Shown here piece after piece: positions 1 to 64,000 of a DNA stretch of 64,000 bases. The position numbers and the translations under genes were made by a program. The DNA comes from an uncultured Pseudokineococcus sp. (lineage in GTDB: Bacteria; Actinomycetota; Actinomycetes; Actinomycetales; Quadrisphaeraceae): the NCBI RefSeq assembly GCF_947495735.1, contig NZ_CANMAA010000016.1, positions 1-64,000 on the forward strand, written 5' to 3'. The notes under the pieces were generated by a model. It was not told the DNA's origin, ran no database searches, and saw only the letters and a list, made by a program, of their open reading frames with translations. The stretch's first letter is position 1, and the number at the start of each line of letters is the position of its first letter.

Positions 1-195
1 GCCACACCCCACCCGGAGGTTCTCCTTCGTTCAACCCGCCACGCCTGCTACCAACGTCCTGGCCGGATACATCTAGCGCGGTGCGGCCCGGAGCCGTGCA
101 TCCGGGGGGCGGGGTCGGTCGGAAGGCGTGGTGTCAGAGCCCGTCAGACCCTCCGCGGCGGTCAGCCGCCGGAGCCCCCGAGACAGGAGCCAGAC

Positions 196-1047
196 ATGAG
201 CACCACCACCGGCACCACCCGCAGCCGCGCCCTCGCCGTCACCGCCGCAGGGGCGCTCGTCGCCCTCGGCGCCCTCCCGGCCGCGGCCTCCACCTCCGAC
301 GACGCCACGGCCACCGTCTCCGTGCTGCACGCCGTCCCGGACGTCCCCGTCGACGTCTACGCCAACGGCGAGCTGCTGATCGACGACTTCGAGCCCGGCA
401 CCCTCACCGACGCGCAGCAGCTGCCCGCCGGCGAGTACGACCTCGCGGTCTACCCGGCCGACACCGAGAGCATCGAGGGCGTCGACCCGGTCGTCAGCGC
501 CGAGGGCGTCGGCGTGCCTGCGGGGCTGGACGTGACCGTCGTGGCGCACCTCTCCGAGTCCGGCGACCCGACCCTGACGCCCTTCGTCAACGACACCTCC
601 GCGGTGCCGGCGGGCGAGGGCCGCGTCACGGTGCGGCACGTGGCCGCCGCGCCGGCCGTGGACGTGCTGGCGGGCGACGCCGTCGTCGTCGACGGGCTGG
701 CGAGCCCGGGCGAGGAGTCGCTGACCACCGAGGCCGGCACCGTGAGCGCGTCGGTCAACCTCGCCGGCACGGACACCACGGTCATCGGCCCGGCTGACCT
801 GACCGTCGCCGAGGGCGCCAGCACGATCGTCTACGCGTGGGGCTCGGCCGATGCCGGGAACCTGCAGCTGGCGGTCCAGACCGTCGACGGCATGGGGTCC
901 GACCCGGCCGGCGTGCCCAGCGGGCTCGGCGACGCCTCGACTGGCTTCCCGGTGGGCCTCGGCGTGCTGACGGCGCTGGCCGCCGGCGGTGCGGTGCTCG
1001 CGTCCACCACCCTGGTGCGCCGCCGCAGCGCGGACCAGAGCGCCTGA
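196..1047 (+). CDS. DUF4397 domain surface protein
   Basis: 283 residues. Residues 1-32 form a signal peptide (charged start, hydrophobic Ala/Leu core, AAAS cleavage region). The mature part is a DUF4397 beta domain: it begins with TVSVLHAVPDVPVDVYANG and a second related unit starts near RVTVRHVAAAPAVDVLAGD. The C-terminus has a Gly/Ala-rich hydrophobic helix followed by an RRR tail, with DASTG just before the helix, so it looks like a wall-sorting signal lacking LPXTG. The ATG follows CAGGAG. A sortase gene lies downstream after two hairpins, so this is its likely substrate. The molecular role of DUF4397 is unknown. Confidence 0.85.
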   Translation: MSTTTGTTRSRALAVTAAGALVALGALPAAASTSDDATATVSVLHAVPDVPVDVYANGELLIDDFEPGTLTDAQQLPAGEYDLAVYPADTESIEGVDPVVSAEGVGVPAGLDVTVVAHLSESGDPTLTPFVNDTSAVPAGEGRVTVRHVAAAPAVDVLAGDAVVVDGLASPGEESLTTEAGTVSASVNLAGTDTTVIGPADLTVAEGASTIVYAWGSADAGNLQLAVQTVDGMGSDPAGVPSGLGDASTGFPVGLGVLTALAAGGAVLASTTLVRRRSADQSA

Positions 1048-1053
1048 GCCACC

Positions 1054-1121
1054 CCGCAGGGCAGCAGCCCTGCGGTGCAGCGCCGTCCGGCCCCGCTCCG
1101 GCGCGAGCGGGGCCGGACGGC
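1054..1121 (+). terminator. Double hairpin terminator after the DUF4397 gene
   Basis: Two consecutive hairpins. The first has a 9-bp stem at 1054-1062/1067-1075. The second has a perfect 17-bp stem (1082-1098 with 1105-1121, 6-nt loop). There is no U-tract, as is usual for GC-rich actinobacterial terminators. It separates the surface protein from the sortase gene. Confidence 0.75.
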
Positions 1122-1179
1122 TCCGGGCACCCGCCGGCTCCGGCCGGGCGGGCGCGCAGACCTGAGAGGAGGGCTGGTC

Positions 1180-2007
1180 GTGAGGCCCAGCAGCGACCCG
1201 GGAGCCGCGTCGTCCCGCCGGCACCCCGGCCGCGGAGACCCCGGCCGCGCAGACCCCAGCCGTCGACCGCCCACCGGCTCGTCCCGACGACGGGCGCTCG
1301 TGGCGCTCCTCGCCTGCCTGGCCGTGGCCGTCGGCACGCCGCTGGCGTGGACGGCGTCCAGGCCCCCTGCGGCGGTCGGGGACGGGGTGAGCGCCGCGCT
1401 CGCCGACCCCGCGCCCGACCTCGACGCCGCCCCCGCGACCCCGGCGCCGGAGGCCGCGGGCGAGGACGCGCAGCGGGCCCCCGCCGCCGTCCCCGCCATC
1501 CCCGCCGCCGCGGCCCGGGACGCCAGCCCGTCCGCGGTCGACACGCGGCGAGCCCCGGCGGCCTCCCCGCCGGTGGAGGTGCGGGTCCCCGCGATCGGGG
1601 CGGTCGCCCCGGTCGACGCCATGGGCGTGGACGCCGACGGCGCCATGGGCCTGCCCGACGACGTCGCGCGCACGTCCTGGTACCGGTGGGGAGCGGCTCC
1701 GGGCAGCGGAGCCGGCAGCGCGGTCATCGCCGGGCACGTGGCCTCCGCCACCGACGGCAGGGGCGTGCTGGCCGACCTGCCCGAGCTGGGGCTGGGCGAC
1801 GCCGTCGAGGTCGTGACGGCCGACGGCTCGGTGCTCGAGTACCGCGTCGTGACGCGCGAGGCCGTCGTCAAGGAGGCGCTCCCCGTCGCCGAGCTGTTCG
1901 ACGACGCCGGGCCCGAGCGCCTGGTCCTGGTCACCTGCGGCGGTCCCTACCTGCGCGACGTCGGCGCCCACCGGGACAACGTCGTCGTCGTCGCGGAGCC
2001 GCTCTGA
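1180..2007 (+). CDS. Class E/F sortase
   Basis: 275 residues. The GTG start follows GAGAGGAGGG. An Arg-rich cytoplasmic N-terminus is followed by one membrane helix (about residues 39-58), a Pro/Ala-rich linker, then the sortase beta-barrel from about residue 130. Candidate catalytic residues are His in AGHVAS (about 186), Cys in LVTCGG (about 253) and Arg in HRDN (about 265), the usual sortase triad. The short single-domain form with N-terminal anchor is typical of actinobacterial class E/F enzymes. It lies directly behind the DUF4397 protein, whose C-terminus looks like a sorting signal, so substrate and enzyme are probably paired (inference). Confidence 0.85.
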   Translation: MRPSSDPGAASSRRHPGRGDPGRADPSRRPPTGSSRRRALVALLACLAVAVGTPLAWTASRPPAAVGDGVSAALADPAPDLDAAPATPAPEAAGEDAQRAPAAVPAIPAAAARDASPSAVDTRRAPAASPPVEVRVPAIGAVAPVDAMGVDADGAMGLPDDVARTSWYRWGAAPGSGAGSAVIAGHVASATDGRGVLADLPELGLGDAVEVVTADGSVLEYRVVTREAVVKEALPVAELFDDAGPERLVLVTCGGPYLRDVGAHRDNVVVVAEPL

Positions 2008-2094
2008 GCGCCACCGCGGTCGCACGTCCTCGTCCTCGACGCCCCGCCGGCTCGCGCGCCGGCCGCCTCGCGCCGGCGTGCGGGAGCGGCACCC

Positions 2095-2889
2095 GTGACT
2101 ACCGTCGCTGCCGTGGACGTCGAGGGCGAGCAGGGCGGGCGCACCCGCCCCGGTGCGCCCTCCGACGCGTCCGGTGGCGGGCCCCCGAGCCCCGAGGCGG
2201 CCGTGGCTGAGCCGACCCCCGTGCCCGGCGCGGCTCGCCCCCAGGGGGGCGGCCACGACGGGGACGCGCGCCGCGACGGGGAGACGACCGACCTGCAGGA
2301 CGTCGAGCAGGACGACGCCGAGCCGGACGACGTCGAGCGGGACCGCCTGGTGGCCGCGGCCTTCGCCGAGGGCTCCGACGAGGGGCTCCGGGCCGCCTTC
2401 GCGCGCTGGGGCCCGCTCGTCCACGGCCTCGCGGCCCGCGCGCTGCGGGACGCCGAGGAGGCCGAGGACGTGACCCAGCAGGTCTTCGTGGCCGCCTGGC
2501 GGGGACGTGGCGGCTACCGCCCGGACGACGCCCCGCTCGGGGCGTGGCTCGTGGGCATCACCCGCCACAAGATCGCCGACGCCCACGCGGTGCGCGAGCG
2601 CCGCCGGCGCGTCGTCGAGCGCAGCGCGCAGGTGGTGCCGCGCGAGGCGGGGCCCGGCGCGGCGGACGGCCCGGTGGACGACCTCCTCGATCGGGTGGTC
2701 GTCGCCGAGCACGTGGCCGCGCTCGGCGAGCCGTCGCGGCAGATCGTCCAGATGGCGTTCTTCTCGGACCTCACGCACGTCCAGATCGCCGAGCAGCTCC
2801 GAATGCCGCTCGGCACGGTCAAGAGCCACATCCGGCGCGCCCTGCACCGGATGCGCGAGCAGATGGGGGGCGAGCGCGGTGCACGCTGA
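2095..2889 (+). CDS. ECF sigma factor (SigK-like)
   Basis: 264 residues. A long acidic, Pro/Gly-rich N-terminus (about 1-85) precedes sigma region 2 (AEEAEDVTQQVFVAAW) and region 4 (HVQIAEQLRMPLGTVKSHIR), a helix-turn-helix that reads the -35 element. The stop codon overlaps the start of the next gene, an RskA-type anti-sigma factor, so the two are translationally coupled. In the SigK-RskA family the sigma factor is held inactive at the membrane until the anti-sigma factor is proteolysed. The GTG at 2095 has little upstream Shine-Dalgarno, and a start further inside the poorly conserved N-terminus is possible. Confidence 0.88.
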   Translation: MTTVAAVDVEGEQGGRTRPGAPSDASGGGPPSPEAAVAEPTPVPGAARPQGGGHDGDARRDGETTDLQDVEQDDAEPDDVERDRLVAAAFAEGSDEGLRAAFARWGPLVHGLAARALRDAEEAEDVTQQVFVAAWRGRGGYRPDDAPLGAWLVGITRHKIADAHAVRERRRRVVERSAQVVPREAGPGAADGPVDDLLDRVVVAEHVAALGEPSRQIVQMAFFSDLTHVQIAEQLRMPLGTVKSHIRRALHRMREQMGGERGAR

Positions 2890-3685
2890 CGACGACGCCC
2901 TCTGGGCGCTGGCGCGGGGGGAGGACGTCCCGCTGCGGGGCTCGTCCTCCGCGGGGGCGCACGTGGCCGGCTGCCCGCGGTGCACGGAGGAGCTGGCCGG
3001 CCGCCGGCGCGTCCTGGACGCCGCCCGCCGCCCGCCGCCCGCGGACCTGCCGCTGCGCCCGCACCCGCGCGTGCTCGAGGCGGTCCGCGCCGAGCTGGGG
3101 CTCACCGGCCCGCCCGCGAGGGCCGCACGCGGTCCCGAGGGCGGGCGCCGTGCCGCGGTCGCGGGGCTGCCCCTGCAGGCCGACGGCGCCCACGACGGCG
3201 AGGGGGCGCGCCGCGGCGGTCCGGGACGCCGGGGGGCGGCGCTGCTCGCGGCCCTCGTCGGCGTCGTCCTGGGCCTGGGCGCCGGGGCCGGGGCGGTGCG
3301 GCTCACCGGACCGGACCCGGAGGGAGCCCCGCCGCCCGCTGCCGCGGCCGTGGTCGTGGCGCGGGCGGTGCTCGAGCCGGTGGACGGCACCGGGGTCCGC
3401 GGCGCCGCGGTGCTGCGCGACGCGGGGGGCACCCAGGAGCTGGAGGTGGACGTCGACCGGGCCGACGCCCCGCCGGGCGGCTACCAGGAGGTCTGGCTGC
3501 TGGACGCGGCGAGCGGCGGCCTGCTGTCCCTCGGCGCGCTCGCCGACGGGCACGGCGTGTTCACCGTGCCCCCCGGGGCCCTGGGGGAGGGCCGTCAGGT
3601 GCAGGTCGACGTCTCCGAGGAGCCGCTCGACGGGCAGCCGACCCACTCCGGCGCCTCCCTCGCCCGCGGCCCGCTCGAGGGCTGA
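2879..3685 (+). CDS. RskA-type anti-sigma factor
   Basis: 268 residues. The GTG overlaps the sigma gene by 11 bp. The cytoplasmic N-terminus has an H-x3-C-x2-C zinc-associated motif (HVAGCPRC, residues 28-35). A single membrane helix lies at about 115-137. The extracytoplasmic C-terminus matches the anti-sigma-K factor RskA domain, with the typical GGYQEVWLLD and LGALADG stretches. It is expected to sequester the upstream ECF sigma factor at the membrane. Sequence and position agree, so the pair is assigned with good confidence. The inducing signal is unknown. Confidence 0.85.
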   Translation: MHADDDALWALARGEDVPLRGSSSAGAHVAGCPRCTEELAGRRRVLDAARRPPPADLPLRPHPRVLEAVRAELGLTGPPARAARGPEGGRRAAVAGLPLQADGAHDGEGARRGGPGRRGAALLAALVGVVLGLGAGAGAVRLTGPDPEGAPPPAAAAVVVARAVLEPVDGTGVRGAAVLRDAGGTQELEVDVDRADAPPGGYQEVWLLDAASGGLLSLGALADGHGVFTVPPGALGEGRQVQVDVSEEPLDGQPTHSGASLARGPLEG

Positions 3686-3876
3686 GGAGCCCGCCCCCGC
3701 CGGGGTCGTCCGGCGGGGCGCCGGGCGCGGCGGACGGCGTGCGGGACCCGTGCGGGAGGTCCGCGCGCACCGGCTCTTTGACGACGGGCTGTACAACTGC
3801 AGGGGAGGGGTGCCCGAGGGCGCCCGTCACCCGCGCCGCTGCGAGCGGCTCCGGAGACGACGACGTGGAGGTGGAC

Positions 3877-4566
3877 ATGAGCGTGAACGTGGTGATCCTG
3901 GCTGCGGGCATGGGGACCAGGCTGGGCCGGCCCCACCCGAAGCCGCTGACCGTGCTGCGCGACGGCAGGACGATCCTGCGCCAGCAGCTGGACCACATCA
4001 GCGGCACCTTCGCCGACGACGCGCGCGTGTCCATCGTCGTCGGCTTCAAGAAGCGCCGGCTGCTCGAGGCGGCCGCCTCCGAGGCGAGCTTCGTCTACAA
4101 CGAGGAGTTCCAGCGCACCAACACCTCGAAGAGCCTGCTGCGGGCGCTGCGGATGGCGCCGCCCGGCGGCGTGCTGTGGATGAACGGCGACGTGGTGTTC
4201 CAGCCGGGCCTGCTCGACGCCCTGGTGCCCCGCATGGCCGAGGGCTCCTTCGTCGCGGTCAACACCGAGCGCGTCGCCGACGAGGAGGTCAAGTACCTGC
4301 TCGACGAGACGGGGCACGTCTGCGCCCTCTCGAAGCAGGTCGTCGGCGGCCTCGGCGAGGCCGTGGGCATCAACCACGTCAGCGCGCAGGACCGCGAGGT
4401 GCTCGTGCGGCACCTCGCCGCCGCCGGTGACCAGGACTACTTCGAGAAGGGCATCGAGGACGCCATCGCCCTCGAGGGCATGCGCGTGCGCGCCGTGGAC
4501 ATCTCGGAGTTCGGCGTCGTCGAGGTGGACTTCGCCGACGACCTGGAGCGCGCCAACGCGCTCTGA
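3877..4566 (+). CDS. Nucleotidyltransferase (sugar/choline-phosphate type)
   Basis: 229 residues. The N-terminus has the nucleotidyltransferase signature LAAGMGTRLGRP followed by PKPLT, where the Lys binds the substrate phosphate. An N-D pair in WMNGDVVF marks the metal-binding site. The short Rossmann-like fold resembles LicC-type and glucose-1-phosphate nucleotidyltransferases, which activate a small phosphate ester with CTP or UTP. The substrate cannot be read from sequence. The ATG follows GTGGAGGTGG. It stands alone, with about 190 bp upstream and 240 bp downstream without genes, so context does not help. Confidence 0.8.
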   Translation: MSVNVVILAAGMGTRLGRPHPKPLTVLRDGRTILRQQLDHISGTFADDARVSIVVGFKKRRLLEAAASEASFVYNEEFQRTNTSKSLLRALRMAPPGGVLWMNGDVVFQPGLLDALVPRMAEGSFVAVNTERVADEEVKYLLDETGHVCALSKQVVGGLGEAVGINHVSAQDREVLVRHLAAAGDQDYFEKGIEDAIALEGMRVRAVDISEFGVVEVDFADDLERANAL

Positions 4567-4806
4567 CGGCTGCGCTGACGGGGCACTTCGGACATCACCC
4601 GGTCCGGGGGCCGCTTCAAGATGCGCGCGGGCTCAGATCCGCCATGCTCGTCGTCGCGGGAGGTCGAGGCCTCCCACGACCAGTCCGACGTCGACGGTGG
4701 CAGAAGACCGCGGGAACTCCCGGGGCTCGACCAGAGCCGCCAGGCCTCCAGCAACGGGGCCGCCGACGACACTCGCAGCACGGCTGCGAACTCACGAGGA
4801 GGCATT

Positions 4807-5643
4807 TTGCCCATCACCGAGAACCAGCTCTCCGCCCTCTACGACGCCACGGTCGTCTCCGAGGCCGACGGCAAGATCGGCAAGGTCGGCACCGTCTACC
4901 TCGACGACGACACGCAGCAGCCCAGCTGGGTCACCGTCAAGACGGGCCTGTTCGGCAGCGCCGAGTCCTTCGTGCCGCTGGCTGCCGCCAACCTGTCGGG
5001 CGACGAGGTCCGCGTGTCCTACAGCAAGGACAAGGTCAAGGACGCCCCCCGGATGGACACGGACAGCGAGCTGTCCCCCGCCGAGGAGGACGAGCTGTAC
5101 CGCTACTACGGCCTCGGCCGTGGCGCCTCGACCGGCACGGAGACCGGCACGACCGGCACCGCTGCCGGCACGGCGGGCACCGCCGGCGTGCGCGGCGACC
5201 GCGACCCGGACGGCGACGGCCACATCGGCCGCGGGCACGACACCAGCGGCCCGAACACCGACGACGCCATGACCCGCTCCGAGGAGCGCGTCAACGTCGG
5301 CACGCAGCAGCGCGAGTCCGGGGTCGCCCGTCTCCGCAAGCACATCGTGACCGAGCGCGTCAGCCAGGAGGTCCCGGTCAGCCACGAGGAGGCCGTGGTC
5401 AACCGCGAGCCGATCACGGACGCCAACCGCGGCGACGCCCTCTCCGGTGGGGACCTCACCGAGGAGGAGCACGAGGTGACGCTGCACGAGGAGCGCGCCG
5501 TCGTGAACAAGGAGACCGTCCCGGTCGAGCGCGTGAGCCTCGGCACCCAGACGGTCCAGGAGACCGAGACCGTCTCCACGGACGCGCGTCGCGAGGAGAT
5601 CGAGGTCGTCGAGGGCGACACGACTCGCGGCGACCGTCGCTGA
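4807..5643 (+). CDS. PRC-barrel and DUF2382 domain protein
   Basis: 278 residues from a TTG start behind GAGGAGG (spacing only 4 nt; no ATG or GTG fits better). Residues 1-105 are a PRC-barrel (ITENQLSALYDATVVSEADG, then ITVK-type strands). A Thr/Gly repeat linker (TGTETGTTGTAAGTAGTAG) follows, then a DUF2382 domain with alternating charged strands (RLRKHIVTERVSQEVPVSHE and a second unit). DUF2382 proteins are often stress-associated, but their biochemistry is unknown. The stop codon overlaps the next DUF2382 gene, and a 66-residue conserved protein follows, suggesting one operon ending at the 6389 terminator. Confidence 0.82.
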   Translation: MPITENQLSALYDATVVSEADGKIGKVGTVYLDDDTQQPSWVTVKTGLFGSAESFVPLAAANLSGDEVRVSYSKDKVKDAPRMDTDSELSPAEEDELYRYYGLGRGASTGTETGTTGTAAGTAGTAGVRGDRDPDGDGHIGRGHDTSGPNTDDAMTRSEERVNVGTQQRESGVARLRKHIVTERVSQEVPVSHEEAVVNREPITDANRGDALSGGDLTEEEHEVTLHEERAVVNKETVPVERVSLGTQTVQETETVSTDARREEIEVVEGDTTRGDRR

Positions 5644-6086
5644 GCACCACGGACGCTGACGCCGGTAGCCCCGGCGGCCGCTCCTCCGAGGCGGTCCTGA
5701 CCGTCTCGGAGGAGCAGGCGTTCGCCCGCCGGCTGCGCGTGCCGGTGGAGCTCGTCCGCGTGGCCAAGCGCGTGCGCACCCAGACCGTCCGCGTCGAGGT
5801 GGACGTCGAGGTGCGCCGCGAGGAGCTCGTCGTGACGAGCGAGCCGGTCCCGGAGGAGATGGGTCGCCAGATGGCGGTCCTCGCCACCGACGACGACGAC
5901 GACTCCGACCGCGAGATCGTCCTCGTGCTGTCGGAGGAGGTCCCCGTCGTGGGCGTGCAGGTGCAGCCGGTCGAGCGCGTGACCGTGCGCACCCACCGCA
6001 TCGACGCGACCCAGCGCGTGGAGGTCGACCTCGCGCGCGAGGTCGTCGAGGTCGAGGGAGCCCGCGAGGCTCCCGGCCGGGCCTGA
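5640..6086 (+). CDS. DUF2382 domain protein, second copy
   Basis: About 148 residues. The protein consists of two DUF2382-like units (RLRVPVELVRVAKRVRTQTV and VPVVGVQVQPVERVTVRTHR) separated by an acidic DDDDDSD stretch, with no PRC-barrel. It looks like a truncated, diverged duplicate of its upstream neighbour. No ATG, GTG or TTG sits at the gene junction. A CTG at 5640 overlaps the upstream TGA as CTGA, so translation probably restarts there by coupling, or initiates later at a GTG near 5739. The start is therefore uncertain while the reading frame is convincing. Confidence 0.65.
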   Translation: MSTTDADAGSPGGRSSEAVLTVSEEQAFARRLRVPVELVRVAKRVRTQTVRVEVDVEVRREELVVTSEPVPEEMGRQMAVLATDDDDDSDREIVLVLSEEVPVVGVQVQPVERVTVRTHRIDATQRVEVDLAREVVEVEGAREAPGRA

Positions 6087-6172
6087 CGACCAGGACCACC
6101 GCCGCCGCGCCCCGAGAGGGGCGCGTGGCACCCGCACTGCGAGCACCACCTGAGCACCACGAGGAGGACGAC

Positions 6173-6373
6173 GTGCAGATCCCCAAGCAGCAGGTCATCG
6201 ACTTCATCAAGAGCAAGGTCGGCGGCGACCAGGCCGACCAGGCCGACAAGGAGCTCCCGGACCAGGTCGACACCGACCGCGACTCCGGGCTCCTCCAGAA
6301 GTTCGGCGTCAACCCGCAGGACCTCCTCGGTGGAGGCGGCGGCGGCGGCATCGCCCTCAAGCTCGGCCTGTAG
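6173..6373 (+). CDS. Small conserved protein with Gly-rich C-terminus
   Basis: 66 residues from a GTG with an ideal AGGAGG five bases upstream. The N-terminus (IPKQQVIDFIKSKVGG) is a predicted amphipathic helix. The centre has ADKELPDQVDTDRDSGLLQ and the C-terminus ends in a run of glycines and ALKLGL. Similar short proteins with a LPDQVDT core occur across actinobacteria with no known function (recalled, not searched). It is the last gene before a strong terminator and lies close behind the DUF2382 pair, so it is probably co-transcribed with them. Confidence 0.75.
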   Translation: MQIPKQQVIDFIKSKVGGDQADQADKELPDQVDTDRDSGLLQKFGVNPQDLLGGGGGGGIALKLGL

Positions 6374-6388
6374 TCCCCCGCAGCACCT

Positions 6389-6426
6389 GACGAAGGACCC
6401 GGCGCTCGTGCGCCGGGTCCTTCGTC
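6389..6426 (+). terminator. Strong intrinsic hairpin
   Basis: A perfect 17-bp stem (6389-6405 with 6410-6426) and a 4-nt loop. It closes the DUF2382 operon and lies just beyond the stop of the convergent gene at 6452, so it probably works in both directions. Confidence 0.85.
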
Positions 6427-6451
6427 GCGTCCGGCTCCAGCCGGCGGAGGC

Positions 6452-6964
6452 TCAGCGGACGCCGGCGTCCATGCCCAGGCGCCCGGCGACGCGCCGCGCG
6501 ACCTGGGCGGCGGTGAGGCCCGCGGTGTCCACGACGACGTCGGCGCGCACGAGCAGCCACTCACGGGCGCGCGCGTGCTCCTCGACCTCCCGCAGCCGGC
6601 GGGGCACCGCGACGCGCGCCTCCCGCACCCGGCGGCGCTGCTCCTCGTCGTCCGCGTCCAGCTCGACCAGCGCGGCGTCCAGCCCGGCCCGCAGCAGCGC
6701 GGCCTCCACGACCCCCCACACCCGGCGGTCGAGCACGGGCCGGGGGACGAGCAGGCGCTCGCTGCGCCAGGCCACGAGCTCGGCCGCCGCCGTCGCGAGC
6801 AGGGCGCGCCAGCCGGCTGAGCCCTCCAGCTCGGCGAGCGCTCCCGCGCCGGTGACGCCGTCCAGGGGGCCGGGGTCGACGACGCGCGCCCCGGGCAGCA
6901 GCGCCCAGAGCTCGTCGGCGACCTCCTCGGCCAGCCCGGGCGCACCCGTCAGCCACAGGACCAC
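6452..6964 (-). CDS. P-loop-kinase-like protein with degenerate Walker A
   Basis: 170 residues. It opens VLWLTGAPGLAEEVADEL, which has the placement and hydrophobic strand of a P-loop but lacks the GK[ST] residues that bind phosphate (GAPGLAEE instead). The C-terminus (VVDTAGLTAAQVARRVAGRL) matches the lid and closing helix of small-molecule or shikimate-kinase-like P-loop proteins. The fold is therefore probably retained while ATP binding is lost. Function unknown. The ATG at 6964 leads straight into the fold, supporting that start. It is transcribed alone, divergent from the gluconate permease. Confidence 0.65.
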   Translation of the reverse strand: MVLWLTGAPGLAEEVADELWALLPGARVVDPGPLDGVTGAGALAELEGSAGWRALLATAAAELVAWRSERLLVPRPVLDRRVWGVVEAALLRAGLDAALVELDADDEEQRRRVREARVAVPRRLREVEEHARAREWLLVRADVVVDTAGLTAAQVARRVAGRLGMDAGVR

Positions 6965-7160
6965 ACCTCCAGGCTAGGCACGCTCCCCGCGGCCCGCCGC
7001 TCGGGACAGCGGCCACGACGGCACGCCCCACCACGGGCGGTCCGCGGCCTACGGTGTCGTCGGGGCGGTGGCGACGGCGCCGTCCCCGCCGCAGCCGGGG
7101 CCGCGACGTCCGCCACCACCGCGAGCGCTCGAGGCAGCCCACCACCACCGGGGGACCACC

Positions 7161-8591
7161 ATGACGACGACGTCAGCACACCTCGCGGCCGCTCTGGCCG
7201 CAGCACCCGCCGAGCCGACCGGCTCGCCGGTCTTCCTGCTGACGGTGGCGGTCGTCGCCATCGTCGTGCTGCTCCTGCTGATCATCAAGGTCCGCCTGCA
7301 CGCGTTCTTCGCCCTGACGATCGTGAGCGCCCTCACCGCCCTCGTGGCGGGCGTCCCCGTGGGTGAGCTCGTGACCACCCTGCAGGGCGCCCTCGGGGGC
7401 ACGCTCGGGCAGGTGGCGCTGCTCATCGGCTTCGGGGCGGTGCTCGGCCGCCTCGTCGAGGTCTCGGGCGGGGCGAAGGTGCTGGCCGACACGCTGCTCG
7501 ACCGCTTCGGGGAGCGCCACGCGCCCCTGGCGCTGTCCGTGGCGTCCCTGCTCTACGGGTTCCCGATCTTCCTCGACGCCGCCTTCATCGTCATGCTGCC
7601 GATCATCTACTCCGTCGCGCGGCGCCTCGGGGGCTCGCTCCTGGTGTACGCGCTCCCGGCGGCCGGCGCCTTCCTCACGATGCACGCCCTCGTGCCGCCG
7701 CACCCGGGGCCGGTGGCGGCCTCCGGGCTGCTGGGCGCCGACGTCGGGCTGGTCGTCGCCATCTCCCTGCTCGTCGGCATCCCCACCTGGTACGTGGCCG
7801 GCCACCGCCTGGGCCTCGTCCTGGCCCGGCGCACCCCGGCGGTGGCGGTCCCCGACCTGCTCGGCTCGGCGGACCCCGACAGCGACCTGCCCCGGCCCTC
7901 GTTCGGCGTTGTCCTGCTGGTCCTCCTGCTGCCGCTCGTCCTGATCTTCGCCAACACGGGGGCGTCGACCCTGGCCGAGGCGGGCGTCGTCGACGGCGAC
8001 TCGGCGGTGGTCGACGTGCTGACCACGGTGGGCGCCACGCCGGTGGCGCTGCTGATCACGACGCTCCTGGCGATGCTCCTGCTCGTGGTGCTGCCCCACC
8101 GCGGGGAGGTGGGCGCCCGGCTCGAGGACCTCGTGGACGGCGCCTTCGCCCCGGTCGCCTCGATCATCCTCATCACCGGGGCCGGCGGGATGTTCGGCGG
8201 CGTGCTGACCGCCACCGGCATCGGCGCCGCGCTGGCGGACAGCCTGGACGCGCTCGGGCTCCCGGTCATCGTGGCCGGCTTCCTCATCGCGGTGGCGCTG
8301 CGCGTGGCGCAGGGGTCCGCGACCGTCGCGGGCACCACGGCGGCGGGCCTGCTCTCGCCCGCCGTCGCCGCCGATCCCTCGCTCACGGGCGTCGCGCTGG
8401 CCTGCGTGGTCGTCGGCACCGTGGCCGGCGCCATCACGTTCTCCCACGTCAACGACTCGGGGTTCTGGCTGGTGGGCCGCTTCCTCGGCCTGGACACGGC
8501 GACGACGCTGAAGACGTGGACGGTGCAGGCGACGGCCGTGGGCTTCATGGCCTTCGGCCTCGTGCTCGCGCTCTACGCCGTCGTCTCCTGA
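7161..8591 (+). CDS. gntP: Gluconate:H+ symporter family permease
   Basis: 476 residues with about 12 to 14 hydrophobic segments, matching GntP-family length and pattern. Family-like stretches include LYGFPIFLDAAFIVMLPI, MHALVPPHPGPVAASG and RVAQGSATVAGTTAAGL. These inner-membrane proteins import gluconate or related sugar acids with protons. The ATG at 7161 gives the hydrophobic N-terminus expected. No gluconokinase or regulator lies nearby, so the true substrate is open. It sits between the degenerate P-loop protein and the arabinose genes and may simply be part of a wider sugar-uptake region. Confidence 0.85.
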   Translation: MTTTSAHLAAALAAAPAEPTGSPVFLLTVAVVAIVVLLLLIIKVRLHAFFALTIVSALTALVAGVPVGELVTTLQGALGGTLGQVALLIGFGAVLGRLVEVSGGAKVLADTLLDRFGERHAPLALSVASLLYGFPIFLDAAFIVMLPIIYSVARRLGGSLLVYALPAAGAFLTMHALVPPHPGPVAASGLLGADVGLVVAISLLVGIPTWYVAGHRLGLVLARRTPAVAVPDLLGSADPDSDLPRPSFGVVLLVLLLPLVLIFANTGASTLAEAGVVDGDSAVVDVLTTVGATPVALLITTLLAMLLLVVLPHRGEVGARLEDLVDGAFAPVASIILITGAGGMFGGVLTATGIGAALADSLDALGLPVIVAGFLIAVALRVAQGSATVAGTTAAGLLSPAVAADPSLTGVALACVVVGTVAGAITFSHVNDSGFWLVGRFLGLDTATTLKTWTVQATAVGFMAFGLVLALYAVVS

Positions 8592-8618
8592 GCCGGTGGC
8601 GACGCGCGCCGGGCGGCC

Positions 8619-8864
8619 CTACCGGGCGGTGCGGCGCCGCGCCCCGGGCACGGGACGCGACCACCACGCGCGGGCGCGGCCCACGGTGAGGCGGGTGCCG
8701 ACGAGGCCGGCGACGGCGAGGGCCGCGACCAGCTGCACCGCGAGCGCCGGCGCCGCGAGGGCGGCGAGCACGAGCGTCGCCGTCGAGGCGAGGACCATCA
8801 CCGAGGCGCAGGTGGTCACGGGCCCGAGCGCCGGACCGCGCCGACCGCGCTGCTGGAGGTACAT
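8619..8864 (-). CDS. Small two-helix membrane protein
   Basis: 81 residues from an ATG preceded by AGGGGAGG; an upstream in-frame ATG at 8909 has no such site. Two adjacent hydrophobic segments (VTTCASVMVLASTATLVLAA and LAVQLVAALAVAGLVGTRL) are flanked by Arg-rich ends, suggesting a helical hairpin in the membrane. No family was recognised. The gene is convergent with gntP and divergent from araD. Confidence 0.55.
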   Translation of the reverse strand: MYLQQRGRRGPALGPVTTCASVMVLASTATLVLAALAAPALAVQLVAALAVAGLVGTRLTVGRARAWWSRPVPGARRRTAR

Positions 8865-8975
8865 CTCGCCTCCCCTGGTCGAGGGCGCCGCGTGCGCCAC
8901 CTGGGGCAACTCTGCGGGCGGGCGCGCCGCTCGGCAAGAGGAGCGCGTCCCGTCTCGGCCAGCGCGACGGCGGCG

Positions 8976-9006
8976 TTGGCGTGCGGCGTCCTGTGATCGC
9001 TAACAT
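8976..9006 (+). promoter_or_regulatory. araD promoter with LacI-type operator
   Basis: TTGGCG at 8976-8981 and GCTAAC at 8999-9004 form a -35/-10 pair 17 bp apart. Overlapping the -10 is TGTGATCGCTAACA (8992-9005), an imperfect palindrome with the central CG typical of LacI-family operators. A repressor here would block the araD-araA promoter. Binding is inferred. Confidence 0.5.
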
Positions 9007-9051
9007 CACCGCCATCCCGCCGAGCGTCACCGCGACGAAGAGGAGCGACGC

Positions 9052-9774
9052 ATGAGCGCACGACTCGAGCTCACCCCCGAGGTGCTCGGGCACATCGACC
9101 GGCTGAGGGGCGAGCTGGTCACCCTGCACGCCGAGCTGGTCCGCTACGGGCTGGTCGTCTGGACCGGGGGCAACGTCTCGGCCCGCGTGCCCGGCGCCGA
9201 CCTGTTCCTCATCAAGCCGTCCGGCGTCTCCTACGACGACCTGACCCCCGAGTCGATGGTGCTCTGCACGCTCGACGGCGAGGCCGTGGACCCGTCCCGG
9301 TCGCCGTCGTCCGACACCGGCTCGCACGCCTACGTCTACCGGCACATGCCCGAGGTGGCCGGCCAGGTGCACACGCACTCCACCTACGCCTGCGCCTGGG
9401 CCGCGCGCGCCGAGGAGATCCCCTGCGTGCTCACGGCCATGGCCGACGAGTTCGGCGGGCCCATCCCGCTCGGGCCCTTCGCGCTCATCGGCGGCGAGGA
9501 CATCGGGCGCGGTGTCGTGGAGACGCTGACGGGCCACCGCTCCAAGGCGGTGATCATGCAGAACCACGGCACCTTCACGATCGGCAAGGACGCCAAGAGC
9601 GCGGTCAAGGCCGCGGTCATGTGCGAGGACGTCGCCCGCTCGGTGCACATGGCCCGGGCGCTCGGCGAGTGCGTGCCGATCCCGCAGGAGGCGATCGACA
9701 GCCTGTACGACCGCTACCAGAACGTGTACGGCCAGCGTCCCAGCAGCTCCACCGACCAGGAGGTCACGGCATGA
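9052..9774 (+). CDS. araD: L-ribulose-5-phosphate 4-epimerase
   Basis: 240 residues, class II aldolase/AraD fold. It carries the zinc-binding [12 protein letters not shown] (HxH) motif, [21 protein letters not shown] for phosphate binding, and a later [11 protein letters not shown] stretch with another metal-ligand His. The enzyme interconverts L-ribulose 5-phosphate and D-xylulose 5-phosphate, the last step of arabinose breakdown. The ATG follows AGAGGAG. Its stop overlaps the start of araA (ATGA), so they are translationally coupled. araB lies 3 kb downstream on the other strand. A candidate operator sits in the promoter. Confidence 0.93.
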
Positions 9775-11279
9775 GGTCCGCGCTCGCCGAGAGGGAGGTC
9801 TGGTTCGTCACCGGCAGCCAGGGCCTCTACGGCCCCGAGACGCTCGAGCAGGTGGCTGAGCAGTCCCGCCGCGTCGCCGAGGAGCTCGACGCCTCCTCCG
9901 ACGTCCCCGTCAAGGTCGTGTGGAAGCCGGTGCTCACCGACTCGGACTCGATCCGGCGGATGTGCCAGGACGCCTCCGCGAACGACCACTGCATCGGCCT
10001 CGTCGCGTGGATGCACACGTTCTCGCCGGCGCGCATGTGGATCGCCGGGCTCCAGGTGCTCGACGTCCCCCTGCTGCACCTGCACACCCAGGCCGACGCC
10101 GCCCTGCCGTGGGCGAGCCTCGACATGGACTTCATGAACCTCAACCAGGCCGCCCACGGCGACCGCGAGTTCGGGTACATCCAGTCGCGCCTCGGCGTCC
10201 CGCGCACCACCGTGGTCGGCCACGTCTCCGACCCGTCGGTGACCGCCCGCGTCGGCTCCTGGACCCGGGCGGCCGTCGGCCGGGCCGAGCTCCGCTCGCT
10301 GCACGTGGCCCGCTTCGGCGACACGATGCGCGACGTCGCCGTCACCGAGGGCGACAAGGTCGACGCGCAGGCCCGCCTCGGAGTCACCGTCAACGCCCAC
10401 GGCGTCAACGCGCTCACGGCCTCGGTCGACGACGCCACCGAGGCGCAGGTGGACGCCCTCGCCGACGAGTACGAGGCGACCTACCGCGTGGCGCCCGAGC
10501 TGCGCCGCGGGGCCGACCGCCACGAGTCGCTCCGCGAGGCCGCGCGCATCGAGGTCGGGCTGCGCACCTTCCTCGAGGCCGGGGGCCAGCGCGCGTTCAC
10601 CTCGAACTTCGAGGACCTCGGCTCGCTGCGCCAGCTGCCCGGCATCGCCGTCCAGCGGCTCATGGCCGAGGGCTACGGCTTCGCCGGCGAGGGCGACTGG
10701 AAGACGGCGACGCTCCTGCGCACCCTCAAGGCCATGGCCGAGGGGCTGCCGGGCGGGACGTCCTTCATGGAGGACTACACCTACGAGCTGCGCCCGGGGA
10801 AGCAGAAGATCCTCGGCGCGCACATGCTCGAGGTGTGCCCGTCCATCGCGGCGGACACCCCCTCGTGCGAGGTGCACCCGCTCGGCATCGGCGACCGCGA
10901 GGACCCGGTGCGGCTCGTCTTCGACTCCGTCCCCGGGCCCGCGGTCATCCTCGGGATGTCCGACATGGGGGACCGGTTCCGGCTCACGCTCAACGAGGTC
11001 GACGTCGTCGAGCCCGACGAGCCGCTGCCGAACCTGCCCGTCGCCCGCGCCGTCTGGGAGCCGAAGCCGGACCTGCGCACGTCGGCGGAGTGCTGGCTGC
11101 ACGCCGGCGCGCCGCACCACACGGTGATGTCGTCCGCCCTGACGACGGACGCCGTCGCGGACCTCGCCGAGGCCCTCGGCGTCGAGCTCGCCGTCATCGA
11201 CGCCGACACCCGGCCCCGCCGCTTCCGCGACGAGCTGCGCTGGAACGCCGTCTACCACCGGATGGCCATGGGCTTCTGA
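9771..11279 (+). CDS. araA: L-arabinose isomerase
   Basis: 502 residues, the usual length for AraA. Starts [20 protein letters not shown], a hallmark of the family, and contains [34 protein letters not shown] and [15 protein letters not shown]. It converts L-arabinose to L-ribulose in the cytoplasm with Mn2+. Start and stop overlap with araD (ATGA) indicate a two-gene operon. A strong hairpin 16 bp after the stop ends transcription. Together with araB and araD it completes the arabinose-to-xylulose-5-phosphate path. Confidence 0.95.
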
Positions 11280-11294
11280 GCCCCGCCCGTCCTC

Positions 11295-11329
11295 GACGCC
11301 CCGTCCACCCGAGCGGTGGGCGGGGCGTC
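11295..11329 (+). terminator. araDA terminator
   Basis: 15-bp stem (11295-11309 with 11315-11329, one G-U pair) and a 5-nt loop, beginning 16 bp after the araA stop. Confidence 0.8.
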
Positions 11330-11458
11330 GTGCTCTCACGAGGAAGCCCGCACGGGAACCGCCTCTGTGCAGGTCTGGACGTCGAACCTCCACCCGCAGG
11401 CAGGGCGTCGAGGGAAACCGGTCAAGGGGGTCGTCGTGGCGGTCTGGTGCGCTCGGCG

Positions 11459-11696
11459 GTGGCAGTCCGAGGACTCCTCGACACCTCTCACGTCGTCGCC
11501 CCGGGGCGGTCTCGAGGAGCTGGCCGAGGCGGGCGTGCTCCGACGCAGGAGGGTCGACCGGGGCACCACGGCCTACCTCGCCGGCGAGGTCTTCGACCTG
11601 CTGGGGCACACCGAGCGGCGGCTCGCCAGCACGCAGTGGGACACCCGGCTGTCGCCACCGGTGCGCGCCGTCCCGGCGCGATCGGTGCGACCGCAC
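11459..11696 (+). pseudogene. Decayed Fic/PIN toxin-like remnant
   Basis: This stretch fills most of the 509-bp gap between araA and the CsbD gene. From about 11508 one frame reads LEELAEAGVLRRRRVDRGTT, then EVFDLLGHTERRLASTQWDT, and ends near VRAVPAR. This resembles the C-terminal winged helix and tail of actinobacterial Fic-family proteins. The catalytic HxFx(D/E)GN part is absent. Immediately upstream, in another frame, VAVRGLLDTSHVVAP resembles the first strand of PIN/VapC toxins. The assignment rests on remembered family patterns. It is not expected to make a functional product. Confidence 0.45.
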
Positions 11697-11788
11697 CGCC
11701 GTGGTCGCCCGCTCGTCTCGACGCGCGGCAGCGCCGCACGGCTCGTAGCGTCGGCGGTGTACCCGCAGATCGAGACGCAGGAGGCGAC

Positions 11789-11962
11789 ATGTCCGGAGTC
11801 GACAAGGCGAAGAACGTGGTGCAGCAGACGGTCGGCAAGGCCGAGGAGGCCGTCGGCGAGAAGACCGACGACGCCGAGCTCACCGGCCAGGGCCAGAAGG
11901 ACCAGTCGATGGGCGCCGCCCGTCAGCAGACGGAGAAGGCCAAGGACGCCACCGACCACTGA
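11789..11962 (+). CDS. CsbD family stress protein
   Basis: 57 residues, very hydrophilic, reading MSGVDKAKNVVQQTVGKAEE then TGQGQKDQSMGAARQQTEKA. This is the CsbD/YjbJ pattern (KxKxxxxQxxGKxxxxxGxxTxD...G). CsbD proteins are small, disordered or helical, and usually induced in general stress; their mechanism is unknown. The ATG follows AGGAGG four bases upstream, and a perfect 15-bp terminator follows, so the gene is a separate unit. Confidence 0.85.
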   Translation: MSGVDKAKNVVQQTVGKAEEAVGEKTDDAELTGQGQKDQSMGAARQQTEKAKDATDH

Positions 11963-12001
11963 CGGTCGCGGGGCGCGACGCGCTCCACCAGCGCCAACCG
12001 G

Positions 12002-12035
12002 GAGGGCCGGCACCCGCACACGGGTGCCGGCCCTC
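12002..12035 (+). terminator. Terminator after the CsbD gene
   Basis: Perfect 15-bp stem (12002-12016 with 12021-12035) and a CACA loop, 40 bp after the stop codon. Confidence 0.85.
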
Positions 12036-12188
12036 TCGGCGTCCGGCCCGGCCCGGTCGAGGAGCGTCGCGTCGCGCGATCGCCCCGGGGCGGTCCGGGC
12101 ACGGCGGACGGCCCACCAGGACAGGTCCGGCTGCGCCCCGCAGACTCGGAGGGGTCCCGAAGATCCCGGTCTGCCCCTTGGAGCACCC

Positions 12189-12863
12189 ATGCGTCGCGCA
12201 CCCCTGGCCCTCACGGCCGGCCTGTCCCTGCTCCTCGTCGCCGCCTGCGGCGGTGAGGACGAGGCCTCGACGCCGGAGACGGACTACGCCGCCGGCAGCG
12301 AGCCGACCGAGACGGGCGGGTCGATGGAGGGCGCAGCCGGGGGCTCGGGCGCCGACCCGGGTGCGAGCGGCGAGGCCGCCGTGTCGACGACCTTCGTGGA
12401 CCCGGCCGGGGAGGAGGTGGGGACCGTCGAGATGGACTCCACCCCCGAGGGGACGGTGGTCACCGTGACCGCGAGCGGCCTCGAGCCCGGCTTCCACGGG
12501 CTGCACGTGCACGGCGTCGGCCTGTGCGAGCCGGACAGCCAGAGCCCGGCCGACCCCGCCATGACGGGCGACTTCCTGTCCGCCGGCGGCCACCTCGGCG
12601 TCGACGAGGGCGACCACGGCTCGCACTCCGGAGACCTGCCGTCCCTGTACGTCACGGAGGCCGGGGAAGCGGAGATGATGTTCGTCACCGACGGCTTCAC
12701 CGTCGACGACATCACCGACGCCGACGGCAGCGCCGTGATGGTGCACTCGGGCGCGGACAACTTCGCGAACGTCCCCGAGCGTTACGCCCCCGAGGGCCCC
12801 GACCAGGACACCCTGGACACCGGCGACTCGGGCACCCGGGTCGCCTGCGCCGTCGTCGACTGA
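12189..12863 (+). CDS. sodC: Cu/Zn superoxide dismutase lipoprotein
   Basis: 224 residues. Residues 1-20 are a lipoprotein signal ending VAAC, so Cys20 is the likely lipidated residue. An acidic Gly/Ser linker follows, then the SodC barrel. Visible copper/zinc ligands are in GLHVHGVG, the His-rich GGHLGVDEGDHGSHSGDLP and MVHSGADN. Two Cys (GLCEPD and RVACAVVD near the C-terminus) can form the usual structural disulfide. The enzyme removes extracellular superoxide at the outer membrane face. It is convergent with araB across a hairpin. Confidence 0.9.
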   Translation: MRRAPLALTAGLSLLLVAACGGEDEASTPETDYAAGSEPTETGGSMEGAAGGSGADPGASGEAAVSTTFVDPAGEEVGTVEMDSTPEGTVVTVTASGLEPGFHGLHVHGVGLCEPDSQSPADPAMTGDFLSAGGHLGVDEGDHGSHSGDLPSLYVTEAGEAEMMFVTDGFTVDDITDADGSAVMVHSGADNFANVPERYAPEGPDQDTLDTGDSGTRVACAVVD

Positions 12864-12880
12864 CCCGCGCCACCGCAGGT

Positions 12881-12918
12881 GCGCGCTGAGGGCGCGGCGG
12901 ACCGCCCCCTCAGCGCGC
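12881..12918. terminator. Bidirectional terminator between sodC and araB
   Basis: 12-bp perfect stem (12881-12892 with 12907-12918) enclosing a smaller GC hairpin. It lies between two convergent stop codons, so it can serve both. Confidence 0.7.
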
Positions 12919-12942
12919 CGCCCCGTCAGCGCCGGGTCGAGG

Positions 12943-14553
12943 TCAGTGCCCGGTCGAGGCGACCGCTGCCCGCTGCACCGGCAGGGCGGCGACGTACCGC
13001 TGCAGGAAGGCGTCGAAGCCCGCGACGTCGTCGGGGTCGGGCTCCACCGTGTCGATCCGCGCGCCGGCGAGGACCCGGTCGGCGAGGTAGTCGGTGAGGG
13101 ACTGCCCGCCCCCACCGGCGGCGAAGGCGGCCAGCACCGCGGCGCCCCAGGCGCCGCCCTCGGAGGCGATGTCGCCCACGGAGACCGGGGTGGCGATGGC
13201 CGCGGCGAGGTGGCGCTGGGCGACGCCCTGCGTCTTGAACATGCCGCCGTGGGCGAACATCCCGTCCAGCCGGACCCCCTCGCCGGCCAGCACGTCCATG
13301 CCGATCTTCAGCGTCGCGAAGGCTGAGTACAGCTGCGTGCGCATGAAGGTGGCGAGGTCGAGCGGGTTGCCCGGCACGCGCAGGAAGAGCGGGCGGCCCT
13401 CGTCGAGCTCGGTGATGGGCTCGCCGGAGAGGTAGTTGTAGGCGAGCATCCCGCCGCCGTCGGGGGCCCCGTCCAGGGACGCCCGGAAGAGGGCCCCGAA
13501 GACCGTGGCGTCGTCGGCGGGAGCGCCGATCGCCGCGGCGAACTGCGCGAAGAGCCCCGCCCAGGCGTCGAGCTCGCTGGCGCCGTTGTTGCAGTGGACC
13601 ATCGCCACGGGGTCGCCGGCGGGCGTGGTGACCAGGTCCAGCTCGGGGTGCACCTGGGCCAGCGGGCCCTCCAGCACGGCCATCGCGAAGATGCTCGTGC
13701 CCGCGCTGACGTTGCCGGTGCGGGGGGCCACCGAGCCCGTGGCGACCATGCCGGTGCCGGCGTCGCCCTCGGGCGGGCAGACGAGCGCACCCGGCTGCAG
13801 CGTCCCGCTCGGGTCGAGCAGGCGGGCGCCGTCCGCGGTGAGCTCGCCGGCGCGCTCGCCGGCCACCGCGACGCGCGGGAGCAGCTCGGTGAGGCGCAGC
13901 ACGACGCCGTCGGGCAGGGCCTCGTCGACCAGGCGCTGCGTCGTCTCGAGCCGCGCGGCGTCGTAGCGCGGGCCGTCCGGGCCGGCCTCGATCGGGAAGA
14001 CGCCGCTGGCGTCGCCGACCCCGAGCACGTGCTCACCCGTCAGCCGGCGGTGCACGTACCCGGCGAGGGTGGTGACGGCGGTGAGGCGGTCCAGGTGCTC
14101 CTCGCCGTCGAGGACGGCCTGGTACAGGTGCGCGATCGACCAGCGGTGGGGGACGTTGAAGTCCAGCGCCTCGCTGAGGCGCTCGACGGCCTGGCCGGTG
14201 CTCGTGTTGCGCCAGGTGCGGAAGGGCACCAGCAGCTCGCCGTCGGCGTCGAGCGCCAGGTAGCCGTGCATCATCGCCGAGACGCCCAGGGCGCCGATCT
14301 GCTCCAGCGGCACGCCGTGGCGCTCGCGCACGTCGGCCGCGACCTCGGCGACGCAGTTCTGCACGCCCGCCCAGACGTCGTCGACGGAGTAGGTCCACCG
14401 CTTGTCGACGAGCTGGTTCTCCCACGAGGAGCCGCCGGTGGCGAGCACCTCGTGGTCGGGGCCGACGAGGACCGCCTTGATGCGGGTCGAGCCGAGCTCG
14501 ATGCCGAGCGCGGTCCGCCCCTCGGTGATCGCCTCTCGTGCCTCCGTCGCCAT
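12943..14553 (-). CDS. araB: Ribulokinase-like FGGY kinase
   Basis: 536 residues. The ATG at 14553 follows GAAGGAG; an upstream in-frame ATG lacks such a site. The FGGY-kinase ATPase core starts ALGIELGSTRIKAVLVG (phosphate 1 loop) and has the second phosphate region GNVSAGTSIFAMAVL, plus HCNNGASELDAWAGLF and GGAWGAAVLAAFA near the C-terminus. The length and the closeness of araA and araD point to L-ribulokinase, phosphorylating L-ribulose with ATP, although FGGY substrate cannot be proven from sequence. Between it and the LacI gene upstream lie a methylase remnant and an AAA ATPase, which look like later insertions. Confidence 0.83.
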   Translation of the reverse strand: MATEAREAITEGRTALGIELGSTRIKAVLVGPDHEVLATGGSSWENQLVDKRWTYSVDDVWAGVQNCVAEVAADVRERHGVPLEQIGALGVSAMMHGYLALDADGELLVPFRTWRNTSTGQAVERLSEALDFNVPHRWSIAHLYQAVLDGEEHLDRLTAVTTLAGYVHRRLTGEHVLGVGDASGVFPIEAGPDGPRYDAARLETTQRLVDEALPDGVVLRLTELLPRVAVAGERAGELTADGARLLDPSGTLQPGALVCPPEGDAGTGMVATGSVAPRTGNVSAGTSIFAMAVLEGPLAQVHPELDLVTTPAGDPVAMVHCNNGASELDAWAGLFAQFAAAIGAPADDATVFGALFRASLDGAPDGGGMLAYNYLSGEPITELDEGRPLFLRVPGNPLDLATFMRTQLYSAFATLKIGMDVLAGEGVRLDGMFAHGGMFKTQGVAQRHLAAAIATPVSVGDIASEGGAWGAAVLAAFAAGGGGQSLTDYLADRVLAGARIDTVEPDPDDVAGFDAFLQRYVAALPVQRAAVASTGH

Positions 14554-14714
14554 GGGTGCGCTCCTTCGCTCGTGCCGGCCCGGCCGGACCGCGTCGTCTC
14601 GTGGCAGGACGGCCATCATGGCGCACCGCCGGTGGGCCGGGTCCGCGGCCGAGGAGAGCCGAGAGGGCCTGTCTCAGTCGATGACAGGCGCTTCGACGTC
14701 GTCTCTCTCGGCGG

Positions 14715-14994
14715 CGGACGTTCGAGCGCCGCGGCGACGGCCTCGAACTCCGCGAGCGCCGTGGTGAGGTCCTCGACGATCTCCCGGGCGATGACCTCCG
14801 GCGCCGGCAGCGAGTCGAGGTCCTCCAGCGAGGCGTCGCACAGCCAGGTGATGTCGAGTCGGCCTTGTCGGGGGCGACGAGCTCGTCGTGGGGGAAGGTG
14901 CGGAACCGCTCGGACTCGACGCGCTCCGGCCGCGGGCGACCGGGACGTCGCAGTACGACGAGAGCTCGTCCACGAGGCGGCGGGTGTCGGTCAT
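14715..14994 (-). pseudogene. Collapsed type I methylase hsdM remnant
   Basis: The minus strand shows three pieces of an HsdM protein in three frames. An ATG at 14994 starts MTDTRRLVDELSSYCDV, like the HsdM N-terminus (LVDKLWSYCNVLRDDG in intact proteins). After an apparent large deletion, RPERVESERFRTFPHDELVA and PDKAD follow in a second frame. One missing base then switches to LDITWLCDASLEDLDSLPAP and EVIAREIVEDLTTALAEFEA, the conserved HsdM C-terminus. The N6-methylase catalytic core (NPPF) is missing. No hsdS or hsdR remains. The rest of the 624-bp gap between araB and the AAA ATPase shows no gene. Confidence 0.65.
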
Positions 14995-15177
14995 GGGCTC
15001 GATCTCGCCGCGTCGGCCGGACACGTCACGCCGGACGTCGGAGAGGGCATGGGCATGTCGACCGGTAGACGTCTGTCGTCCCGATCCGGCGAGCCTGCGG
15101 ATGTCTTCGGCACCGGACGAGTTAGTGCACGTGTGGAGCGCCGAAAGGTCCGAACCAAGTGAGCGCGACACCTGCCG

Positions 15178-16368
15178 TCACGCTGGCGGGACGTCGTCCA
15201 AGGCCATGTAGCGGTTCATGAAGCGGTCGAACTGCGGGACGGTGAACTTGGCGTAGCCGTACCGGGGTGTGTAGAGCAGGCCCTTGCTGATCAGGCGGGC
15301 GCGCAGGGGCGCCACCTGCTCTGAGGCCTTGCCGAGCACCTCGGCGACGTCAGACGCCTTCTGCGCCTCCGCTCCCAGCTCGGCCATCGCGCGCATGTAG
15401 CGCAGCTCCTCGGGGGTCGACCGCTGGACCCGACTCCGGAAGAAGGAGCTGTCGAGCTCGGCCTCGACGAGGGCCTCTGCCGCACGTGCGTCGTCGGCCG
15501 TGATGGTGGGTCCCTCAGCGACGTCCCACACGGCCCTGCCGAACTCCTGGATGAAGTATGGGTAGCCATCGGTGTAGCGCACGACGTCGGCGACGGCGGC
15601 GGCGGCGAAGGTGACGCCCTCGGCGCGCGCGGGCTCGACGAGGGCTTCCGCGGCAGCCTCCGGGGGGAGCGGTCCGATCTCGGGGAACTTGAACAGCCGC
15701 TCCGCGTACGACTTGGCGTCACCGGCCAGCCCGGGCAGCTGGGGAAGTCCGGCCCCCGCGAAGGTCACCGGGAGCTGGCGTTGGACGGTGCGGTGCACCG
15801 CTCCGATGAGCGCTTCCAGCTCCGCCTTGGAGAGGAACTGCACCTCGTCGAAGAGGAAGACGACGCCTCGGTCCCGCTCGCGAGCCGCGGCGCCGAGCGC
15901 CTCGAAGACGTCAGCGAGGTCGTCGTTGAGGTTGCCGGTGTCCGCCCGACCGTGTTCCGCCTCGACGTCGAGCCCGCCGGTCAGGGAGCCGTCCGGCTGG
16001 ACCGTCAGGGAGAACGACTTGATGACGCCCGCGGCGATCCGTGCGCGTGAGCCCCATCGAGCCTTCGGCGAGACCTGGAGGAGTGCGCGGCGTGCGAGGT
16101 TGGCGAGCTGTGGCCCGAAAGGCGTGTTCTTGGAGACCTCGGCGTCGATGGCGACCCAGTCCTCGTCGGCTGCGACGGCCTGGTACTGACCCAGCAGGAC
16201 CGTCTTCCCGACGCCCCGCAGGCCAGTGACCACGACGGACTGCTCCGTGTACCCGCGGCTGAGACGGCGCAGCAGGACACGGAAGTCCTCGACTTCTGCG
16301 CGGCGACCGGCGAGGTAGCGCGGCGGTGCTCCTGCGTTCGGTGTGTAGGGGTTCGTAGCTCGGTCCAC
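15178..16368 (-). CDS. Stand-alone AAA ATPase (Orc1/STAND-like)
   Basis: 396 residues. Walker A is TGLRGVGKTVLL (about residues 48-59). Walker B is VVFLFDEVQFL (about 173), followed by a sensor-like TFAGAGLPQLP. A C-terminal winged helix region (about 320-390) contains EELRYMRAMAELG and ends FDRFMNRYMALDD. It belongs to the prokaryotic AAA proteins annotated only as ATP-binding protein, often carried as single accessory genes. Target unknown. Its start borders an AT-rich patch, and a decayed hsdM lies just downstream, suggesting an acquired segment inside the arabinose region. Confidence 0.75.
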   Translation of the reverse strand: MDRATNPYTPNAGAPPRYLAGRRAEVEDFRVLLRRLSRGYTEQSVVVTGLRGVGKTVLLGQYQAVAADEDWVAIDAEVSKNTPFGPQLANLARRALLQVSPKARWGSRARIAAGVIKSFSLTVQPDGSLTGGLDVEAEHGRADTGNLNDDLADVFEALGAAARERDRGVVFLFDEVQFLSKAELEALIGAVHRTVQRQLPVTFAGAGLPQLPGLAGDAKSYAERLFKFPEIGPLPPEAAAEALVEPARAEGVTFAAAAVADVVRYTDGYPYFIQEFGRAVWDVAEGPTITADDARAAEALVEAELDSSFFRSRVQRSTPEELRYMRAMAELGAEAQKASDVAEVLGKASEQVAPLRARLISKGLLYTPRYGYAKFTVPQFDRFMNRYMALDDVPPA

Positions 16369-16384
16369 GCTGACACCTTAGCCA

Positions 16385-16425
16385 GTTGAGCAGACTTTAT
16401 CGAGCCTTGCTAAACCACGCTCAAC
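16385..16425 (-). promoter_or_regulatory. AT-rich inverted repeat upstream of the AAA ATPase
   Basis: GTTGAGC (16385-16391) and GCTCAAC (16419-16425) are perfect inverted arms around an unusually AT-rich centre containing TTTATCG and TGCTAAAC. On the minus strand TTGAGC and TAAAGT lie 19 bp apart and could be a weak promoter. The patch is far below the surrounding GC content. From here to 16513 there is no gene. Confidence 0.4.
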
Positions 16426-16513
16426 TCGTCAAGGTGGCACTGCGCCTAGGTGAAGTTCTCCTCCAGGTGTACTGCCCAGGGACGTCGGTCAGCCTGGTGA
16501 CGGAGGGATCGGC

Positions 16514-17554
16514 TCAGACGGGCGCGGGCGCGGGCCCGGTGCTGGCGCGGACGACGAGGCGCGGTGCGACGACGGAGCACTCGGCGGTCGGGACGTCGGC
16601 GTCCCGGAGCCGCGCGAGGAGCAGGTGCACGGCCTCGCGACCCACGCGGGCGAGGTCCTGGCGGACGGTCGTCAGCGGCGGGGAGAGGTAGCCCGCCTCG
16701 GGGACGTCGTCGAAGCCGGCGACCGACACCCGGCCCGGGACGTCGACGCCGCGCTCGCCCAGGGCGCGCAGCAGGCCGAGCGCCAGCTGGTCGTTCGCGG
16801 CGACGACGGCCGTGGCGGCGGGGTCGTCGGCCAGCGCGAGCCCCGCGGCGTAGCCCTCGGAGGCGCTCCAGCCGCCCGTCAGCACGGGGGAGGGCGCGAC
16901 GCCCGCCGCCTCGAGCGCGTCGCGCCAGCCGCCCTCGCGCTCGGCGGCCTCGAACCAGCCGGGCGAGCCGCCGACGTGGCGGACCTCGCGGTGCCCCAGG
17001 CCCACCAGCAGGTCGGTGGCCGCCCGTGCGCCGGCCCGGTGGTCGACGTGCACGGAGGGCAGCCCCGCGACGGGGCCGCCGGTGGCGCACACCGTGGGCA
17101 GGTCGGCCGGCAGGTGCTCGCGCAGGTCGGGCACCTCGTGCAGCGGCGCCGTCAGCACGAGCCCGTCCACGCCGCGGTCGGCCAGTTGGGCGACGCACGC
17201 GAGGACGCCGTCGCGGCCGGTGGTGTCCGACGTCGAGAGGATCGTGGCGTAGCCGGCGGCGTGCGCGGCGCGCTCCACGCCGTGCAGCGTGCTCGACGGG
17301 CCGAACAGCGGCGTGCTCGAGGCGACGACACCGATCGTGAGGGTGCGCCGGGTGACCAGGGCCCGGGCTGCGCGGTTGCGGCGGTAGCCGAGGTCGTCGA
17401 TGGCGCGCTGCACGCGCTCGCGGGTCTCCGGGCGGATGCTCGGGTGCCCGTTCAGCACGCGCGAGACGGTCTGGTGGGAGACGCCGGCGCGGCGGGCGAC
17501 GTCGGTCATGACCGGTGCGCGCCCGGGCGTCTCGGTGCTGGGCGTCTCGGTCAC
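16514..17554 (-). CDS. LacI family regulator (arabinose locus)
   Basis: 346 residues from a GTG. The N-terminal helix-turn-helix reads MTDVARRAGVSHQTVSRVLN with the hinge GYRRNRAARALVTRRT. The periplasmic-binding-protein-like effector domain runs from TIGVVASSTPLFG to the C-terminus (VAGFDDVPEAGYLSPPLTTV). It lies behind abfA, across a terminator, and faces the same way. It is a candidate arabinose repressor for the operators near 8992 or 22545 (inference). Which of the two LacI proteins in the window reads which site cannot be told from sequence. Confidence 0.88.
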   Translation of the reverse strand: MTETPSTETPGRAPVMTDVARRAGVSHQTVSRVLNGHPSIRPETRERVQRAIDDLGYRRNRAARALVTRRTLTIGVVASSTPLFGPSSTLHGVERAAHAAGYATILSTSDTTGRDGVLACVAQLADRGVDGLVLTAPLHEVPDLREHLPADLPTVCATGGPVAGLPSVHVDHRAGARAATDLLVGLGHREVRHVGGSPGWFEAAEREGGWRDALEAAGVAPSPVLTGGWSASEGYAAGLALADDPAATAVVAANDQLALGLLRALGERGVDVPGRVSVAGFDDVPEAGYLSPPLTTVRQDLARVGREAVHLLLARLRDADVPTAECSVVAPRLVVRASTGPAPAPV

Positions 17555-17640
17555 CGGCCCATCGTGGCAGCGCTGTGCGCGGCGCCGCCCCCGCGCGGCG
17601 GTGAGCCGCACGGGGGCGTCGGGTGGTCCGGGTGGTGCGT

Positions 17641-17671
17641 CCCGGGACGGGCGGTTCGCGCCCGTCCCGGG
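17641..17671 (-). terminator. Terminator after abfA
   Basis: Perfect 13-bp stem (17641-17653 with 17659-17671), GTTCG loop, 17 bp past the abfA stop. It separates the importer-abfA operon from the LacI gene. Confidence 0.8.
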
Positions 17672-17687
17672 AGGGCCCTCGGGAGGG

Positions 17688-19253
17688 TCAGCCGCGCGCC
17701 GTCGCCAGCTGCACGACCGCCCAGGACAGCGGCGGCAGGGTGATGCGCGCGCTGCCGTCGGTGACAGCGACGTCGCGCAGCGGGCGCAGGCCGACGGCGT
17801 CGGGCGCGTCGACGGTGTTGGCCGTGTGGCGGTCCTGGCCCTCGCCCGCGCTGAGCACGAGCGCCTCGGCCACCCGCAGCTCGCCCGGGAAGGCGGCCAG
17901 GGGCACCTCGACCTCGGCGGCCTCGTGCTGGGAGCGGTTGGCGAGGAAGAGGCTCAGCACGCCCTCGCCCGAGTCGCCGGCGCGGGCGCCGGCGTCCCAG
18001 GTGGCGGAGGCGTCGACGAGGTCGACGTCGTCGAAGCGGGACGTGGAGACCCGGTCGCCCGTCGTGCGGACGTCGAGGATCTCGCCCGTCGCCCGGTGCC
18101 GCATCTGCTCGAAGGGGTGGGCGATGGTCTGCTTCCAGGCCGGCCCGCCCTCCTCGCTGCGCAGGAGGCCGATGACGTTGACGAGCTGGGCCTGGGCGCC
18201 CACGGCGACCCTGTCCCCGTGGCGCAGCAGCGAGTTCAGCAGCGTGCCGACGACGACGGCGTCGGTCACCGTGTACTCGTCCTCGATGACGCGCGGGGCG
18301 ACGTCCCACGCGGTGCGGGCGTTGGCGCGGTCGCTGTTCTGCCAGCGCGTCTGGTACCAGACGTTCCACTCGTCGAAGCTGATGCCGATGTGCTTCTTGT
18401 GCCGGCCGTGGGCCCGCACGGCGTCGGCCGTCGCGACGACCTCCTCGATGAAGGCGTCCATGTCCTTCGCCGAGGCGAGGAAGTCGCCGAAGGTGTCCTC
18501 GCCCTCGTCCTTCTCCTCGTAGTACGCGTGCGCCGAGATGTAGTCGACGTCCTCGTACGTGTGCTCGAGGACGACGCGCTCCCACTCGCCGAAGGTCGCC
18601 ATCGCGCGGCTGGAGCTGCCGCACGCGACGAGCTCGATGGTCGGGTCGACGGTGCGCATGGCGCGCGCCGTCTCCGCCGCGAGGCGCCCGTACTCGTGGG
18701 CCGTCTTGTGGCCGGTCTGCCAGGGGCCGTCCATCTCGTTGCCGAGGCACCAGAGCTTGAAGTCGTACGGGTCCTGGCGCCCGTGCGCCCGCCGCAGGTC
18801 CGACAGCCGCGTGCCGGAGGCGTGGTTGGCGTACTCGAGGAGGTCGCAGGCCTCCTGCATGCCGCGGGTGCCGAGGTTGACGGCCATCATCACCTCGGTG
18901 CCGACCTTCTCGGCCCAGGTGGCGAACTCGTCGAGGCCGAACTGGTTGGTCTCGATCGTCCGCCACGCGCGGTCCAGGCGGCGGGGGCGCTCCTCGCGGG
19001 GCCCGACGCCGTCCTCCCAGTCGTAGCCGGAGACGAAGTTGCCGCCGGGGTAGCGGACGACCGTGGGGCCCACCTCGCGGGTGAGCTGCAGGACGTCCTG
19101 GCGGAGCCCGTTCTCGTCGGCGGTGGGGTGGTCCGGCTCGAAGATGCCGGTGTAGATGCAGCGGCCCATGTGCTCGGCGAAGGAGCCGAACAGGCGGCGC
19201 GGGACGGGACCGACGACGAAGTCGGGCCCGAGGGTCAGGCGTGCGTGCGGCAC
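17688..19253 (-). CDS. abfA: GH51 alpha-L-arabinofuranosidase
   Basis: 521 residues, no signal peptide, hence intracellular. It matches glycoside hydrolase family 51: RYPGGNFVSGYDWEDGVGP near the N-terminus, acid/base Glu173 in CLGNEMDG, and nucleophile Glu295 in ISFDEWNVWY. A C-terminal beta domain follows the barrel. It releases arabinose from short arabino-oligosaccharides brought in by the ABC importer encoded immediately upstream on the same strand. The product feeds AraA, AraB and AraD. About 70 bp separate it from the upstream permease, so it is the last gene of that operon. Confidence 0.95.
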   Translation of the reverse strand: MPHARLTLGPDFVVGPVPRRLFGSFAEHMGRCIYTGIFEPDHPTADENGLRQDVLQLTREVGPTVVRYPGGNFVSGYDWEDGVGPREERPRRLDRAWRTIETNQFGLDEFATWAEKVGTEVMMAVNLGTRGMQEACDLLEYANHASGTRLSDLRRAHGRQDPYDFKLWCLGNEMDGPWQTGHKTAHEYGRLAAETARAMRTVDPTIELVACGSSSRAMATFGEWERVVLEHTYEDVDYISAHAYYEEKDEGEDTFGDFLASAKDMDAFIEEVVATADAVRAHGRHKKHIGISFDEWNVWYQTRWQNSDRANARTAWDVAPRVIEDEYTVTDAVVVGTLLNSLLRHGDRVAVGAQAQLVNVIGLLRSEEGGPAWKQTIAHPFEQMRHRATGEILDVRTTGDRVSTSRFDDVDLVDASATWDAGARAGDSGEGVLSLFLANRSQHEAAEVEVPLAAFPGELRVAEALVLSAGEGQDRHTANTVDAPDAVGLRPLRDVAVTDGSARITLPPLSWAVVQLATARG

Positions 19254-19320
19254 GGGGGTCCTTCCGGGAGGGGGCGTGGTGCTGGTCGGGTGGCTCCGCG
19301 CGGGGCGCGGGCGGGGCGGC

Positions 19321-20241
19321 TCAGGTGCCGCCGAGGCCGGTCGTGGCGACGCCGCGCACGATCTGCCGCTGGAACAGCATGAAGATGATGATCAGCGGGA
19401 GGCCGGCGAGCAGCGCGGACGCCATCACCTGCGCGTACTGGACGCCGAAGCTGGAGCGGACCTGGACGAGGCCGACGGGCAGGGTCATCAGGTCGGGGTC
19501 GCTGATGATGATGAACGGCCACAGGAAGTTGTTCCAGGCGCCGATGAACACGAAGATCCCGACGGCCGCGACGATCGAGCGCGACAGCGGCATGACGATC
19601 TGCCAGAAGATGCGGAAGGGGCCGGCGCCGTCGACGCGGGCCGCCTCCTCGAGCTCGGCGGGGATCCCGTCGAAGAACTTCTTGAGGATGAAGACCATGG
19701 CGGGCACGACGAGCTGCGGGAGGATGATCCCCGCGTAGGTGTCCGCGAGCCCCATGGCCGTCACCTGGCGGTACAGCGGGACGATGAGGATCTGGGGCGG
19801 GACCATGATCCCCGCGATGGTGAGCGCGAAGAGGAAGTTCCGCCCGCGGAAGCGGGTGCGGGAGAAGCCGTAGGCCGCCGTCGTCGCGAGCGCCAGCGTG
19901 AGGACCGTGACGACGACCGTCACCACCGTGCTGTTGATGAACCAGGTGATGATGTTGTCGTTGCCGAGGACCCGCGTGTAGGCCTCGAGGGTGAACCCGG
20001 CCTCGGGCACGACCTCCAGGGGGACGGTGGTGGTGTCCGCCTCGCGCTTGAGCGAGGTGAGCAGCGCCCAGGCGAGCGGGGCGAGCCACAGGGCGGCCAG
20101 GACCGTGAGGGCGGTGGCGATGGCGGTCCTGCTGACGAGCGAGCCGCGCTGCGCGAGCGAGACGCCCTCGCGGCTCTTGCGACCGCGCTGGGTCGTGCGG
20201 TCCGGACGGGCGATGTCCCGCCCGGTCGTGGCGGTGGCCAT
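19321..20241 (-). CDS. Sugar ABC transporter permease (MalG type)
   Basis: 306 residues, six predicted membrane helices. The EAA loop reads ELEEAARVDGAGPFRIFWQI, where the cytoplasmic ATPase docks. A long charged N-terminus precedes the first helix. The ATG follows AGGAGG and overlaps the stop of the preceding permease gene by one base. It forms the channel with the second permease and works with the binding protein encoded upstream. No ATPase gene is in the cluster, so a shared MsiK/MalK-type ATPase from elsewhere would be needed, as is common for actinobacterial sugar importers. Confidence 0.92.
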   Translation of the reverse strand: MATATTGRDIARPDRTTQRGRKSREGVSLAQRGSLVSRTAIATALTVLAALWLAPLAWALLTSLKREADTTTVPLEVVPEAGFTLEAYTRVLGNDNIITWFINSTVVTVVVTVLTLALATTAAYGFSRTRFRGRNFLFALTIAGIMVPPQILIVPLYRQVTAMGLADTYAGIILPQLVVPAMVFILKKFFDGIPAELEEAARVDGAGPFRIFWQIVMPLSRSIVAAVGIFVFIGAWNNFLWPFIIISDPDLMTLPVGLVQVRSSFGVQYAQVMASALLAGLPLIIIFMLFQRQIVRGVATTGLGGT

Positions 20242-21203
20242 CAGGACCTCCTCCTCCTGCTGCTGATCCAGGCCTGGGCCAGCGAGACGATGATGATCAG
20301 GGCGAAGAACATGTAGGAGATCGCCGACGCGTACCCGAGCCGGTAGTTCACGAAGCCGGTGTCGTAGACGTACTGCAGGATCGGCGCCGCGACGCCGCCC
20401 GGTCCGCCGCTGCCGACGTAGAGGATGTAGGCCTGGTCGAAGAGCTTCAGCGAGGCGAGCACCTGCAGGGTGAGCACGAGCCCGGTCGTCACCTTGAGCA
20501 GCGGGAGGGTGATCGAGACCAGCCGGCGCCAGCCGCCCGCGCCGTCGATCGCCGCGGCCTCGTACACGTTCTGCGGGATGCCCTGCAGCGCGGCGAGGTA
20601 CAGCAGGAAGTTGAAGCCGACCGTCCACCAGACGGTGAGGATGACCACGGACCACAGGCCCCAGTCGGGGTCGGAGAGCCACCCGACGTCGGGCAGGCCG
20701 ACCAGCCCGAGCAGCCCGTTGAGCAGGCCGAAGTCGCCCTGGAAGAGCCACTGCCAGATGAGCGTGACGGTCGCGACGGGCAGCAGGAACGGCGCGAAGT
20801 AGGCGAAGCGCCAGAACCACTGGCCGCGGGTGCCCGTGTGCACGAGCAGCGCCATGACGAGCGAGAGCAGCACGAGCGGGATGGTGCTCAGCACGGTGAA
20901 CAGGAGCGTGATGCCGAGGGTCCGCCACACCTCGCCGTCGCCGATCAGGCGGGCGTAGTTCTCGAGGCCGACGAAGTTCGACGTCGTGCCGACGAGGCTC
21001 GTGTCGAAGAAGCTGAGGAACAGCCCGTAGACGATCGGGACGAGCGTGAAGAGGGCGTAGACGACGAGGAAGGGCAGGACGAACCAGAAGCCGCCCCGGC
21101 CCGCCGTCAGGGTGGGCCCGCGGCGGCGACCGGCCGCGCGGCCGTCGACCTCGGCGGCCGGGGTGGGGACGGTCGTCTGCACGCTGCTGCCGACGGCGCT
21201 CAC
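20241..21203 (-). CDS. Sugar ABC transporter permease (MalF type)
   Basis: 320 residues. A GTG start overlaps the stop of the binding-protein gene (GTGA), giving translational coupling. It shows six membrane helices after a 35-residue polar N-terminus and the EAA motif in VYEAAAIDGAGGWRRLVSIT. It is the partner of the MalG-type permease that follows. Substrate is inferred from neighbours to be an arabino-oligosaccharide. Confidence 0.92.
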   Translation of the reverse strand: MSAVGSSVQTTVPTPAAEVDGRAAGRRRGPTLTAGRGGFWFVLPFLVVYALFTLVPIVYGLFLSFFDTSLVGTTSNFVGLENYARLIGDGEVWRTLGITLLFTVLSTIPLVLLSLVMALLVHTGTRGQWFWRFAYFAPFLLPVATVTLIWQWLFQGDFGLLNGLLGLVGLPDVGWLSDPDWGLWSVVILTVWWTVGFNFLLYLAALQGIPQNVYEAAAIDGAGGWRRLVSITLPLLKVTTGLVLTLQVLASLKLFDQAYILYVGSGGPGGVAAPILQYVYDTGFVNYRLGYASAISYMFFALIIIVSLAQAWISSRRRRS

Positions 21204-22525
21204 AGCGGGCTCCCGAGGGCGAGCTGGTCGTCCATCCAGGCGATGAGGTCGTCCGCGCCCTGGTCGGGCGTGAGCGCCCCCGTGCCGACGCCCTGCAGCG
21301 ACTGGCCGGCGCGCGACATGAAGGTCGACCCGGAGCCGGCGAAGTAGACGGCCGGGTCGAAGGCGGCCACCTGGGCGGCGCCGCGGTAGTTGGACTGCGG
21401 GTCGAGGGCGAGGTACTCGGGGCTCTCGGCCACCTCGGACAGGGCCGGGATGTGACCGCCCTCCGCCCAGGACAGGCTGTTCCGGAGCAGCGAGACCGCC
21501 ATGTCGTAGGCCTTCGCGCGGACCTCGGGCTCGGTGCTCCGCTGCGTGGGCAGGACGAGGCTGTGGCTGTCGGCGCGGCAGTAGGCGGTGTCGCCGAAGA
21601 GCGCCGGGAACTGCGTCATCGAGAACGGGATGCCGGCCGTCTGCGCGGTCGCGACCTCCCACGGGCCGATGAGCAGGAAGCCCGCCTGCTCGCTGGCGAA
21701 CGCCGCGGGGGCGCCGGCGCCGTCCTGCGTCTTGGAGGCGATGGTGCCGTCGCACATGGTGGCGATGAAGTCCATCGCCCCGACCATCGCCTCCCGGTCG
21801 ACCACGGCGGGACCGCCCTCGGGGAACGACATCTCCCCGCCGAGCTGGTTGAAGACCGACCAGAAGAGCATGAAGGAGGCCAGGGCGTCGTTGGTGCCGT
21901 AGGCGATGCCGTTGGCGCCGGTCACCTCGGCGGCCCGTCGGCCGGCGTCCAGGAACGCCTCGGCGCCCTGGATCGGCGCCAGCGAGCCGTCGGGGGCGAG
22001 CAGGCCGGCCTCCTCGCAGATGCGCGTGTTGTAGAAGAGCACGAGCGGGTGGGTGTCGAGCGGCAGCGCCTTGAGCTCGCCGTCGAGGGTCACGCGCTCC
22101 ACGACCGGCTCGGGGAACTGGTCGAGGGTGATGCCGCGGGCCTCGAGCTCGGCCAAGTCCCAGGAGTCGACGAGGTTGAGGCCGAAGGTCTCCAGCCGCG
22201 AGGCGTGCAGGGTCGCGAGGTCGGGCCCGCGGCCGCCCTCGACCGCCATCGCCAGCTTCGTGTAGTAGGGCGAGCCCCACTCCAGCGTGGTCGCCGTGAC
22301 GTCCACGTCGGGCGCCTCGGCGCGGTAGGAGTTGATCAGGTCGACCATGCGGGCGCCGTCGCCGCCGGTGAAGAAGTTCCAGTAGGCGAGCGGTGTCGTG
22401 CCTCCGGGTGCGACGGATCCGCACCCGGCGAGCGACGTGGCGCCCAGCGCACCGGCCCCCACGGCCGAGGCTCTGAGGAATGACCGGCGGCTCAGCGCTC
22501 GGTCGCGGACGGGGTCCAGCGTCAT
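21200..22525 (-). CDS. ABC sugar-binding lipoprotein
   Basis: 441 residues, family 1 extracellular solute-binding protein. The N-terminus has twin arginines (SRRSFLRASAVG, residues 12-23) and a lipobox LAGC with Cys35, so it is probably exported folded by Tat and lipidated. The mature part starts PLAYWNFFTGGDGARMVDLI, typical for sugar binders. It is the first gene of a four-gene operon with two permeases and abfA, and is likely to capture arabinose-containing oligosaccharides. A LacI-type operator lies in the region between its start and the divergent LacI gene. Confidence 0.92.
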   Translation of the reverse strand: MTLDPVRDRALSRRSFLRASAVGAGALGATSLAGCGSVAPGGTTPLAYWNFFTGGDGARMVDLINSYRAEAPDVDVTATTLEWGSPYYTKLAMAVEGGRGPDLATLHASRLETFGLNLVDSWDLAELEARGITLDQFPEPVVERVTLDGELKALPLDTHPLVLFYNTRICEEAGLLAPDGSLAPIQGAEAFLDAGRRAAEVTGANGIAYGTNDALASFMLFWSVFNQLGGEMSFPEGGPAVVDREAMVGAMDFIATMCDGTIASKTQDGAGAPAAFASEQAGFLLIGPWEVATAQTAGIPFSMTQFPALFGDTAYCRADSHSLVLPTQRSTEPEVRAKAYDMAVSLLRNSLSWAEGGHIPALSEVAESPEYLALDPQSNYRGAAQVAAFDPAVYFAGSGSTFMSRAGQSLQGVGTGALTPDQGADDLIAWMDDQLALGSPL

Positions 22526-22544
22526 CGGTCGGTCTCCCTTGCCT

Positions 22545-22599
22545 CTACAACGATGTAAAAGGTTGGCGAAGAGTGCTCCGCGCCGACGGCGCCTGTCAA
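22545..22599 (-). promoter_or_regulatory. Importer promoter with LacI-type operator
   Basis: CTACAACGATGTAA (22545-22558) is an imperfect palindrome with a central CG, the usual shape of a LacI-family operator. Upstream on the minus strand lies a consensus -35 TTGACA (22599-22594); the -10 is poor (CACTCT around 22570). The operator would sit just after the transcription start, fitting repression. It lies between the binding-protein gene and the divergent LacI gene and may control both. Confidence 0.6.
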
Positions 22600-22667
22600 G
22601 GCGCGCTCGACCGGTCCAGATGGCGCGGTCGTCGGTGGCGGGTGGCGTCGTCCGGCATCATCGCGGC

Positions 22668-23699
22668 GTGGCTGCCCGACGACCGACGACCGTGCGCGAC
22701 GTGGCGCTGGCCGCCGGCGTGTCGCCCAAGACGGTCTCCAACGTCGTCAACGGCTACGCGCACGTCAGCCCCGGGATGCGCCAGCGGGTCCAGGAGCACA
22801 TCGACGCGCTGGGCTACCGGCCCCAGGCCGCCGGGCGCCAGCTGCGGCAGGGCCGCACCGGGATGGTCGCCGTGGCCGTCCCCGGCATCGACATGCCGTT
22901 CTTCGCCGACCTGGCGAGCCGGCTGGTCCGCACCGCTCGCGCGCACGGCCTCGCCGTCGCCGTCGAGCAGACCGACGGCGACGTCGAGCGCGAGCGCGAG
23001 GTGGCCGCCGGGCTGCCGACGCGCTTCGCCGACGGCCTCGTCTTCTCCCCGCTCGAGATGTCGGCCGACGAGCTGGTGGCCGTCCCCGGCACGCCCGTGG
23101 TCCTGCTGGGGGAGCACGCGGCCGGCGTCCCGGTGGACTGCGTCGGCATCGACAGCGTCGCCGTCGCCGCGCTGGGCACCCGCCACCTGGTCGAGGTGGG
23201 CCGGCGCCGCGTCGCCGCGCTCGGCGTCAAGGCCACGCTGCACGACACGGCCAGCCAGCGCCTGCAGGGCTACCGCTCCGCGCTCGCGGCGGCCGGGCTG
23301 CCCCACGGCGGCGACCTCCTGCTCGGGGTCGAGGACTGGACGCGCGAGGACGGCGAGGCGGCCGGTGAGCGCCTCGTGGCGGCCCGCCGGGCCGGGCTGG
23401 AGGTCGACGGCGTCCTCGCGATGAACGACGTGCTCGCCCTCGGCCTGATGCGCGCGCTGCGGCGCCACGGCGTGCGGGTGCCCGAGGACGTCGCCGTCGT
23501 GGGGGTCGACGACGTCGCGGAGAGCGCCTACAGCACGCCGACGCTGACGACCGTGGCGATCGACCGCTCCGTCATGGCCGAGGCGGCCCTGCGCCTGCTC
23601 GTCTCCCGGATGGCCGACCCGGACCTGCCGCCGCGCGCCGTCGAGGCGCCGCACCGGCTCGTGGTGCGGGAGAGCACCGTCGGCGCCGCCCCCGCCTGA
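22668..23699 (+). CDS. LacI family regulator (importer)
   Basis: 343 residues from a GTG. Helix-turn-helix TVRDVALAAGVSPKTVSNVV with hinge GYRPQAAGRQLRQGRTG; effector domain from VAVAVPGIDMPFFADLAS to VVGVDDVAESAYSTPTLTTV. It is divergent from the importer-abfA operon, and the shared spacer holds a LacI-type operator. It is therefore the most likely local repressor, released by an arabinose-derived sugar (inference). Its helix-turn-helix differs from that of the LacI at 16514, so their operators need not be the same. Confidence 0.9.
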   Translation: MAARRPTTVRDVALAAGVSPKTVSNVVNGYAHVSPGMRQRVQEHIDALGYRPQAAGRQLRQGRTGMVAVAVPGIDMPFFADLASRLVRTARAHGLAVAVEQTDGDVEREREVAAGLPTRFADGLVFSPLEMSADELVAVPGTPVVLLGEHAAGVPVDCVGIDSVAVAALGTRHLVEVGRRRVAALGVKATLHDTASQRLQGYRSALAAAGLPHGGDLLLGVEDWTREDGEAAGERLVAARRAGLEVDGVLAMNDVLALGLMRALRRHGVRVPEDVAVVGVDDVAESAYSTPTLTTVAIDRSVMAEAALRLLVSRMADPDLPPRAVEAPHRLVVRESTVGAAPA

Positions 23700-23884
23700 G
23701 GCCGCGGGCGGCCGTCGAGCGTCGCCGAGGAGCCGGGCCGTCGGTGCCGCAGCGCCGAGCCGGGTGCCACCATGAGGCCCCGTCGGCCGCCGTGGCCCTC
23801 GGCAGGGTCCGGACCCCGGGCCGCGACCTCGGGAGCCGGAGCCCTGACCCGGAGCTCGGCGCCCGCGAGCGAAGGAGCAGCGCC

Positions 23885-24997
23885 ATGCAGGTCGGCATCC
23901 CCCGCGAGGTCAAGAACCGCGAGCTGCGCGTGGCCGCCACGCCCAGCGGCGTCCACGAGCTGGTCGGCCGCGGCCACGAGGTGCTCGTCGAGTCGGGGGC
24001 GGGGGAGGGCTCCTCGATCCCCGACGCCGCCTACGCCGACGCCGGGGCCCGGGTCGTGCCCGCCGCCGCGGACGCGTGGGGCGCCGAGCTGGTGCTGAAG
24101 GTGAAGGAGCCGGTCGAGTCCGAGCACGGCTTCCTGCGCGAGGACCTGCTGCTGCTCACCTACCTGCACCTGGCGGCCGACCGACCGCTGACCGACGCGC
24201 TGCTGGCCGCCGGGACGACGGCGGTCGCCTACGAGACGGTGCAGCTGCCCGACCGCTCCCTGCCCCTGCTCGCGCCCATGAGCGAGGTGGCCGGGCGGCT
24301 CGCGCCGCAGGTCGGGGCGCACACGCTGATGAGCAGCCAGGGGGGTCGCGGCGTGCTCATGGGCGGTGTGCCGGGGGTGCGGCCGGCGAGCGTCGTCGTC
24401 ATCGGCGGCGGCGTCTCGGGCGCCGCGGCCGCGCGGGTCGCCGTCGGCATGGGGGCCGACGTCACCCTGCTGGACCGCGACATCGCGAAGATGCGCCACC
24501 TCGACGAGCTCTACGCCGGGCGCCTGCGCACGGTGGCGTCCAGCGCCCTGGAGCTCGAGCGCGCGGTGCTGGGGGCCGACCTCGTCGTCGGCGCGGTCCT
24601 CGTGCCGGGGGCGCGGGCGCCCAAGCTGGTGTCCGACGACCTCGTCGCCCGCATGCTCCCGGGCAGCGTGCTCGTCGACATCGCCGTCGACCAGGGCGGC
24701 TGCTTCGAGGGCACCCGCCCGACGACGCACGACGACCCGACCTTCGCGGTGCACGGGTCGGTCTTCTACTGCGTGGCGAACATGCCGGGCGCCGTGCCGC
24801 ACACCTCGACCCACGCCCTGACCAACGTGACGCTGCCCTACGTCGTCGAGGTCGCCGAGCGCGGCTGGCGCGAGGCCCTGCGCCGCGACGCGGCCCTCGC
24901 GCGAGGGCTGACGACGGCGGCCGGCGCCGTCACGAGCGCCGGCGTCGCCGAGTCCCACGGGCTCCCGCTGACCCCGGTCGAGGACGTCCTGGCCTGA
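23885..24997 (+). CDS. ald: Alanine dehydrogenase
   Basis: 370 residues, the normal length. It starts MQVGIPREVKNRELRVAATP, with catalytic-region Lys in LVLKVKEPVESE and His in TYLHLAADRP. The NAD-binding Rossmann motif is VVVIGGGVSGAAAARVAVGMG. VDIAVDQGGCFEGTRPTTH and the closing HALTNVTLPY are family signatures. It interconverts L-alanine with pyruvate and ammonia using NAD+. The ATG follows GAAGGAG. No AsnC-type regulator is adjacent. It is convergent with the next gene across a hairpin that covers both stop codons. Confidence 0.95.
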   Translation: MQVGIPREVKNRELRVAATPSGVHELVGRGHEVLVESGAGEGSSIPDAAYADAGARVVPAAADAWGAELVLKVKEPVESEHGFLREDLLLLTYLHLAADRPLTDALLAAGTTAVAYETVQLPDRSLPLLAPMSEVAGRLAPQVGAHTLMSSQGGRGVLMGGVPGVRPASVVVIGGGVSGAAAARVAVGMGADVTLLDRDIAKMRHLDELYAGRLRTVASSALELERAVLGADLVVGAVLVPGARAPKLVSDDLVARMLPGSVLVDIAVDQGGCFEGTRPTTHDDPTFAVHGSVFYCVANMPGAVPHTSTHALTNVTLPYVVEVAERGWREALRRDAALARGLTTAAGAVTSAGVAESHGLPLTPVEDVLA

Positions 24998-25018
24998 GCC
25001 GGCCGGGCGGCCCTCAGG
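24993..25018. terminator. Hairpin spanning both stop codons
   Basis: CCTGAG (24993-24998) pairs with CTCAGG (25013-25018), with an inner GGCC/GGCC stem. The TGA of ald and the stop of the convergent gene lie in opposite arms. It probably terminates both transcripts. Confidence 0.5.
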
Positions 25019-25487
25019 GGCGGGGCCGGTCCAGGACCGGCATCGGCGCGGTCGGGGGGCAGGCGGTGGCGGCCGCGGGCGACGCCGCCGCGAGGGGCTC
25101 GGCGGCGGTCGCGAGGTGCTCCGCCGCGGCGTCCCAGTCGCCGGGCCACACCTCGGGGGCTCCGTCGGCGCAGTCGCAGAAGCGCTGTACGGGCACACGC
25201 GCGCTGCCGGCTGCGCCGGCGTCCGCGTGGGCCCCGTGACCGGCGCGGCCGCGCCAGACCGCCACCGCGCCGATGGCGATCCAGGCCGCGTTGACGCCGA
25301 CGGACGCCCAGGCGGCGAGGGCGACGCCGTTGGCCAGCAGGAGGAGCGCCCCCGTCGTGCTCACGGCCTGGGCGGCCGGCGAGGTGGAGGCGAGCCGGCC
25401 GCTGCTGGTGAGGGCGTAGCCGGCGAGGACGAGGAGGCCGCCGAGGTAGCCGCCGAGGGTGAGCGCGAGGTCGAGGTGCTGTGCCAC
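25014..25487 (-). CDS. CBU_0592-like membrane protein
   Basis: 157 residues. The first 85 contain three hydrophobic segments with GGYLGGLLVLAGYALTSSGR and a later N-W pair (VGVNAAWIAIGA), which is the pattern of the small CBU_0592 membrane family of unknown function. A hydrophilic, Ala/Pro-rich C-terminal tail of about 70 residues with two cysteines (CDCA) is extra. It is divergent from the LysR gene, with only 70 bp between starts, so the regulator may control it. Confidence 0.7.
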   Translation of the reverse strand: MAQHLDLALTLGGYLGGLLVLAGYALTSSGRLASTSPAAQAVSTTGALLLLANGVALAAWASVGVNAAWIAIGAVAVWRGRAGHGAHADAGAAGSARVPVQRFCDCADGAPEVWPGDWDAAAEHLATAAEPLAAASPAAATACPPTAPMPVLDRPRP

Positions 25488-25558
25488 AGGCAGGTTGTCG
25501 GCACGGCCGGAGATCGACGAGAGTCACGAGAAGAGGCGCTGTGGTTCAGTAGCGCTTC

Positions 25559-26482
25559 ATGAGCCTGGACCCCCGGCGGCTGCTCGTGCTGAGGGCCGTC
25601 CGCCGTGCGGGCGGGGTGCTGCCGGCCGCCCGCGCGCTGCACCTGACGCCCTCGGCCGTGTCCCAGGCGGTCTCCCGCCTGGAGCAGGAGGCGGGCCTCG
25701 CGCTCGTCGACCGGTCCCGCCGCGGGGGCGGCCGCACCCTCGAGCTGACGGCGGCCGGCCACGCCCTCGCCGACCGCGCGGAGGAGGTGGCCGACGCGCT
25801 GGCGCTCGCCGAGCGGGAGACGGCGTCCCTGCGCGGCGCCGCCGCGGGGCCCGTGCGGGTCGGGGGGTTCGCCACGGTGCTGCGCCGGCTCGTCGCCCCG
25901 GCGGTCGGCGCCCTCGCGCTCGCGGGCTCGGCCGTCGAGCCGGAGGTGGTCGAGGTCGACGAGGCGTCGGGCCTGCGCGCGCTGCGCGCGGGGCGCCTGG
26001 ACCTCCTGCTCGTCGAGCGCGCCCTCGGGGACGCCGCCCGCGCGGTGCCCGGCCTCGCGGGAGAGGACCTCATGCACGACGCCTACCGGGTCGTCGTCCC
26101 GGCGGCCTGGCCCCGCCCGGACGAGCTGGGCGAGCTCCTCGCCCGGCCGTGGGTCGCGGCGCCCCCCGGCCAGGCGGCGCGCGTGGTGCTCGACCGCCTG
26201 GCGGCGGCCGGCGGGCGGCAGCCCGTCGTGCGGCACACCTGCACCGAGGCCTCGGCGATGCTCGCGCTCGTCGGCGCGGGGCTCGGCGCCGCCGTCGTCA
26301 CCGAGCTGGCGCTCGCGCACCTGCCGCACCCGGGCGCCCGCGCGACGGCGGGCTCCATCGACGCCGGGTCCCGCGGGCTCTCGGTGGTGCACCGCTCAGG
26401 CCGGGCCGACCCCTCGCCGGTGGTGGTGGCCGTGCTGGAGGCGCTGCGCCTCCAGGCGGGCGAGGAGGTCGAGCCGGGCTGA
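25559..26482 (+). CDS. LysR family regulator
   Basis: 307 residues. The winged helix-turn-helix is at residues 5-62 (LLVLRAVRRAGGVLPAARAL and SAVSQAVSRLEQEAGLALVD). The effector domain starts at GPVRVGGFATVLRRLVAPAV. Members act as tetramers and often control a divergent gene, here the CBU_0592-like membrane protein. The inducer is unknown. It is convergent with the MFS gene. Confidence 0.87.
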   Translation: MSLDPRRLLVLRAVRRAGGVLPAARALHLTPSAVSQAVSRLEQEAGLALVDRSRRGGGRTLELTAAGHALADRAEEVADALALAERETASLRGAAAGPVRVGGFATVLRRLVAPAVGALALAGSAVEPEVVEVDEASGLRALRAGRLDLLLVERALGDAARAVPGLAGEDLMHDAYRVVVPAAWPRPDELGELLARPWVAAPPGQAARVVLDRLAAAGGRQPVVRHTCTEASAMLALVGAGLGAAVVTELALAHLPHPGARATAGSIDAGSRGLSVVHRSGRADPSPVVVAVLEALRLQAGEEVEPG

Positions 26483-26515
26483 GGGCCCGTGCCGGCGCAG
26501 CGACCCGCCTCCCGG

Positions 26516-27934
26516 TCAGGCGTCGACGCGCTCGCGCGCGGTCTCCTCGAGGGCGCGGCCGCGCAGCTCGGGCAGGCCCCAGCACGCCAGCGCGGCGAGG
26601 AGGAAGAAGACGCCGAAGACGGTGAAGACGGCCGGGTCGCCGCCGAGGCGGGTGAGGAACGGCACCGACAGGGGGGCGAGGATCGCGGCGATGCGGCCGA
26701 AGCCGGCGGCCGCGCCGGCACCGGTGCTGCGCACGGCCGTGCCGTAGACCTCCGGGGTGATGGCGTAGAGCGCTCCCCAGGCCCCGAGGTTGAAGAAGGA
26801 CAGCAGCATGCCGCTGGCGATGATGGTCGCCGGGGAGTCGGCCTGGCCCAGCAGCACGGCGGCCACGGTCGACCCGACGAGGAAGGTCGCCAGCGTGGGC
26901 CGGCGGCCCCACGTCTCCACGAGCACCCCCGCGGCGGCGTAGCCGGGCAGCTGGGCGAGGGTGATGACCAGGGTGTACCCGAAGGACTGCACCAGGGAGT
27001 AGCCGGAGGCGACCAGCAGCGACGGCAGCCAGATGAAGGCGCCGTAGTAGGAGAAGTTGATCCCGAACCACACCGCCCAGAGGGCCGCGGTGCGCCGGCG
27101 CAGCGGACGCGACCACAGGGCCGTCCAGCCCGTGCCGTCCTCCGCCGCCGCCGACCCGCCGCTGCGCGCGACGGCGCCCTGCGCGGTGTCCACCCCGGTG
27201 CGGGCCGCCGGCGTCGACGGCGTGTCGACCCCCGCGGAGCGCTCGAAGCGGCGGACGGCGGCCTCGGCCTCGTCGGTGCGGCCGCGCCGCTCGAGGAAGC
27301 GCACCGACTCGGGCAGGCCCGCGCGGACCACGACGGCGTAGAGGGCCGGGACGGCGCCGATGGCGAAGGCCCAGCGCCACCCGTCGTCGGAGGCGCCGAC
27401 GACGAAGAACCCGATGACGGCGGCGGCCGTCCACCCCACGGCCCAGAAGGCCTCGAGCGCGACGACGACCCGCCCGCGCAGGCGGGCGGGCGCGTACTCG
27501 CTGACGAGCGTGGAGGCCACGGGAAGCTCGGCGCCGAGGCCCAGGCCGATGACGAAGCGCAGGACGAGCAGCATCGCCAGGCCGGTCGACAGCGCCGCGG
27601 CGCCGGTGGCGAGCCCGTAGACGAGGAGCGTGAGGGCGAAGACCTGGCGCCGGCCGACGCGGTCGGCGAGCAGGCCGCCGAGCGTCGCGCCCAGGGCCAT
27701 CCCGACGAAGCCGATGGACCCGACGACGGAGAGCTCCCCGGGCGTCAGGCTCCACTGCACGGCCAGCGCGGCCATGACGAAGCTGATGAGGCCGATGTCC
27801 ATGGCGTCCAGCGCCCAGCCGACGCCGGAGCCGACGAGGAGCTTGCCGTGCTGGCGCGTGAAGGGCAGCCGGTCGAGGCGCTGGGAGCGCGTGAGGGGCG
27901 CGGCGCCGTCCGGCAGCGGCTCAGGGCTGGTCAT
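26516..27934 (-). CDS. MFS transporter (sugar/aromatic-acid porter type)
   Basis: 472 residues with 12 predicted membrane helices. The A-motif LLADRVGRRQVFALTLLVYG lies after helix 2 and a sugar-porter-like GLGLGAELPVASTLVSEYAP follows. LPESVRFLERRGRTDEAEAA precedes a long central loop. The N-terminus LPFTRQHGKLLVGSGVGWAL with WALDAMDIGLIS is typical of metabolite:H+ symporters of the NiaP/SV2-like group. Substrate unknown. The ATG at 27934 lies inside the end of the DUF2071 gene (14-bp overlap), so the two are co-translated. Confidence 0.85.
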   Translation of the reverse strand: MTSPEPLPDGAAPLTRSQRLDRLPFTRQHGKLLVGSGVGWALDAMDIGLISFVMAALAVQWSLTPGELSVVGSIGFVGMALGATLGGLLADRVGRRQVFALTLLVYGLATGAAALSTGLAMLLVLRFVIGLGLGAELPVASTLVSEYAPARLRGRVVVALEAFWAVGWTAAAVIGFFVVGASDDGWRWAFAIGAVPALYAVVVRAGLPESVRFLERRGRTDEAEAAVRRFERSAGVDTPSTPAARTGVDTAQGAVARSGGSAAAEDGTGWTALWSRPLRRRTAALWAVWFGINFSYYGAFIWLPSLLVASGYSLVQSFGYTLVITLAQLPGYAAAGVLVETWGRRPTLATFLVGSTVAAVLLGQADSPATIIASGMLLSFFNLGAWGALYAITPEVYGTAVRSTGAGAAAGFGRIAAILAPLSVPFLTRLGGDPAVFTVFGVFFLLAALACWGLPELRGRALEETARERVDA

Positions 27935-28781
27935 GTCCGGGGAGTGTGGCAGGGGCGCCCGGAGCCGCTGCGGCTGGTGGGCGCGGGGTGCGGGCGCTCC
28001 CGGGCAGGCCGAAGCGGACGCCGACCCGCTCGGCGAAGGCCACGTGGTCGGGCGGTCGCCGCGCCAGGTCGCCGAACCCGGCGGCGCCGAGCAGCTCGTC
28101 GTCGAGGGACAGCACCTCGGCCCGGCGCAGCGACCACGTGCCGTGGGTGTTGGGCACGTGCCAGGTGCGGCCGAGGTGGGCGGTGTGCAGGCCCCAGCGC
28201 GCGGTGAGGAAGGTGGCGAGACCGGCGTCGTCGGCGTCATCGGCCAGGGGGTCGCCGACGCGCACGGCCACGCTGCTGCGCAGCCCGCGGGGGCCGGGCC
28301 AGCGGGTGCGGGCCGTCCAGGCCAGCTCGCGCGCGCCGTCGCGGACCCGCTCGGCGCCGCGCATGCGGGCCCAGCGGTAGGGGAGGCCGAACGCCGCCCG
28401 GGCGCCGAGCACGACCCCGAGCCGGCTCGCGTCGAGGCTGGCGAAGACGACGCCGCGGCGGCCGGTGGCGTCCACCGAGTACAGCCGGACGTTGGTCTCC
28501 CAGAAGGTGCCCAGCCACGGGACCCCCGGGCCGCGCCCCGGGGCCGCGCCGACGAGGCGGAAGGGGACGAGCGCGACGTAGGTGCGCTCGACGCCGTCGG
28601 GGCCGACGACGACGTCCGGGCGCACGCCGGGGGGCATCCACGGCTGCGCGCGCTCCGGCGGCACCGCCCAGTGGAGGAAGGCGAGGTCGCACCAGGACTG
28701 GCCCATGAGGACAGGGCCGTGCAGCGGGGGCGCCGTCGGCGTCACGGGCTCCGCGGGGACGGCGCGCTGGGGTTCGGGCAC
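27921..28781 (-). CDS. DUF2071 (YqjF-like) protein
   Basis: 286 residues. The YqjF/DUF2071 family is distantly related to acetoacetate decarboxylase. Key stretches are MGQSWCDLAFLHWAVPPERA, TYVALVPFRLVG, TFWETNVRLYSVD and GVVFASLDASRL. No enzymatic activity is established for the family. Upstream on the minus strand a TACCGT box lies shortly before the GTG. It is the first gene of a two-gene unit with the MFS transporter, possibly handling the same compound (inference). Confidence 0.8.
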   Translation of the reverse strand: MPEPQRAVPAEPVTPTAPPLHGPVLMGQSWCDLAFLHWAVPPERAQPWMPPGVRPDVVVGPDGVERTYVALVPFRLVGAAPGRGPGVPWLGTFWETNVRLYSVDATGRRGVVFASLDASRLGVVLGARAAFGLPYRWARMRGAERVRDGARELAWTARTRWPGPRGLRSSVAVRVGDPLADDADDAGLATFLTARWGLHTAHLGRTWHVPNTHGTWSLRRAEVLSLDDELLGAAGFGDLARRPPDHVAFAERVGVRFGLPGSARTPRPPAAAAPGAPATLPGHDQP

Positions 28782-28836
28782 CCGGCGACGGTAGGTCGGG
28801 ACGGGGCCGACCGCCCGGCGCGGCGAGGAGGGCCGC

Positions 28837-29232
28837 TCAGGAGGTGCGGCTCGGTCGGGCGGTGGCGCCCGTCAGGGCCACGACGCGCGGCGCCAGCTCC
28901 TCGGGCACCTGCGGAGCACCGGAGGCGATCCACGCGGCGACGAGGCCGACGTCGGCGGCCCTGAGCCCGCCCAGCCAGACCAGCTCGGCGGGGGCGCCGC
29001 CGCAGCAGGCGCACGGCGAGACGCCGACCTGCGCGCCCCGCGCCGCGGGGGGCAGGTGCTCCAGGCGCACGAGGACCCCGCCCGGCGTGCCGCGCACGAC
29101 CCGGGCCAGGCGGTGGAGCACCCCCACCTCGTCGCCCGCCACCAGCACCCAGCGCAGCGGGACGTCGGCGAGGTCGGCCCGTCCGTGCACGGCGACGGCG
29201 GGGGCGGTGGAGGAGCGTCCGGTGGCGGTCAT
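28837..29232 (-). CDS. Uncharacterised CxCC-motif protein
   Basis: 131 residues, no signal peptide or membrane segment. The only cysteines visible form SPCACCGGAPAELVW at mid-protein, a CxCC pattern suited to metal binding. The remainder is a compact alpha/beta-like sequence. No family was recognised. Its start faces aztD across 49 bp that contain a Zur-like palindrome, so it may be a zinc-responsive cytosolic protein (inference). The function remains unknown. Confidence 0.6.
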   Translation of the reverse strand: MTATGRSSTAPAVAVHGRADLADVPLRWVLVAGDEVGVLHRLARVVRGTPGGVLVRLEHLPPAARGAQVGVSPCACCGGAPAELVWLGGLRAADVGLVAAWIASGAPQVPEELAPRVVALTGATARPSRTS

Positions 29233-29246
29233 GGCGGGAGGCTAGT

Positions 29247-29275
29247 TGGTAACCGTTCTCATTGACGACTACGGT
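29247..29275 (+). promoter_or_regulatory. Zur-like box and leaderless aztD promoter
   Basis: TGGTAACCGTTCTCA (29247-29261; reverse TGAGAACGGTTACCA) resembles actinobacterial Zur boxes of the TGA-n-AACG-n-TT form. TTGGTA (29246-29251) and TACGGT (29270-29275), 18 bp apart, form a promoter whose start would fall at or next to the aztD ATG (29282), meaning a leaderless mRNA. Zur bound to zinc would cover the -35. The box also lies upstream of the divergent CxCC gene. Confidence 0.55.
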
Positions 29276-29281
29276 GGCGGC

Positions 29282-30712
29282 ATGTCGACACCGACCTCCG
29301 CCCGACCGTCCCGGCGCTCGCTCCAGCGGTCCCTCCACCGCCCCCTGGGCCTCACCGCCGCCCTGGCCCTGCCGCTCGCCGCGCTCGTCGCCTGCGGGGA
29401 CGGCGCCACCGAGGGGGCGTCCCCGGCCGCGAGGCCGGCCCCGTCCGGCGCGCCCTCCTCGTCGTCCAGCCCGTCCGGGGCGACCGCCGCGCCCGCGGCG
29501 CCCACCGAGGTCGCGACGGACACGCCGCGCCTGGTCGTCACCTACGAGGGCGGCGACATCGGGGTCTTCGACGCGACGACCCTCGAGCCCGTCGCGGACC
29601 TGGAGCTGCCCGGGTACAACCGGGTCAACGCGGCCGGTGACGGGCGCCACGTCCTCGTCTCGACGACCGGCGGCTTCCAGGTCCTCGACGCCGGGACCTG
29701 GGAGGAGCCGCACGGCGACCACGGCCACTACTACACGTCCGACCCCGTGCTCACCGACGTCGTGCACGAGGCCGTCAAGCCCGCGCACGTCGTCACCCAC
29801 GCCGGCCGGACGGCCCTGTTCGACGACGGCACGGGCGCGTCCGTCGTCGTCGACTCGGCCTCGATCGCCGACCCCGACGCGCAGGCGCGCGTCGTCGAGG
29901 CTCCCGCCGCCCACCACGGCGTGGCGGTCGAGATGGCCGACGGCCGCCTGGTGACGACCGAGGGCACCGAGGACGAGCGCTCGACGATCGTCCTGCGCGA
30001 CGCCGGCGGCGCCGAGATCGCCCGCACCGACGACTGCCCGGGCATGCACGGCGAGGCCACCGCCGCCGACGAGGTGGCCGTCGTCGGCTGCGAGGACGGG
30101 ATCGTCATCGTCCGCGGCGAGGAGCTCCTCAAGGTCGCCGCGCCCGACGCCTACGGCCGCATCGGCAACCAGGCCGGCAGCGACACCTCGCCCGTCGTGC
30201 TCGGCGACTACAAGCGCGACGCCGACGCCGAGGTGCCGGAGCCCACGCAGACGGTCTCGCTGACGGACACGGCGACGGGCGAGCTGCAGCTGGTGGACCT
30301 GCCGTCCTCCTACACCTTCCGCTCCCTCGGGCGCGGCGAGGACGGCGAGGCCCTGGTCCTCGGCACCGACGGCTCGCTGCACGTGGTCGACGAGGAGACC
30401 GGCGAGCTCGAGCGCTCGATCCCGGTCGTCGCCGCGTGGACCGAGCCGGAGGACTGGCAGGAGCCGCGCCCCGCGCTGCGCGTCCACGAGGGCACGGCGT
30501 ACGTGACCGAGCCCGCCACCCGCGAGGTGCACGCGGTCGACGTCGAGACCGGCGAGGTCTTCGCCACCGCCGCGCTCGAGCAGGTGCCGGACGAGGTCGT
30601 CGTCGCCACGGGGACCGCCGCCGAGGGCGCGCCCGAGGGCGAGCACGCGCACGAGGGCGAGCACGAGGACCACGAGCACGAGGACGAGGCCGCCGAGGAG
30701 AGCACCCGATGA
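29282..30712 (+). CDS. aztD: Zinc metallochaperone AztD-like lipoprotein
   Basis: 476 residues. Signal with lipobox LVAC (Cys38), a low-complexity linker, then a beta-propeller. A His-rich stretch HGDHGHYYTSDPVLTDVVHE, CPGMHGE and a C-terminal tail rich in HE/HEDHEHED give many metal ligands. This matches AztD, which hands zinc to the binding protein AztC in the extracytoplasmic space. Its stop overlaps the aztC-like start (ATGA). A Zur-like box precedes it. The permease and ATPase genes aztA and aztB are not nearby. Confidence 0.85.
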   Translation: MSTPTSARPSRRSLQRSLHRPLGLTAALALPLAALVACGDGATEGASPAARPAPSGAPSSSSSPSGATAAPAAPTEVATDTPRLVVTYEGGDIGVFDATTLEPVADLELPGYNRVNAAGDGRHVLVSTTGGFQVLDAGTWEEPHGDHGHYYTSDPVLTDVVHEAVKPAHVVTHAGRTALFDDGTGASVVVDSASIADPDAQARVVEAPAAHHGVAVEMADGRLVTTEGTEDERSTIVLRDAGGAEIARTDDCPGMHGEATAADEVAVVGCEDGIVIVRGEELLKVAAPDAYGRIGNQAGSDTSPVVLGDYKRDADAEVPEPTQTVSLTDTATGELQLVDLPSSYTFRSLGRGEDGEALVLGTDGSLHVVDEETGELERSIPVVAAWTEPEDWQEPRPALRVHEGTAYVTEPATREVHAVDVETGEVFATAALEQVPDEVVVATGTAAEGAPEGEHAHEGEHEDHEHEDEAAEESTR

Positions 30713-31608
30713 GCGCCGCGCGGCGGCGGGGCGCGGGCCCCGCCACCGCGGCGGCGCTGGCCGCCCTGGCGCTGACCCCCCTGGCGCTGGCCGGCTGCGG
30801 GGCCGGTGACCCGTCCGCCAGCGCGGCCGGGGCCGGCGGCCCGGCGGTCCTCGCCACGCCGCCGGCGATGCTCGAGGTCGTGGAGCGGGTCGGCGGCGAG
30901 GACGTCACCGCGTCCGGCCCCGCGCCCGCCGGCGCCGACGCGCACGCCGTGGAGCTGACGGGGGAGCAGGTCGCCGCGGTCGTGGAGGCGGACGTCGTCG
31001 TGCACGTCGGCGGCCTCTCCCCGTCCGTCGACGAGGCCGTGGCCCTGCGCGAGGGCCCCGGCGAGGTCGACGCGGCGCAGGTCGACCCCCGCGGCGAGCG
31101 CGACCCGCACGTCTGGCTCGACCCGGAGGTCGTCGCCGACGTCGCCGGTCTCGTCGCCGACGAGCTCTCGGCGGCGGACCCCGGCGGGGCGGAGGGGTAC
31201 GCCCGGCGCGCTCGGGAGTACGCGGACGAGATGGAGGCCCTCGACGCGGACCTGGCCGAGGTGCTGGCCCCGTGCCGGGGCGCCGTGCTGGTGACGGCGC
31301 ACGAGGCCTTCGGCTACCTCGCCGACCGGTACGGGCTGGAGCAGCTGGGCATCACGGGCGTCGACCCCCACGTCGAGCCCACCCCGGCCCGCATGCGCGC
31401 CGTCGCCGAGGAGGTCCGCGCGGCGGGGGTGCGGACGGTCTTCTTCGACCAGGTCACCTCCACCGGCGTCGCCCGGACCCTGGCGGACGAGGTCGGCGTC
31501 ACCACGGCCGTGCTCTCGCCCCTCGAGACCTCGGTCGACCCCGACTACGCCACCGCGATGCGGGCGAACGGCGAGGCCCTGCGCGACGGGCTCGTCTGCG
31601 AGGGCTGA
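30709..31608 (+). CDS. aztC: Zinc ABC transporter binding protein (AztC/ZnuA type)
   Basis: 299 residues. The lipoprotein signal ends LAGC (Cys30). Cluster A-I binding-protein fold with metal-ligand His in ADAHAVELTG, RDPHVWLDPE and LVTAHEAFGYLADRYG, and Asp near the C-terminus (SVDPDYA). The His-rich loop found in many ZnuA proteins is absent, as in AztC, whose zinc comes from the partner AztD encoded just upstream. No channel or ATPase gene follows, so it must dock to a transporter encoded elsewhere, or the uptake locus is incomplete. Confidence 0.87.
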   Translation: MSAARRRGAGPATAAALAALALTPLALAGCGAGDPSASAAGAGGPAVLATPPAMLEVVERVGGEDVTASGPAPAGADAHAVELTGEQVAAVVEADVVVHVGGLSPSVDEAVALREGPGEVDAAQVDPRGERDPHVWLDPEVVADVAGLVADELSAADPGGAEGYARRAREYADEMEALDADLAEVLAPCRGAVLVTAHEAFGYLADRYGLEQLGITGVDPHVEPTPARMRAVAEEVRAAGVRTVFFDQVTSTGVARTLADEVGVTTAVLSPLETSVDPDYATAMRANGEALRDGLVCEG

Positions 31609-31645
31609 CGCCGGCGCGTCGCCGCCGGTGCGCGACGATGCGCCC

Positions 31646-32998
31646 GTGACGACGACCGCGGGCGCCCCCTCCGCCGGGGGAACGGCCGGGGGCCCCGCCC
31701 CGGGCCGCGCCGCGGAGCGGGTCGACGCGGCGCTCGTGGGGGTCGGCGGCGCGGGGCTCGTGGCGCTGCACCACCTGGCGCTCGGGCTGCTGCGCGGCCG
31801 GCCCCGCGCGGCGCCGCTGCGCGTCGCGCTCGTGGACGACGTCGAGCGGCTCGCCCCCGGCCCGGACGGGACGCGGCCGCGGGACCGGACCTGGTGCTTC
31901 TGGGAGGCGGCGCCCGCTGCCGCCCCCGCGGTGGCGCGCAGCTGGGGCGCCGTCGAGGTCGTCTCCGACGGCGGGCGCCTCGCCCTGGACGTCACGCCGC
32001 TGCGCTACCGCATGCTGCGCGGCGAGGACCTCTACGCGCTCGTCGACGGCGCCGTCCAGGAGGCGTCCGCGGCCGGGCGGCTGCACCTGGTGCGCCGGCC
32101 GGCCGCCACGGCGGTCGAGGACGGGCCGCGGCGGGCCCTCGTGCGGACGCCGGGCGGCGACCTCTCGGCGTCCTGGGTGCTCGACAGCCGTCCGTCACCC
32201 CCGCTGCGCCCGGCGAGGACGGCCCTGCTCCAGCACTTCCGCGGGGAGGTGGTGCGCACGGACCCCGCGGCGCCCCCGGTCTTCGACCCGAGGCTGCCGG
32301 TGCTCATGGACTTCCGGACCCCGCAGCCCGCGGTCGGCCTCTCCTTCGGGTACTGCCTGCCCCTGGACGGGCGCACGGCGCTCGTGGAGTACACGGAGTT
32401 CTCGCCCGCCGTCCTCGACGACGCCGGGTACGCCCGCGGCCTGGCCGCCTACCGCGGCCTCCTGGGCCTGCGCCCCGACGGCGGGGACGCCCGGCCGGAC
32501 GGCCGCGGGCCGGACGGCGCCGGGCTCGTGGAGGTCGTCGCCGTCGAGCACGCCGAGCAGGGCGTCATCCCCATGGCGGACGACGTCCGCACGTCCCGCG
32601 CGGGCGCCCGCGTCCGCCGCCTGGGCACGGCGGGCGGGGCCACCCGCCCCTCGACCGGCTACACGTTCTCCGCGCTGCAGCGGCAGGGGGCCGCCGTCGC
32701 GCAGGCGCTGCTGGCGGGGCGCGACCCGGTGCCGCCCCGCGCCTACCCGCCGCGGCACCGGTGGATGGACTCCCTCGTGCTGCGCGGGCTCGCCTCGGGT
32801 GCCCTCGACGGGCCGGACTTCTTCACCCGGCTCTTCGCCGGCAACCCCCCCGACCGCGTGCTGCGCTTCCTCGACGGCTCGACCACGCGCGCCGAGGAGC
32901 TGGCGCTCATGGCGTCGGCGCCGCGTGCGCTCATGACCGGGCTGGCGCTGCAGGACGCGGCCGTTCGGGTGGGTCGTCGCCTCAGGTCACAGTTGTGA
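31646..32998 (+). CDS. crtY: Lycopene cyclase (CrtY family)
   Basis: 450 residues from GTG 31646 (GTG 31628 is an alternative). FAD/NAD-binding N-terminus AALVGVGGAGLVALHHLALG, followed by the family signature PRDRTWCFWE, then PLRYRMLRGEDLYALVD and a mid-protein FGYCLPLDGRTALVEYTEFS. This pattern belongs to lycopene beta-cyclases, which form beta-ionone rings on lycopene. No other carotenoid gene (crtE, B, I) is in the window, so the pathway must be elsewhere. It follows aztC by 37 bp but has no functional link to zinc that I can see. Confidence 0.8.
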   Translation: MTTTAGAPSAGGTAGGPAPGRAAERVDAALVGVGGAGLVALHHLALGLLRGRPRAAPLRVALVDDVERLAPGPDGTRPRDRTWCFWEAAPAAAPAVARSWGAVEVVSDGGRLALDVTPLRYRMLRGEDLYALVDGAVQEASAAGRLHLVRRPAATAVEDGPRRALVRTPGGDLSASWVLDSRPSPPLRPARTALLQHFRGEVVRTDPAAPPVFDPRLPVLMDFRTPQPAVGLSFGYCLPLDGRTALVEYTEFSPAVLDDAGYARGLAAYRGLLGLRPDGGDARPDGRGPDGAGLVEVVAVEHAEQGVIPMADDVRTSRAGARVRRLGTAGGATRPSTGYTFSALQRQGAAVAQALLAGRDPVPPRAYPPRHRWMDSLVLRGLASGALDGPDFFTRLFAGNPPDRVLRFLDGSTTRAEELALMASAPRALMTGLALQDAAVRVGRRLRSQL

Positions 32999-32999
32999 C
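32986..32999. promoter_or_regulatory. Palindrome GTCACA-GT-TGTGAC
   Basis: A perfect 6-bp inverted repeat with 2-bp spacer overlapping the crtY stop codon. It lies 105 bp before the HATPase gene and could be a regulator site for it. No protein was assigned. Confidence 0.3.
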
Positions 33000-33104
33000 G
33001 ATCTGTCCGTTACTGTCGCGCTGCGTGACTGACTGACCGCGGTGGGGGAGCTCCCGCGCCGCTCTGCCGCCGCGGCCGCGCGGCGCTGACGCCCGGAGGT
33101 CCGG

Positions 33105-33500
33105 TTGCCCGTCCTCGTGCTGGGAGACGACCCCGCCGACGTGCCGCAGGCGCGGCACTGGGTGCTGAGCCGCTGCGTCGAGGGGGGCCTGGCGGAGGAC
33201 GCCCGCTTCGCCGTGGAGCTGGTGACGAGCGAGCTCGTGGCGAACGCCTACCAGCACGGCCGGCCCCCCGTCTCCGTGGCGGTGGAGCGCGCCGAGGCCG
33301 TCGCCGCCGTCGAGGGGGCCCTCCGGCTGGTGATCGGCGTCACCGACAGCGGTCCCGGCTCGCCCGTCGTCAAGGAGTTCGACGACGAGGCGCTGGGCGG
33401 GCGCGGCATGGCGCTCGTGGAGAGCCTGACCGCGGAGTGGGGCGTCGCCCCCGACCCGGCCGGCCCCGGCAAGACCGTGTGGTGCCGGCTGGCGGGCTGA
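33105..33500 (+). CDS. HATPase anti-sigma/serine kinase-like protein
   Basis: 131 residues from a TTG after GGAGG. GHKL-type ATPase fold of the RsbW/SpoIIAB class: N-box AVELVTSELVANAYQHG, G1-box VTDSGPGSP and G2-region GGRGMALVESLTAEWGV. Such proteins phosphorylate STAS-domain antagonists or bind sigma factors. No STAS partner is immediately adjacent, but STAS-like and PP2C genes lie 3.5 to 8 kb away. Partner unknown. Confidence 0.82.
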   Translation: MPVLVLGDDPADVPQARHWVLSRCVEGGLAEDARFAVELVTSELVANAYQHGRPPVSVAVERAEAVAAVEGALRLVIGVTDSGPGSPVVKEFDDEALGGRGMALVESLTAEWGVAPDPAGPGKTVWCRLAG

Positions 33501-33545
33501 GCCCGCCCCCGACCCGCTCCGCCGCGCTGCGGGGCCCGCCCGGCC

Positions 33546-34724
33546 TCAGCCGCGGCGCAGGGCGTCCGCCAGGCGCTCGGCCCGGCGGGGGACGCGGCCC
33601 TCGGGGGTGCGGATCACCAGCGCGCCCGGGTCCACGCGCATCCGCAGCTCGGTGAACTCGCCGACGACGTCGCCGTCCATCTGCGCCGCCTCGGGCTGCT
33701 CGCAGCGCATGACGACCTCCTTGACCTGCCGCTCGGAGATCTGCTCGTCCTTCGCGCGGTGCCGCGTGACCAGTCGCACGCCCACGCGGAGCCAGTCCAC
33801 GAGCCCGCGGGGGGAGAGGGTGAGGACGTCGAGGTGCCCGTCGTCCACCTCGGCGTCCGGGATCAGCACGATGCCGCCGATGAGCGTGCCGCAGTTGCCG
33901 ACCACGGCCATGCGCACGCGGTTCGTGACGGGCGGCTCGCCGTCGACGGAGAGGGACACGCGCAGGCTCTCGCCCTTGAGCCGCCGCAGCCCCGACACGA
34001 CGTAGGCGAGGGGGCCCACGCGGTCCTTGATGGCGGCCGGGGCGCCGGCCATCATCTGCGCGTCGAAGCCGACGCCGGCCATCACGAGGAAGACCTGCTC
34101 CTCGCCGCCGTCGAGGCTCACGCGACCGACGTCGACCCGCTTGTCCCGGCCGGTCAGGGCCGCCCGCGTCGCGGCGGCCGGGTCGTTGAGGTCGAACTTC
34201 AGCTGCCGGGCGAAGAGGTTGCCCGTGCCGCCGGGCACCAGCCCCATCGGGACGCCCGTGCCGGCCAGCCCCTCGGCCACGGCGCGGACGGTCCCGTCGC
34301 CGCCCAGGACGAGGACCACCTCGGGGTCCAGCTGCGCGGCGCGGCGCGCCTGCCCCTGGCCCGGGTCGTCCTCGGAGGTCTCGAGCCACCGCGGCGCCGG
34401 CCACCCGTGCTCGGAGACCACCTGCTCCACGGCGCGGCGGGCCGCCGACCCCGGCGGGAACTTGACCGGCTGCACGACGACCACGGCGCGCGGTCCGCGC
34501 GAGTCCAGCTCCCCGGGCACGTGGCGGTAGTCCTCGTCCGCCTCGCGCCGGCCCAGCGCGGCGTCGCGGCGCGCCGAGGGGATCGGCTGTCGTCCCTTCG
34601 GGCGCGCGACGAGGGTGAGGAGGGCCACGACGACGAGGAGCGCGAGGCCGACCAGGCCCAGCTGCGCGCTGTCGAGGGGCAGCCTCCCGGTCCCGACGGC
34701 TACGGGTGAGACACCGGAGATCAT
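33546..34724 (-). CDS. Diacylglycerol/sphingosine kinase family lipid kinase
   Basis: 392 residues. One N-terminal membrane helix (residues 20-42) and a linker precede a DAGK catalytic domain: [20 protein letters not shown], the nucleotide loop [20 protein letters not shown] and [16 protein letters not shown]. The C-terminal beta domain has [10 protein letters not shown]. It phosphorylates a lipid hydroxyl, probably for lipid recycling; substrate uncertain. No Shine-Dalgarno precedes the ATG at 34724, but TACGGT lies ten bases upstream, suggesting a leaderless mRNA. Confidence 0.85.
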
Positions 34725-34841
34725 GGGGAGGACCGTAGTGGCGCAGGTCGGTGTCGGCAGGGGCGGAGGGCGGGCGGAGGTGGCGGCGCGGTCGTCGTCG
34801 CCCGATCGGCCGGTCGCCGCGCCGCCGGTAGCCTCGCCGTC

Positions 34842-36116
34842 GTGATCGACCTGCGCGCCCTCCGCGACTCGCCCGACGCCGTCCGCGCGAGCCAGCGCCT
34901 GCGCGGGGAGGACGAGGGCGTCGTCGACGCCGTGCTCGCCGCCGACGAGCGCCGGCGCACCGCCCTGTCCGACTTCGAGCGGGTGCGGGCGCAGCAGAAG
35001 ACGCACGGGAAGACGGTGGCGAAGGCCTCCGGCGAGGAGAAGCAGGCGCTCGTCGCGGCCGCCAAGGGCATGGCCGAGCAGGTCCGCTCGCTGCAGGCCC
35101 AGGCCGCCGAGGCCGAGGCCGAGGTCGACCGGCTGCTGGGGTCGGTGCCCAACCTCGTCGCGGAGGGCGTCCCGCCCGGCGGGGAGGACGACTTCGTCGT
35201 GCTCGAGGAGGTCGGGGCGCCGCGCGACTTCGCGGCCGACGGCTTCGAGCCCCGCGACCACCTGGAGCTCGGCGAGCTGCTCGGGGCGATCGACATGGGC
35301 CGCGGCGCCAAGGTCTCCGGGGCGCGCTTCTCGTTCCTCACCGGCCCGGGGGCGCGCCTCGAGCTGGGGCTCATGCAGTACGCCATGGCGCGGGCGGTGG
35401 AGTGGGGCTTCGTCCCCGTCGTCCCGCCGACGCTCGTGACGCCGCAGATGATGGGCGGCACCGGCTTCCTCGGCGCGCACGCCGAGGAGGTCTACAAGCT
35501 CGACGCCGACGACCTGTACCTGGTGGGCACCTCCGAGGTGCCGCTGGCGGGCTTCCACGCCGACGAGATCCTCGACCTCTCCGGCGGCCCGCTGCGCTAC
35601 GCCGGCTGGTCCACCTGCTACCGCCGCGAGGCGGGCAGCCACGGCAAGGACACCCGCGGCATCATCCGCGTCCACCAGTTCACCAAGGTGGAGATGTTCA
35701 GCTACGTCTCCGCGCAGGACGCCGCGGCCGAGCACCAGCGGCTGCTGGCCTGGGAGCGCGAGGTCCTGGACGCCGTCGAGGTGCCCTACCGGGTCATCGA
35801 CGTCGCCGCCGGCGACCTCGGGACGAGCGCGGCCCGCAAGTACGACTGCGAGGCCTGGGTGCCGACGCAGGGCCGCTACCGCGAGCTCACCTCGACGTCG
35901 AGCTGCACCACCTTCCAGGCGCGGCGCCTGGCCATCCGCGAGCGCACCGGCGAGGGCAGCACGACGCCCGTCGCCACGCTGAACGGCACGCTCGCGACGA
36001 CGCGCTGGCTCGTCGCGATCCTGGAGAACCACCAGCAGGCCGACGGCTCCGTCGTCGTGCCCGCCGCGCTGCGGCCCTACGTCGGCCTCGACGTCCTGGA
36101 GCCCGTCCGCCGCTGA
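34842..36116 (+). CDS. serS: Seryl-tRNA synthetase
   Basis: 424 residues. N-terminal coiled-coil arm (residues 1-110, [20 protein letters not shown]) binds the long variable arm of tRNA-Ser. The class II catalytic core has motif 2 ([20 protein letters not shown]) and motif 3 ([18 protein letters not shown]). It charges tRNA-Ser, and precursors of selenocysteine if present. The GTG start has TAGCCT ten bases upstream and no Shine-Dalgarno, so the mRNA is probably leaderless. It stands alone between the lipid kinase and a small membrane protein. Confidence 0.97.
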
Positions 36117-36137
36117 CGCCCTCCGCCCTCCCGCCCC

Positions 36138-36203
36138 GGGGGCGAGTCGTCGCCTGTTCGCGCTCGGTGGGGGGTGCGTGGGGGCGAGTCGTCGCCTGTT
36201 CGC
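36138..36203. repeat. Tandem intergenic 24-bp repeat, 42-bp period
   Basis: Two identical 24-bp copies (36138-36161 and 36180-36203) with core GGGCGAGTCGTCGCCTGTTC lie just after serS. The spacer is 18 bp. Each copy holds a small GCGA/TCGC symmetry. There is no coding role in sight. Confidence 0.7.
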
Positions 36204-36320
36204 CGTTCGCGGGCGCGACGTCGGTGTCCTGCTCCACGCCGGTGACCGCGCACGGTCACGTCCGTGGAGCAGGTCCGTCGTCGGCCCCGCGCTGTCGGCG
36301 GTCGGGGCCACGATGGGCGC

Positions 36321-36827
36321 GTGCAGGACGGCGCGGCGGTGCTGGGGGCGGTCATCACGGCGTCGGCGGCCGTGCTGGGCGTCGTCCTGGCGCAGCTGGC
36401 GACGGCCGCGCGCGAGCGCCGGCACCGCGCGTACGCGCGCGAGCGCCAGGCGCTGCTCGACGTCCAGGACGCCGCTCTGCTCGTGCGCTCGGCCCTGCGG
36501 GCGGCCGGCCGGGCGCTCGAGGAGGCCGCGCGGGCCGCGGCCCGCTCGACCCACGTCGTCGTCGCCGCGCCGGCGGAGCAGGAGGAGGCGCAGGCCGAGG
36601 CCGAGGGGCGCCTCGACGTCCGGCTGGCGCGCGTCGCGACGACGGAGGTCGTCGCGGCGGTCCGCTCGTGGCAGCTGAGCGCGCGCTACGCCTTCCTCGG
36701 CGACGAGGACGTCACCACGCGTGACGAGCAGGCGGCCTGGTCGGCGCTCAACCGCTCCGTGGCGGCGGCCCTCGACGACCGCGCCTGGTGGGAGCGGCGG
36801 CGGGGGCGGGGCCCCGCGGGCGACTGA
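36321..36827 (+). CDS. Single-helix membrane protein with charged helical domain
   Basis: 168 residues from a GTG. Residues 4-28 form one membrane helix (AAVLGAVITASAAVLGVVLA). The rest is a long, Arg/Glu/Ala-rich helix (ERRHRAYARERQALLDVQDA, then EEAARAAARS) likely to be coiled-coil. Similar proteins occur in actinobacteria without a known role. Convergent with the STAS-like gene. No Shine-Dalgarno; the start is placed where the membrane helix begins. Confidence 0.6.
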   Translation: MQDGAAVLGAVITASAAVLGVVLAQLATAARERRHRAYARERQALLDVQDAALLVRSALRAAGRALEEAARAAARSTHVVVAAPAEQEEAQAEAEGRLDVRLARVATTEVVAAVRSWQLSARYAFLGDEDVTTRDEQAAWSALNRSVAAALDDRAWWERRRGRGPAGD

Positions 36828-36894
36828 CGCCGACCGGCACCGGCTGCCCCGTCCGCGCCCGTGCTCGGTCTGCTGCGACCCGCCCCCGACGGGC

Positions 36895-37185
36895 TCAGGC
36901 GAGCGTCGCCGGCGCGGTGATGACGAGGCGCTCCGCGGCGCCGAGGCGGCCGGCGGCCTCGCGCAGGTGGGCGGCGAACGCCTCGGGCGCCCCCTCGACG
37001 CGCAGCTCGGCCGCCCCGGCGCCGAGCACGCGGCTGGCGACCTGCCCGGCGAAGGAGGGGCTGCCCGTCACCAGGTGCCGGCAGTCGAGGACGACGACCG
37101 CGCCGGCGAGGTCGCCCGCCAGGCTGTCGACGAGGGCGTCGGCCATGCCCCGGCCGGCCACCATGCTGGGCAGCTCGATGATCAC
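36895..37185 (-). CDS. STAS-like protein (DUF4325)
   Basis: 96 residues from a GTG behind GGGAGG. MIIELPSMVAGRGMADALVD, then GAVVVLDCRHLVTGSPSFAG, follows the STAS-like DUF4325 pattern. It resembles anti-anti-sigma folds but lacks the usual phosphorylatable Ser context I could identify. The gene follows a STAS/HATPase fusion on the same strand by 80 bp, so the two probably form a partner pair. Function unproven. Confidence 0.72.
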   Translation of the reverse strand: MIIELPSMVAGRGMADALVDSLAGDLAGAVVVLDCRHLVTGSPSFAGQVASRVLGAGAAELRVEGAPEAFAAHLREAAGRLGAAERLVITAPATLA

Positions 37186-37264
37186 CGCTGGTCCTCCCGC
37201 CGCGCGGGGCCCCGGGTCGGCGCGTCGCGGGCGCGCCGCGGAGCCGTGGCCTCTGACGTCGTGA

Positions 37265-38104
37265 TCACGGTACGCGCTCCCGCTGCCGCGCGCCCCGCAC
37301 GCCGACGACGGCCTCGACGAGCGTGCCGCCGAACGGGGAGCGCAGGGCGCTGTCGGTCCGGACGGCGCGCCCGGCGGCCGCGGGCCCCTCGGCGCGCACG
37401 GCGGCCGTCCCGGACGCGAGGAAGAGCGAGCCCCGGAGGCGGCTCACCTGGTCCACGACGGTGACCAGGCCCACCCCGCGGGTCGGGTCGGCGAGCCGGC
37501 TCGTGCCGTCCAGCGCCAGGTGGAGGGCGTGCCGCGAGCCCCGGGCCCCCCGGCCCGCCAGCGTGCTGCGCAGCCCCAGCCCGCCGTCGGCGACGGCGAA
37601 GCGCACGCACCCCGCGGCCGGCAGCACCTGGGCCGCGACGTAGCCGGGCGCCTGCGCGTGGTCGGCCACGTTGGCCGCCAGCTCGGCGACGCCGGTGAAC
37701 AGCGCCTCCGCGGCCACCGGGTCGCCCGCCGCGGTGCGGCCGTGCACCAGCCGGGCGAGCGCGAGGGCGTCGGCCTCGGTGCTCACGCGGCGGACCTCCA
37801 GCAGGTCGAGGACGCGGTCGACCTCGGGGACGACGTCGACGAGGTCGTGCGCGACCCCGAGGTCGTCGAGGACGCGCCCCAGGTGCATCCGCGCCGCGTA
37901 GCGCCGCTGGTCGGCCTGCGACGGGCCGACCACGCGCAGCCGCGCCCCCGCGCCGGCGTGCCGGGCGGCCACGGCGGCGACGCCCACGAGGTGCGCCGGG
38001 TCGACCCACCGGCACCCGGACAGGTCGAGGACGTGCTCGGCGCCCTCCCGCCGGCAGGCGAGGTGGCCCATGGCGGGCGGGCGCAGCGGCGACCTGCTCG
38101 GCAC
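37265..38104 (-). CDS. STAS-like plus HATPase regulatory protein
   Basis: About 279 residues from a GTG at 38104 with GAGGA upstream; an ATG at 38071 is the alternative. The N-terminal half has a STAS-like strand-helix layout (EHVLDLSGCRWVDPAHLVGV). The C-terminal half is a GHKL ATPase: N-box LFTGVAELAANVADHAQAPG, G1-box FAVADGGLGLRSTLAG and a TRGVGLVTVVDQVSRLRGSL stretch. Together with the downstream DUF4325 protein it suggests a small partner-switching module. The phosphorylated target and sigma factor are unknown. Confidence 0.7.
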   Translation of the reverse strand: MPSRSPLRPPAMGHLACRREGAEHVLDLSGCRWVDPAHLVGVAAVAARHAGAGARLRVVGPSQADQRRYAARMHLGRVLDDLGVAHDLVDVVPEVDRVLDLLEVRRVSTEADALALARLVHGRTAAGDPVAAEALFTGVAELAANVADHAQAPGYVAAQVLPAAGCVRFAVADGGLGLRSTLAGRGARGSRHALHLALDGTSRLADPTRGVGLVTVVDQVSRLRGSLFLASGTAAVRAEGPAAAGRAVRTDSALRSPFGGTLVEAVVGVRGARQRERVP

Positions 38105-38275
38105 CCGTCCTCCTCGTCCCCCGCCGCACGCCCGCCGTGCTCCGTCGCCGGACGCTAGGCGCGACCACCGACACCCCGTCCGACCACCCGTCCGACCACC
38201 CGGCCCGGCGCCTCGGCCGGGCGGCGGGGCCCGTGCCAGCGCGCTGACCGGCTGCCGCGCTGCCACTCTGGGGCC

Positions 38276-39439
38276 GTGGACCTGGCAGGTGGCGCGCAGC
38301 GCATGGGGTGGATGGCGCGGCACCTCCGGAGCGCCCTCCGGCTGGCCGGCACCGGGCGCTGGCCGCGGCTCGAGATGGCGCTCAAGGCGGCCCTCGCGGC
38401 GCTGATCGCCTGGCAGCTGGCGCACTGGCTGCCCCTCGCGGTGGCCGAGCAGTACCCCTACTACGCACCGCTGGGCGCGGTCGTCGCCGCCTACCCCTCG
38501 GTGCGCGCGTCGGCCTCCGAGTCGGTGCACAGCGTGGCCGCGATCATCGCGGGAGCCGCGCTGGCGCTGCTCGCGGAGTGGATCCTGCCCAACGAAGGCG
38601 TCCTCGTGCCCCTCGTCGTCGGCGTGGGCGTCCTGATCGCCGGACTGCCGATCTTCGGGTCCGCGCGCAGCTGGGTCCCCATCGCGGCGCTCTTCGTCCT
38701 CGTCATCGGGGCGCAGGACCCCCTGTCCTACGCGGCGGCGTACGCCGGCCTGACGCTGCTCGGGGCGGCCGTCGCCGTCGTCATCAACCTGCTGTTCCCC
38801 ACCGTCCCGCTCGTGCAGAGCAGCTGGGCGATGACCAGCCTGGCCTCGATCCTCGCGGACCAGCTCGACGACCTCGCGGCCGGCCTGCGCTCGGACGACC
38901 CGCCCTCGGCCGAGCAGTGGCGCGAGCGCTTGCGCGCCATCGACCCGGTGCTCCAGTCGGTGCGCACCAGCGGCGCCGACGTCCACCAGTCCCTGCGGGT
39001 CAACGCCCGCGCCCGGCGAGAGCGCGGCAACATCGAGCGCCAGCGCAGCGAGGCGATCGTCCTGGACTCGGTGGCCACCCGGACGGCCGACCTGACGGAC
39101 ATGCTCATCGACGTCCACGTCGCCGGGCAGACCCACGCGGACATCGAGGACCGGCTGAAGGAGCCGATCGCGCGGGCGCTGTGCACCGCCGCGGACGCCG
39201 TGCGCCCGCTCGGGGAGGAGTCCGCGCCGCGGGCCCCGGAGGTCGGGATGCTGCGCCAGGAGGTCCGGAACCTGTCGCAGGCGGTGGCGGCGCTGGAGAT
39301 GCCCGACGCCCTCTCCCGGGAGATGGCCGGCGCCGTGGTCACCGCGCTGCGCCGCCTGCTGGGCGCCCTCGCGAGCGGTCTGGAGGACGAGGACGAGCGC
39401 GCGCGCGAGGAGGAGGAGGCCGTCCGGCCGGCCTCCTGA
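38276..39439 (+). CDS. FUSC/aromatic-acid exporter family membrane protein
   Basis: 387 residues. Residues 30-180 contain about six membrane helices, beginning EMALKAALAALIAWQLAHWL and YYAPLGAVVAAYPSV. This is the FUSC/ArAE N-terminal pattern. A long cytoplasmic, helical C-terminal half follows (from residue 185) with a glutamate-rich end. Relatives export aromatic acids or have unknown cargo. The GTG at 38276 is an early start; ATGs at 38303 and 38312 are alternatives. Convergent with the sigma gene through a hairpin that covers both stop codons. Confidence 0.75.
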   Translation: MDLAGGAQRMGWMARHLRSALRLAGTGRWPRLEMALKAALAALIAWQLAHWLPLAVAEQYPYYAPLGAVVAAYPSVRASASESVHSVAAIIAGAALALLAEWILPNEGVLVPLVVGVGVLIAGLPIFGSARSWVPIAALFVLVIGAQDPLSYAAAYAGLTLLGAAVAVVINLLFPTVPLVQSSWAMTSLASILADQLDDLAAGLRSDDPPSAEQWRERLRAIDPVLQSVRTSGADVHQSLRVNARARRERGNIERQRSEAIVLDSVATRTADLTDMLIDVHVAGQTHADIEDRLKEPIARALCTAADAVRPLGEESAPRAPEVGMLRQEVRNLSQAVAALEMPDALSREMAGAVVTALRRLLGALASGLEDEDERAREEEEAVRPAS

Positions 39440-39467
39440 CCACCGGCCTCCGATGGGGCCGGGTCAG
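39436..39467. terminator. Hairpin spanning convergent stop codons
   Basis: CTGAC (39436-39440) and CCGGCC (39443-39448) pair with GGCCGG (39457-39462) and GTCAG (39463-39467), with a two-base bulge. It contains both the FUSC and sigma gene stops and probably ends both transcripts. Confidence 0.6.
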
Positions 39468-40576
39468 GCCTCCAGCCGGTCCGGCAGCCCGAAGAGGGCG
39501 GGCAGGCGGGGGTCGACGAAGTTGGTGATCTCGACGACCCGGCCCTCGGCGGCCCGCAGGACGTGGAGGGCCCAGAACCTCAGCACCCCCGGCTCGTCGG
39601 GCGAGGGCTTGTACTGGGCGAGCGCCGGGGACCCGTTCGCGGCCACGGGCAGCACCCGCGACCCGCGGCAGCCGGCCCCGGGGCCGACGTGCCACGCGAC
39701 GACGTCGTCGACGCCGCGCAGCCAGAGGGCGAACGGAGGCATCGACTGCACGACCTCGGCGTGCAGCAGCCGGGCGAGCGCGTCCATGTCGTACGCCTCG
39801 AACGCCGCGACGTAGCCGCGCAGCAGCGCCGCGTGCTCGGCGTCGAGCGCGTCCAGGGGGCTGCCCGGGCGCGGCTCCTTCGCGGCCAGGGTGGCGCGCG
39901 CCCGCTGCAGCGCGCTGTTGACCGAGGCCGTCGTGGAGCCGAGCAGGTCGGCGACCTCCTCGGCCGGCCAGCGCAGCACCTCCCGCAGCAGCAGGACGGC
40001 GCGCTGGCGCGGTGGGAGGTGCTGCAGGGCGGCGACGAGGGCCAGGCGCACCGACTCGCGCGCCACCGCGACGTCGGCGGGGTCGCCCTCGGGCAGGACG
40101 CGCGCGTCCGGGGCGGGCGTGAGCCACACCGAATCCTCGAGCGGCGCGCCGAGGGAGGAGGCGACCGGCTCCGACGGCGCGGGGGACAGGTCCACGGGCA
40201 TCGCCCGCCGCTTCGCGCCGGCCAGCTCGTCGAAGCAGACGTTCGTGGCGATGCGGTACAGCCAGGTGCGCAGGCTGGAGCGGCCGTCGAAGCGCTCGAG
40301 GGCCCTCCACGCGCGCAGCATCGTCAGCTGCACCGCGTCCTCGGCGTCCACCGCCGAGCCCAGCAGGCGGTAGCAGTAGCCGGTGAGCTCGCGCCGGTGC
40401 GCCTCGAGGTGCTCCGCCCCGAGGTGGTGAGGCCCCCGCCCGTGCACGCCTCGTCCCTGCGTCCCGGGTTCGTGGGCCTCGAGCCGCTCGGGGCTGCTCG
40501 GCGGCGGTGCGGCGCCCCCGAGGTGCGCGGCCGGAGCCGGCGCGGTGCTCGTCGCCGGAGTCGTCGTCTGGGTCAT
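39464..40576 (-). CDS. ECF sigma factor with C-terminal SnoaL-like domain
   Basis: 370 residues from ATG 40576 (GTG 40594 is possible, nine bases after a TAGCGT -10). Sigma region 2 (LTGYCYRLLGSAVDAEDAVQ, then LRTWLYRIATNVC), region 4 (LPPRQRAVLLLREVLRWPAEE with ADLLGSTTASVNSALQRARA), then a SnoaL-like NTF2 domain of about 130 residues with FALWLRGVDDVVAWH. This layout matches SigG/SigX5-type (TIGR02960-like) factors, where the extra domain modulates activity instead of a classical anti-sigma factor. Regulon unknown. Confidence 0.87.
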   Translation of the reverse strand: MTQTTTPATSTAPAPAAHLGGAAPPPSSPERLEAHEPGTQGRGVHGRGPHHLGAEHLEAHRRELTGYCYRLLGSAVDAEDAVQLTMLRAWRALERFDGRSSLRTWLYRIATNVCFDELAGAKRRAMPVDLSPAPSEPVASSLGAPLEDSVWLTPAPDARVLPEGDPADVAVARESVRLALVAALQHLPPRQRAVLLLREVLRWPAEEVADLLGSTTASVNSALQRARATLAAKEPRPGSPLDALDAEHAALLRGYVAAFEAYDMDALARLLHAEVVQSMPPFALWLRGVDDVVAWHVGPGAGCRGSRVLPVAANGSPALAQYKPSPDEPGVLRFWALHVLRAAEGRVVEITNFVDPRLPALFGLPDRLEA

Positions 40577-40667
40577 CGCTCGGGCGTCCCCCACGGCGCC
40601 GGACGCTAGTCCCGCGCGGGCGGCGGCGGTAGACCTCCGTCCTGCCGTCGGCCCGTCGCGAGGGCGC

Positions 40668-41069
40668 TCAGCCGAAGAGGTCCGGATCGGTGTGGACGAC
40701 CCCCCACTGGTGGCCGTCCGGGTCGGCGAAGGCGCGCCCGTGCATCCCGGGCACCTCCACCGCGCACGTCCCGGGCTCCGCGCCGGCGGCGACGGCGCGG
40801 TCGGCGAGGGCGTCCACCGCCGCGGGGCTCTCCGCGGAGACCGCGACGACGACCTGGCTCGTCTCGTGGGCGTCGGCGACCCGTCGGGTCGTGAAGCGCT
40901 CGTCGAGGGCCGTCGTGAGCAGCATCACGTGGACGCCCTCGTCCACGACCACGCCGGCCGCGGCGTCGTCGCGCACGCGCTCGTCGACGCGGAGGCCCAC
41001 GGCCTCGTAGGAGGCGACCGACCGGTCCAGGTCGGTGACGGGCAGGTCGACGCAGACCTGGGTGCTCAC
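40668..41069 (-). CDS. VOC/glyoxalase family protein
   Basis: 133 residues from a GTG behind GAGGAG. One vicinal-oxygen-chelate domain: QVCVDLPVTDLDRSVASYEA at the start and GRAFADPDGHQWGVVHTDP at the end, typical of YaeR/PhnB-like proteins. Fold members include glyoxalases, resistance proteins and dioxygenases; the substrate is not deducible. Divergent from the PP2C gene by about 245 bp, in which no other gene is seen. Confidence 0.85.
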   Translation of the reverse strand: MSTQVCVDLPVTDLDRSVASYEAVGLRVDERVRDDAAAGVVVDEGVHVMLLTTALDERFTTRRVADAHETSQVVVAVSAESPAAVDALADRAVAAGAEPGTCAVEVPGMHGRAFADPDGHQWGVVHTDPDLFG

Positions 41070-41314
41070 GGCTGCTCCTCGTGGTGGGGCCCCGCCCTGC
41101 TGGCGGACCGGCGTCCTCCCGCGGGGGGAGACCCCTTCGGGACCGGCGGCTCATCGGTCGGGTGCGCTGCTCCGAACGGGGGAGGGGGACGAACCTGACC
41201 TGGAGTCTCCCCACCCCGGGATGGCACTGTCGGTCCACCAGGAGGGGCGCCCGCGATCGGCGGCGACCTCCCGGGGGACCTGGAGATCCCGAGTCCCGGA
41301 GGGAGCTGGACGAG

Positions 41315-42658
41315 ATGACCCGCACGCAGGTCCTGCCCGCGCCCGCCCCGCCCGTCCTGCGCCCGCCGGTCCACGACGGCGAGCTGCCGGAGAGCTGTCC
41401 CCTCCCCGCACTCCCGGACCCGGCCTTCGACCGCTTCGCCAGGCTCGCCCGCACGGGCCTGGGCGTGCCCCTCTCGCTGGTGTCGCTCGTGTCGCAGGAC
41501 GGCCAGGTGGTGCCGGGCGCCGCCGGGCTGCCCGAGGAGCAGGCGCACGTCCGCCGCCACGACCTGCGCCACTCGGTCTGCCAGACCGTGGTGCGCGCCG
41601 GGCGCACCGTGGCCCACGCCGACGTGCGCGTCGTCCCCGAGCTGGACGGCGTGCCCGCCCCGGGGCTGGGCCTCGTGGCCTACCTCGGAGCCCCCCTGCG
41701 CGACGCGAGCGGTCGCCCCGTGGGCGCGCTCTGCGCCATCGACACCCGCGTCCACCCGTGGAGCGCCGACGAGGTCGAGCTGCTCGAGGAGCTGGCGACC
41801 GCCGCGTCCTCCGAGCTCGCCCTGCGGCAGCTGCTCCAGGAGCGGCGGTCGGTCGTGGCGACGCTGCAAGAGGGGATGGTCGACCGCGTCCCCAGCCCGC
41901 CCGGGCTCGAGGTGCGCGTGCGCTCCGTGCCGGGCCTGGACGGCGAGCGGGTGGGCGGGGACTGGTACGACGTCGTCGTCGGTGGCGACGAGGTGGCCGG
42001 CCGCTTCGGCCGCGTCGGCTGCCTGCCCGCCCTCACCGCCCCGTGCGCCGGGCCGCGGGGCGCCGGGCCGGAGGGTCTCGTGCTCGTGCTCGGCGACGTG
42101 ATGGGCCACGACGCCCGGGCGTCCGCCGTCATGGGCCAGCTCCGCGCCATGACCCGGACGACGGCCTGGTCGTTCCCCGCCGAGGGGCCCGCCGACGTCC
42201 TGGGGCGCGTGGACCGCGCCATGGCCGGCCTCGGCGTGACCAGCATGGCCACGTGCGTCGTCGCCCGCGTCGAGGAGGGGGAGCGGGGCGGCCGGCGCCT
42301 GCGCTGGACGAGCGCCGGCCACCCGCCGCCGGTGGTCGTCCTCCCCGACGGCACCGCCGAGGTGCTCCCCCAGCGCCCGGGCGTGCCGCTGGGCGTCATG
42401 CCCGAGGTCCAGCGCGTCGACTCCGTCGTCGACCTGCCCGCCGGGTCGGTCGCGCTGCTCTACTCCGACGGCCTCGTGGAGCGCCGCGGCCGCTGCATCA
42501 CCGAGTCGCTGCATCTGCTCGCCGAGGCGGCGGGCCGGTGGGCTGGCCGGCCGCTGGCCGAGCTCGTCGACGGCGTCGTGCGCGAGATGCTGGGGGACGT
42601 CGGCGTCGACGACACCCGGGACGACGTCGCCCTGCTCGCCGTCCGCGTGCTCCCCTGA
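41315..42658 (+). CDS. GAF-PP2C (SpoIIE type) phosphatase
   Basis: 447 residues. The ATG follows GGAGGGAG. GAF domain at about residues 35-180 (VPLSLVSLVSQDGQVVPGAA, then YLGAPLRDASGRPVGALCAI). A PP2C/SpoIIE phosphatase follows: GGDWYDVVVGG, LVLGDVMGHDARASAVMGQL, TSAGHPPPVV and LYSDGLVERRG, with metal-ligand Asp/Gly pairs present. Such enzymes dephosphorylate STAS-domain antagonists upon a signal sensed by GAF. The STAS-like and HATPase genes at 33-38 kb are possible partners (inference). Confidence 0.88.
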   Translation: MTRTQVLPAPAPPVLRPPVHDGELPESCPLPALPDPAFDRFARLARTGLGVPLSLVSLVSQDGQVVPGAAGLPEEQAHVRRHDLRHSVCQTVVRAGRTVAHADVRVVPELDGVPAPGLGLVAYLGAPLRDASGRPVGALCAIDTRVHPWSADEVELLEELATAASSELALRQLLQERRSVVATLQEGMVDRVPSPPGLEVRVRSVPGLDGERVGGDWYDVVVGGDEVAGRFGRVGCLPALTAPCAGPRGAGPEGLVLVLGDVMGHDARASAVMGQLRAMTRTTAWSFPAEGPADVLGRVDRAMAGLGVTSMATCVVARVEEGERGGRRLRWTSAGHPPPVVVLPDGTAEVLPQRPGVPLGVMPEVQRVDSVVDLPAGSVALLYSDGLVERRGRCITESLHLLAEAAGRWAGRPLAELVDGVVREMLGDVGVDDTRDDVALLAVRVLP

Positions 42659-42801
42659 GCCCGCGCGCGCCACGGCTGGGCCCGCGCCCGCACCACGGCT
42701 GAGCGGCTCGTCCCCGAGGGGCACCTCGGTGCCCGTCCGCCGTGACGGGTGCGCTCACCCGGGCACCTCGGCGGCGACGTGCCCGGGTGGGGTGGGGCTC
42801 C

Positions 42802-42871
42802 GGTGGCACTTCGTCGGCAGTCTGCGGTGGGGGTGGGGCTGGGGTGGCACTTCGTCGGCAGTCTGCGGTGG
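42802..42871. repeat. Tandem intergenic 29-bp repeat, 41-bp period
   Basis: Two identical 29-bp copies at 42802-42830 and 42843-42871 (core GGCACTTCGTCGGCAGTCTG), joined by a G/T-rich spacer and followed by a short GGT run. They occupy the 300-bp space between the PP2C gene and the EEP gene. Nothing else coding was seen in that space. Confidence 0.75.
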
Positions 42872-42958
42872 TGGTGGTGGTGGGGCTGGGGTGACGCCCA
42901 GCCGCCGCTCCGCCGCGGGCTGCGGGAGAGGCCAGGGAGCCGTGCCAGGGTGGCGGCC

Positions 42959-43948
42959 ATGAGGCCGCTGCTGGCCACCGCGGCGGTGGTGCTCGCGCTC
43001 GCCGCGCTGGTCACGACGGCGCCGGCCCTCGTGGGGCTGTCGACGACGGCGGTGGTCGCCCACGCGGTGGCGCTGCGCGGGGCGAGCGCGCTGGGCCTGC
43101 TCGTCCTCGCCGCGATGGCGGCGGTCGCAGCGCTCCGGCGCCGGGGCCGCGACCGACCAGCGGCCGTGGTCGCCGGCGGCCTCGCCGTCGTCCTCCTCGC
43201 CTGCGCGGCCGTGCACGTCGGCGTCGTGCTGGCCCGGGGCCTGGAGGACCAGCCGCCCGGCGCGGGCGCCGACCTCGTCGTCGTCACGCTCAACGCCGAG
43301 GTCGACGGCGTCACGCCCGCCCAGCTGGCTGACCTCGTCGAGTCCTCCGGCGCCGACGTCGTGGCGCTGCCGGAGACGTCTCTCGAGCTCGCCACGGCCA
43401 TGGCCCGCGAGGTCGAGGAGCGCACCGGGGTGGCCTTCGCCGTCTTCGGCGAGGCCGTGGACGAGCGGCCCATCGCGGCGACGAGCCTGCTGGTCTCGGC
43501 CCGCCGGGGCGAGCACGAGCGCGTGCCGGCGCCCGAGCTGGACCTCTCCGCCGTCGCCGCCCGGCCCGTCGACGGCGACGGGCCGCTCCTCGTGGCCGTC
43601 CACCCGCCCCCGCCGATCCCGGGCTCGTTCTCGATGGACCGCTGGGCGGCGCAGGCCGCCACGGCCGCCTCGGTGTGCGCCGCCGTGCCGGGCGCCGTGG
43701 TCGCGGGGGACCTCAACGCGACCCTCGACCACGCCCCGCTGCGCGACCTCGGCCCGTGCGCGGACGCCGCCGCGAGCACGGGCGCCGCGGGGCTGGGCAC
43801 CTGGCCGGCGTCCGCGCCCGCGCTGCTGGGCAGCCCGATCGACCACGTGCTCGTCGACGCCCGGGCGTGGGAGCCGCTGACCACGCAGGCGGTGCGCGTC
43901 GGCGACACCGACCACCGCGCGCTCGTCGTCGGCCTCGCCGCCCGCTGA
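42959..43948 (+). CDS. Membrane-anchored EEP-fold hydrolase
   Basis: 329 residues. Three N-terminal membrane helices (residues 4-98) precede an endonuclease/exonuclease/phosphatase domain outside the membrane: VVTLNAEVDGVTPAQLADLV, DVVALPETS (Glu for metal), VAGDLNATLDHAPLRDLG (catalytic Asp-Asn) and a closing GSPIDHVLVD with GDTDHRALVV (His). Actinobacterial relatives with this topology are uncharacterised phosphodiesterases or nucleases. Convergent with ptsI. Confidence 0.85.
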   Translation: MRPLLATAAVVLALAALVTTAPALVGLSTTAVVAHAVALRGASALGLLVLAAMAAVAALRRRGRDRPAAVVAGGLAVVLLACAAVHVGVVLARGLEDQPPGAGADLVVVTLNAEVDGVTPAQLADLVESSGADVVALPETSLELATAMAREVEERTGVAFAVFGEAVDERPIAATSLLVSARRGEHERVPAPELDLSAVAARPVDGDGPLLVAVHPPPPIPGSFSMDRWAAQAATAASVCAAVPGAVVAGDLNATLDHAPLRDLGPCADAAASTGAAGLGTWPASAPALLGSPIDHVLVDARAWEPLTTQAVRVGDTDHRALVVGLAAR

Positions 43949-43975
43949 GGCCGCTGCCTAGCGCGCGGGGCCGGG

Positions 43976-45796
43976 TCAGAGCAGCGCGGTGAGCGCGGCC
44001 TCGCGGGCGGCGGCTGGGTCGGCAGCGGCGACGGCGGCCTCGGCCGCGGCGCGGCACTGCTCCGGCGTCGCGCTCGCCAGGCGCGCGCCCACGGCCGGGA
44101 GCGCGGCCGGCGCGGCGGACAGCGAGGTGACGCCGAGGCCCACGAGCACGCAGGCGAGGAGCGGGTCGGCCGCGGCCTCCCCGCAGACGCCGACGGGCTT
44201 GCCGGCGCGCCGGCCGGCCGCCGCCGTCATCGCCACGAGGGCGAGCACAGCCGGCTGCCACGGGTCGTTGAGGTCGGCGAGGTCGCCGGAGAGCCGGTCG
44301 GCCGCCATCGCGTACTGCGTGAGGTCGTTGGTGCCGATGGACAGGAAGTCCACGTGCGCCAGCACCCGGGCGGCCAGCAGCGCCACGGAGGGCACCTCGA
44401 CCATGACGCCGGGCACGAGGCCCCGGGCGCGCACCGCGACGCCGAAGTCGCGCGCCTCGGCCTCGGTGGCGACCATCGGCGCCATCACCTGCGGCCGCAG
44501 GCCGGTCTGCTCCGCCGCCAGGGCGACGGCGTCGAGCTGGCGCTCGAGCAGGCCCGGGTCGCGTCGCACCACGCGCAGGCCCCGGACGCCGAGGGCCGGG
44601 TTCTCCTCGTGCGCGGGGGTGGCGTAGGCGATCGGCTTGTCCGAGCCGGCGTCGAGGGTGCGCAGGACGACCTTGACGTCGGAGCCGTCCCCCGGGCCGC
44701 CGGCCGCGCGGGCGCGCTCGGCGAAGGGGCGCAGCACCTCGGCGTAGACGGCTGCCTGGGCCTCGACGTCGGGCTCGACGGTCGTGCCGAGGAAGCACAG
44801 CTCGGTGCGGAAGAGGCCCACGCCCGCGGCGGGCCCGCCGGCGGCGGCGCGGGCCGCCGGCCCGTCGGCCACGTTGGCGAGGACGGCGACGGGCGTGCCG
44901 TCGGCCAGGCGCCCGGGGCCGACCCAGGAGGCTGCGGCCGCGCGGTCCCCGCGGTCGCGGTGCACGCGCTGGGCGGCGCGCTCGAGGTCGGGCTCCCGCT
45001 CGACGGCGCCCGTGGTCCCGTCGACGAGGACGACCTCGCCGACGGCCAGGTCCTGCGCCCCGGCGGTCGCGACGACGCAGGGGATGCCTAGCTGGCGGGC
45101 GATGATCGCGGTGTGCCCGGTGGGGCCGCCGCCGCGGGTGACGAGCGCCAGCACCTGCGCCGGGTCCAGGCCTGCGGTGTCCGCCGGGGCGAGGTCCTCG
45201 GCGACGAGCACGCTGGGCTGCTCCGGGTTCGGGATGCCCGGCTCCTCCTGGCCGGTGAGCTCGGCGACGACGCGGTCGCGCACGTCGTGCAGGTCGGTGA
45301 CGCGGTCGGCCATCAGGCCGCCCATCGCCGCGAACATCCCCGCGAACTTCTCCGCGGCCCCCACGACGGCGACGTCGGCGGGCGCGCCGGCGCGCGTGCG
45401 CTTGCGCACCTCGCCCAGCAGGCCGCGGTCGGCGGCCAGCTGGGCCGTGGCGCGCAGGACCTCGGCGGCGTCGCCCTCGGCCGACCCCGCCCGGGCCGTC
45501 AGCCGCTCGGCGACGGCGGCCGCCGCCGCCCGGGCCCGCTCCAGCTCGGCGTCGCGGTCGTCCTCGGGCACCACGCCCGCGCCGCCGTCGGCGGGCACCG
45601 GGGGCAGCTGCGGTCGCGGCGCCGGCCGCACCACGGGGCCCACGGCGACGCCCGGCACGACGGGCGTGCCCCGCAGCGCCGCGGCCGGCGGCCGAGGGGC
45701 GGAGGCGGCGCCCAGCGGCTCGGCGCCCGTGGCGCGGCCGCCGGGTGAGCCGTGCCCCGCGGCGGAGCTGGCGGCGGAGGAGGTCGAGGAGGTCAT
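43976..45796 (-). CDS. ptsI: PTS enzyme I
   Basis: 606 residues, some 35 longer than usual because of a Ser/Ala/Gly-rich N-terminus. LRGTPVVPGVAVGPVVRP opens the conserved part. Active-site His228 is in GGGPTGHTAIIARQ, the PEP site includes GLFRTELCFL, GTNDLTQYAMAADR and the Cys loop GVCGEAAADP. It transfers phosphate from PEP to HPr. Divergent from fruR-fruK-fruA-ptsH, with a shared palindromic promoter element. No Shine-Dalgarno at the ATG; no other start lies before the conserved region. Confidence 0.95.
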   Translation of the reverse strand: MTSSTSSAASSAAGHGSPGGRATGAEPLGAASAPRPPAAALRGTPVVPGVAVGPVVRPAPRPQLPPVPADGGAGVVPEDDRDAELERARAAAAAVAERLTARAGSAEGDAAEVLRATAQLAADRGLLGEVRKRTRAGAPADVAVVGAAEKFAGMFAAMGGLMADRVTDLHDVRDRVVAELTGQEEPGIPNPEQPSVLVAEDLAPADTAGLDPAQVLALVTRGGGPTGHTAIIARQLGIPCVVATAGAQDLAVGEVVLVDGTTGAVEREPDLERAAQRVHRDRGDRAAAASWVGPGRLADGTPVAVLANVADGPAARAAAGGPAAGVGLFRTELCFLGTTVEPDVEAQAAVYAEVLRPFAERARAAGGPGDGSDVKVVLRTLDAGSDKPIAYATPAHEENPALGVRGLRVVRRDPGLLERQLDAVALAAEQTGLRPQVMAPMVATEAEARDFGVAVRARGLVPGVMVEVPSVALLAARVLAHVDFLSIGTNDLTQYAMAADRLSGDLADLNDPWQPAVLALVAMTAAAGRRAGKPVGVCGEAAADPLLACVLVGLGVTSLSAAPAALPAVGARLASATPEQCRAAAEAAVAAADPAAAREAALTALL

Positions 45797-45927
45797 GCGG
45801 AGGGCATCCCGTCGTCGTCGACGGAGCGGGTCGGCACCCGCGCCGCGGGGGGGTCATCGCACCAGACACGGGCCGCGGCGTCGCGCGGGGCGTCCGACCA
45901 GACCGGCGGCCTGGGGCGCTCGGGGCG

Positions 45928-45974
45928 ACGCTACGAACGGTCGCTTGACATGTCAAGGCAACCGGGCGTAGAAC
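45928..45974. promoter_or_regulatory. Divergent ptsI/fruR promoters sharing a palindromic -35
   Basis: TTGACATGTCAA (45945-45956) is a perfect palindrome made of two opposed TTGACA hexamers. Forward: TTGACA 45945-45950, 18 bp, TAGAAC 45969-45974, towards fruR. Reverse: TTGACA 45956-45951, 17 bp, TAGCGT 45933-45928, towards ptsI. Both are good sigma-70-type promoters, and polymerases would compete for the -35. Confidence 0.75.
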
Positions 45975-46082
45975 CAACCAACGCAACATCAGAACCACAT
46001 GAAGTCACAGCAGGCCGAGGGCCTTCGGCACGGCCGGCGCACGCCGGACGCACCCGGGGCCCGACTCACGAGGGAGTGAGCC

Positions 46083-46925
46083 GTGTACGCACCCGAGCGC
46101 CAGGCGGCCATCGCCGCACGCGTGGGCCGGCAGGCCCGGGTCTCGGTCAGCGACCTCGCGGCGGAGCACGCCGTCACGACCGAGACCGTCCGCCGGGACC
46201 TCGCCGTCCTCGAGCGCGCCGGCGCCCTGCGCCGCGTGCACGGCGGCGCCGTCTCCCCCGCCGCGCTCGCCGTGCCCGAGACCCGGGTGGAGGAGCGCGA
46301 CCGCATCGCCTCCGACGCCAAGGACCGCATCGCCGCCGCGGCCCTCGGGCAGCTGCCTCCGGGGACGACGAGCGTGGCCCTGGACGCCGGGAGCACCACC
46401 GGGCGCCTGGCCGGGCTGCTCGCGACGTCGCCGGCCGCCCTCGCGGAGGGGGCGGCGCTCGTCGTCGTCACCCATGCGGTGCACCTGGCGGCCCGCCTCG
46501 TGGGCGTGCCGGGCGTCGAGCTCCAGCTGGTCGGCGGGCGGGTCCGCCCCACGACCCAGGCCGCCGTCGGCGCGGAGGCCGTCCGCGCGCTGGACGACCT
46601 GCGCGTCGACGTCGCCGTCCTCGGCGCCAACGGCTTCTCCGCCGAGGCGGGCTTCACGACCCCCGACGCCGAGGAGGCCGCGGTGAAGCGCGCGCTCGTG
46701 CGCTCCGCGGGCCTCGTCGTCGTCGTCGCGGACGCCCGCAAGGCCGGCCGCCAGGACCTGCACCGCTTCGCCCGACTCGAGGAGGTCGACGTGCTCGTGA
46801 CCGACACGGCCCTGGACGGCCCCGCCGCTGGCGGCGCCCCCGTGGACGACGCACCCGGTGGCCCGGCGTCCACGGCCGAGCTCGAGGCCCTGCGGGCCGC
46901 CGGCGTCGACCTGGTGCTCGCGTGA
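46083..46925 (+). CDS. fruR: DeoR family regulator of fructose genes
   Basis: 280 residues from a GTG after GAGGGAG. DeoR helix-turn-helix: YAPERQAAIAARVGRQARVS, then EHAVTTETVRRDLAVLERAG and RRVHGGAV. Sugar-phosphate-sensing domain with ALDAGSTTGRLAGLLA and VLGANGFSAEAGFTT. It is translationally coupled to fruK (GTGA), so it is probably the fru repressor responding to fructose 1-phosphate. Family role known; target inferred from position. Confidence 0.9.
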   Translation: MYAPERQAAIAARVGRQARVSVSDLAAEHAVTTETVRRDLAVLERAGALRRVHGGAVSPAALAVPETRVEERDRIASDAKDRIAAAALGQLPPGTTSVALDAGSTTGRLAGLLATSPAALAEGAALVVVTHAVHLAARLVGVPGVELQLVGGRVRPTTQAAVGAEAVRALDDLRVDVAVLGANGFSAEAGFTTPDAEEAAVKRALVRSAGLVVVVADARKAGRQDLHRFARLEEVDVLVTDTALDGPAAGGAPVDDAPGGPASTAELEALRAAGVDLVLA

Positions 46926-47944
46926 GCGCCGCTGCGCCCGTGACCGGGGCCGGCACCGCGCCGGAGGTGGTCACGCTCACGGCCAACCCGAGCCTCGACC
47001 GCACGGTGGACCTCGCCGGGCCGCTGCGCCGCGGCGCCGTCCAGCGCGCCACCGCCTCGGTGGTCGAGCCCGGCGGCAAGGGCGTCAACGTGGCGCGCGT
47101 GCTCGCGGCGGCGGGGCGCGACGTCGTCGCCGTGCTGCCCGCCGACGCCGGCGACCCGCTGCTCGCCGCGCTCGCCGAGGCGGGGCTCGCGGCCCGGCCG
47201 ACGCCGGCCGGGGGGCCCGTGCGCACCAACACGGCGGTGACCGAGCCCGACGGCACGACGACGAAGGTCAACGAGGCCGGGCCGCTCCTGACCCCCGGCG
47301 GTCACGACGCCCTGCGCGGCGCCGTCCTCGACGCCGCGACGGGCGCGCGCTGGGCCGTGCTCTCCGGCTCGCTGCCCCCCGGGGCCCCCGCCTCTCTGTA
47401 CGCCGACCTCGTCGCGCCGCTGCGCGCGGCCGGGTGCGCCGTGGGCGTGGACACCTCCGGCGCGGCGCTCGCGGCGCTGCTCGGCCCGGACGCCGACCCG
47501 GCGGCGGCGCCCGACGTCGTCAAGCCCAACGGCGAGGAGCTCGGCGAGCTGACGGGGGAGGACGGCGACGCCCTCGAGGCCGACCCGGTGGCCGCCGCCC
47601 GCGCGGCCCGGTCGCTCGTCGAGCGCGGCGTCGGCGCGGTGCTCGTGACGCTCGGTGCGCGCGGCGCGGTGCTGGTGACGGCGCAGGGCGCCTGGAGCGC
47701 CCTGCCGCCGCCCGTCGTGCCGCGCAGCACCGTGGGCGCCGGGGACTCCGCGCTCGCCGGCTACGTCCTCGCGACCCTGCGCGGCGACGACGCCCCCGGC
47801 CGGCTCCGCGAGGCCGTCGCCCACGGCTCCGCGGCGGCGGCGCTGCCCGGCTCGGCGCTGCCCGGGCCCGACCAGGTGCGCCCCGACCTCGTCGAGATCA
47901 CTCCCCTGTCCCTCGACCCGGCGCCCGCGCCCCTCTCCTCCTGA
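46922..47944 (+). CDS. fruK: 1-phosphofructokinase
   Basis: 340 residues, PfkB family. TLTANPSLDRTVDLAG at the start, the sugar-binding VEPGGKGVNVARVLAAAGRD, and VVPRSTVGAGDSALAGYVLA near the C-terminus with catalytic Asp in GAGDS. It phosphorylates fructose 1-phosphate, the product of FruA, to fructose 1,6-bisphosphate using ATP. The GTG overlaps the fruR stop. fruA follows after about 70 bp. Confidence 0.93.
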   Translation: MSAAAPVTGAGTAPEVVTLTANPSLDRTVDLAGPLRRGAVQRATASVVEPGGKGVNVARVLAAAGRDVVAVLPADAGDPLLAALAEAGLAARPTPAGGPVRTNTAVTEPDGTTTKVNEAGPLLTPGGHDALRGAVLDAATGARWAVLSGSLPPGAPASLYADLVAPLRAAGCAVGVDTSGAALAALLGPDADPAAAPDVVKPNGEELGELTGEDGDALEADPVAAARAARSLVERGVGAVLVTLGARGAVLVTAQGAWSALPPPVVPRSTVGAGDSALAGYVLATLRGDDAPGRLREAVAHGSAAAALPGSALPGPDQVRPDLVEITPLSLDPAPAPLSS

Positions 47945-48012
47945 CCAGCACCCTCCGCACGCCCCGCTCCGCACGCACCCCCGCGTCACCGACGACGACC
48001 CGAGAGGCACCC

Positions 48013-49956
48013 ATGAGCCACAGCACCGCACAGCCCGGCGCCGCGAGCGCGCCCGGGGGCGAGGACCTCCTCCTCCCGCGCCTCGTCGCGCTCGACGCCG
48101 ACCTCGGCGGCAGCAGCGAGGACGTCGTCCGCCGCCTGTCGGCGATGGTCTCCGAGGCCGGCCGCGCCGACGGCACCGACGGCCTCGCCAAGGCGGCCCT
48201 GGCCCGCGAGGCCAGCTCGCCCACCGGCCTGCCGAACGGCATCGCCATCCCGCACGCGCGGACCTCGCACGTCTCGCAGGCGTCGCTGGCCTTCGCGCGC
48301 CTGGCGCGGAAGGTCGACTTCGGCGCCCCCGACGGTCCCGCCGACCTCGTCTTCCTCATCGCCGCTCCCGAGGGCGCCGGCAGCGCGCACCTGAAGCTGC
48401 TGAGCAAGCTGGCCCGCGCGCTGGTGCGGCCCGCGTTCACCGCGTCGCTGCGCGAGGCCACCTCGGCCGACGAGGTCGTGCGCCTGGTCGAGGAGGTCAT
48501 CGCCCCGGCGCAGCCGAAGGCGCCCGCGGCGCCGGCGGCGGGCGCGCACGGCGCCACGGCTGCGGGCTCGGCGGCCCCGGCCGCCGCCTCCGGCGCCGTC
48601 GCGGCGGACGCCGCGGCGACGGTCGACCAGGAGAAGCCCGCCGCCACCGCGACCGGCGTGCGCCGGATCGTCGCCGTCACCGCCTGCCCCACGGGCATCG
48701 CGCACACCTACATGGCCGCCGACTCCCTCGTGGCCGCCGGCGAGCGCGCCGGCGTCGAGGTCGTCGTCGAGACCCAGGGCTCCTCCGGCTCGACGCCGCT
48801 GGCCCCCGAGGTCATCGCCGGCGCCAGCGCCGTGATCTTCGCGGTCGACGTGGGCGTCAAGGAGCGCGGCCGCTTCGCGGGCAAGCCGCTCGTGCAGTCC
48901 GGCGTCAAGCGCGCCATCAACGAGCCCGACGTCATGGTCGGCGAGGCGCTGCGCGCGGTCGACGACCCCTCCGCCCAGCGCGTGCCCGGCGACGGCGCGG
49001 GCGCGGGCGCCGCGGCCGGCGCGGGCAGCGGGGCCCGCCCCGGCTTCGGCAGCGAGCTGCGCCGCTGGCTGCTCACCGGCGTCAGCTACATGATCCCGTT
49101 CGTCGCGGCCGGCGGTCTGCTGCTGGCGCTGGGCTTCCTCTTCGGCGGGTACCAGATCGTGTCCGAGGCCCCGGGCGACCCGGACGGCACGGCGCTGAAC
49201 ACGCTGATCCTCGCGAACAGCTCGCTGACGGACCTCCCCGACGGCGGGCTGACGCAGTACATCGGCGCCGTGCTCTCGACCCTCGGCCAGCTGGCCTTCG
49301 GCCTGCTCGTGCCGGCGCTGGCCGGGTACATCGCCTACGCCATGGCCGACCGCCCCGGCATCGCGCCGGGCTTCGTCGCCGGCCTGGTGGCCGGCGCCAC
49401 GGGCGCCGGCTTCATCGGCGGCCTCGTCGGCGGCCTGCTCGCCGGCGCGGTGGCCCTCGCGATCAGCAAGATCCGGGTGCCCCAGTGGGGCCGCGGGCTG
49501 ATGCCGGTCGTGATCATCCCGCTGTTCGCGACGCTCATCACGGGCTTCCTGATGTTCGCGCTGCTGGCGCGCCCGCTGGCCGCGGTGACGACGGGCCTCG
49601 CCGACTTCCTCAACGGGCTCTCGGGCGGCTCCGCCGTCCTGCTCGGCGTCATCCTCGGCCTGATGATGGCCTTCGACATGGGCGGCCCGCTCAACAAGAC
49701 CGCCTACGCCTTCGCCGCCGCGGGCCTCGGGGCGGCGACCGCCACCGACACCGCGCCGCTGACGATCATGGCGGCCGTCATGGCCGCGGGCATGGTGCCG
49801 CCGCTGGCGCTCGCCCTGGCCACCGTGGTCCGCAAGAAGCTCTTCACGGAGCCGGAGCGGGAGAACGGCAAGGCGGCGTGGCTGCTCGGCTCGGCCTTCA
49901 TCACCGAGGGGGCCATCCCCTTCGCCGCGGCCGACCCGCTGCGCGTGATCCCCTAG
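48013..49956 (+). CDS. fruA: Fructose PTS EIIABC, truncated by amber stop
   Basis: As written, 647 residues. The EIIA domain has phospho-His81 in GIAIPHARTSH. After a Pro/Ala linker, EIIB has phospho-Cys225 in VTACPTGIAHTYMA. EIIC starts near residue 350 (WLLTGVSYMIPFVAAGGLLL) and runs to EGAIPFAAADPLRVIP. There a TAG at 49954-49956 stops it, although the same frame continues for 69 codons of clear EIIC sequence. The usual residue is Ser; TCG to TAG is a single change. Without the last two helices the transporter is probably inactive unless the stop is read through. fruR, fruK and ptsH around it look intact. Confidence 0.88.
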   Translation: MSHSTAQPGAASAPGGEDLLLPRLVALDADLGGSSEDVVRRLSAMVSEAGRADGTDGLAKAALAREASSPTGLPNGIAIPHARTSHVSQASLAFARLARKVDFGAPDGPADLVFLIAAPEGAGSAHLKLLSKLARALVRPAFTASLREATSADEVVRLVEEVIAPAQPKAPAAPAAGAHGATAAGSAAPAAASGAVAADAAATVDQEKPAATATGVRRIVAVTACPTGIAHTYMAADSLVAAGERAGVEVVVETQGSSGSTPLAPEVIAGASAVIFAVDVGVKERGRFAGKPLVQSGVKRAINEPDVMVGEALRAVDDPSAQRVPGDGAGAGAAAGAGSGARPGFGSELRRWLLTGVSYMIPFVAAGGLLLALGFLFGGYQIVSEAPGDPDGTALNTLILANSSLTDLPDGGLTQYIGAVLSTLGQLAFGLLVPALAGYIAYAMADRPGIAPGFVAGLVAGATGAGFIGGLVGGLLAGAVALAISKIRVPQWGRGLMPVVIIPLFATLITGFLMFALLARPLAAVTTGLADFLNGLSGGSAVLLGVILGLMMAFDMGGPLNKTAYAFAAAGLGAATATDTAPLTIMAAVMAAGMVPPLALALATVVRKKLFTEPERENGKAAWLLGSAFITEGAIPFAAADPLRVIP

Positions 49957-50166
49957 ATCATGCTCGGCTCGGCCACGACCGGGGCGATCGTCATGGCCAC
50001 GGGCGTGGAGCTGCGGGCCCCCCACGGCGGGATCTTCGTCTTCTTCGCCATCGACGGCGTCCTCGCGTTCGTCCTCGCGGTCCTCGCCGGCATGGTCGTC
50101 AGCGCCGTCGCCGTCATCGCCGCCAAGAGCCTCGGCCGCTCGAAGGCCGACCTCGCCGCCGCCTGA
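49957..50166 (+). pseudogene. fruA: Detached C-terminal part of fruA
   Basis: 69 in-frame codons after the amber stop, starting IMLGSATTGAIVMATGVELR and containing a membrane helix GIFVFFAIDGVLAFVLAVLA, ending KSLGRSKADLAAA. This is the normal end of fructose-type EIIC. An ATG at 49960 is in frame but no Shine-Dalgarno precedes it, so independent translation is unlikely. Confidence 0.8.
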
Positions 50167-50270
50167 GCGGCTCCCCGCACGCCCCGGCCCGGACGCGCGC
50201 TGCGCCGTCCGGGCCGGGAGCATCACCCGCAGCACCTGCCCGCTCGACCCCACCAGCGAAGGAGGGCCCC

Positions 50271-50528
50271 GTGCCCAGCACCACCGTGACCGTCGGCTCC
50301 TCGGTCGGCCTGCACGCCCGTCCGGCCGCCGTCATCGCCGCCCGCGCCGCCGAGCTCGGCAGCGAGATCACGCTGTCCGTGCCGGACGAGGAGCCGGTGG
50401 ACGCCGGGTCCGCCCTCATGATCATGACGCTCGGCGCCGAGCGCGGCACCGAGGTGACCGTCGAGGGCGAGGACGAAGCCCACGTCGCCGAGATCGCCGC
50501 GCTGGTGGCCCAGGACCTCGACGCCTGA
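50271..50528 (+). CDS. ptsH: HPr phosphocarrier
   Basis: 85 residues from a GTG behind GAAGGAGGG. Phosphorylated His15 sits in VGLHARPAAVIAARA. The regulatory-Ser region reads VDAGSALMIMTLG, so Ser is present there. HPr receives phosphate from EI and passes it to the EIIA domain of FruA. It is the last gene of the fru operon, ended by a 15-bp hairpin. Confidence 0.95.
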   Translation: MPSTTVTVGSSVGLHARPAAVIAARAAELGSEITLSVPDEEPVDAGSALMIMTLGAERGTEVTVEGEDEAHVAEIAALVAQDLDA

Positions 50529-50558
50529 CCCACCGCACCCGCGCACCGCGCAGCACGT

Positions 50559-50592
50559 GGACGGCCCCCGCCCGAGAGGGCGGGGGCCGTCC
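50559..50592 (+). terminator. fru operon terminator
   Basis: Perfect 15-bp stem (50559-50573 with 50578-50592) and GAGA loop, 31 bp after ptsH. Confidence 0.85.
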
Positions 50593-50635
50593 GTCGAGCG
50601 AGCCGTCCGTCGAGCAGGGCGCCGTCCCGGTGATC

Positions 50636-50651
50636 TGTGACGGACGTCACG
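50636..50651. promoter_or_regulatory. Crp/GlxR-like palindrome
   Basis: TGTGACGGACGTCACG fits TGTGA-n6-TCAC(A), the Crp/GlxR consensus, with one edge mismatch. It is in the gap between ptsH and bioY, upstream of a TAGACA -10-like box at 50685. No adjacent gene starts here in the forward direction. Confidence 0.45.
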
Positions 50652-50696
50652 GTCCGGGGGCTTCTCGCCGCGCGCGGCGGCGGGTAGACAGGTGGC

Positions 50697-50799
50697 CGTC
50701 CGGTCCGCCTCGCCGACGGCGTCGAGCGCGGACCGGTGCGACGACCTCAGCTGCTCGCGACGACGACGGCCCCCGCCCATCGGGCGGGGGCCGTCGTCG
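50697..50799 (+). ncRNA. Candidate small RNA
   Basis: A TAGACA box (50685-50690) below the Crp-like site would start a transcript near 50697, which would reach the perfect terminator hairpin at 50761-50799. No convincing protein fits, as the GTG frame at 50692 runs on without a family match. There is no clear -35. This is inference only. Confidence 0.25.
50761..50799. terminator. bioY terminator (bidirectional)
   Basis: Perfect 18-bp stem (50761-50778 with 50782-50799) and 3-nt loop, 15 bp past the bioY stop. Its lower stem repeats the core of the ptsH terminator (GGCCCCCGCCC). Confidence 0.85.
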
Positions 50800-50814
50800 T
50801 GCGTCGGAGCGGGG

Positions 50815-51411
50815 TCAGCCCCGGCGTCCGACCCGGCGCCACACGGCCGGCACCAGGGCCGCGGCGACCGCGGCCTTGACGACGCCGCCGAGGAGGAACG
50901 GGAAGAAGCCCGCCGCCAGCGCCGCCGAGGCGCTCAGGCCGGCGGTCACGGCCAGCCACGGGACGCCGACGGCGAAGACGACGAGCTGGCCGGCGACGAA
51001 CAGCGGCAGCGCGCGCAGGAACCGGCGGTCGGCGCCGTGGCGGGCGGCCAGACCCATGAGGTAGGCGGCCGGCACGAACCCGAGGACGTAGCCGCCCGTC
51101 GCCCCGACGACGGCCTCGTAGCCGCCGCTCGCCTCGGAGTAGAAGGGCAGGCCGACCAGCGCCGCGAGGATGTAGAACCCCATGACGGAGACGGCGCGCA
51201 CCGGCCCGAGCGCCGAGGCCACCAGCACGAGGCCGAGGGTCTGGCCGGTGATGGGCACCGGGGACCCGGGCACGGGCACCGACACCTGCGCCATCAGCGC
51301 CATGCCGAGGACGCCCCCGGCGACGAGCGCGACGTCGCGGGTGCGACTGCCCGGCAGCAGGTCGGCGAGGACGAGCCCGGCGCGGGGTGCGGGGAGGGCG
51401 GCGGAGGACAC
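50815..51411 (-). CDS. bioY: Biotin transporter BioY
   Basis: 198 residues from a GTG behind CAGGAG. Six hydrophobic segments with the BioY pattern: VPVPGSPVPITGQTLGLVL, GLPFYSEASGGYEAVVGATG and GYVLGFVPAAYLMG. It is the substrate-binding (S) component of an ECF-type vitamin importer and takes up biotin. Its partners bioM and bioN are not adjacent, so it must act alone or with a shared module. Confidence 0.9.
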   Translation of the reverse strand: MSSAALPAPRAGLVLADLLPGSRTRDVALVAGGVLGMALMAQVSVPVPGSPVPITGQTLGLVLVASALGPVRAVSVMGFYILAALVGLPFYSEASGGYEAVVGATGGYVLGFVPAAYLMGLAARHGADRRFLRALPLFVAGQLVVFAVGVPWLAVTAGLSASAALAAGFFPFLLGGVVKAAVAAALVPAVWRRVGRRG

Positions 51412-51650
51412 GGGCGGCTCCTGCGGGAGGCCGGCTCGCTCGGCCGGCGGGGGACGGGTCGCCGCCGATCCTGGCAGAGGCGCCGGCGGCGGCTCTCCGT
51501 CGCGGCCCGGTGCGGTCGTCCGGGCTCGCCGCTTCGTCGTCGCGACGACGGCGTCCGGCCCGGCTGCTGCGGGCGCGACGCCGTCACGTCGCCCGGCCGT
51601 CACCCGGACGGCACCCGCGCGCGGGGAGGGGCGCACGTAGTGTCACGGGC

Positions 51651-52472
51651 ATGCGCTGGCTCGTGGCTCTCGACGTGGACGGCACGCTCATCGACCACGA
51701 CGAGGTCATGTCACCCGTCGTCCGCGAGGCCGTGCGCGACGTCGTCGCCGCCGGCCACCACGTGGTCGTGGCCACCGGTCGCTCCCTCGACAGCGCCTAC
51801 CCGGTGCTCGGGTGGCTCGGCCTGGCCCCCTCGGAGGACGCGGACGCCAAGCCCTACGTCTCCCCGATGGTCTGCAGCAACGGCGCCGTGACGGTGCAGG
51901 TCGACCCCGCGCTGCCGGACGGCCACCAGGTCAGCGACGTCGTGACGTTCGACCCCGCCCCGGTGCTGCGGCTGCTCGTGCAGGACCTGCCGACCGCGGC
52001 GTTCGCCGTCGAGGACGTCGGCGTCGGCTTCAAGGTCGCGGGGAAGTTCCCGGAGGACGAGCTGACCGGCCGGATCACGCACGTCGCCTTCGACGAGCTG
52101 CTCGCGGGGCCCGCCAGCCGCGTCGTCGTCCGCAGCCCCGAGCACACGCCGCAGGACTTCCTCGAGATCACCTCCCGGCTCGGGATGAAGGGCGTCAACT
52201 ACTCGGTGGGCTGGACGGCCTGGCTCGACCTGGCGCCCGAGGGGGTCAGCAAGGCCAGCGCCCTCGAGGTCGTGCGCCAGCGCCTGGGCGTGGACCCGGC
52301 GCGCACCCTCGCCATGGGCGACGGGCGCAACGACCTCGAGATGCTCCGCTGGGCCGCCCGCGGGGTGGCCATGGGCCAGGCGCCGGCCGAGGTGCGCGAG
52401 GCCGCCGACGAGGTCACCGGCACGGTGCTCGACGACGGCGCCGCCGCGGTGCTCGCGACGCTGCCGCGCTGA
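51651..52472 (+). CDS. Cof-type HAD phosphatase
   Basis: 273 residues. HAD motif I ALDVDGTLIDHD (nucleophile Asp), motif II in VVATGRSLDSA, motif III Lys in GVSKASALEV and motif IV MGDGRNDLEMLRWA. The large C2B cap makes it a Cof/YbiV-like sugar- or nucleotide-phosphate phosphatase. Substrate unknown. The ATG follows TAGTGT by 7 nt without Shine-Dalgarno, so the mRNA is likely leaderless. A perfect palindromic terminator follows 45 bp later. Confidence 0.9.
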   Translation: MRWLVALDVDGTLIDHDEVMSPVVREAVRDVVAAGHHVVVATGRSLDSAYPVLGWLGLAPSEDADAKPYVSPMVCSNGAVTVQVDPALPDGHQVSDVVTFDPAPVLRLLVQDLPTAAFAVEDVGVGFKVAGKFPEDELTGRITHVAFDELLAGPASRVVVRSPEHTPQDFLEITSRLGMKGVNYSVGWTAWLDLAPEGVSKASALEVVRQRLGVDPARTLAMGDGRNDLEMLRWAARGVAMGQAPAEVREAADEVTGTVLDDGAAAVLATLPR

Positions 52473-52517
52473 GACGCCGCGCGGGCCGCCCGCGGAGCCG
52501 GGGCCGGGCCTGAGTCC

Positions 52518-52555
52518 CTGCACGGGCGGCGGGATGCATCCCGCCGCCCGTGCAG
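52518..52555. terminator. Perfect 38-bp palindrome terminator
   Basis: A 19+19-bp uninterrupted palindrome centred on ATGCAT (52518-52555), following the HAD gene. Its two-way symmetry would make the RNA fold into a 17-bp stem with a TGCA loop. Confidence 0.8.
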
Positions 52556-52613
52556 AGGCTCAGCTCCGACGGCGCGGACCGCGACGACCCCCGCTCGGTC
52601 CTGCGCCGGGCGG

Positions 52614-55600
52614 GTGACGGTCGGCGAGGTGCTCGGGGCAACGGTGCGCCGCGCCGATCACCCCCCGGTGAGCAGCTCCTCGTCTCCCTCGGTCCCCGGG
52701 CGCCCGGGAGCCGCAGCCCTCCCGCCCCGCGCAGCCGGCGCCGCCGTGCGCCCCCTCGTCGCCGCGGCCTTCGTCGCGGTGCTCACGGCCCTCGGGGCGC
52801 TCGTGCCCGCCGTGCTCGGGGGCGGGTCGGCGCTGACCGCCGCCGACGCCCCCGTCTCGCTCGGGCGGACCGAGCCGGTGCTGCGCCCGATCCTCGACCA
52901 GTTCCCCCCGGCGGTGCCCACGGGGCTGACCGTCACCGCCCTCGAGGGCTCCCTCGCCGTCCGGTGGAATGCGGTGGGCGACAACGACCTCAAGGACTAC
53001 CGCGTCTACCGCGACGGGACGCTCGTCGCGACGGTGCTGAAGGGCACGACCACCACCACCCTCACCGGGCTCGTCAACGACCAGACCTACTCGATCACCG
53101 TCAGCGCGCGGGACACCGTCGACAACGAGTCGCGGCAGTCGGCGGCGGTCCTGGGCACCCCGCGCGACATGACGCCGCCGCCGGTCCCCACCGGGCTCGT
53201 GGCGGTGCCCGGCGACGCCACGGCGGCGCTGTCGTGGCACGCCGCCTCGGACACCGACCGCACGGCCGTGCGCGTGCTGCGCGACGGCGCCCAGGTGACG
53301 TCGCTGCCGGCCGCCACGACGAGCTGGACGGACACCGGGCTCGTCAACGACCGCACGTACTCCTACGCGCTGGTCGCCGTCGACGCCCGCGGCAACCCCT
53401 CGCAAGCCTCCTCCCCGCCGGTGACGGCGACGCCGACCGACCTCACGGCTCCGGCCGTGCCCACCGGTCTGCGGGCCGTCGCGGGCGACGCGAGCGCGGC
53501 CCTCACCTGGGACCCGGGCGTCGACCCCGACCTCGCGAGCGTCCGCGTGCTGCAGGACGGCGCGGTGGTCGCCGAGCTGCCCGCCGGGACGACGTCGTGG
53601 ACCGCCACCGGCCTGGTGATCGGGCGCCCCTACGGCTTCTCGCTCGTCGCGGTCGACGGCCACGGCAACGTCTCCGCCGCCTCCTCGCCGCCGGTCGAGG
53701 TGGTGCCGGTCGACCTCACCGCTCCCAGCACCCCGACGGGGCTGGTCGCCGTCCCGGGCAACCGCTCCGCCGTCCTGTCCTGGGACCCCGTCGCCGCTGA
53801 CGACCTGGCGGCCTACGAGCTCCTGGACGCGAGCGGCGCGGTCGTCGCGCGCGTCGCCGCCCCGGCGACCTCGGTCCAGCTGACCGGTCTGGCAAGGGAC
53901 CACCAGGAGGCCTACCGCGTCGTCGCGGTGGACCTCGCGGGCAACCGGTCGGCGCCCAGCGCGCCCGTCGTCGTCTCGCTGAGGGACCGCACGCCGCCCG
54001 CTCCCGTCTCGGGCACCGCCGTGGCGGAGCTCGACCGGGCGCTGCGCGTCACCTGGTCGCCGGGCGCGGACCTGGACATCGCGGTCTACCGGGTCCTGCT
54101 CGAGGGGGTCGTCGTGGGCCAGGTGGCGGTGGGCGCTCCGCCGGAGCTGCTGCTGGAGGGGCTCCAGGGGGGCCGCTCGCACCAGGTCGTCGTCCTCGCC
54201 GTCGACGCCGCCGGCAACGTCTCGGCGGGGCACGCGCCGGTGCTCGCCGTCCCCCTCGACCTCCTGCCCGCCGCGCCGACCGGGGTGAGCGCCGTCCCGG
54301 GCGTCGGCAGCGCCGAGGTGTCCTGGGCGGACGCGGCCGAGGACGACGTCGTGGAGCACCACGTCCTCGTCGACGGCGTCGTCGCCGCGGTCGTGCCCCG
54401 GGGCAGCACCTCCGTCGTGCTCGAGGGCCTGGCCCCCGGCGTCGAGGTGGTGGTCGTGGTCGTCGCCGTGGACGCCGGGGGCGGTCTCTCCGCGGTCAGC
54501 GCCGCCGTCCGCGTCGTCCCGCTCCTCCCGCTGCCGCTCTTCCCGCCGTTCGCGCCGCTCGTGCCCCCGGTCGAGGGCTCGGGCACGGCCACCGGCGCGG
54601 GCCTGGCGGCGACGCGCGACGGCCGGTGGGTCGTCGTGAGCACCGCCGCCCGCCTCGAGGACTCGGACACCAACAGCGCCCCGGAGCTGCACCTGGTCGA
54701 CCGGGTCGCGGGCACCAGCCGCCGGGTCGCCCCGCTGCCCGCGGGCTGGCGCTCGACGTCGACCGACAGCACCAACGCCAGCGCCGTCGCCCTCAGCGAG
54801 GACGGGCGCTACCTGGCCCTGTCGACGACGGCGCGGCTGGTGCCGGCCGACACGAACAGCCTGCTCGACGTCTACCGCCTCGACCTGACCACGGGGGAGG
54901 CGGCGCTGGTGAGCGTCCCCGCCTCCGGGGCCGTGTCCGCGAGCACCGCCGGGGCGGTGCTCCCGACCGGCGCCTCCGTCTCCGCCCGCAGCCCCGGCCT
55001 CGCGACGACCGCCGACGGCGGGACCGTCTTCTTCCTGTCCGCCCGCGCCGACCTCGTCCCGGGGGACCGCAACGGCGTCGCCGACGTCTTCGCCAAGGAC
55101 CTCGTCACCGGGGCGGTGCGGCGCGTCTCGACGTCGTCCACGGGCGGGGAGACGTCGCTGCGGGCCACCGGGCCCGCGCTCGAGGCGACCCCGGACGGGC
55201 GGTACGCCGTCTTCCCCGCCCAGGCCTCGGGCCGCCCGGTCGTCCTCGTGCGCAAGGACCTGCTCACGGGCGCGCTCGTCGTCGCCTCGACGATGCCGGG
55301 GACCGGCTCGACGCCGGTGGAGGTGGGCGTCTTCCGCGACACCGGAGACGTCGCGGTGAGCGACGACGGCCGCTACGTCGCCTTCAGCAGCGCCGCCAAG
55401 CCGTCCGCGCCGAGCACCTCCTGGTCCACCGGTCTCGCCTACCGCAAGGACCTGGTGACGGGGGACCTCGAGCCCCTCGGCACGGGGCAGACGGCCGCGT
55501 GGGAGCACCAGCTCGGGCTCGACGCGACGGGGCGCTACGGCTTCGTGGCGACGGCCGCGCCGCTGCTGGCCCACGACGACAACCGGCGCACCGACCACTA

Positions 55601-55838
55601 CCGGCGCGACCTGGGCACCGGGGCCCTGGACCTCGTCACCGCGCGGGCGGACGGGTCGGTCGCGCCGTCAGCGCCGGGCTCGATCACCCCGGCCGAGTAC
55701 GGGCGCGTCCTCGTGCTCGACGCCGACCGCGTGCTCGTCGGCACCGTCCTGCCCCTCGTGGACGGCGACGCCAACTCCGCGCTCGACGTCTACGGCCGCG
55801 ACCTCGCCCGCGGTCAGGCGGGGTCCGTCCTCCCCTGA
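52614..55838 (+). CDS. Secreted fibronectin III/beta-propeller protein
   Basis: 1074 residues. A hydrophobic export segment lies at about 46-70 (VRPLVAAAFVAVLTALGALV). Six fibronectin type III units follow, each opening with PxxPTGL-like edges (PPAVPTGLTVTA, VPTGLVAVPG, AVPTGLRAVAG, TPTGLVAVPG, then APVSGTAV and AAPTGVSAVPG). From about residue 655 a TolB/WD40-like propeller carries repeated SEDGRYLAL, TADGGTVFF, TPDGRYAVF and SDDGRYVAF blades. No enzyme motif or cell-wall anchor is seen. GTG 52614 is used; later GTGs are possible. Likely a cell-surface or secreted binding protein. Confidence 0.8.
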   Translation: MTVGEVLGATVRRADHPPVSSSSSPSVPGRPGAAALPPRAAGAAVRPLVAAAFVAVLTALGALVPAVLGGGSALTAADAPVSLGRTEPVLRPILDQFPPAVPTGLTVTALEGSLAVRWNAVGDNDLKDYRVYRDGTLVATVLKGTTTTTLTGLVNDQTYSITVSARDTVDNESRQSAAVLGTPRDMTPPPVPTGLVAVPGDATAALSWHAASDTDRTAVRVLRDGAQVTSLPAATTSWTDTGLVNDRTYSYALVAVDARGNPSQASSPPVTATPTDLTAPAVPTGLRAVAGDASAALTWDPGVDPDLASVRVLQDGAVVAELPAGTTSWTATGLVIGRPYGFSLVAVDGHGNVSAASSPPVEVVPVDLTAPSTPTGLVAVPGNRSAVLSWDPVAADDLAAYELLDASGAVVARVAAPATSVQLTGLARDHQEAYRVVAVDLAGNRSAPSAPVVVSLRDRTPPAPVSGTAVAELDRALRVTWSPGADLDIAVYRVLLEGVVVGQVAVGAPPELLLEGLQGGRSHQVVVLAVDAAGNVSAGHAPVLAVPLDLLPAAPTGVSAVPGVGSAEVSWADAAEDDVVEHHVLVDGVVAAVVPRGSTSVVLEGLAPGVEVVVVVVAVDAGGGLSAVSAAVRVVPLLPLPLFPPFAPLVPPVEGSGTATGAGLAATRDGRWVVVSTAARLEDSDTNSAPELHLVDRVAGTSRRVAPLPAGWRSTSTDSTNASAVALSEDGRYLALSTTARLVPADTNSLLDVYRLDLTTGEAALVSVPASGAVSASTAGAVLPTGASVSARSPGLATTADGGTVFFLSARADLVPGDRNGVADVFAKDLVTGAVRRVSTSSTGGETSLRATGPALEATPDGRYAVFPAQASGRPVVLVRKDLLTGALVVASTMPGTGSTPVEVGVFRDTGDVAVSDDGRYVAFSSAAKPSAPSTSWSTGLAYRKDLVTGDLEPLGTGQTAAWEHQLGLDATGRYGFVATAAPLLAHDDNRRTDHYRRDLGTGALDLVTARADGSVAPSAPGSITPAEYGRVLVLDADRVLVGTVLPLVDGDANSALDVYGRDLARGQAGSVLP

Positions 55839-55854
55839 GACCGGGCCGACCCCG

Positions 55855-55904
55855 GACGCACGAGGACGCCGGCCCCCGAGCGGGTGCCGGCGTCCTCGTG
55901 CGTC
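55855..55904. terminator. Terminator between the FnIII gene and SDR
   Basis: Perfect 19-bp stem (55855-55873 with 55886-55904) with inner GC pairs. It lies 16 bp after the FnIII stop and 12 bp from the convergent SDR stop, so it serves both. Confidence 0.85.
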
Positions 55905-55916
55905 GAGCGGGGGAGA

Positions 55917-56825
55917 TCAGGGGGTGGGCATGCCACCGGTGCTGGAGTACGTCGAGCCGGTCGTGTAGCTCGACTCCGGGCACGCGAGGTGCACGTACGC
56001 GGCCGCGAGCTCGGCCGGCTGGCCCGCGCGGGCGAGCGGCGTCTGCGCGCCGAACTCCGGGCGCGCCTCCGGCGGCTGACCGCCGGAGACCTGCAGCGGG
56101 GTCCAGAACGGGCCCGGCGCCACGGCGTTGACGCGGATGCCCTTGGGCGCCAGCTGGCCGGCGAGCGCCTTCGTGTAGGCGTTGATGGCCGACTTCGTCG
56201 AGGCGTAGTCGAGCAGGTTCGGCGAGGGCTGGTAGGCCTGCACCGAGGTCGTCGTGATGATGCTGCTGCCCGGCTCCATGTGGGGGACGGCGGCCTTGGT
56301 GACCCAGAACAGCGCGTGGACGTTCGTGCGGAACGTCTCGTCGAACTGCTCGGTGGTCAGGTCGGCGATGTCGTCGACGGCCGTCTGCTTGCCGGCGACG
56401 ACGGTGAGGACGTCGATGCGCCCGAGCTCGGACATCGCGCGCTCGACGAGGTCGATGTTGGCCTGCTCGTGCGACAGGTCGCCCGGCACGGCGACGGCGC
56501 GGCGGCCGGCGGCCTCGACGAGCCCCACGACCTCCTGCGCGTCCGCCTCCTCGGCGGGGAGGTAGGCGAGCACGACGTCGGCGCCCTCGCGGGCGTAGGC
56601 GATGGCGGCGGCGCGGCCGATGCCGGAGTCGGCGCCGGTCACGACGGCGACGCGGTCGGTGAGGCGGCCGTAGCCGACGTAGGTGTCCTCGCCGTGGTCG
56701 GGCTTCGGGGTCATCTCCGTCGCGAGCCCGGGCGCGCTCTGGTCCTGCTGCGGCTGCTCGGGCTGCGGGTAGGCCGTGGTCGGGTCCCGGAACGTGTTCT
56801 GGGTGGTCTGGGTGTCCTGTGCCAT
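55917..56825 (-). CDS. Short-chain dehydrogenase (YghA-like)
   Basis: 302 residues. A polar N-terminus rich in Gln/Pro with [14 protein letters not shown] precedes the Rossmann fold. NAD(P) motif [20 protein letters not shown]; active site Ser in [10 protein letters not shown], Tyr-Lys in [18 protein letters not shown]. The N-terminal extension and the [14 protein letters not shown] segment place it with the YghA/YhdF-type SDRs, of unclear substrate. The GGAGG site is very close to the ATG. It is divergent from the HAD gene. Confidence 0.88.
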
Positions 56826-56894
56826 GCCTCCACCCTGGGGGCGCGGGCGCCGCCCGGCGACCGGGAGCGGGGCGCCCCAGGGCAGGATGGCGCC

Positions 56895-57761
56895 GTGACG
56901 ACGTCGGAGGACCCCTCGACCGGCGCTCCTCCCGGCACCCCTGCGGGCCCCCGTCCCACCGGCCGCGTCCGGCTCGTCGCGAGCGACCTCGACGGGACGC
57001 TCCTCGGCCCCGGCGGTCTCGTCTCGCCCCGGACCCTCGCCATGATCTCGGCCTGCCGGGCCGCGGGCGTCCACGTCGTCTTCGTCACCGGCCGCCCCGT
57101 CGTCTGGGTCGACCCGGTGGTCGAGCAGACGGGCCACACGGGCACGGCCATCTGCGCCAACGGCGCCGTCGTCTACGACGCCGGTCAGCGCCAGGTCCTC
57201 TCGGCCACCGGCCTCGCGCCCGCCGACGTCGTGGAGGCCGTCGAGCGGCTGCGGCGCCGCCTGGACGGGCTGGCCGTGGCGCTGGAGACGCTGGCGGGCT
57301 TCCGCCGCGAGCCGGGCTACGCCGTCCGGTACGACGGCGGCCGGGAGAGCGAGGTCGGCGAGCTGGCCGAGCTGCTCGCCCCCGACCCCGTCGTCCTGAA
57401 GCTGCTCGTGCGCCGGGAGGTCGGCACGTCCGAGGAGCTGCTCGCGGTGGCCCGCGAGGAGCTCGCCGGCCTCGCGCACCCGACGCACTCCTCGCCGGAC
57501 AGCCCGCTGATCGAGGTCAGCGCGGTCGGCGTCAGCAAGGCGGCGGCGCTCGCGGCCCACGCGGCCGCCCTCGGCGTCGCGCGCGAGGACGTCGTCGCGT
57601 TCGGCGACATGCCCAACGACGTGGAGATGCTCGGCTGGGCCGGGCGGGGGTACGCGATGACGGGCGGCCACCCCGAGGCCGTGGCCGCCGCGGCCGCCAC
57701 CGCCCCGGCCTGTGCCGACGACGGCGTCGCCCGCGTCGTCGAGGGCCTGCTCGCCGGCTGA
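56895..57761 (+). CDS. Cof-type HAD phosphatase, second copy
   Basis: 288 residues from a GTG. HAD motif [15 protein letters not shown], motif [13 protein letters not shown], Lys in [10 protein letters not shown] and motif [17 protein letters not shown]2-type cap of the Cof family. It is a paralogue of the HAD at 51651 but clearly diverged. CAGGAT just upstream and no Shine-Dalgarno suggest a leaderless mRNA. Substrate unknown. Confidence 0.9.
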
Positions 57762-57934
57762 CGGCCCGACGGGCGTCGTCGCCGCGTCGCCGTGGCGGTC
57801 CGACCGACCCCGCCCGCTGGCGTCGGTCCGTCGCCGGTGATCCACTGACGGGACGGCCCTGCTCCCGCCGGGCGCGTCGTGCGCACCGCGCCGGCGCGCG
57901 CACGCAGACGCCGCTCGACCCCGAGGAGGCGGCC

Positions 57935-58150
57935 ATGGCCGCGACCGGACACCGCACCCTGCGCCAGCGAGCGCTCGGCTTTCTCACCTTCTTCTACGGC
58001 CCCGCCGACCACCGCCCGCTGCCGCAGGACGAGCAGGTCAAGACCGGGCTCGACGGCGAGGACGTCGGCGAGGGCTACCGCCGCCGCGGCGAGGCGGGCC
58101 GCAACTACGTGACGCGCGACCGGCAGGACACCCCGCCCGACGAGCGCTGA
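57935..58150 (+). CDS. Small hydrophilic conserved protein
   Basis: 71 residues from ATG behind GAGGAGG. It reads [20 protein letters not shown] then [20 protein letters not shown] and ends in an Arg/Asp-rich tail with [15 protein letters not shown]. No domain is recognised. It stands alone after the HAD gene and convergent with the 175-residue protein. It is real by its start site, frame use and codon bias; role unknown. Confidence 0.6.
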
Positions 58151-58209
58151 CCGACGGCCCGGAGCTCGGGTCCCCGAGGCCGGAGGGCGAGCTCGTCGGC
58201 CGGTCGCCG

Positions 58210-58737
58210 TCAGCCCGGTGGCGGCCACCCCAGGTGGCGTCGGGCCGCCGCGGCGGCCCGCTGCGCGGCGGCGGTGCGCTCCACGCCCACCTCGAGCTGG
58301 CCCGCACGGGCGCTCACCCGCGCCATCGTGGCGGCCTCGGCCGCCGTCGCCACGGCGGTGCCGACCTTGGACAGCCGGCGGTGCAGCTCGTCGGGCAGGT
58401 CCGCCGAGACCGGTGGCCGGGGGACGTCCAGGCCCGCGCTCGGCGCGGCGCGCTGCGCCCGCAGGCACAGCGCGCGCACGTCGTCCAGCACGCGGACGAG
58501 CTCCTCGGCCGTCCGCTGGAGCGGGGGCAGCACCGACTCGGCCGCCCCGGGGGCGGCGTCGGCGACGACGCCGTCGAGGACCTGGTGGTAGCGGTCCACG
58601 GAGCGGTGGACGCGGTCGTGGGCGCGCCGCCACACCCCCTCGCCGAGGGCGGCCTCGAGGTCGCGCTCGGCGCGGCGGCGCGCCAGGCCGGGGGCCAGGC
58701 GCTCGAACCAGCCCCGGCCGTCCGCGCCGCGGGCCAC
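58210..58737 (-). CDS. Helical protein downstream of bpa
   Basis: 175 residues from a GTG 8 bp after bpa. Mostly long helices (ALGEGVWRRAHDRVHRSVDR, then VLPPLQRTAEELVRVLDDVR) and an Ala/Arg-rich C-terminus. No catalytic motif or signal sequence. As the third gene of the qor-bpa unit it may relate to protein turnover, but I did not recognise the family. Confidence 0.6.
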   Translation of the reverse strand: MARGADGRGWFERLAPGLARRRAERDLEAALGEGVWRRAHDRVHRSVDRYHQVLDGVVADAAPGAAESVLPPLQRTAEELVRVLDDVRALCLRAQRAAPSAGLDVPRPPVSADLPDELHRRLSKVGTAVATAAEAATMARVSARAGQLEVGVERTAAAQRAAAAARRHLGWPPPG

Positions 58738-58745
58738 CGTCGCCC

Positions 58746-59348
58746 CTAGAGGTACTGGCCGGTGCCGGGGGAGCCCGGCTGGCCCTGGCCGAGCGGGGGC
58801 ACCGCACCCGGCGCGAGGTCGGCGCCGCCCGGCTGCCCGGGTGCTCCGGCGGCGCCCGGCAGCGCCCGGCGCATCTGCTCGAGCTGCGCGCGCGCCGCCA
58901 TCTGCTGGGCGAAGACGGCGGTCTGGATGCCGTGGAAGAGGCCCTCGAGCCAGCCCACGAGCTGAGCCTGGGCGATGCGCAGCTCGGCGTCGCTCGGGAC
59001 CTCCTCGGGCGAGAAGGGCAGGGCGATGCGGCGCAGCTCCTCGACGAGGTCGGGGGCGAGGCCGTCCTCGAGCTCGGCGAGCGAGCGCTGGTGCACCTCG
59101 GCCAGCCGGGCCCGGCCCTTGTCGTCGAGCGGAGCGCTGCGCACCTCCTCCAGCAGCTGCTTGACCATGCTGCCGATGCGCATGACCTTGTCGGGCCGCT
59201 CCACCTGCTCGGCGGGGTTCGGCGCCCCGCCGCCGGCGACGCCCATGCCCTGCGGGGTCATGACGACGACCGGCTGCTGCTCCGGGGCGTCCGCCCGTGG
59301 TGCGGCGCCGTCCGCGGGCTGCGCCCGTCCGTCCGGGTCCTGGCTCAC
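58746..59348 (-). CDS. bpa: Bacterial proteasome activator
   Basis: 200 residues from a GTG. A disordered N-terminus of 50 residues, then four predicted helices (KVMRIGSMVKQLLEEVRSAP, RLAEVHQRSLAELEDGLAPD and QLVGWLEGLFHGIQTAVFAQ), and a Pro/Gly tail ending in GQYL. Bpa/PafE forms a ring that docks by this terminal motif onto the 20S proteasome and opens it for ATP-independent degradation. The GTG overlaps the qor stop (GTGA), so it is co-translated. Its presence implies a proteasome elsewhere in the genome. Confidence 0.9.
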   Translation of the reverse strand: MSQDPDGRAQPADGAAPRADAPEQQPVVVMTPQGMGVAGGGAPNPAEQVERPDKVMRIGSMVKQLLEEVRSAPLDDKGRARLAEVHQRSLAELEDGLAPDLVEELRRIALPFSPEEVPSDAELRIAQAQLVGWLEGLFHGIQTAVFAQQMAARAQLEQMRRALPGAAGAPGQPGGADLAPGAVPPLGQGQPGSPGTGQYL

Positions 59349-60388
59349 GCGGTGCCTCCGAGGTCGGTGTCGTCACGCGGGGTGCGGTCGGTGGTGCCAC
59401 GTCCGGTCAGCAGCAGCACCTTGCCGATGTGCGAGGACTCCTCGAGCACCTCGTGGGCGCGGCCGACGTCCTCGAGGGGCAGCCGCGCGTGCACGACGGG
59501 GCGCACGTCGCCGGCCTCCACGAGGGGCCACACGTGCTCGCGCACCGAGGCCACGATCGCGGCCTTCTCCTCGCGGGGGCGCGCGCGCAGCGACGTGGCC
59601 ATCACGGCGCCGCGGACGGCGAGCAGCGCCCCCAGGTCGAGCTCGGCGCGGCGCCCGCCCTGCATGCCGATGACGACGAGCCGCCCGTTCGGCGCGAGGA
59701 CGGCCACGTTGCGCTCGAGGTACTTCGCGCCCACGACGTCCAGCACGACGTCGGCGCCGCGGCCCCCGGTGGCGGTGCGCACCTCCTCGACGAAGTCCTG
59801 CCGCGTGTAGTCGACGAGCACCTCGGCGCCGAGCTCGCGGCACGCCTCGAGCTTGCGGGCGCTGCCCGCCGTCACGGCCACGCGCGCGCCCCAGGTCCGG
59901 GCCAGCTGGACGGCGAAGGTGCCGATGCCGCTGCCGCCGCCGTGGACGAGCAGCAGCTCGCCCTCGCGCAGCCCCGCGGAGATGAAGACGTTGGACCACA
60001 CCGTGCAGGCGACCTCGGGCAGCGCCGCGGCGTCCACGAGGCTGACGCCGGCGGGCACCGGCAGCAGCTGCCCCGCGGGGACGACGACGCGCTCGGCGCA
60101 CCCTCCGCCGGACAGGAGCGCGCACACCTCGTCGCCGACGGCCCAGCCGCTGACGCCCTCGCCGACCTGCGCCACGACGCCGGAGCACTCCAGGCCGAGG
60201 ACCTCGGACTCGCCCGGCGGCGGCGGGTAGTGCCCCTGGCGCTGCATGACGTCGGCGCGGTTGACCCCCGCGGCGACGACGTCGAGGAGCACCTCGCCCG
60301 GCCCGGGGACGGGGTCGGGCACCTCTCCGACGCCGAGGACGTCGGGGCCACCGGGCTCGCGGACCGCAGTTGCACGCACGTCCGCCAC
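59345..60388 (-). CDS. qor: Zinc-free NAD(P)H:quinone oxidoreductase
   Basis: 347 residues, medium-chain reductase fold. It has VPDPVPGPGEVLLDVVAAGV, then AGVNRADVMQRQGHYPPPPG, and the nucleotide motif LLVHGGGSGIGTFAVQLART, followed by GGRGADVVLDVVGAKYLERN. Zinc ligands are lacking, as in quinone oxidoreductases and the PIG3/TP53I3 group. It would reduce quinones with NADPH. The stop overlaps the bpa start. The role of this coupling is unknown. Confidence 0.9.
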   Translation of the reverse strand: MADVRATAVREPGGPDVLGVGEVPDPVPGPGEVLLDVVAAGVNRADVMQRQGHYPPPPGESEVLGLECSGVVAQVGEGVSGWAVGDEVCALLSGGGCAERVVVPAGQLLPVPAGVSLVDAAALPEVACTVWSNVFISAGLREGELLLVHGGGSGIGTFAVQLARTWGARVAVTAGSARKLEACRELGAEVLVDYTRQDFVEEVRTATGGRGADVVLDVVGAKYLERNVAVLAPNGRLVVIGMQGGRRAELDLGALLAVRGAVMATSLRARPREEKAAIVASVREHVWPLVEAGDVRPVVHARLPLEDVGRAHEVLEESSHIGKVLLLTGRGTTDRTPRDDTDLGGTA

Positions 60389-60441
60389 CCTCGCACGGCG
60401 GCCCAGCAGCCACACCCGAGGGCGGTGCCGGCTCGGGCGGG

Positions 60442-61926
60442 TCAGGGGCCGAGCTGGCCGCTGGTCGTCAGCTCCTCGGCGACGTCGACGAGCCGACGGT
60501 TGGTGTTCTGGGAGACCTGGGCGAGCAGGTCGAAGGCCTGCTGCGGCGGGAGCTTGAAGCGCTCCATGAGGACGCCCTTCGCCTGGCCGATGAGGTCCCG
60601 GTTGGCCAGCGCCCGGGTGGCCCCCTCGAGCTGGAGCGCGTCGGAGACCGCGACGGCCGCGTGGCTGGCCAGGAGCAGGCCGACCTGCTCGGACTCGTCG
60701 CCGAAGGCGTCGGGCTCGCGGGAGATGAGGTTGAGGGCGCCGAGGTCGTCGCCGTCGACGAACAGCTGCAGGCACAGCGCCCCGTGGATGCCCGCCTCGG
60801 CGGCCCGGGCGGCGAGGTCGGGCCAGCGCTGGTCGGCGGCCAGGTCCTCCACGCGCACGGTCTCGCGCTCGAAGACCGCGTCCAGGCAGGGGCCCTGGCC
60901 GGTCTCCTCCTGGAGCTCGTCCATCAGCCGTCCCAGCTCGCCGGAGGCGCCCTGGGAGGTGACCCGGCGCCGCCCGCGCACGAGGCTGATCGACCCCTCC
61001 TGAGCCCCCGGCACGAGGGCGACCGCGGCGCGGACGACGTGCTCCATCACGTCCGGCGGCTCGGACGTCCGCTGCAGGTCGCGCGCCATCTCGGACAGCC
61101 GCTGGGCGAGGCCCGCCTCGCCGGCGGCGGTGCCGGTGTTGTGCGCCGACGGCTCGCCGCCGGTGCGGGCGCTCCCGTCACCGGGTCCCGGTCGGGCGTC
61201 GGGAGCGTCGTGCGGGTCGCTCGAGGCTGTCTCGTGGTCCACGCCGCCATCGTGCCCGAGCGCCGCGGCTGCCGCGGCCGAGTCGGGCTCGCCGACGGCT
61301 CCCAGCCGGGCGCGGGCCCGCGCGAGGGCGGCGGGGTCGTCGACGTCCAGGACCGCGCGCTCGTCCACCTCGACGAGCGCGAGGCGCAGCCCCTCGACGA
61401 GCGCGCGGGCGGGTGCGCCGTCCAGGTCCCCCGCCCCGTGGCGTCCCAGGTGCTCGGCCCGCACCGCGAGCAGCAGGTGCTGGCGGCGGCCGTCCGGCGC
61501 CACGGCCACGGCCGCGCCGGCGACGGCGTCCGCGTCGGCGCCCTCGTCCGGGGCGGGCCCCAGGGCCGCCACGAGCCGGGGGAGCACCGAGCCCGCCCAC
61601 GGCGCGTCGCCCGGGACGACGGCGACGACGTCCGGCGCCGAGGTCCTGGCCAGGTGGCGGGCGCCCGCGAGGACGCCGGCCGCCGGCCCGGACCCGGGCG
61701 GGTCCTCCGTCACGACGTCGGCGCCGCGGGCGTCGCCGCGCCGCGACGCGGGCCCCACGACGACGACGGGCGCCCCCGGCAGCGCGGCGGCGACGGCGTC
61801 GAGGCAGCGGGCCAGCACCGTCCGGCCGCCGAGGTCGGCGGCGAGCTTGTCGGCGCCGAAGCGCCGGGAGGCGCCCCCCGCCAGGACGACCACTGCCGCT
61901 CCGGGTTCCACGACGCCAGCCTGCAC
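60442..61926 (-). CDS. MobA-like nucleotidyltransferase / GAF-ANTAR in one frame
   Basis: 494 residues with no stop between halves. Residues 8-215 are MobA-like: AVVVLAGGASRRFGADKLAA, SGPAAGVLAGARHLA and VVPGDAPWAGSVLP, as in molybdenum-cofactor guanylyltransferases. A low-complexity linker leads to GAF (about 280-430, VRAAVALVPGAQEGSISLVR and QGPCLDAVFERETVRVEDLA), then ANTAR (ANRDLIGQAKGVLMERFKLP), which binds RNA hairpins to stop termination. A GTG at 61242 could start a separate 266-residue GAF-ANTAR protein. Both readings are possible; the fused form is unusual. Confidence 0.65.
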   Translation of the reverse strand: MQAGVVEPGAAVVVLAGGASRRFGADKLAADLGGRTVLARCLDAVAAALPGAPVVVVGPASRRGDARGADVVTEDPPGSGPAAGVLAGARHLARTSAPDVVAVVPGDAPWAGSVLPRLVAALGPAPDEGADADAVAGAAVAVAPDGRRQHLLLAVRAEHLGRHGAGDLDGAPARALVEGLRLALVEVDERAVLDVDDPAALARARARLGAVGEPDSAAAAAALGHDGGVDHETASSDPHDAPDARPGPGDGSARTGGEPSAHNTGTAAGEAGLAQRLSEMARDLQRTSEPPDVMEHVVRAAVALVPGAQEGSISLVRGRRRVTSQGASGELGRLMDELQEETGQGPCLDAVFERETVRVEDLAADQRWPDLAARAAEAGIHGALCLQLFVDGDDLGALNLISREPDAFGDESEQVGLLLASHAAVAVSDALQLEGATRALANRDLIGQAKGVLMERFKLPPQQAFDLLAQVSQNTNRRLVDVAEELTTSGQLGP

Positions 61927-61941
61927 CGGCCCGGACGCGGA

Positions 61942-62027
61942 CGAGGGGCGGCCCCTCCGCAGCGGTGCCGCCCCTCGCGCGCCCTCCCGGTCCCGGCCGT
62001 CCCCATCGGGACTCGGCCGGGACCGGG
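61942..62027 (-). terminator. Two adjacent terminators after the aldo/keto reductase
   Basis: A 14-bp perfect stem (61986-61999 with 62014-62027) lies 16 bp after the reductase stop. A second 11-bp stem (61942-61952 with 61967-61977) with an inner CCGC/GCGG hairpin follows. Together they insulate the MobA-like gene start. Confidence 0.75.
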
Positions 62028-62042
62028 CGTCCTGGGAGCGGG

Positions 62043-62888
62043 TCAGTCGGGGATCATGTCGAACGTGTCGGGGTTCGGGCCCGTCCGGCCGTCCTCGCCC
62101 TTGTCCAGCGCGGTGATGCGCCGGACGTCCTCGTCCGTGAGGCCGGCGTCGAAGATGTCGAAGTTGGCGCGCACGCGCTCGGGCGTCACCGACTTCGGGA
62201 AGATGATGTCGCCCCGGGCGATGTGCCAGGCGAGGGTCACCTGCGCGGTCGACTTGCCCACGCGCTCGGCGATCTCGCTGATGACCGGGTCCTCCAGCAC
62301 CCCGCCCTGGGCGATGGGCGACCAGGCCTCGGTGGCGATGCCGTGCTCGCTGCCGTAGGCGCGGACGGCCTCGTTGGTGAAGTAGGGGTGCACCTCGATC
62401 TGGTTCACCGCAGGGACGACGTCGCACTCGCGGGCGAGGCGCTCGAGGTGGTCGACCTGGAAGTTCGACACGCCGACCGAGCGGGCGCGGCCGTCGGCCT
62501 TGAGCTCCTCGAGGACCTTCCACGTCGAGACGTAGTCGCCGTCGTAGCGCGTGGGCAGGGGCCAGTGGATGAGGAAGAGGTCCACGTGGTCGGTGCCCAG
62601 GTCGGCCAGCGTCTGGTCGATCGCGCGGCGGGCGTCGTCCGGGCGGTGGAAGCCGTTGTTGAGCTTGCTCGTGATGAAGACCTCCGAGCGGTCGAGGTCG
62701 GAGGACGCGACCGCCTGGCCGACCTCCTTCTCGTTGCCGTACATCTCCGCCGTGTCGATGTGGCGGTAGCCCGCCTCGAAGGCCGTCAGGACGGCCTGCT
62801 CGGTGTTCTCCGGCTCGATCTGGAACACCCCGAAGCCGAGCTGGGGGATGGTGCTGCCGTCGTTCAGCGTGATGGTGGGAACAGCCAC
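62043..62888 (-). CDS. Aldo/keto reductase (AKR5-like)
   Basis: 281 residues from a GTG behind GAGGAG. AKR catalytic residues are visible: Asp and Tyr in HIDTAEMYGNEKEVG, Lys in FITSKLNNG and His in LFLIHWPLP. NADPH-binding end: FPKSVTPERVRANFDIFD. The short loops and the pattern resemble the 2,5-diketo-D-gluconate reductase/YeaE-type AKR5 enzymes, which reduce small aldehydes and ketones. Ends in two terminators. Confidence 0.92.
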   Translation of the reverse strand: MAVPTITLNDGSTIPQLGFGVFQIEPENTEQAVLTAFEAGYRHIDTAEMYGNEKEVGQAVASSDLDRSEVFITSKLNNGFHRPDDARRAIDQTLADLGTDHVDLFLIHWPLPTRYDGDYVSTWKVLEELKADGRARSVGVSNFQVDHLERLARECDVVPAVNQIEVHPYFTNEAVRAYGSEHGIATEAWSPIAQGGVLEDPVISEIAERVGKSTAQVTLAWHIARGDIIFPKSVTPERVRANFDIFDAGLTDEDVRRITALDKGEDGRTGPNPDTFDMIPD

Positions 62889-63233
62889 GTGCGCACTCCT
62901 CGTGTCAGGGGGACGTCGTCCGGTCGTGCGGGACGTCCCGTCGTCTCGGTCGAGCCTGGCGCAGCCCGCGGTGATCGGCTCGTCGGGCGGTGCCCGCCCG
63001 CCGCCGCGGCTGCGCGCCGTGCTCGGCGCTCGTCGGGGCCAGCACCGCGACGCCGCCGCCTGTTCCGCCGACCGGGTGGCCCGGAGCCACGGCGTCCCAC
63101 TGGGTGAGACCGCGGGCCGTCGGAGGAAGGCCGGGGCGCCGCAGGGGCGTTGCCCTGGTGCAGCGACCGTCCCGGTCGGGAAGATCTGGGACGGTACGAC
63201 CGTCCAAGACCCGACCTGCCGAGGAGCGACCCG
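62889..63233. other. Gap with cysK promoter palindrome
   Basis: 345 bp between divergent starts. A 7-bp inverted repeat GGACGGT-ACG-ACCGTCC (63189-63205) lies 29 bp before the cysK start and contains a TACGAC -10-like core. It could be an operator or part of a promoter. No gene or RNA was recognised in the rest. Confidence 0.4.
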
Positions 63234-64000
63234 GTGCCGATCTACGACGACATCACCCAGCTGGTGGGTGGCACGCCCCTGGTGCGCCTGAACCGCATCA
63301 CGGACGGCGCCAAGGCGACCGTCGCCGCGAAGCTCGAGTTCTACAACCCCTCCAGCAGCGTCAAGGACCGCATCGGCGTCGCCATGGTCGACGCCGCCGA
63401 GCGCTCCGGGCAGCTGCAGCCGGGCGGGCGCATCGTCGAGGCCACGAGCGGCAACACCGGCATCGCGCTCGCGATGACGGGGGCGGCCCGCGGCTACCAG
63501 GTCGTCCTCGCCATGCCCGAGACCATGTCGAAGGAGCGCCGCGCGCTCCTGCGGGCCTACGGCGCCGAGCTCGTCCTGACGCCGGGCAGCGAGGGCATGC
63601 GGGGCGCCGTCTCCAAGGCCGAGGAGCTCGCCGCGGCGGACGGCTCCGTGCTCGTGCGCCAGTTCGCCAACGAGGCCAACCCCGAGGTCCACCGGCAGAC
63701 CACCGCCGAGGAGATCTGGAAGGACACCGACGGCGAGGTCGACGTCGTCGTCGCCGGCATCGGCACCGGCGGCACGATCACGGGCGTCGGCCAGGTGCTC
63801 AAGAGCCGCAAGCCGGGCCTGCGGGTCGTGGGCGTCGAGCCGGCCGAGTCGCCGATCCTCAACGGCGGCCAGCCCGGCCCGCACAAGATCCAGGGCATCG
63901 GCGCGAACTTCGTGCCGGAGATCCTCGACACCGACGTCTACGACGAGGTCGTCGACGTCGACGCCGAGACCTCGGTGCGGTGGGCGCGGCGCGCCGCTGC
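63234..64000 (+). CDS. cysK: Cysteine synthase, 3'-truncated by window end
   Basis: 255 codons are visible from a GTG behind GAGGAG; the normal length is about 310. [23 protein letters not shown]-binding Lys in [14 protein letters not shown], substrate loop [13 protein letters not shown] and the phosphate-binding [20 protein letters not shown] are all present. It makes L-cysteine from O-acetylserine and sulfide. The gene continues past the window, where cysE commonly follows. Confidence 0.96.

Follow-up and report, generated by a model that had tools for sequence, protein, structure and literature searches.

An in-frame TAG codon interrupts the fructose permease gene fruA of an uncultured Pseudokineococcus: probably a recent nonsense mutation

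FruA is a fructose-type PTS protein which combines EIIA, EIIB and EIIC in one chain (EIIABC), its EIIC part belonging to the TIGR01427 subfamily. Two further kinds of described systems are relevant when a stop codon is encountered inside such a gene. Pseudogenes with a single nonsense codon are a known kind in bacterial genomes, and in stop-codon reassignment or suppression TAG is read as an amino acid. In the window analyzed here, i.e., the whole stretch of 64,000 nucleotides, a gene of the FruA type is interrupted by one in-frame TAG. This gene shares with described FruA proteins the domain order EIIA-EIIB-EIIC, the neighbors fruR, fruK and ptsH, and a fold relation to PTS EIIC structures or models. 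It differs from them by the TAG at codon 648, whereas the copies of the three congeners are intact (one of them starts within EIIC at a contig edge). The host genome is a draft assembly of 59 contigs with 4,205,862 bases and a completeness of 96.71%, and the window is located in contig C16.

The reading frame of fruA (48013..50166, plus strand) extends from the ATG at 48013 to the TGA at 50164-50166 and comprises 717 residues if the internal stop is counted as one. All three Pfam domains, namely PTS_EIIA_2 (residues 33-161), PTS_IIB (220-305) and PTS_EIIC (356-642), score over their cut-offs, as do TIGR01427 and TIGR00829, with TIGR00848 (IIA) slightly under its own (100.5 vs. 103.5). An uninterrupted EIIC, as characteristic of FruA, is not present, since the TAG at 49954..49956 (plus strand), a sense codon in every relative read, lies in the frame opened by the ATG at 48013 and splits the gene, as the initial annotation had reported. 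The same annotation had described the 69 codons past the TAG as EIIC sequence in an unchanged frame, and this description holds as well. 69 sense codons stay open between the TAG and the TGA, and the fructose EIIC profile TIGR01427, which matches at positions 15-285 with 288.9 bits up to the TAG, matches at positions 15-343 of 346 with 344.7 bits when the TAG is read through, a gain of 56 bits. This longer match indicates that the severed part (49957..50166, plus strand; 69 sense codons plus TGA) represents the true end of EIIC rather than a frame that is open by chance. Judged by the general Pfam model PTS_EIIC alone the loss would appear small, since position 310 of 319 is already reached upstream of the TAG; it is visible in TIGR01427, in the fold model described below and in the conserved tail.

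The window contains a fructose operon with ptsI on the minus strand and fruR, fruK, fruA and ptsH on the plus strand. In agreement with the initial annotation, the four genes accompanying fruA were found to be intact. Pfam matches near full length were obtained for fruR (46083..46925, DeoR-type regulator; PF00455 and PF08220), fruK (46922..47944, 1-phosphofructokinase type of the PfkB family; PF00294, with TIGR03168 over and TIGR03828 under the respective cut-off) and ptsH (50271..50528, HPr; PF00381 at residues 3-80). The gene ptsI (43976..45796, minus strand; enzyme I, 606 aa) is an open frame with three enzyme I domains over cut-off (PF05524, PF00391 and PF02896), its TIGR01417 score of 302.9 lying below the model cut-off of 341.7. 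Two alike G+C-rich inverted repeats were noticed by eye 3′ of ptsH (50560-50591 and 50760-50800, about 200 nt apart); no T run follows either of them, and a terminator scan of 50400-50900 yielded none. The operon is followed by a BioY-family gene (50815-51636, minus strand; PF02632), a gene for a haloacid-dehalogenase-type hydrolase (51651-52472, plus strand; PF08282) and a long ORF (52614-55838, plus strand; 1074 aa) with matches to fibronectin type III domains (PF00041).

For the EIIC part with the TAG read through, an AlphaFold2 model was generated from 34 sequences (mean pLDDT 86.3, pTM 0.73). In this model the TAG corresponds to residue 300 and falls inside a predicted helix (294-315), which is followed by three further helices (325-331, 335-358 and 363-368). 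Foldseek returned PTS EIIC structures or models in all of the top five positions, with TM-scores by query length of 0.45-0.61 and an E-value below 0.001 for the first alone; a sequence search of solved structures retrieved no PTS protein (best E 0.87). A product ending at the TAG would retain EIIA, EIIB and 299 of the 369 modeled EIIC residues, while most of one helix and everything beyond it would be gone. Loss of this part would be expected to destroy the permease. Across the whole genome, PTS_EIIC and EIIA_2 have one match each, both in fruA, and neither EIIC-GAT nor a second FruA match was detected. A second PTS permease able to replace fruA was thus not found in this search, which was directed at PTS_EIIC, EIIA_2, EIIC-GAT and FruA itself.

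The site was compared with its counterparts in other genomes. In all three genomes of the same genus, whose EIIC is 92-96% identical to that of the window over the 299 residues before the TAG, the equivalent of codon 648 encodes Ser. Among all 29 relatives read, these three congeners included, Ala occurs 16 times, Ser 12 times and Pro once. A second genome scan, of whose 572 confirmed candidates 80 loci were read, gave Ser at 76 and Ala at 4 of these loci (TCG in 69), and none of the 80 contains a stop between the start of the match and the end of EIIC. The statement of the initial annotation that this position is typically Ser is therefore valid for the congeners and the 80 loci, but not for the 29 relatives, in which Ala is more frequent. 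Outside the host genome, neither the 29 relatives nor the 80 further loci have a stop at this site. An order-wide search yielded a match in 168 of 396 genomes, and among the matches listed only those of the host and of one other genome, G038, contain an internal stop. The fruA-type gene of G038 (locus L027, minus strand) carries a single TAA after GGSVA in EIIC, at a position occupied by a sense codon in 12 compared genomes of its genus; it is independent of the TAG in the window and located at another place in EIIC. A plasmid search matched 202 records, with a best identity of 64% among the five matches listed. The picture at the TAG site, with the stop in one genome, close relatives intact and further lesions absent, is the one expected of a recent nonsense allele.

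All in all, we consider it probable that the fruA TAG is a real and recent nonsense mutation, private to the host genome as far as seen. A single-base substitution would then have cut FruA after 647 residues in the recent past, as release factor 1 (RF1) is expected to end translation there. Since the helix and the later part of EIIC would be lost, fructose uptake by the PTS would most likely be abolished, leaving fruK, ptsH and ptsI without their evident use. The remaining operon genes provide an indication of the age of such an event. Silent and amino-acid changes in the host lineage, given as raw counts against two congeners, amount to 87/50 for ptsI, 45/15 for fruR, 58/26 for fruK, 40/23 for EIIAB and 11/4 for ptsH. 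These numbers suggest that the operon was under selection during most of the history of the host lineage, which implies that the TAG would be either recent or not real. Within EIIC, host-only changes were called against three congeners with the TAG itself left aside. The 299 codons before the TAG contain 5 amino-acid and 21 silent changes, the part past it 4 of each. An established null would show more amino-acid change past the TAG; the excess found (4/8 vs. 5/26) is a trend that does not reach significance (Fisher p = 0.16), and relaxed selection was not accepted on this basis. The lack of further decay pointed out in the initial annotation applies to second stops and frame changes, of which there are none, yet less clearly to the amino-acid changes downstream.

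Both a mutation and a one-base consensus error in the draft assembly, with an intact fruA in the organism itself, are consistent with the sequence, the genome collection used for comparison having one genome per species. Of the alternatives, this error is the one that has to be taken most seriously, even though we regard it as unlikely. It would account for a difference of one base, private to the host, in a gene that is conserved apart from it, and for the intact state of the other operon genes, in which silent changes outnumber amino-acid changes, since an error would leave the same pattern. Relative to the congeners, the coding strand moreover shows a difference of the C-to-A type, the complement of G-to-T, a change which one publication is reported to link with oxidative damage, including damage ex vivo (PMC12390751); a real mutation, however, yields the same class of change.

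An argument against the error comes from a scan for other in-frame stops, a rough screen and not a census, which covered the window, the rest of its contig and 20 stretches of 20 kb (474,756 bases). Its stricter setting, with 40 codons and a margin of 0.25, gave three matches, namely the fruA TAG, which was also the one match in the window alone, and the loci L161 and L178. The latter two were rejected as split genes because Pfam shows them to be borders of complete neighboring genes (one between a permease and the ABC ATPase after it, the other between two aldo/keto reductases), so that of the three matches only the fruA TAG breaks up one gene. With the looser setting of 30 codons and a margin of 0.2, the fruA TAG was not flagged, and the five matches obtained were all TGA: L161, L178, L176, L180 and position 11960 of the window, the open frames downstream of the last three comprising 40, 33 and 97 codons, respectively. 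The candidate TGA at 11960 (plus strand) is preceded by an open frame of 700 codons. A host genome full of broken genes is not what this sample portrays, given that at the stricter setting only the fruA TAG was confirmed. The absence of any other gene-splitting stop confirmed in the sample at that setting thus does not point to a high rate of substitution errors, and it is for this reason that a mutation is favored over an error.

Much less credible than either is a naturally split transporter, to which we assign a very low probability. Here, ribosomes terminating at the TAG would start anew at an ATG located 3 nt further on (TAG-ATC-ATG), and the resulting fragments of 647 and 68 aa would assemble in the membrane and jointly still transport fructose; owing to the internal Met codon two codons on, the nonsense mutation would then be nearly neutral. 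The ATG opens a frame of 68 aa (49960..50166, plus strand), taken from the ORF list, and as a start codon close to the stop it makes reinitiation mechanically possible. For three gene pairs of E. coli, a gap of +2 nt is stated to reduce reinitiation by only 5, 20, and 70% (PMC10666635). Nevertheless, the site is devoid of a Shine-Dalgarno sequence above background: the predicted anti-SD duplex at the ATG has -2.4 kcal/mol, compared to a middle value of -2.2 for 32 in-frame internal ATG/GTG codons of fruA, 16 of which are as strong or stronger, and to -9.1, -5.8 and -12.7 at the starts of fruR, fruA and ptsH, respectively. The three congeners also encode Met at the position of this ATG, so that its spacing from the TAG is a coincidence of the stop position. 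In addition, the break lies within a predicted helix and not in a loop, so that assembly of the two fragments would have to accommodate it, and no relative read has a stop at this site.

Equally improbable is that near-cognate tRNAs read through the TAG often enough to supply a useful amount of full-length FruA. Some read-through at TAG is seen in E. coli reporters, where it is reported to decrease from TGA over TAG to TAA and lead to insertion of Tyr, Gln or Lys at TAG (PMC11126739). These residues may not fit at a site at which the relatives read have Ser, Ala and once Pro. The same study reports that no read-through was detected for native genes of E. coli that end in TAG, a result ascribed by the authors to the rarity of these genes (PMC11126739). 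In the host, decoding of TAG is ordinary. RF1 is present, over cut-off and uninterrupted, and ARAGORN, run on the 45 matches of a tRNA search with their flanks (some neighbors being counted twice), found at these loci of the 96.7% complete genome no anticodon CTA, TTA or TCA, the readers of TAG, TAA and TGA. Among 270 scored terminators in the 474,756-base sample, TGA accounts for 256, TAG for 13 and TAA for 1; as TAG ends 13 of these genes, it is an ordinary, rare stop in the host. Recoding of TAG or its dedicated suppression is rejected on the grounds of the tRNAs, RF1, the usage of TAG and its missing conservation, a TAG being found at the site in 0 of 29 relatives and 0 of 80 further loci where recoding would need it. 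Of the three options put forward in the initial annotation, an error and a recent null thus both stay in consideration, whereas a dedicated read-through codon is disfavored by these same observations.

If the nonsense mutation is real, the permease has been lost from the only PTS found in the host with the four queries named above, while enzyme I, HPr, kinase and regulator are kept, and the host would represent a snapshot of pathway loss at its first step. If the TAG is an error, the case illustrates that one base of a draft can make a conserved transporter look like a pseudogene. Neither would surprise a specialist. Literature searches on fruA nonsense mutations, Streptomyces read-through, pseudogene read-through, split permeases and Quadrisphaera gave no publication that treats such a case, as judged by titles and abstract openings. 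With stop-codon reassignment, the locus has in common an in-frame TAG within a conserved gene; the host differs from such systems in that no tRNA for TAG was found, RF1 is kept, and only one such site, which is not conserved, was confirmed in the sample. The likeness to the single-nonsense pseudogenes of bacterial genomes is closer and consists in one stop, a gene that is otherwise intact, and an occurrence in one genome only. Compared with these pseudogenes there is nothing distinctive about the fruA case, the biology of which is ordinary.
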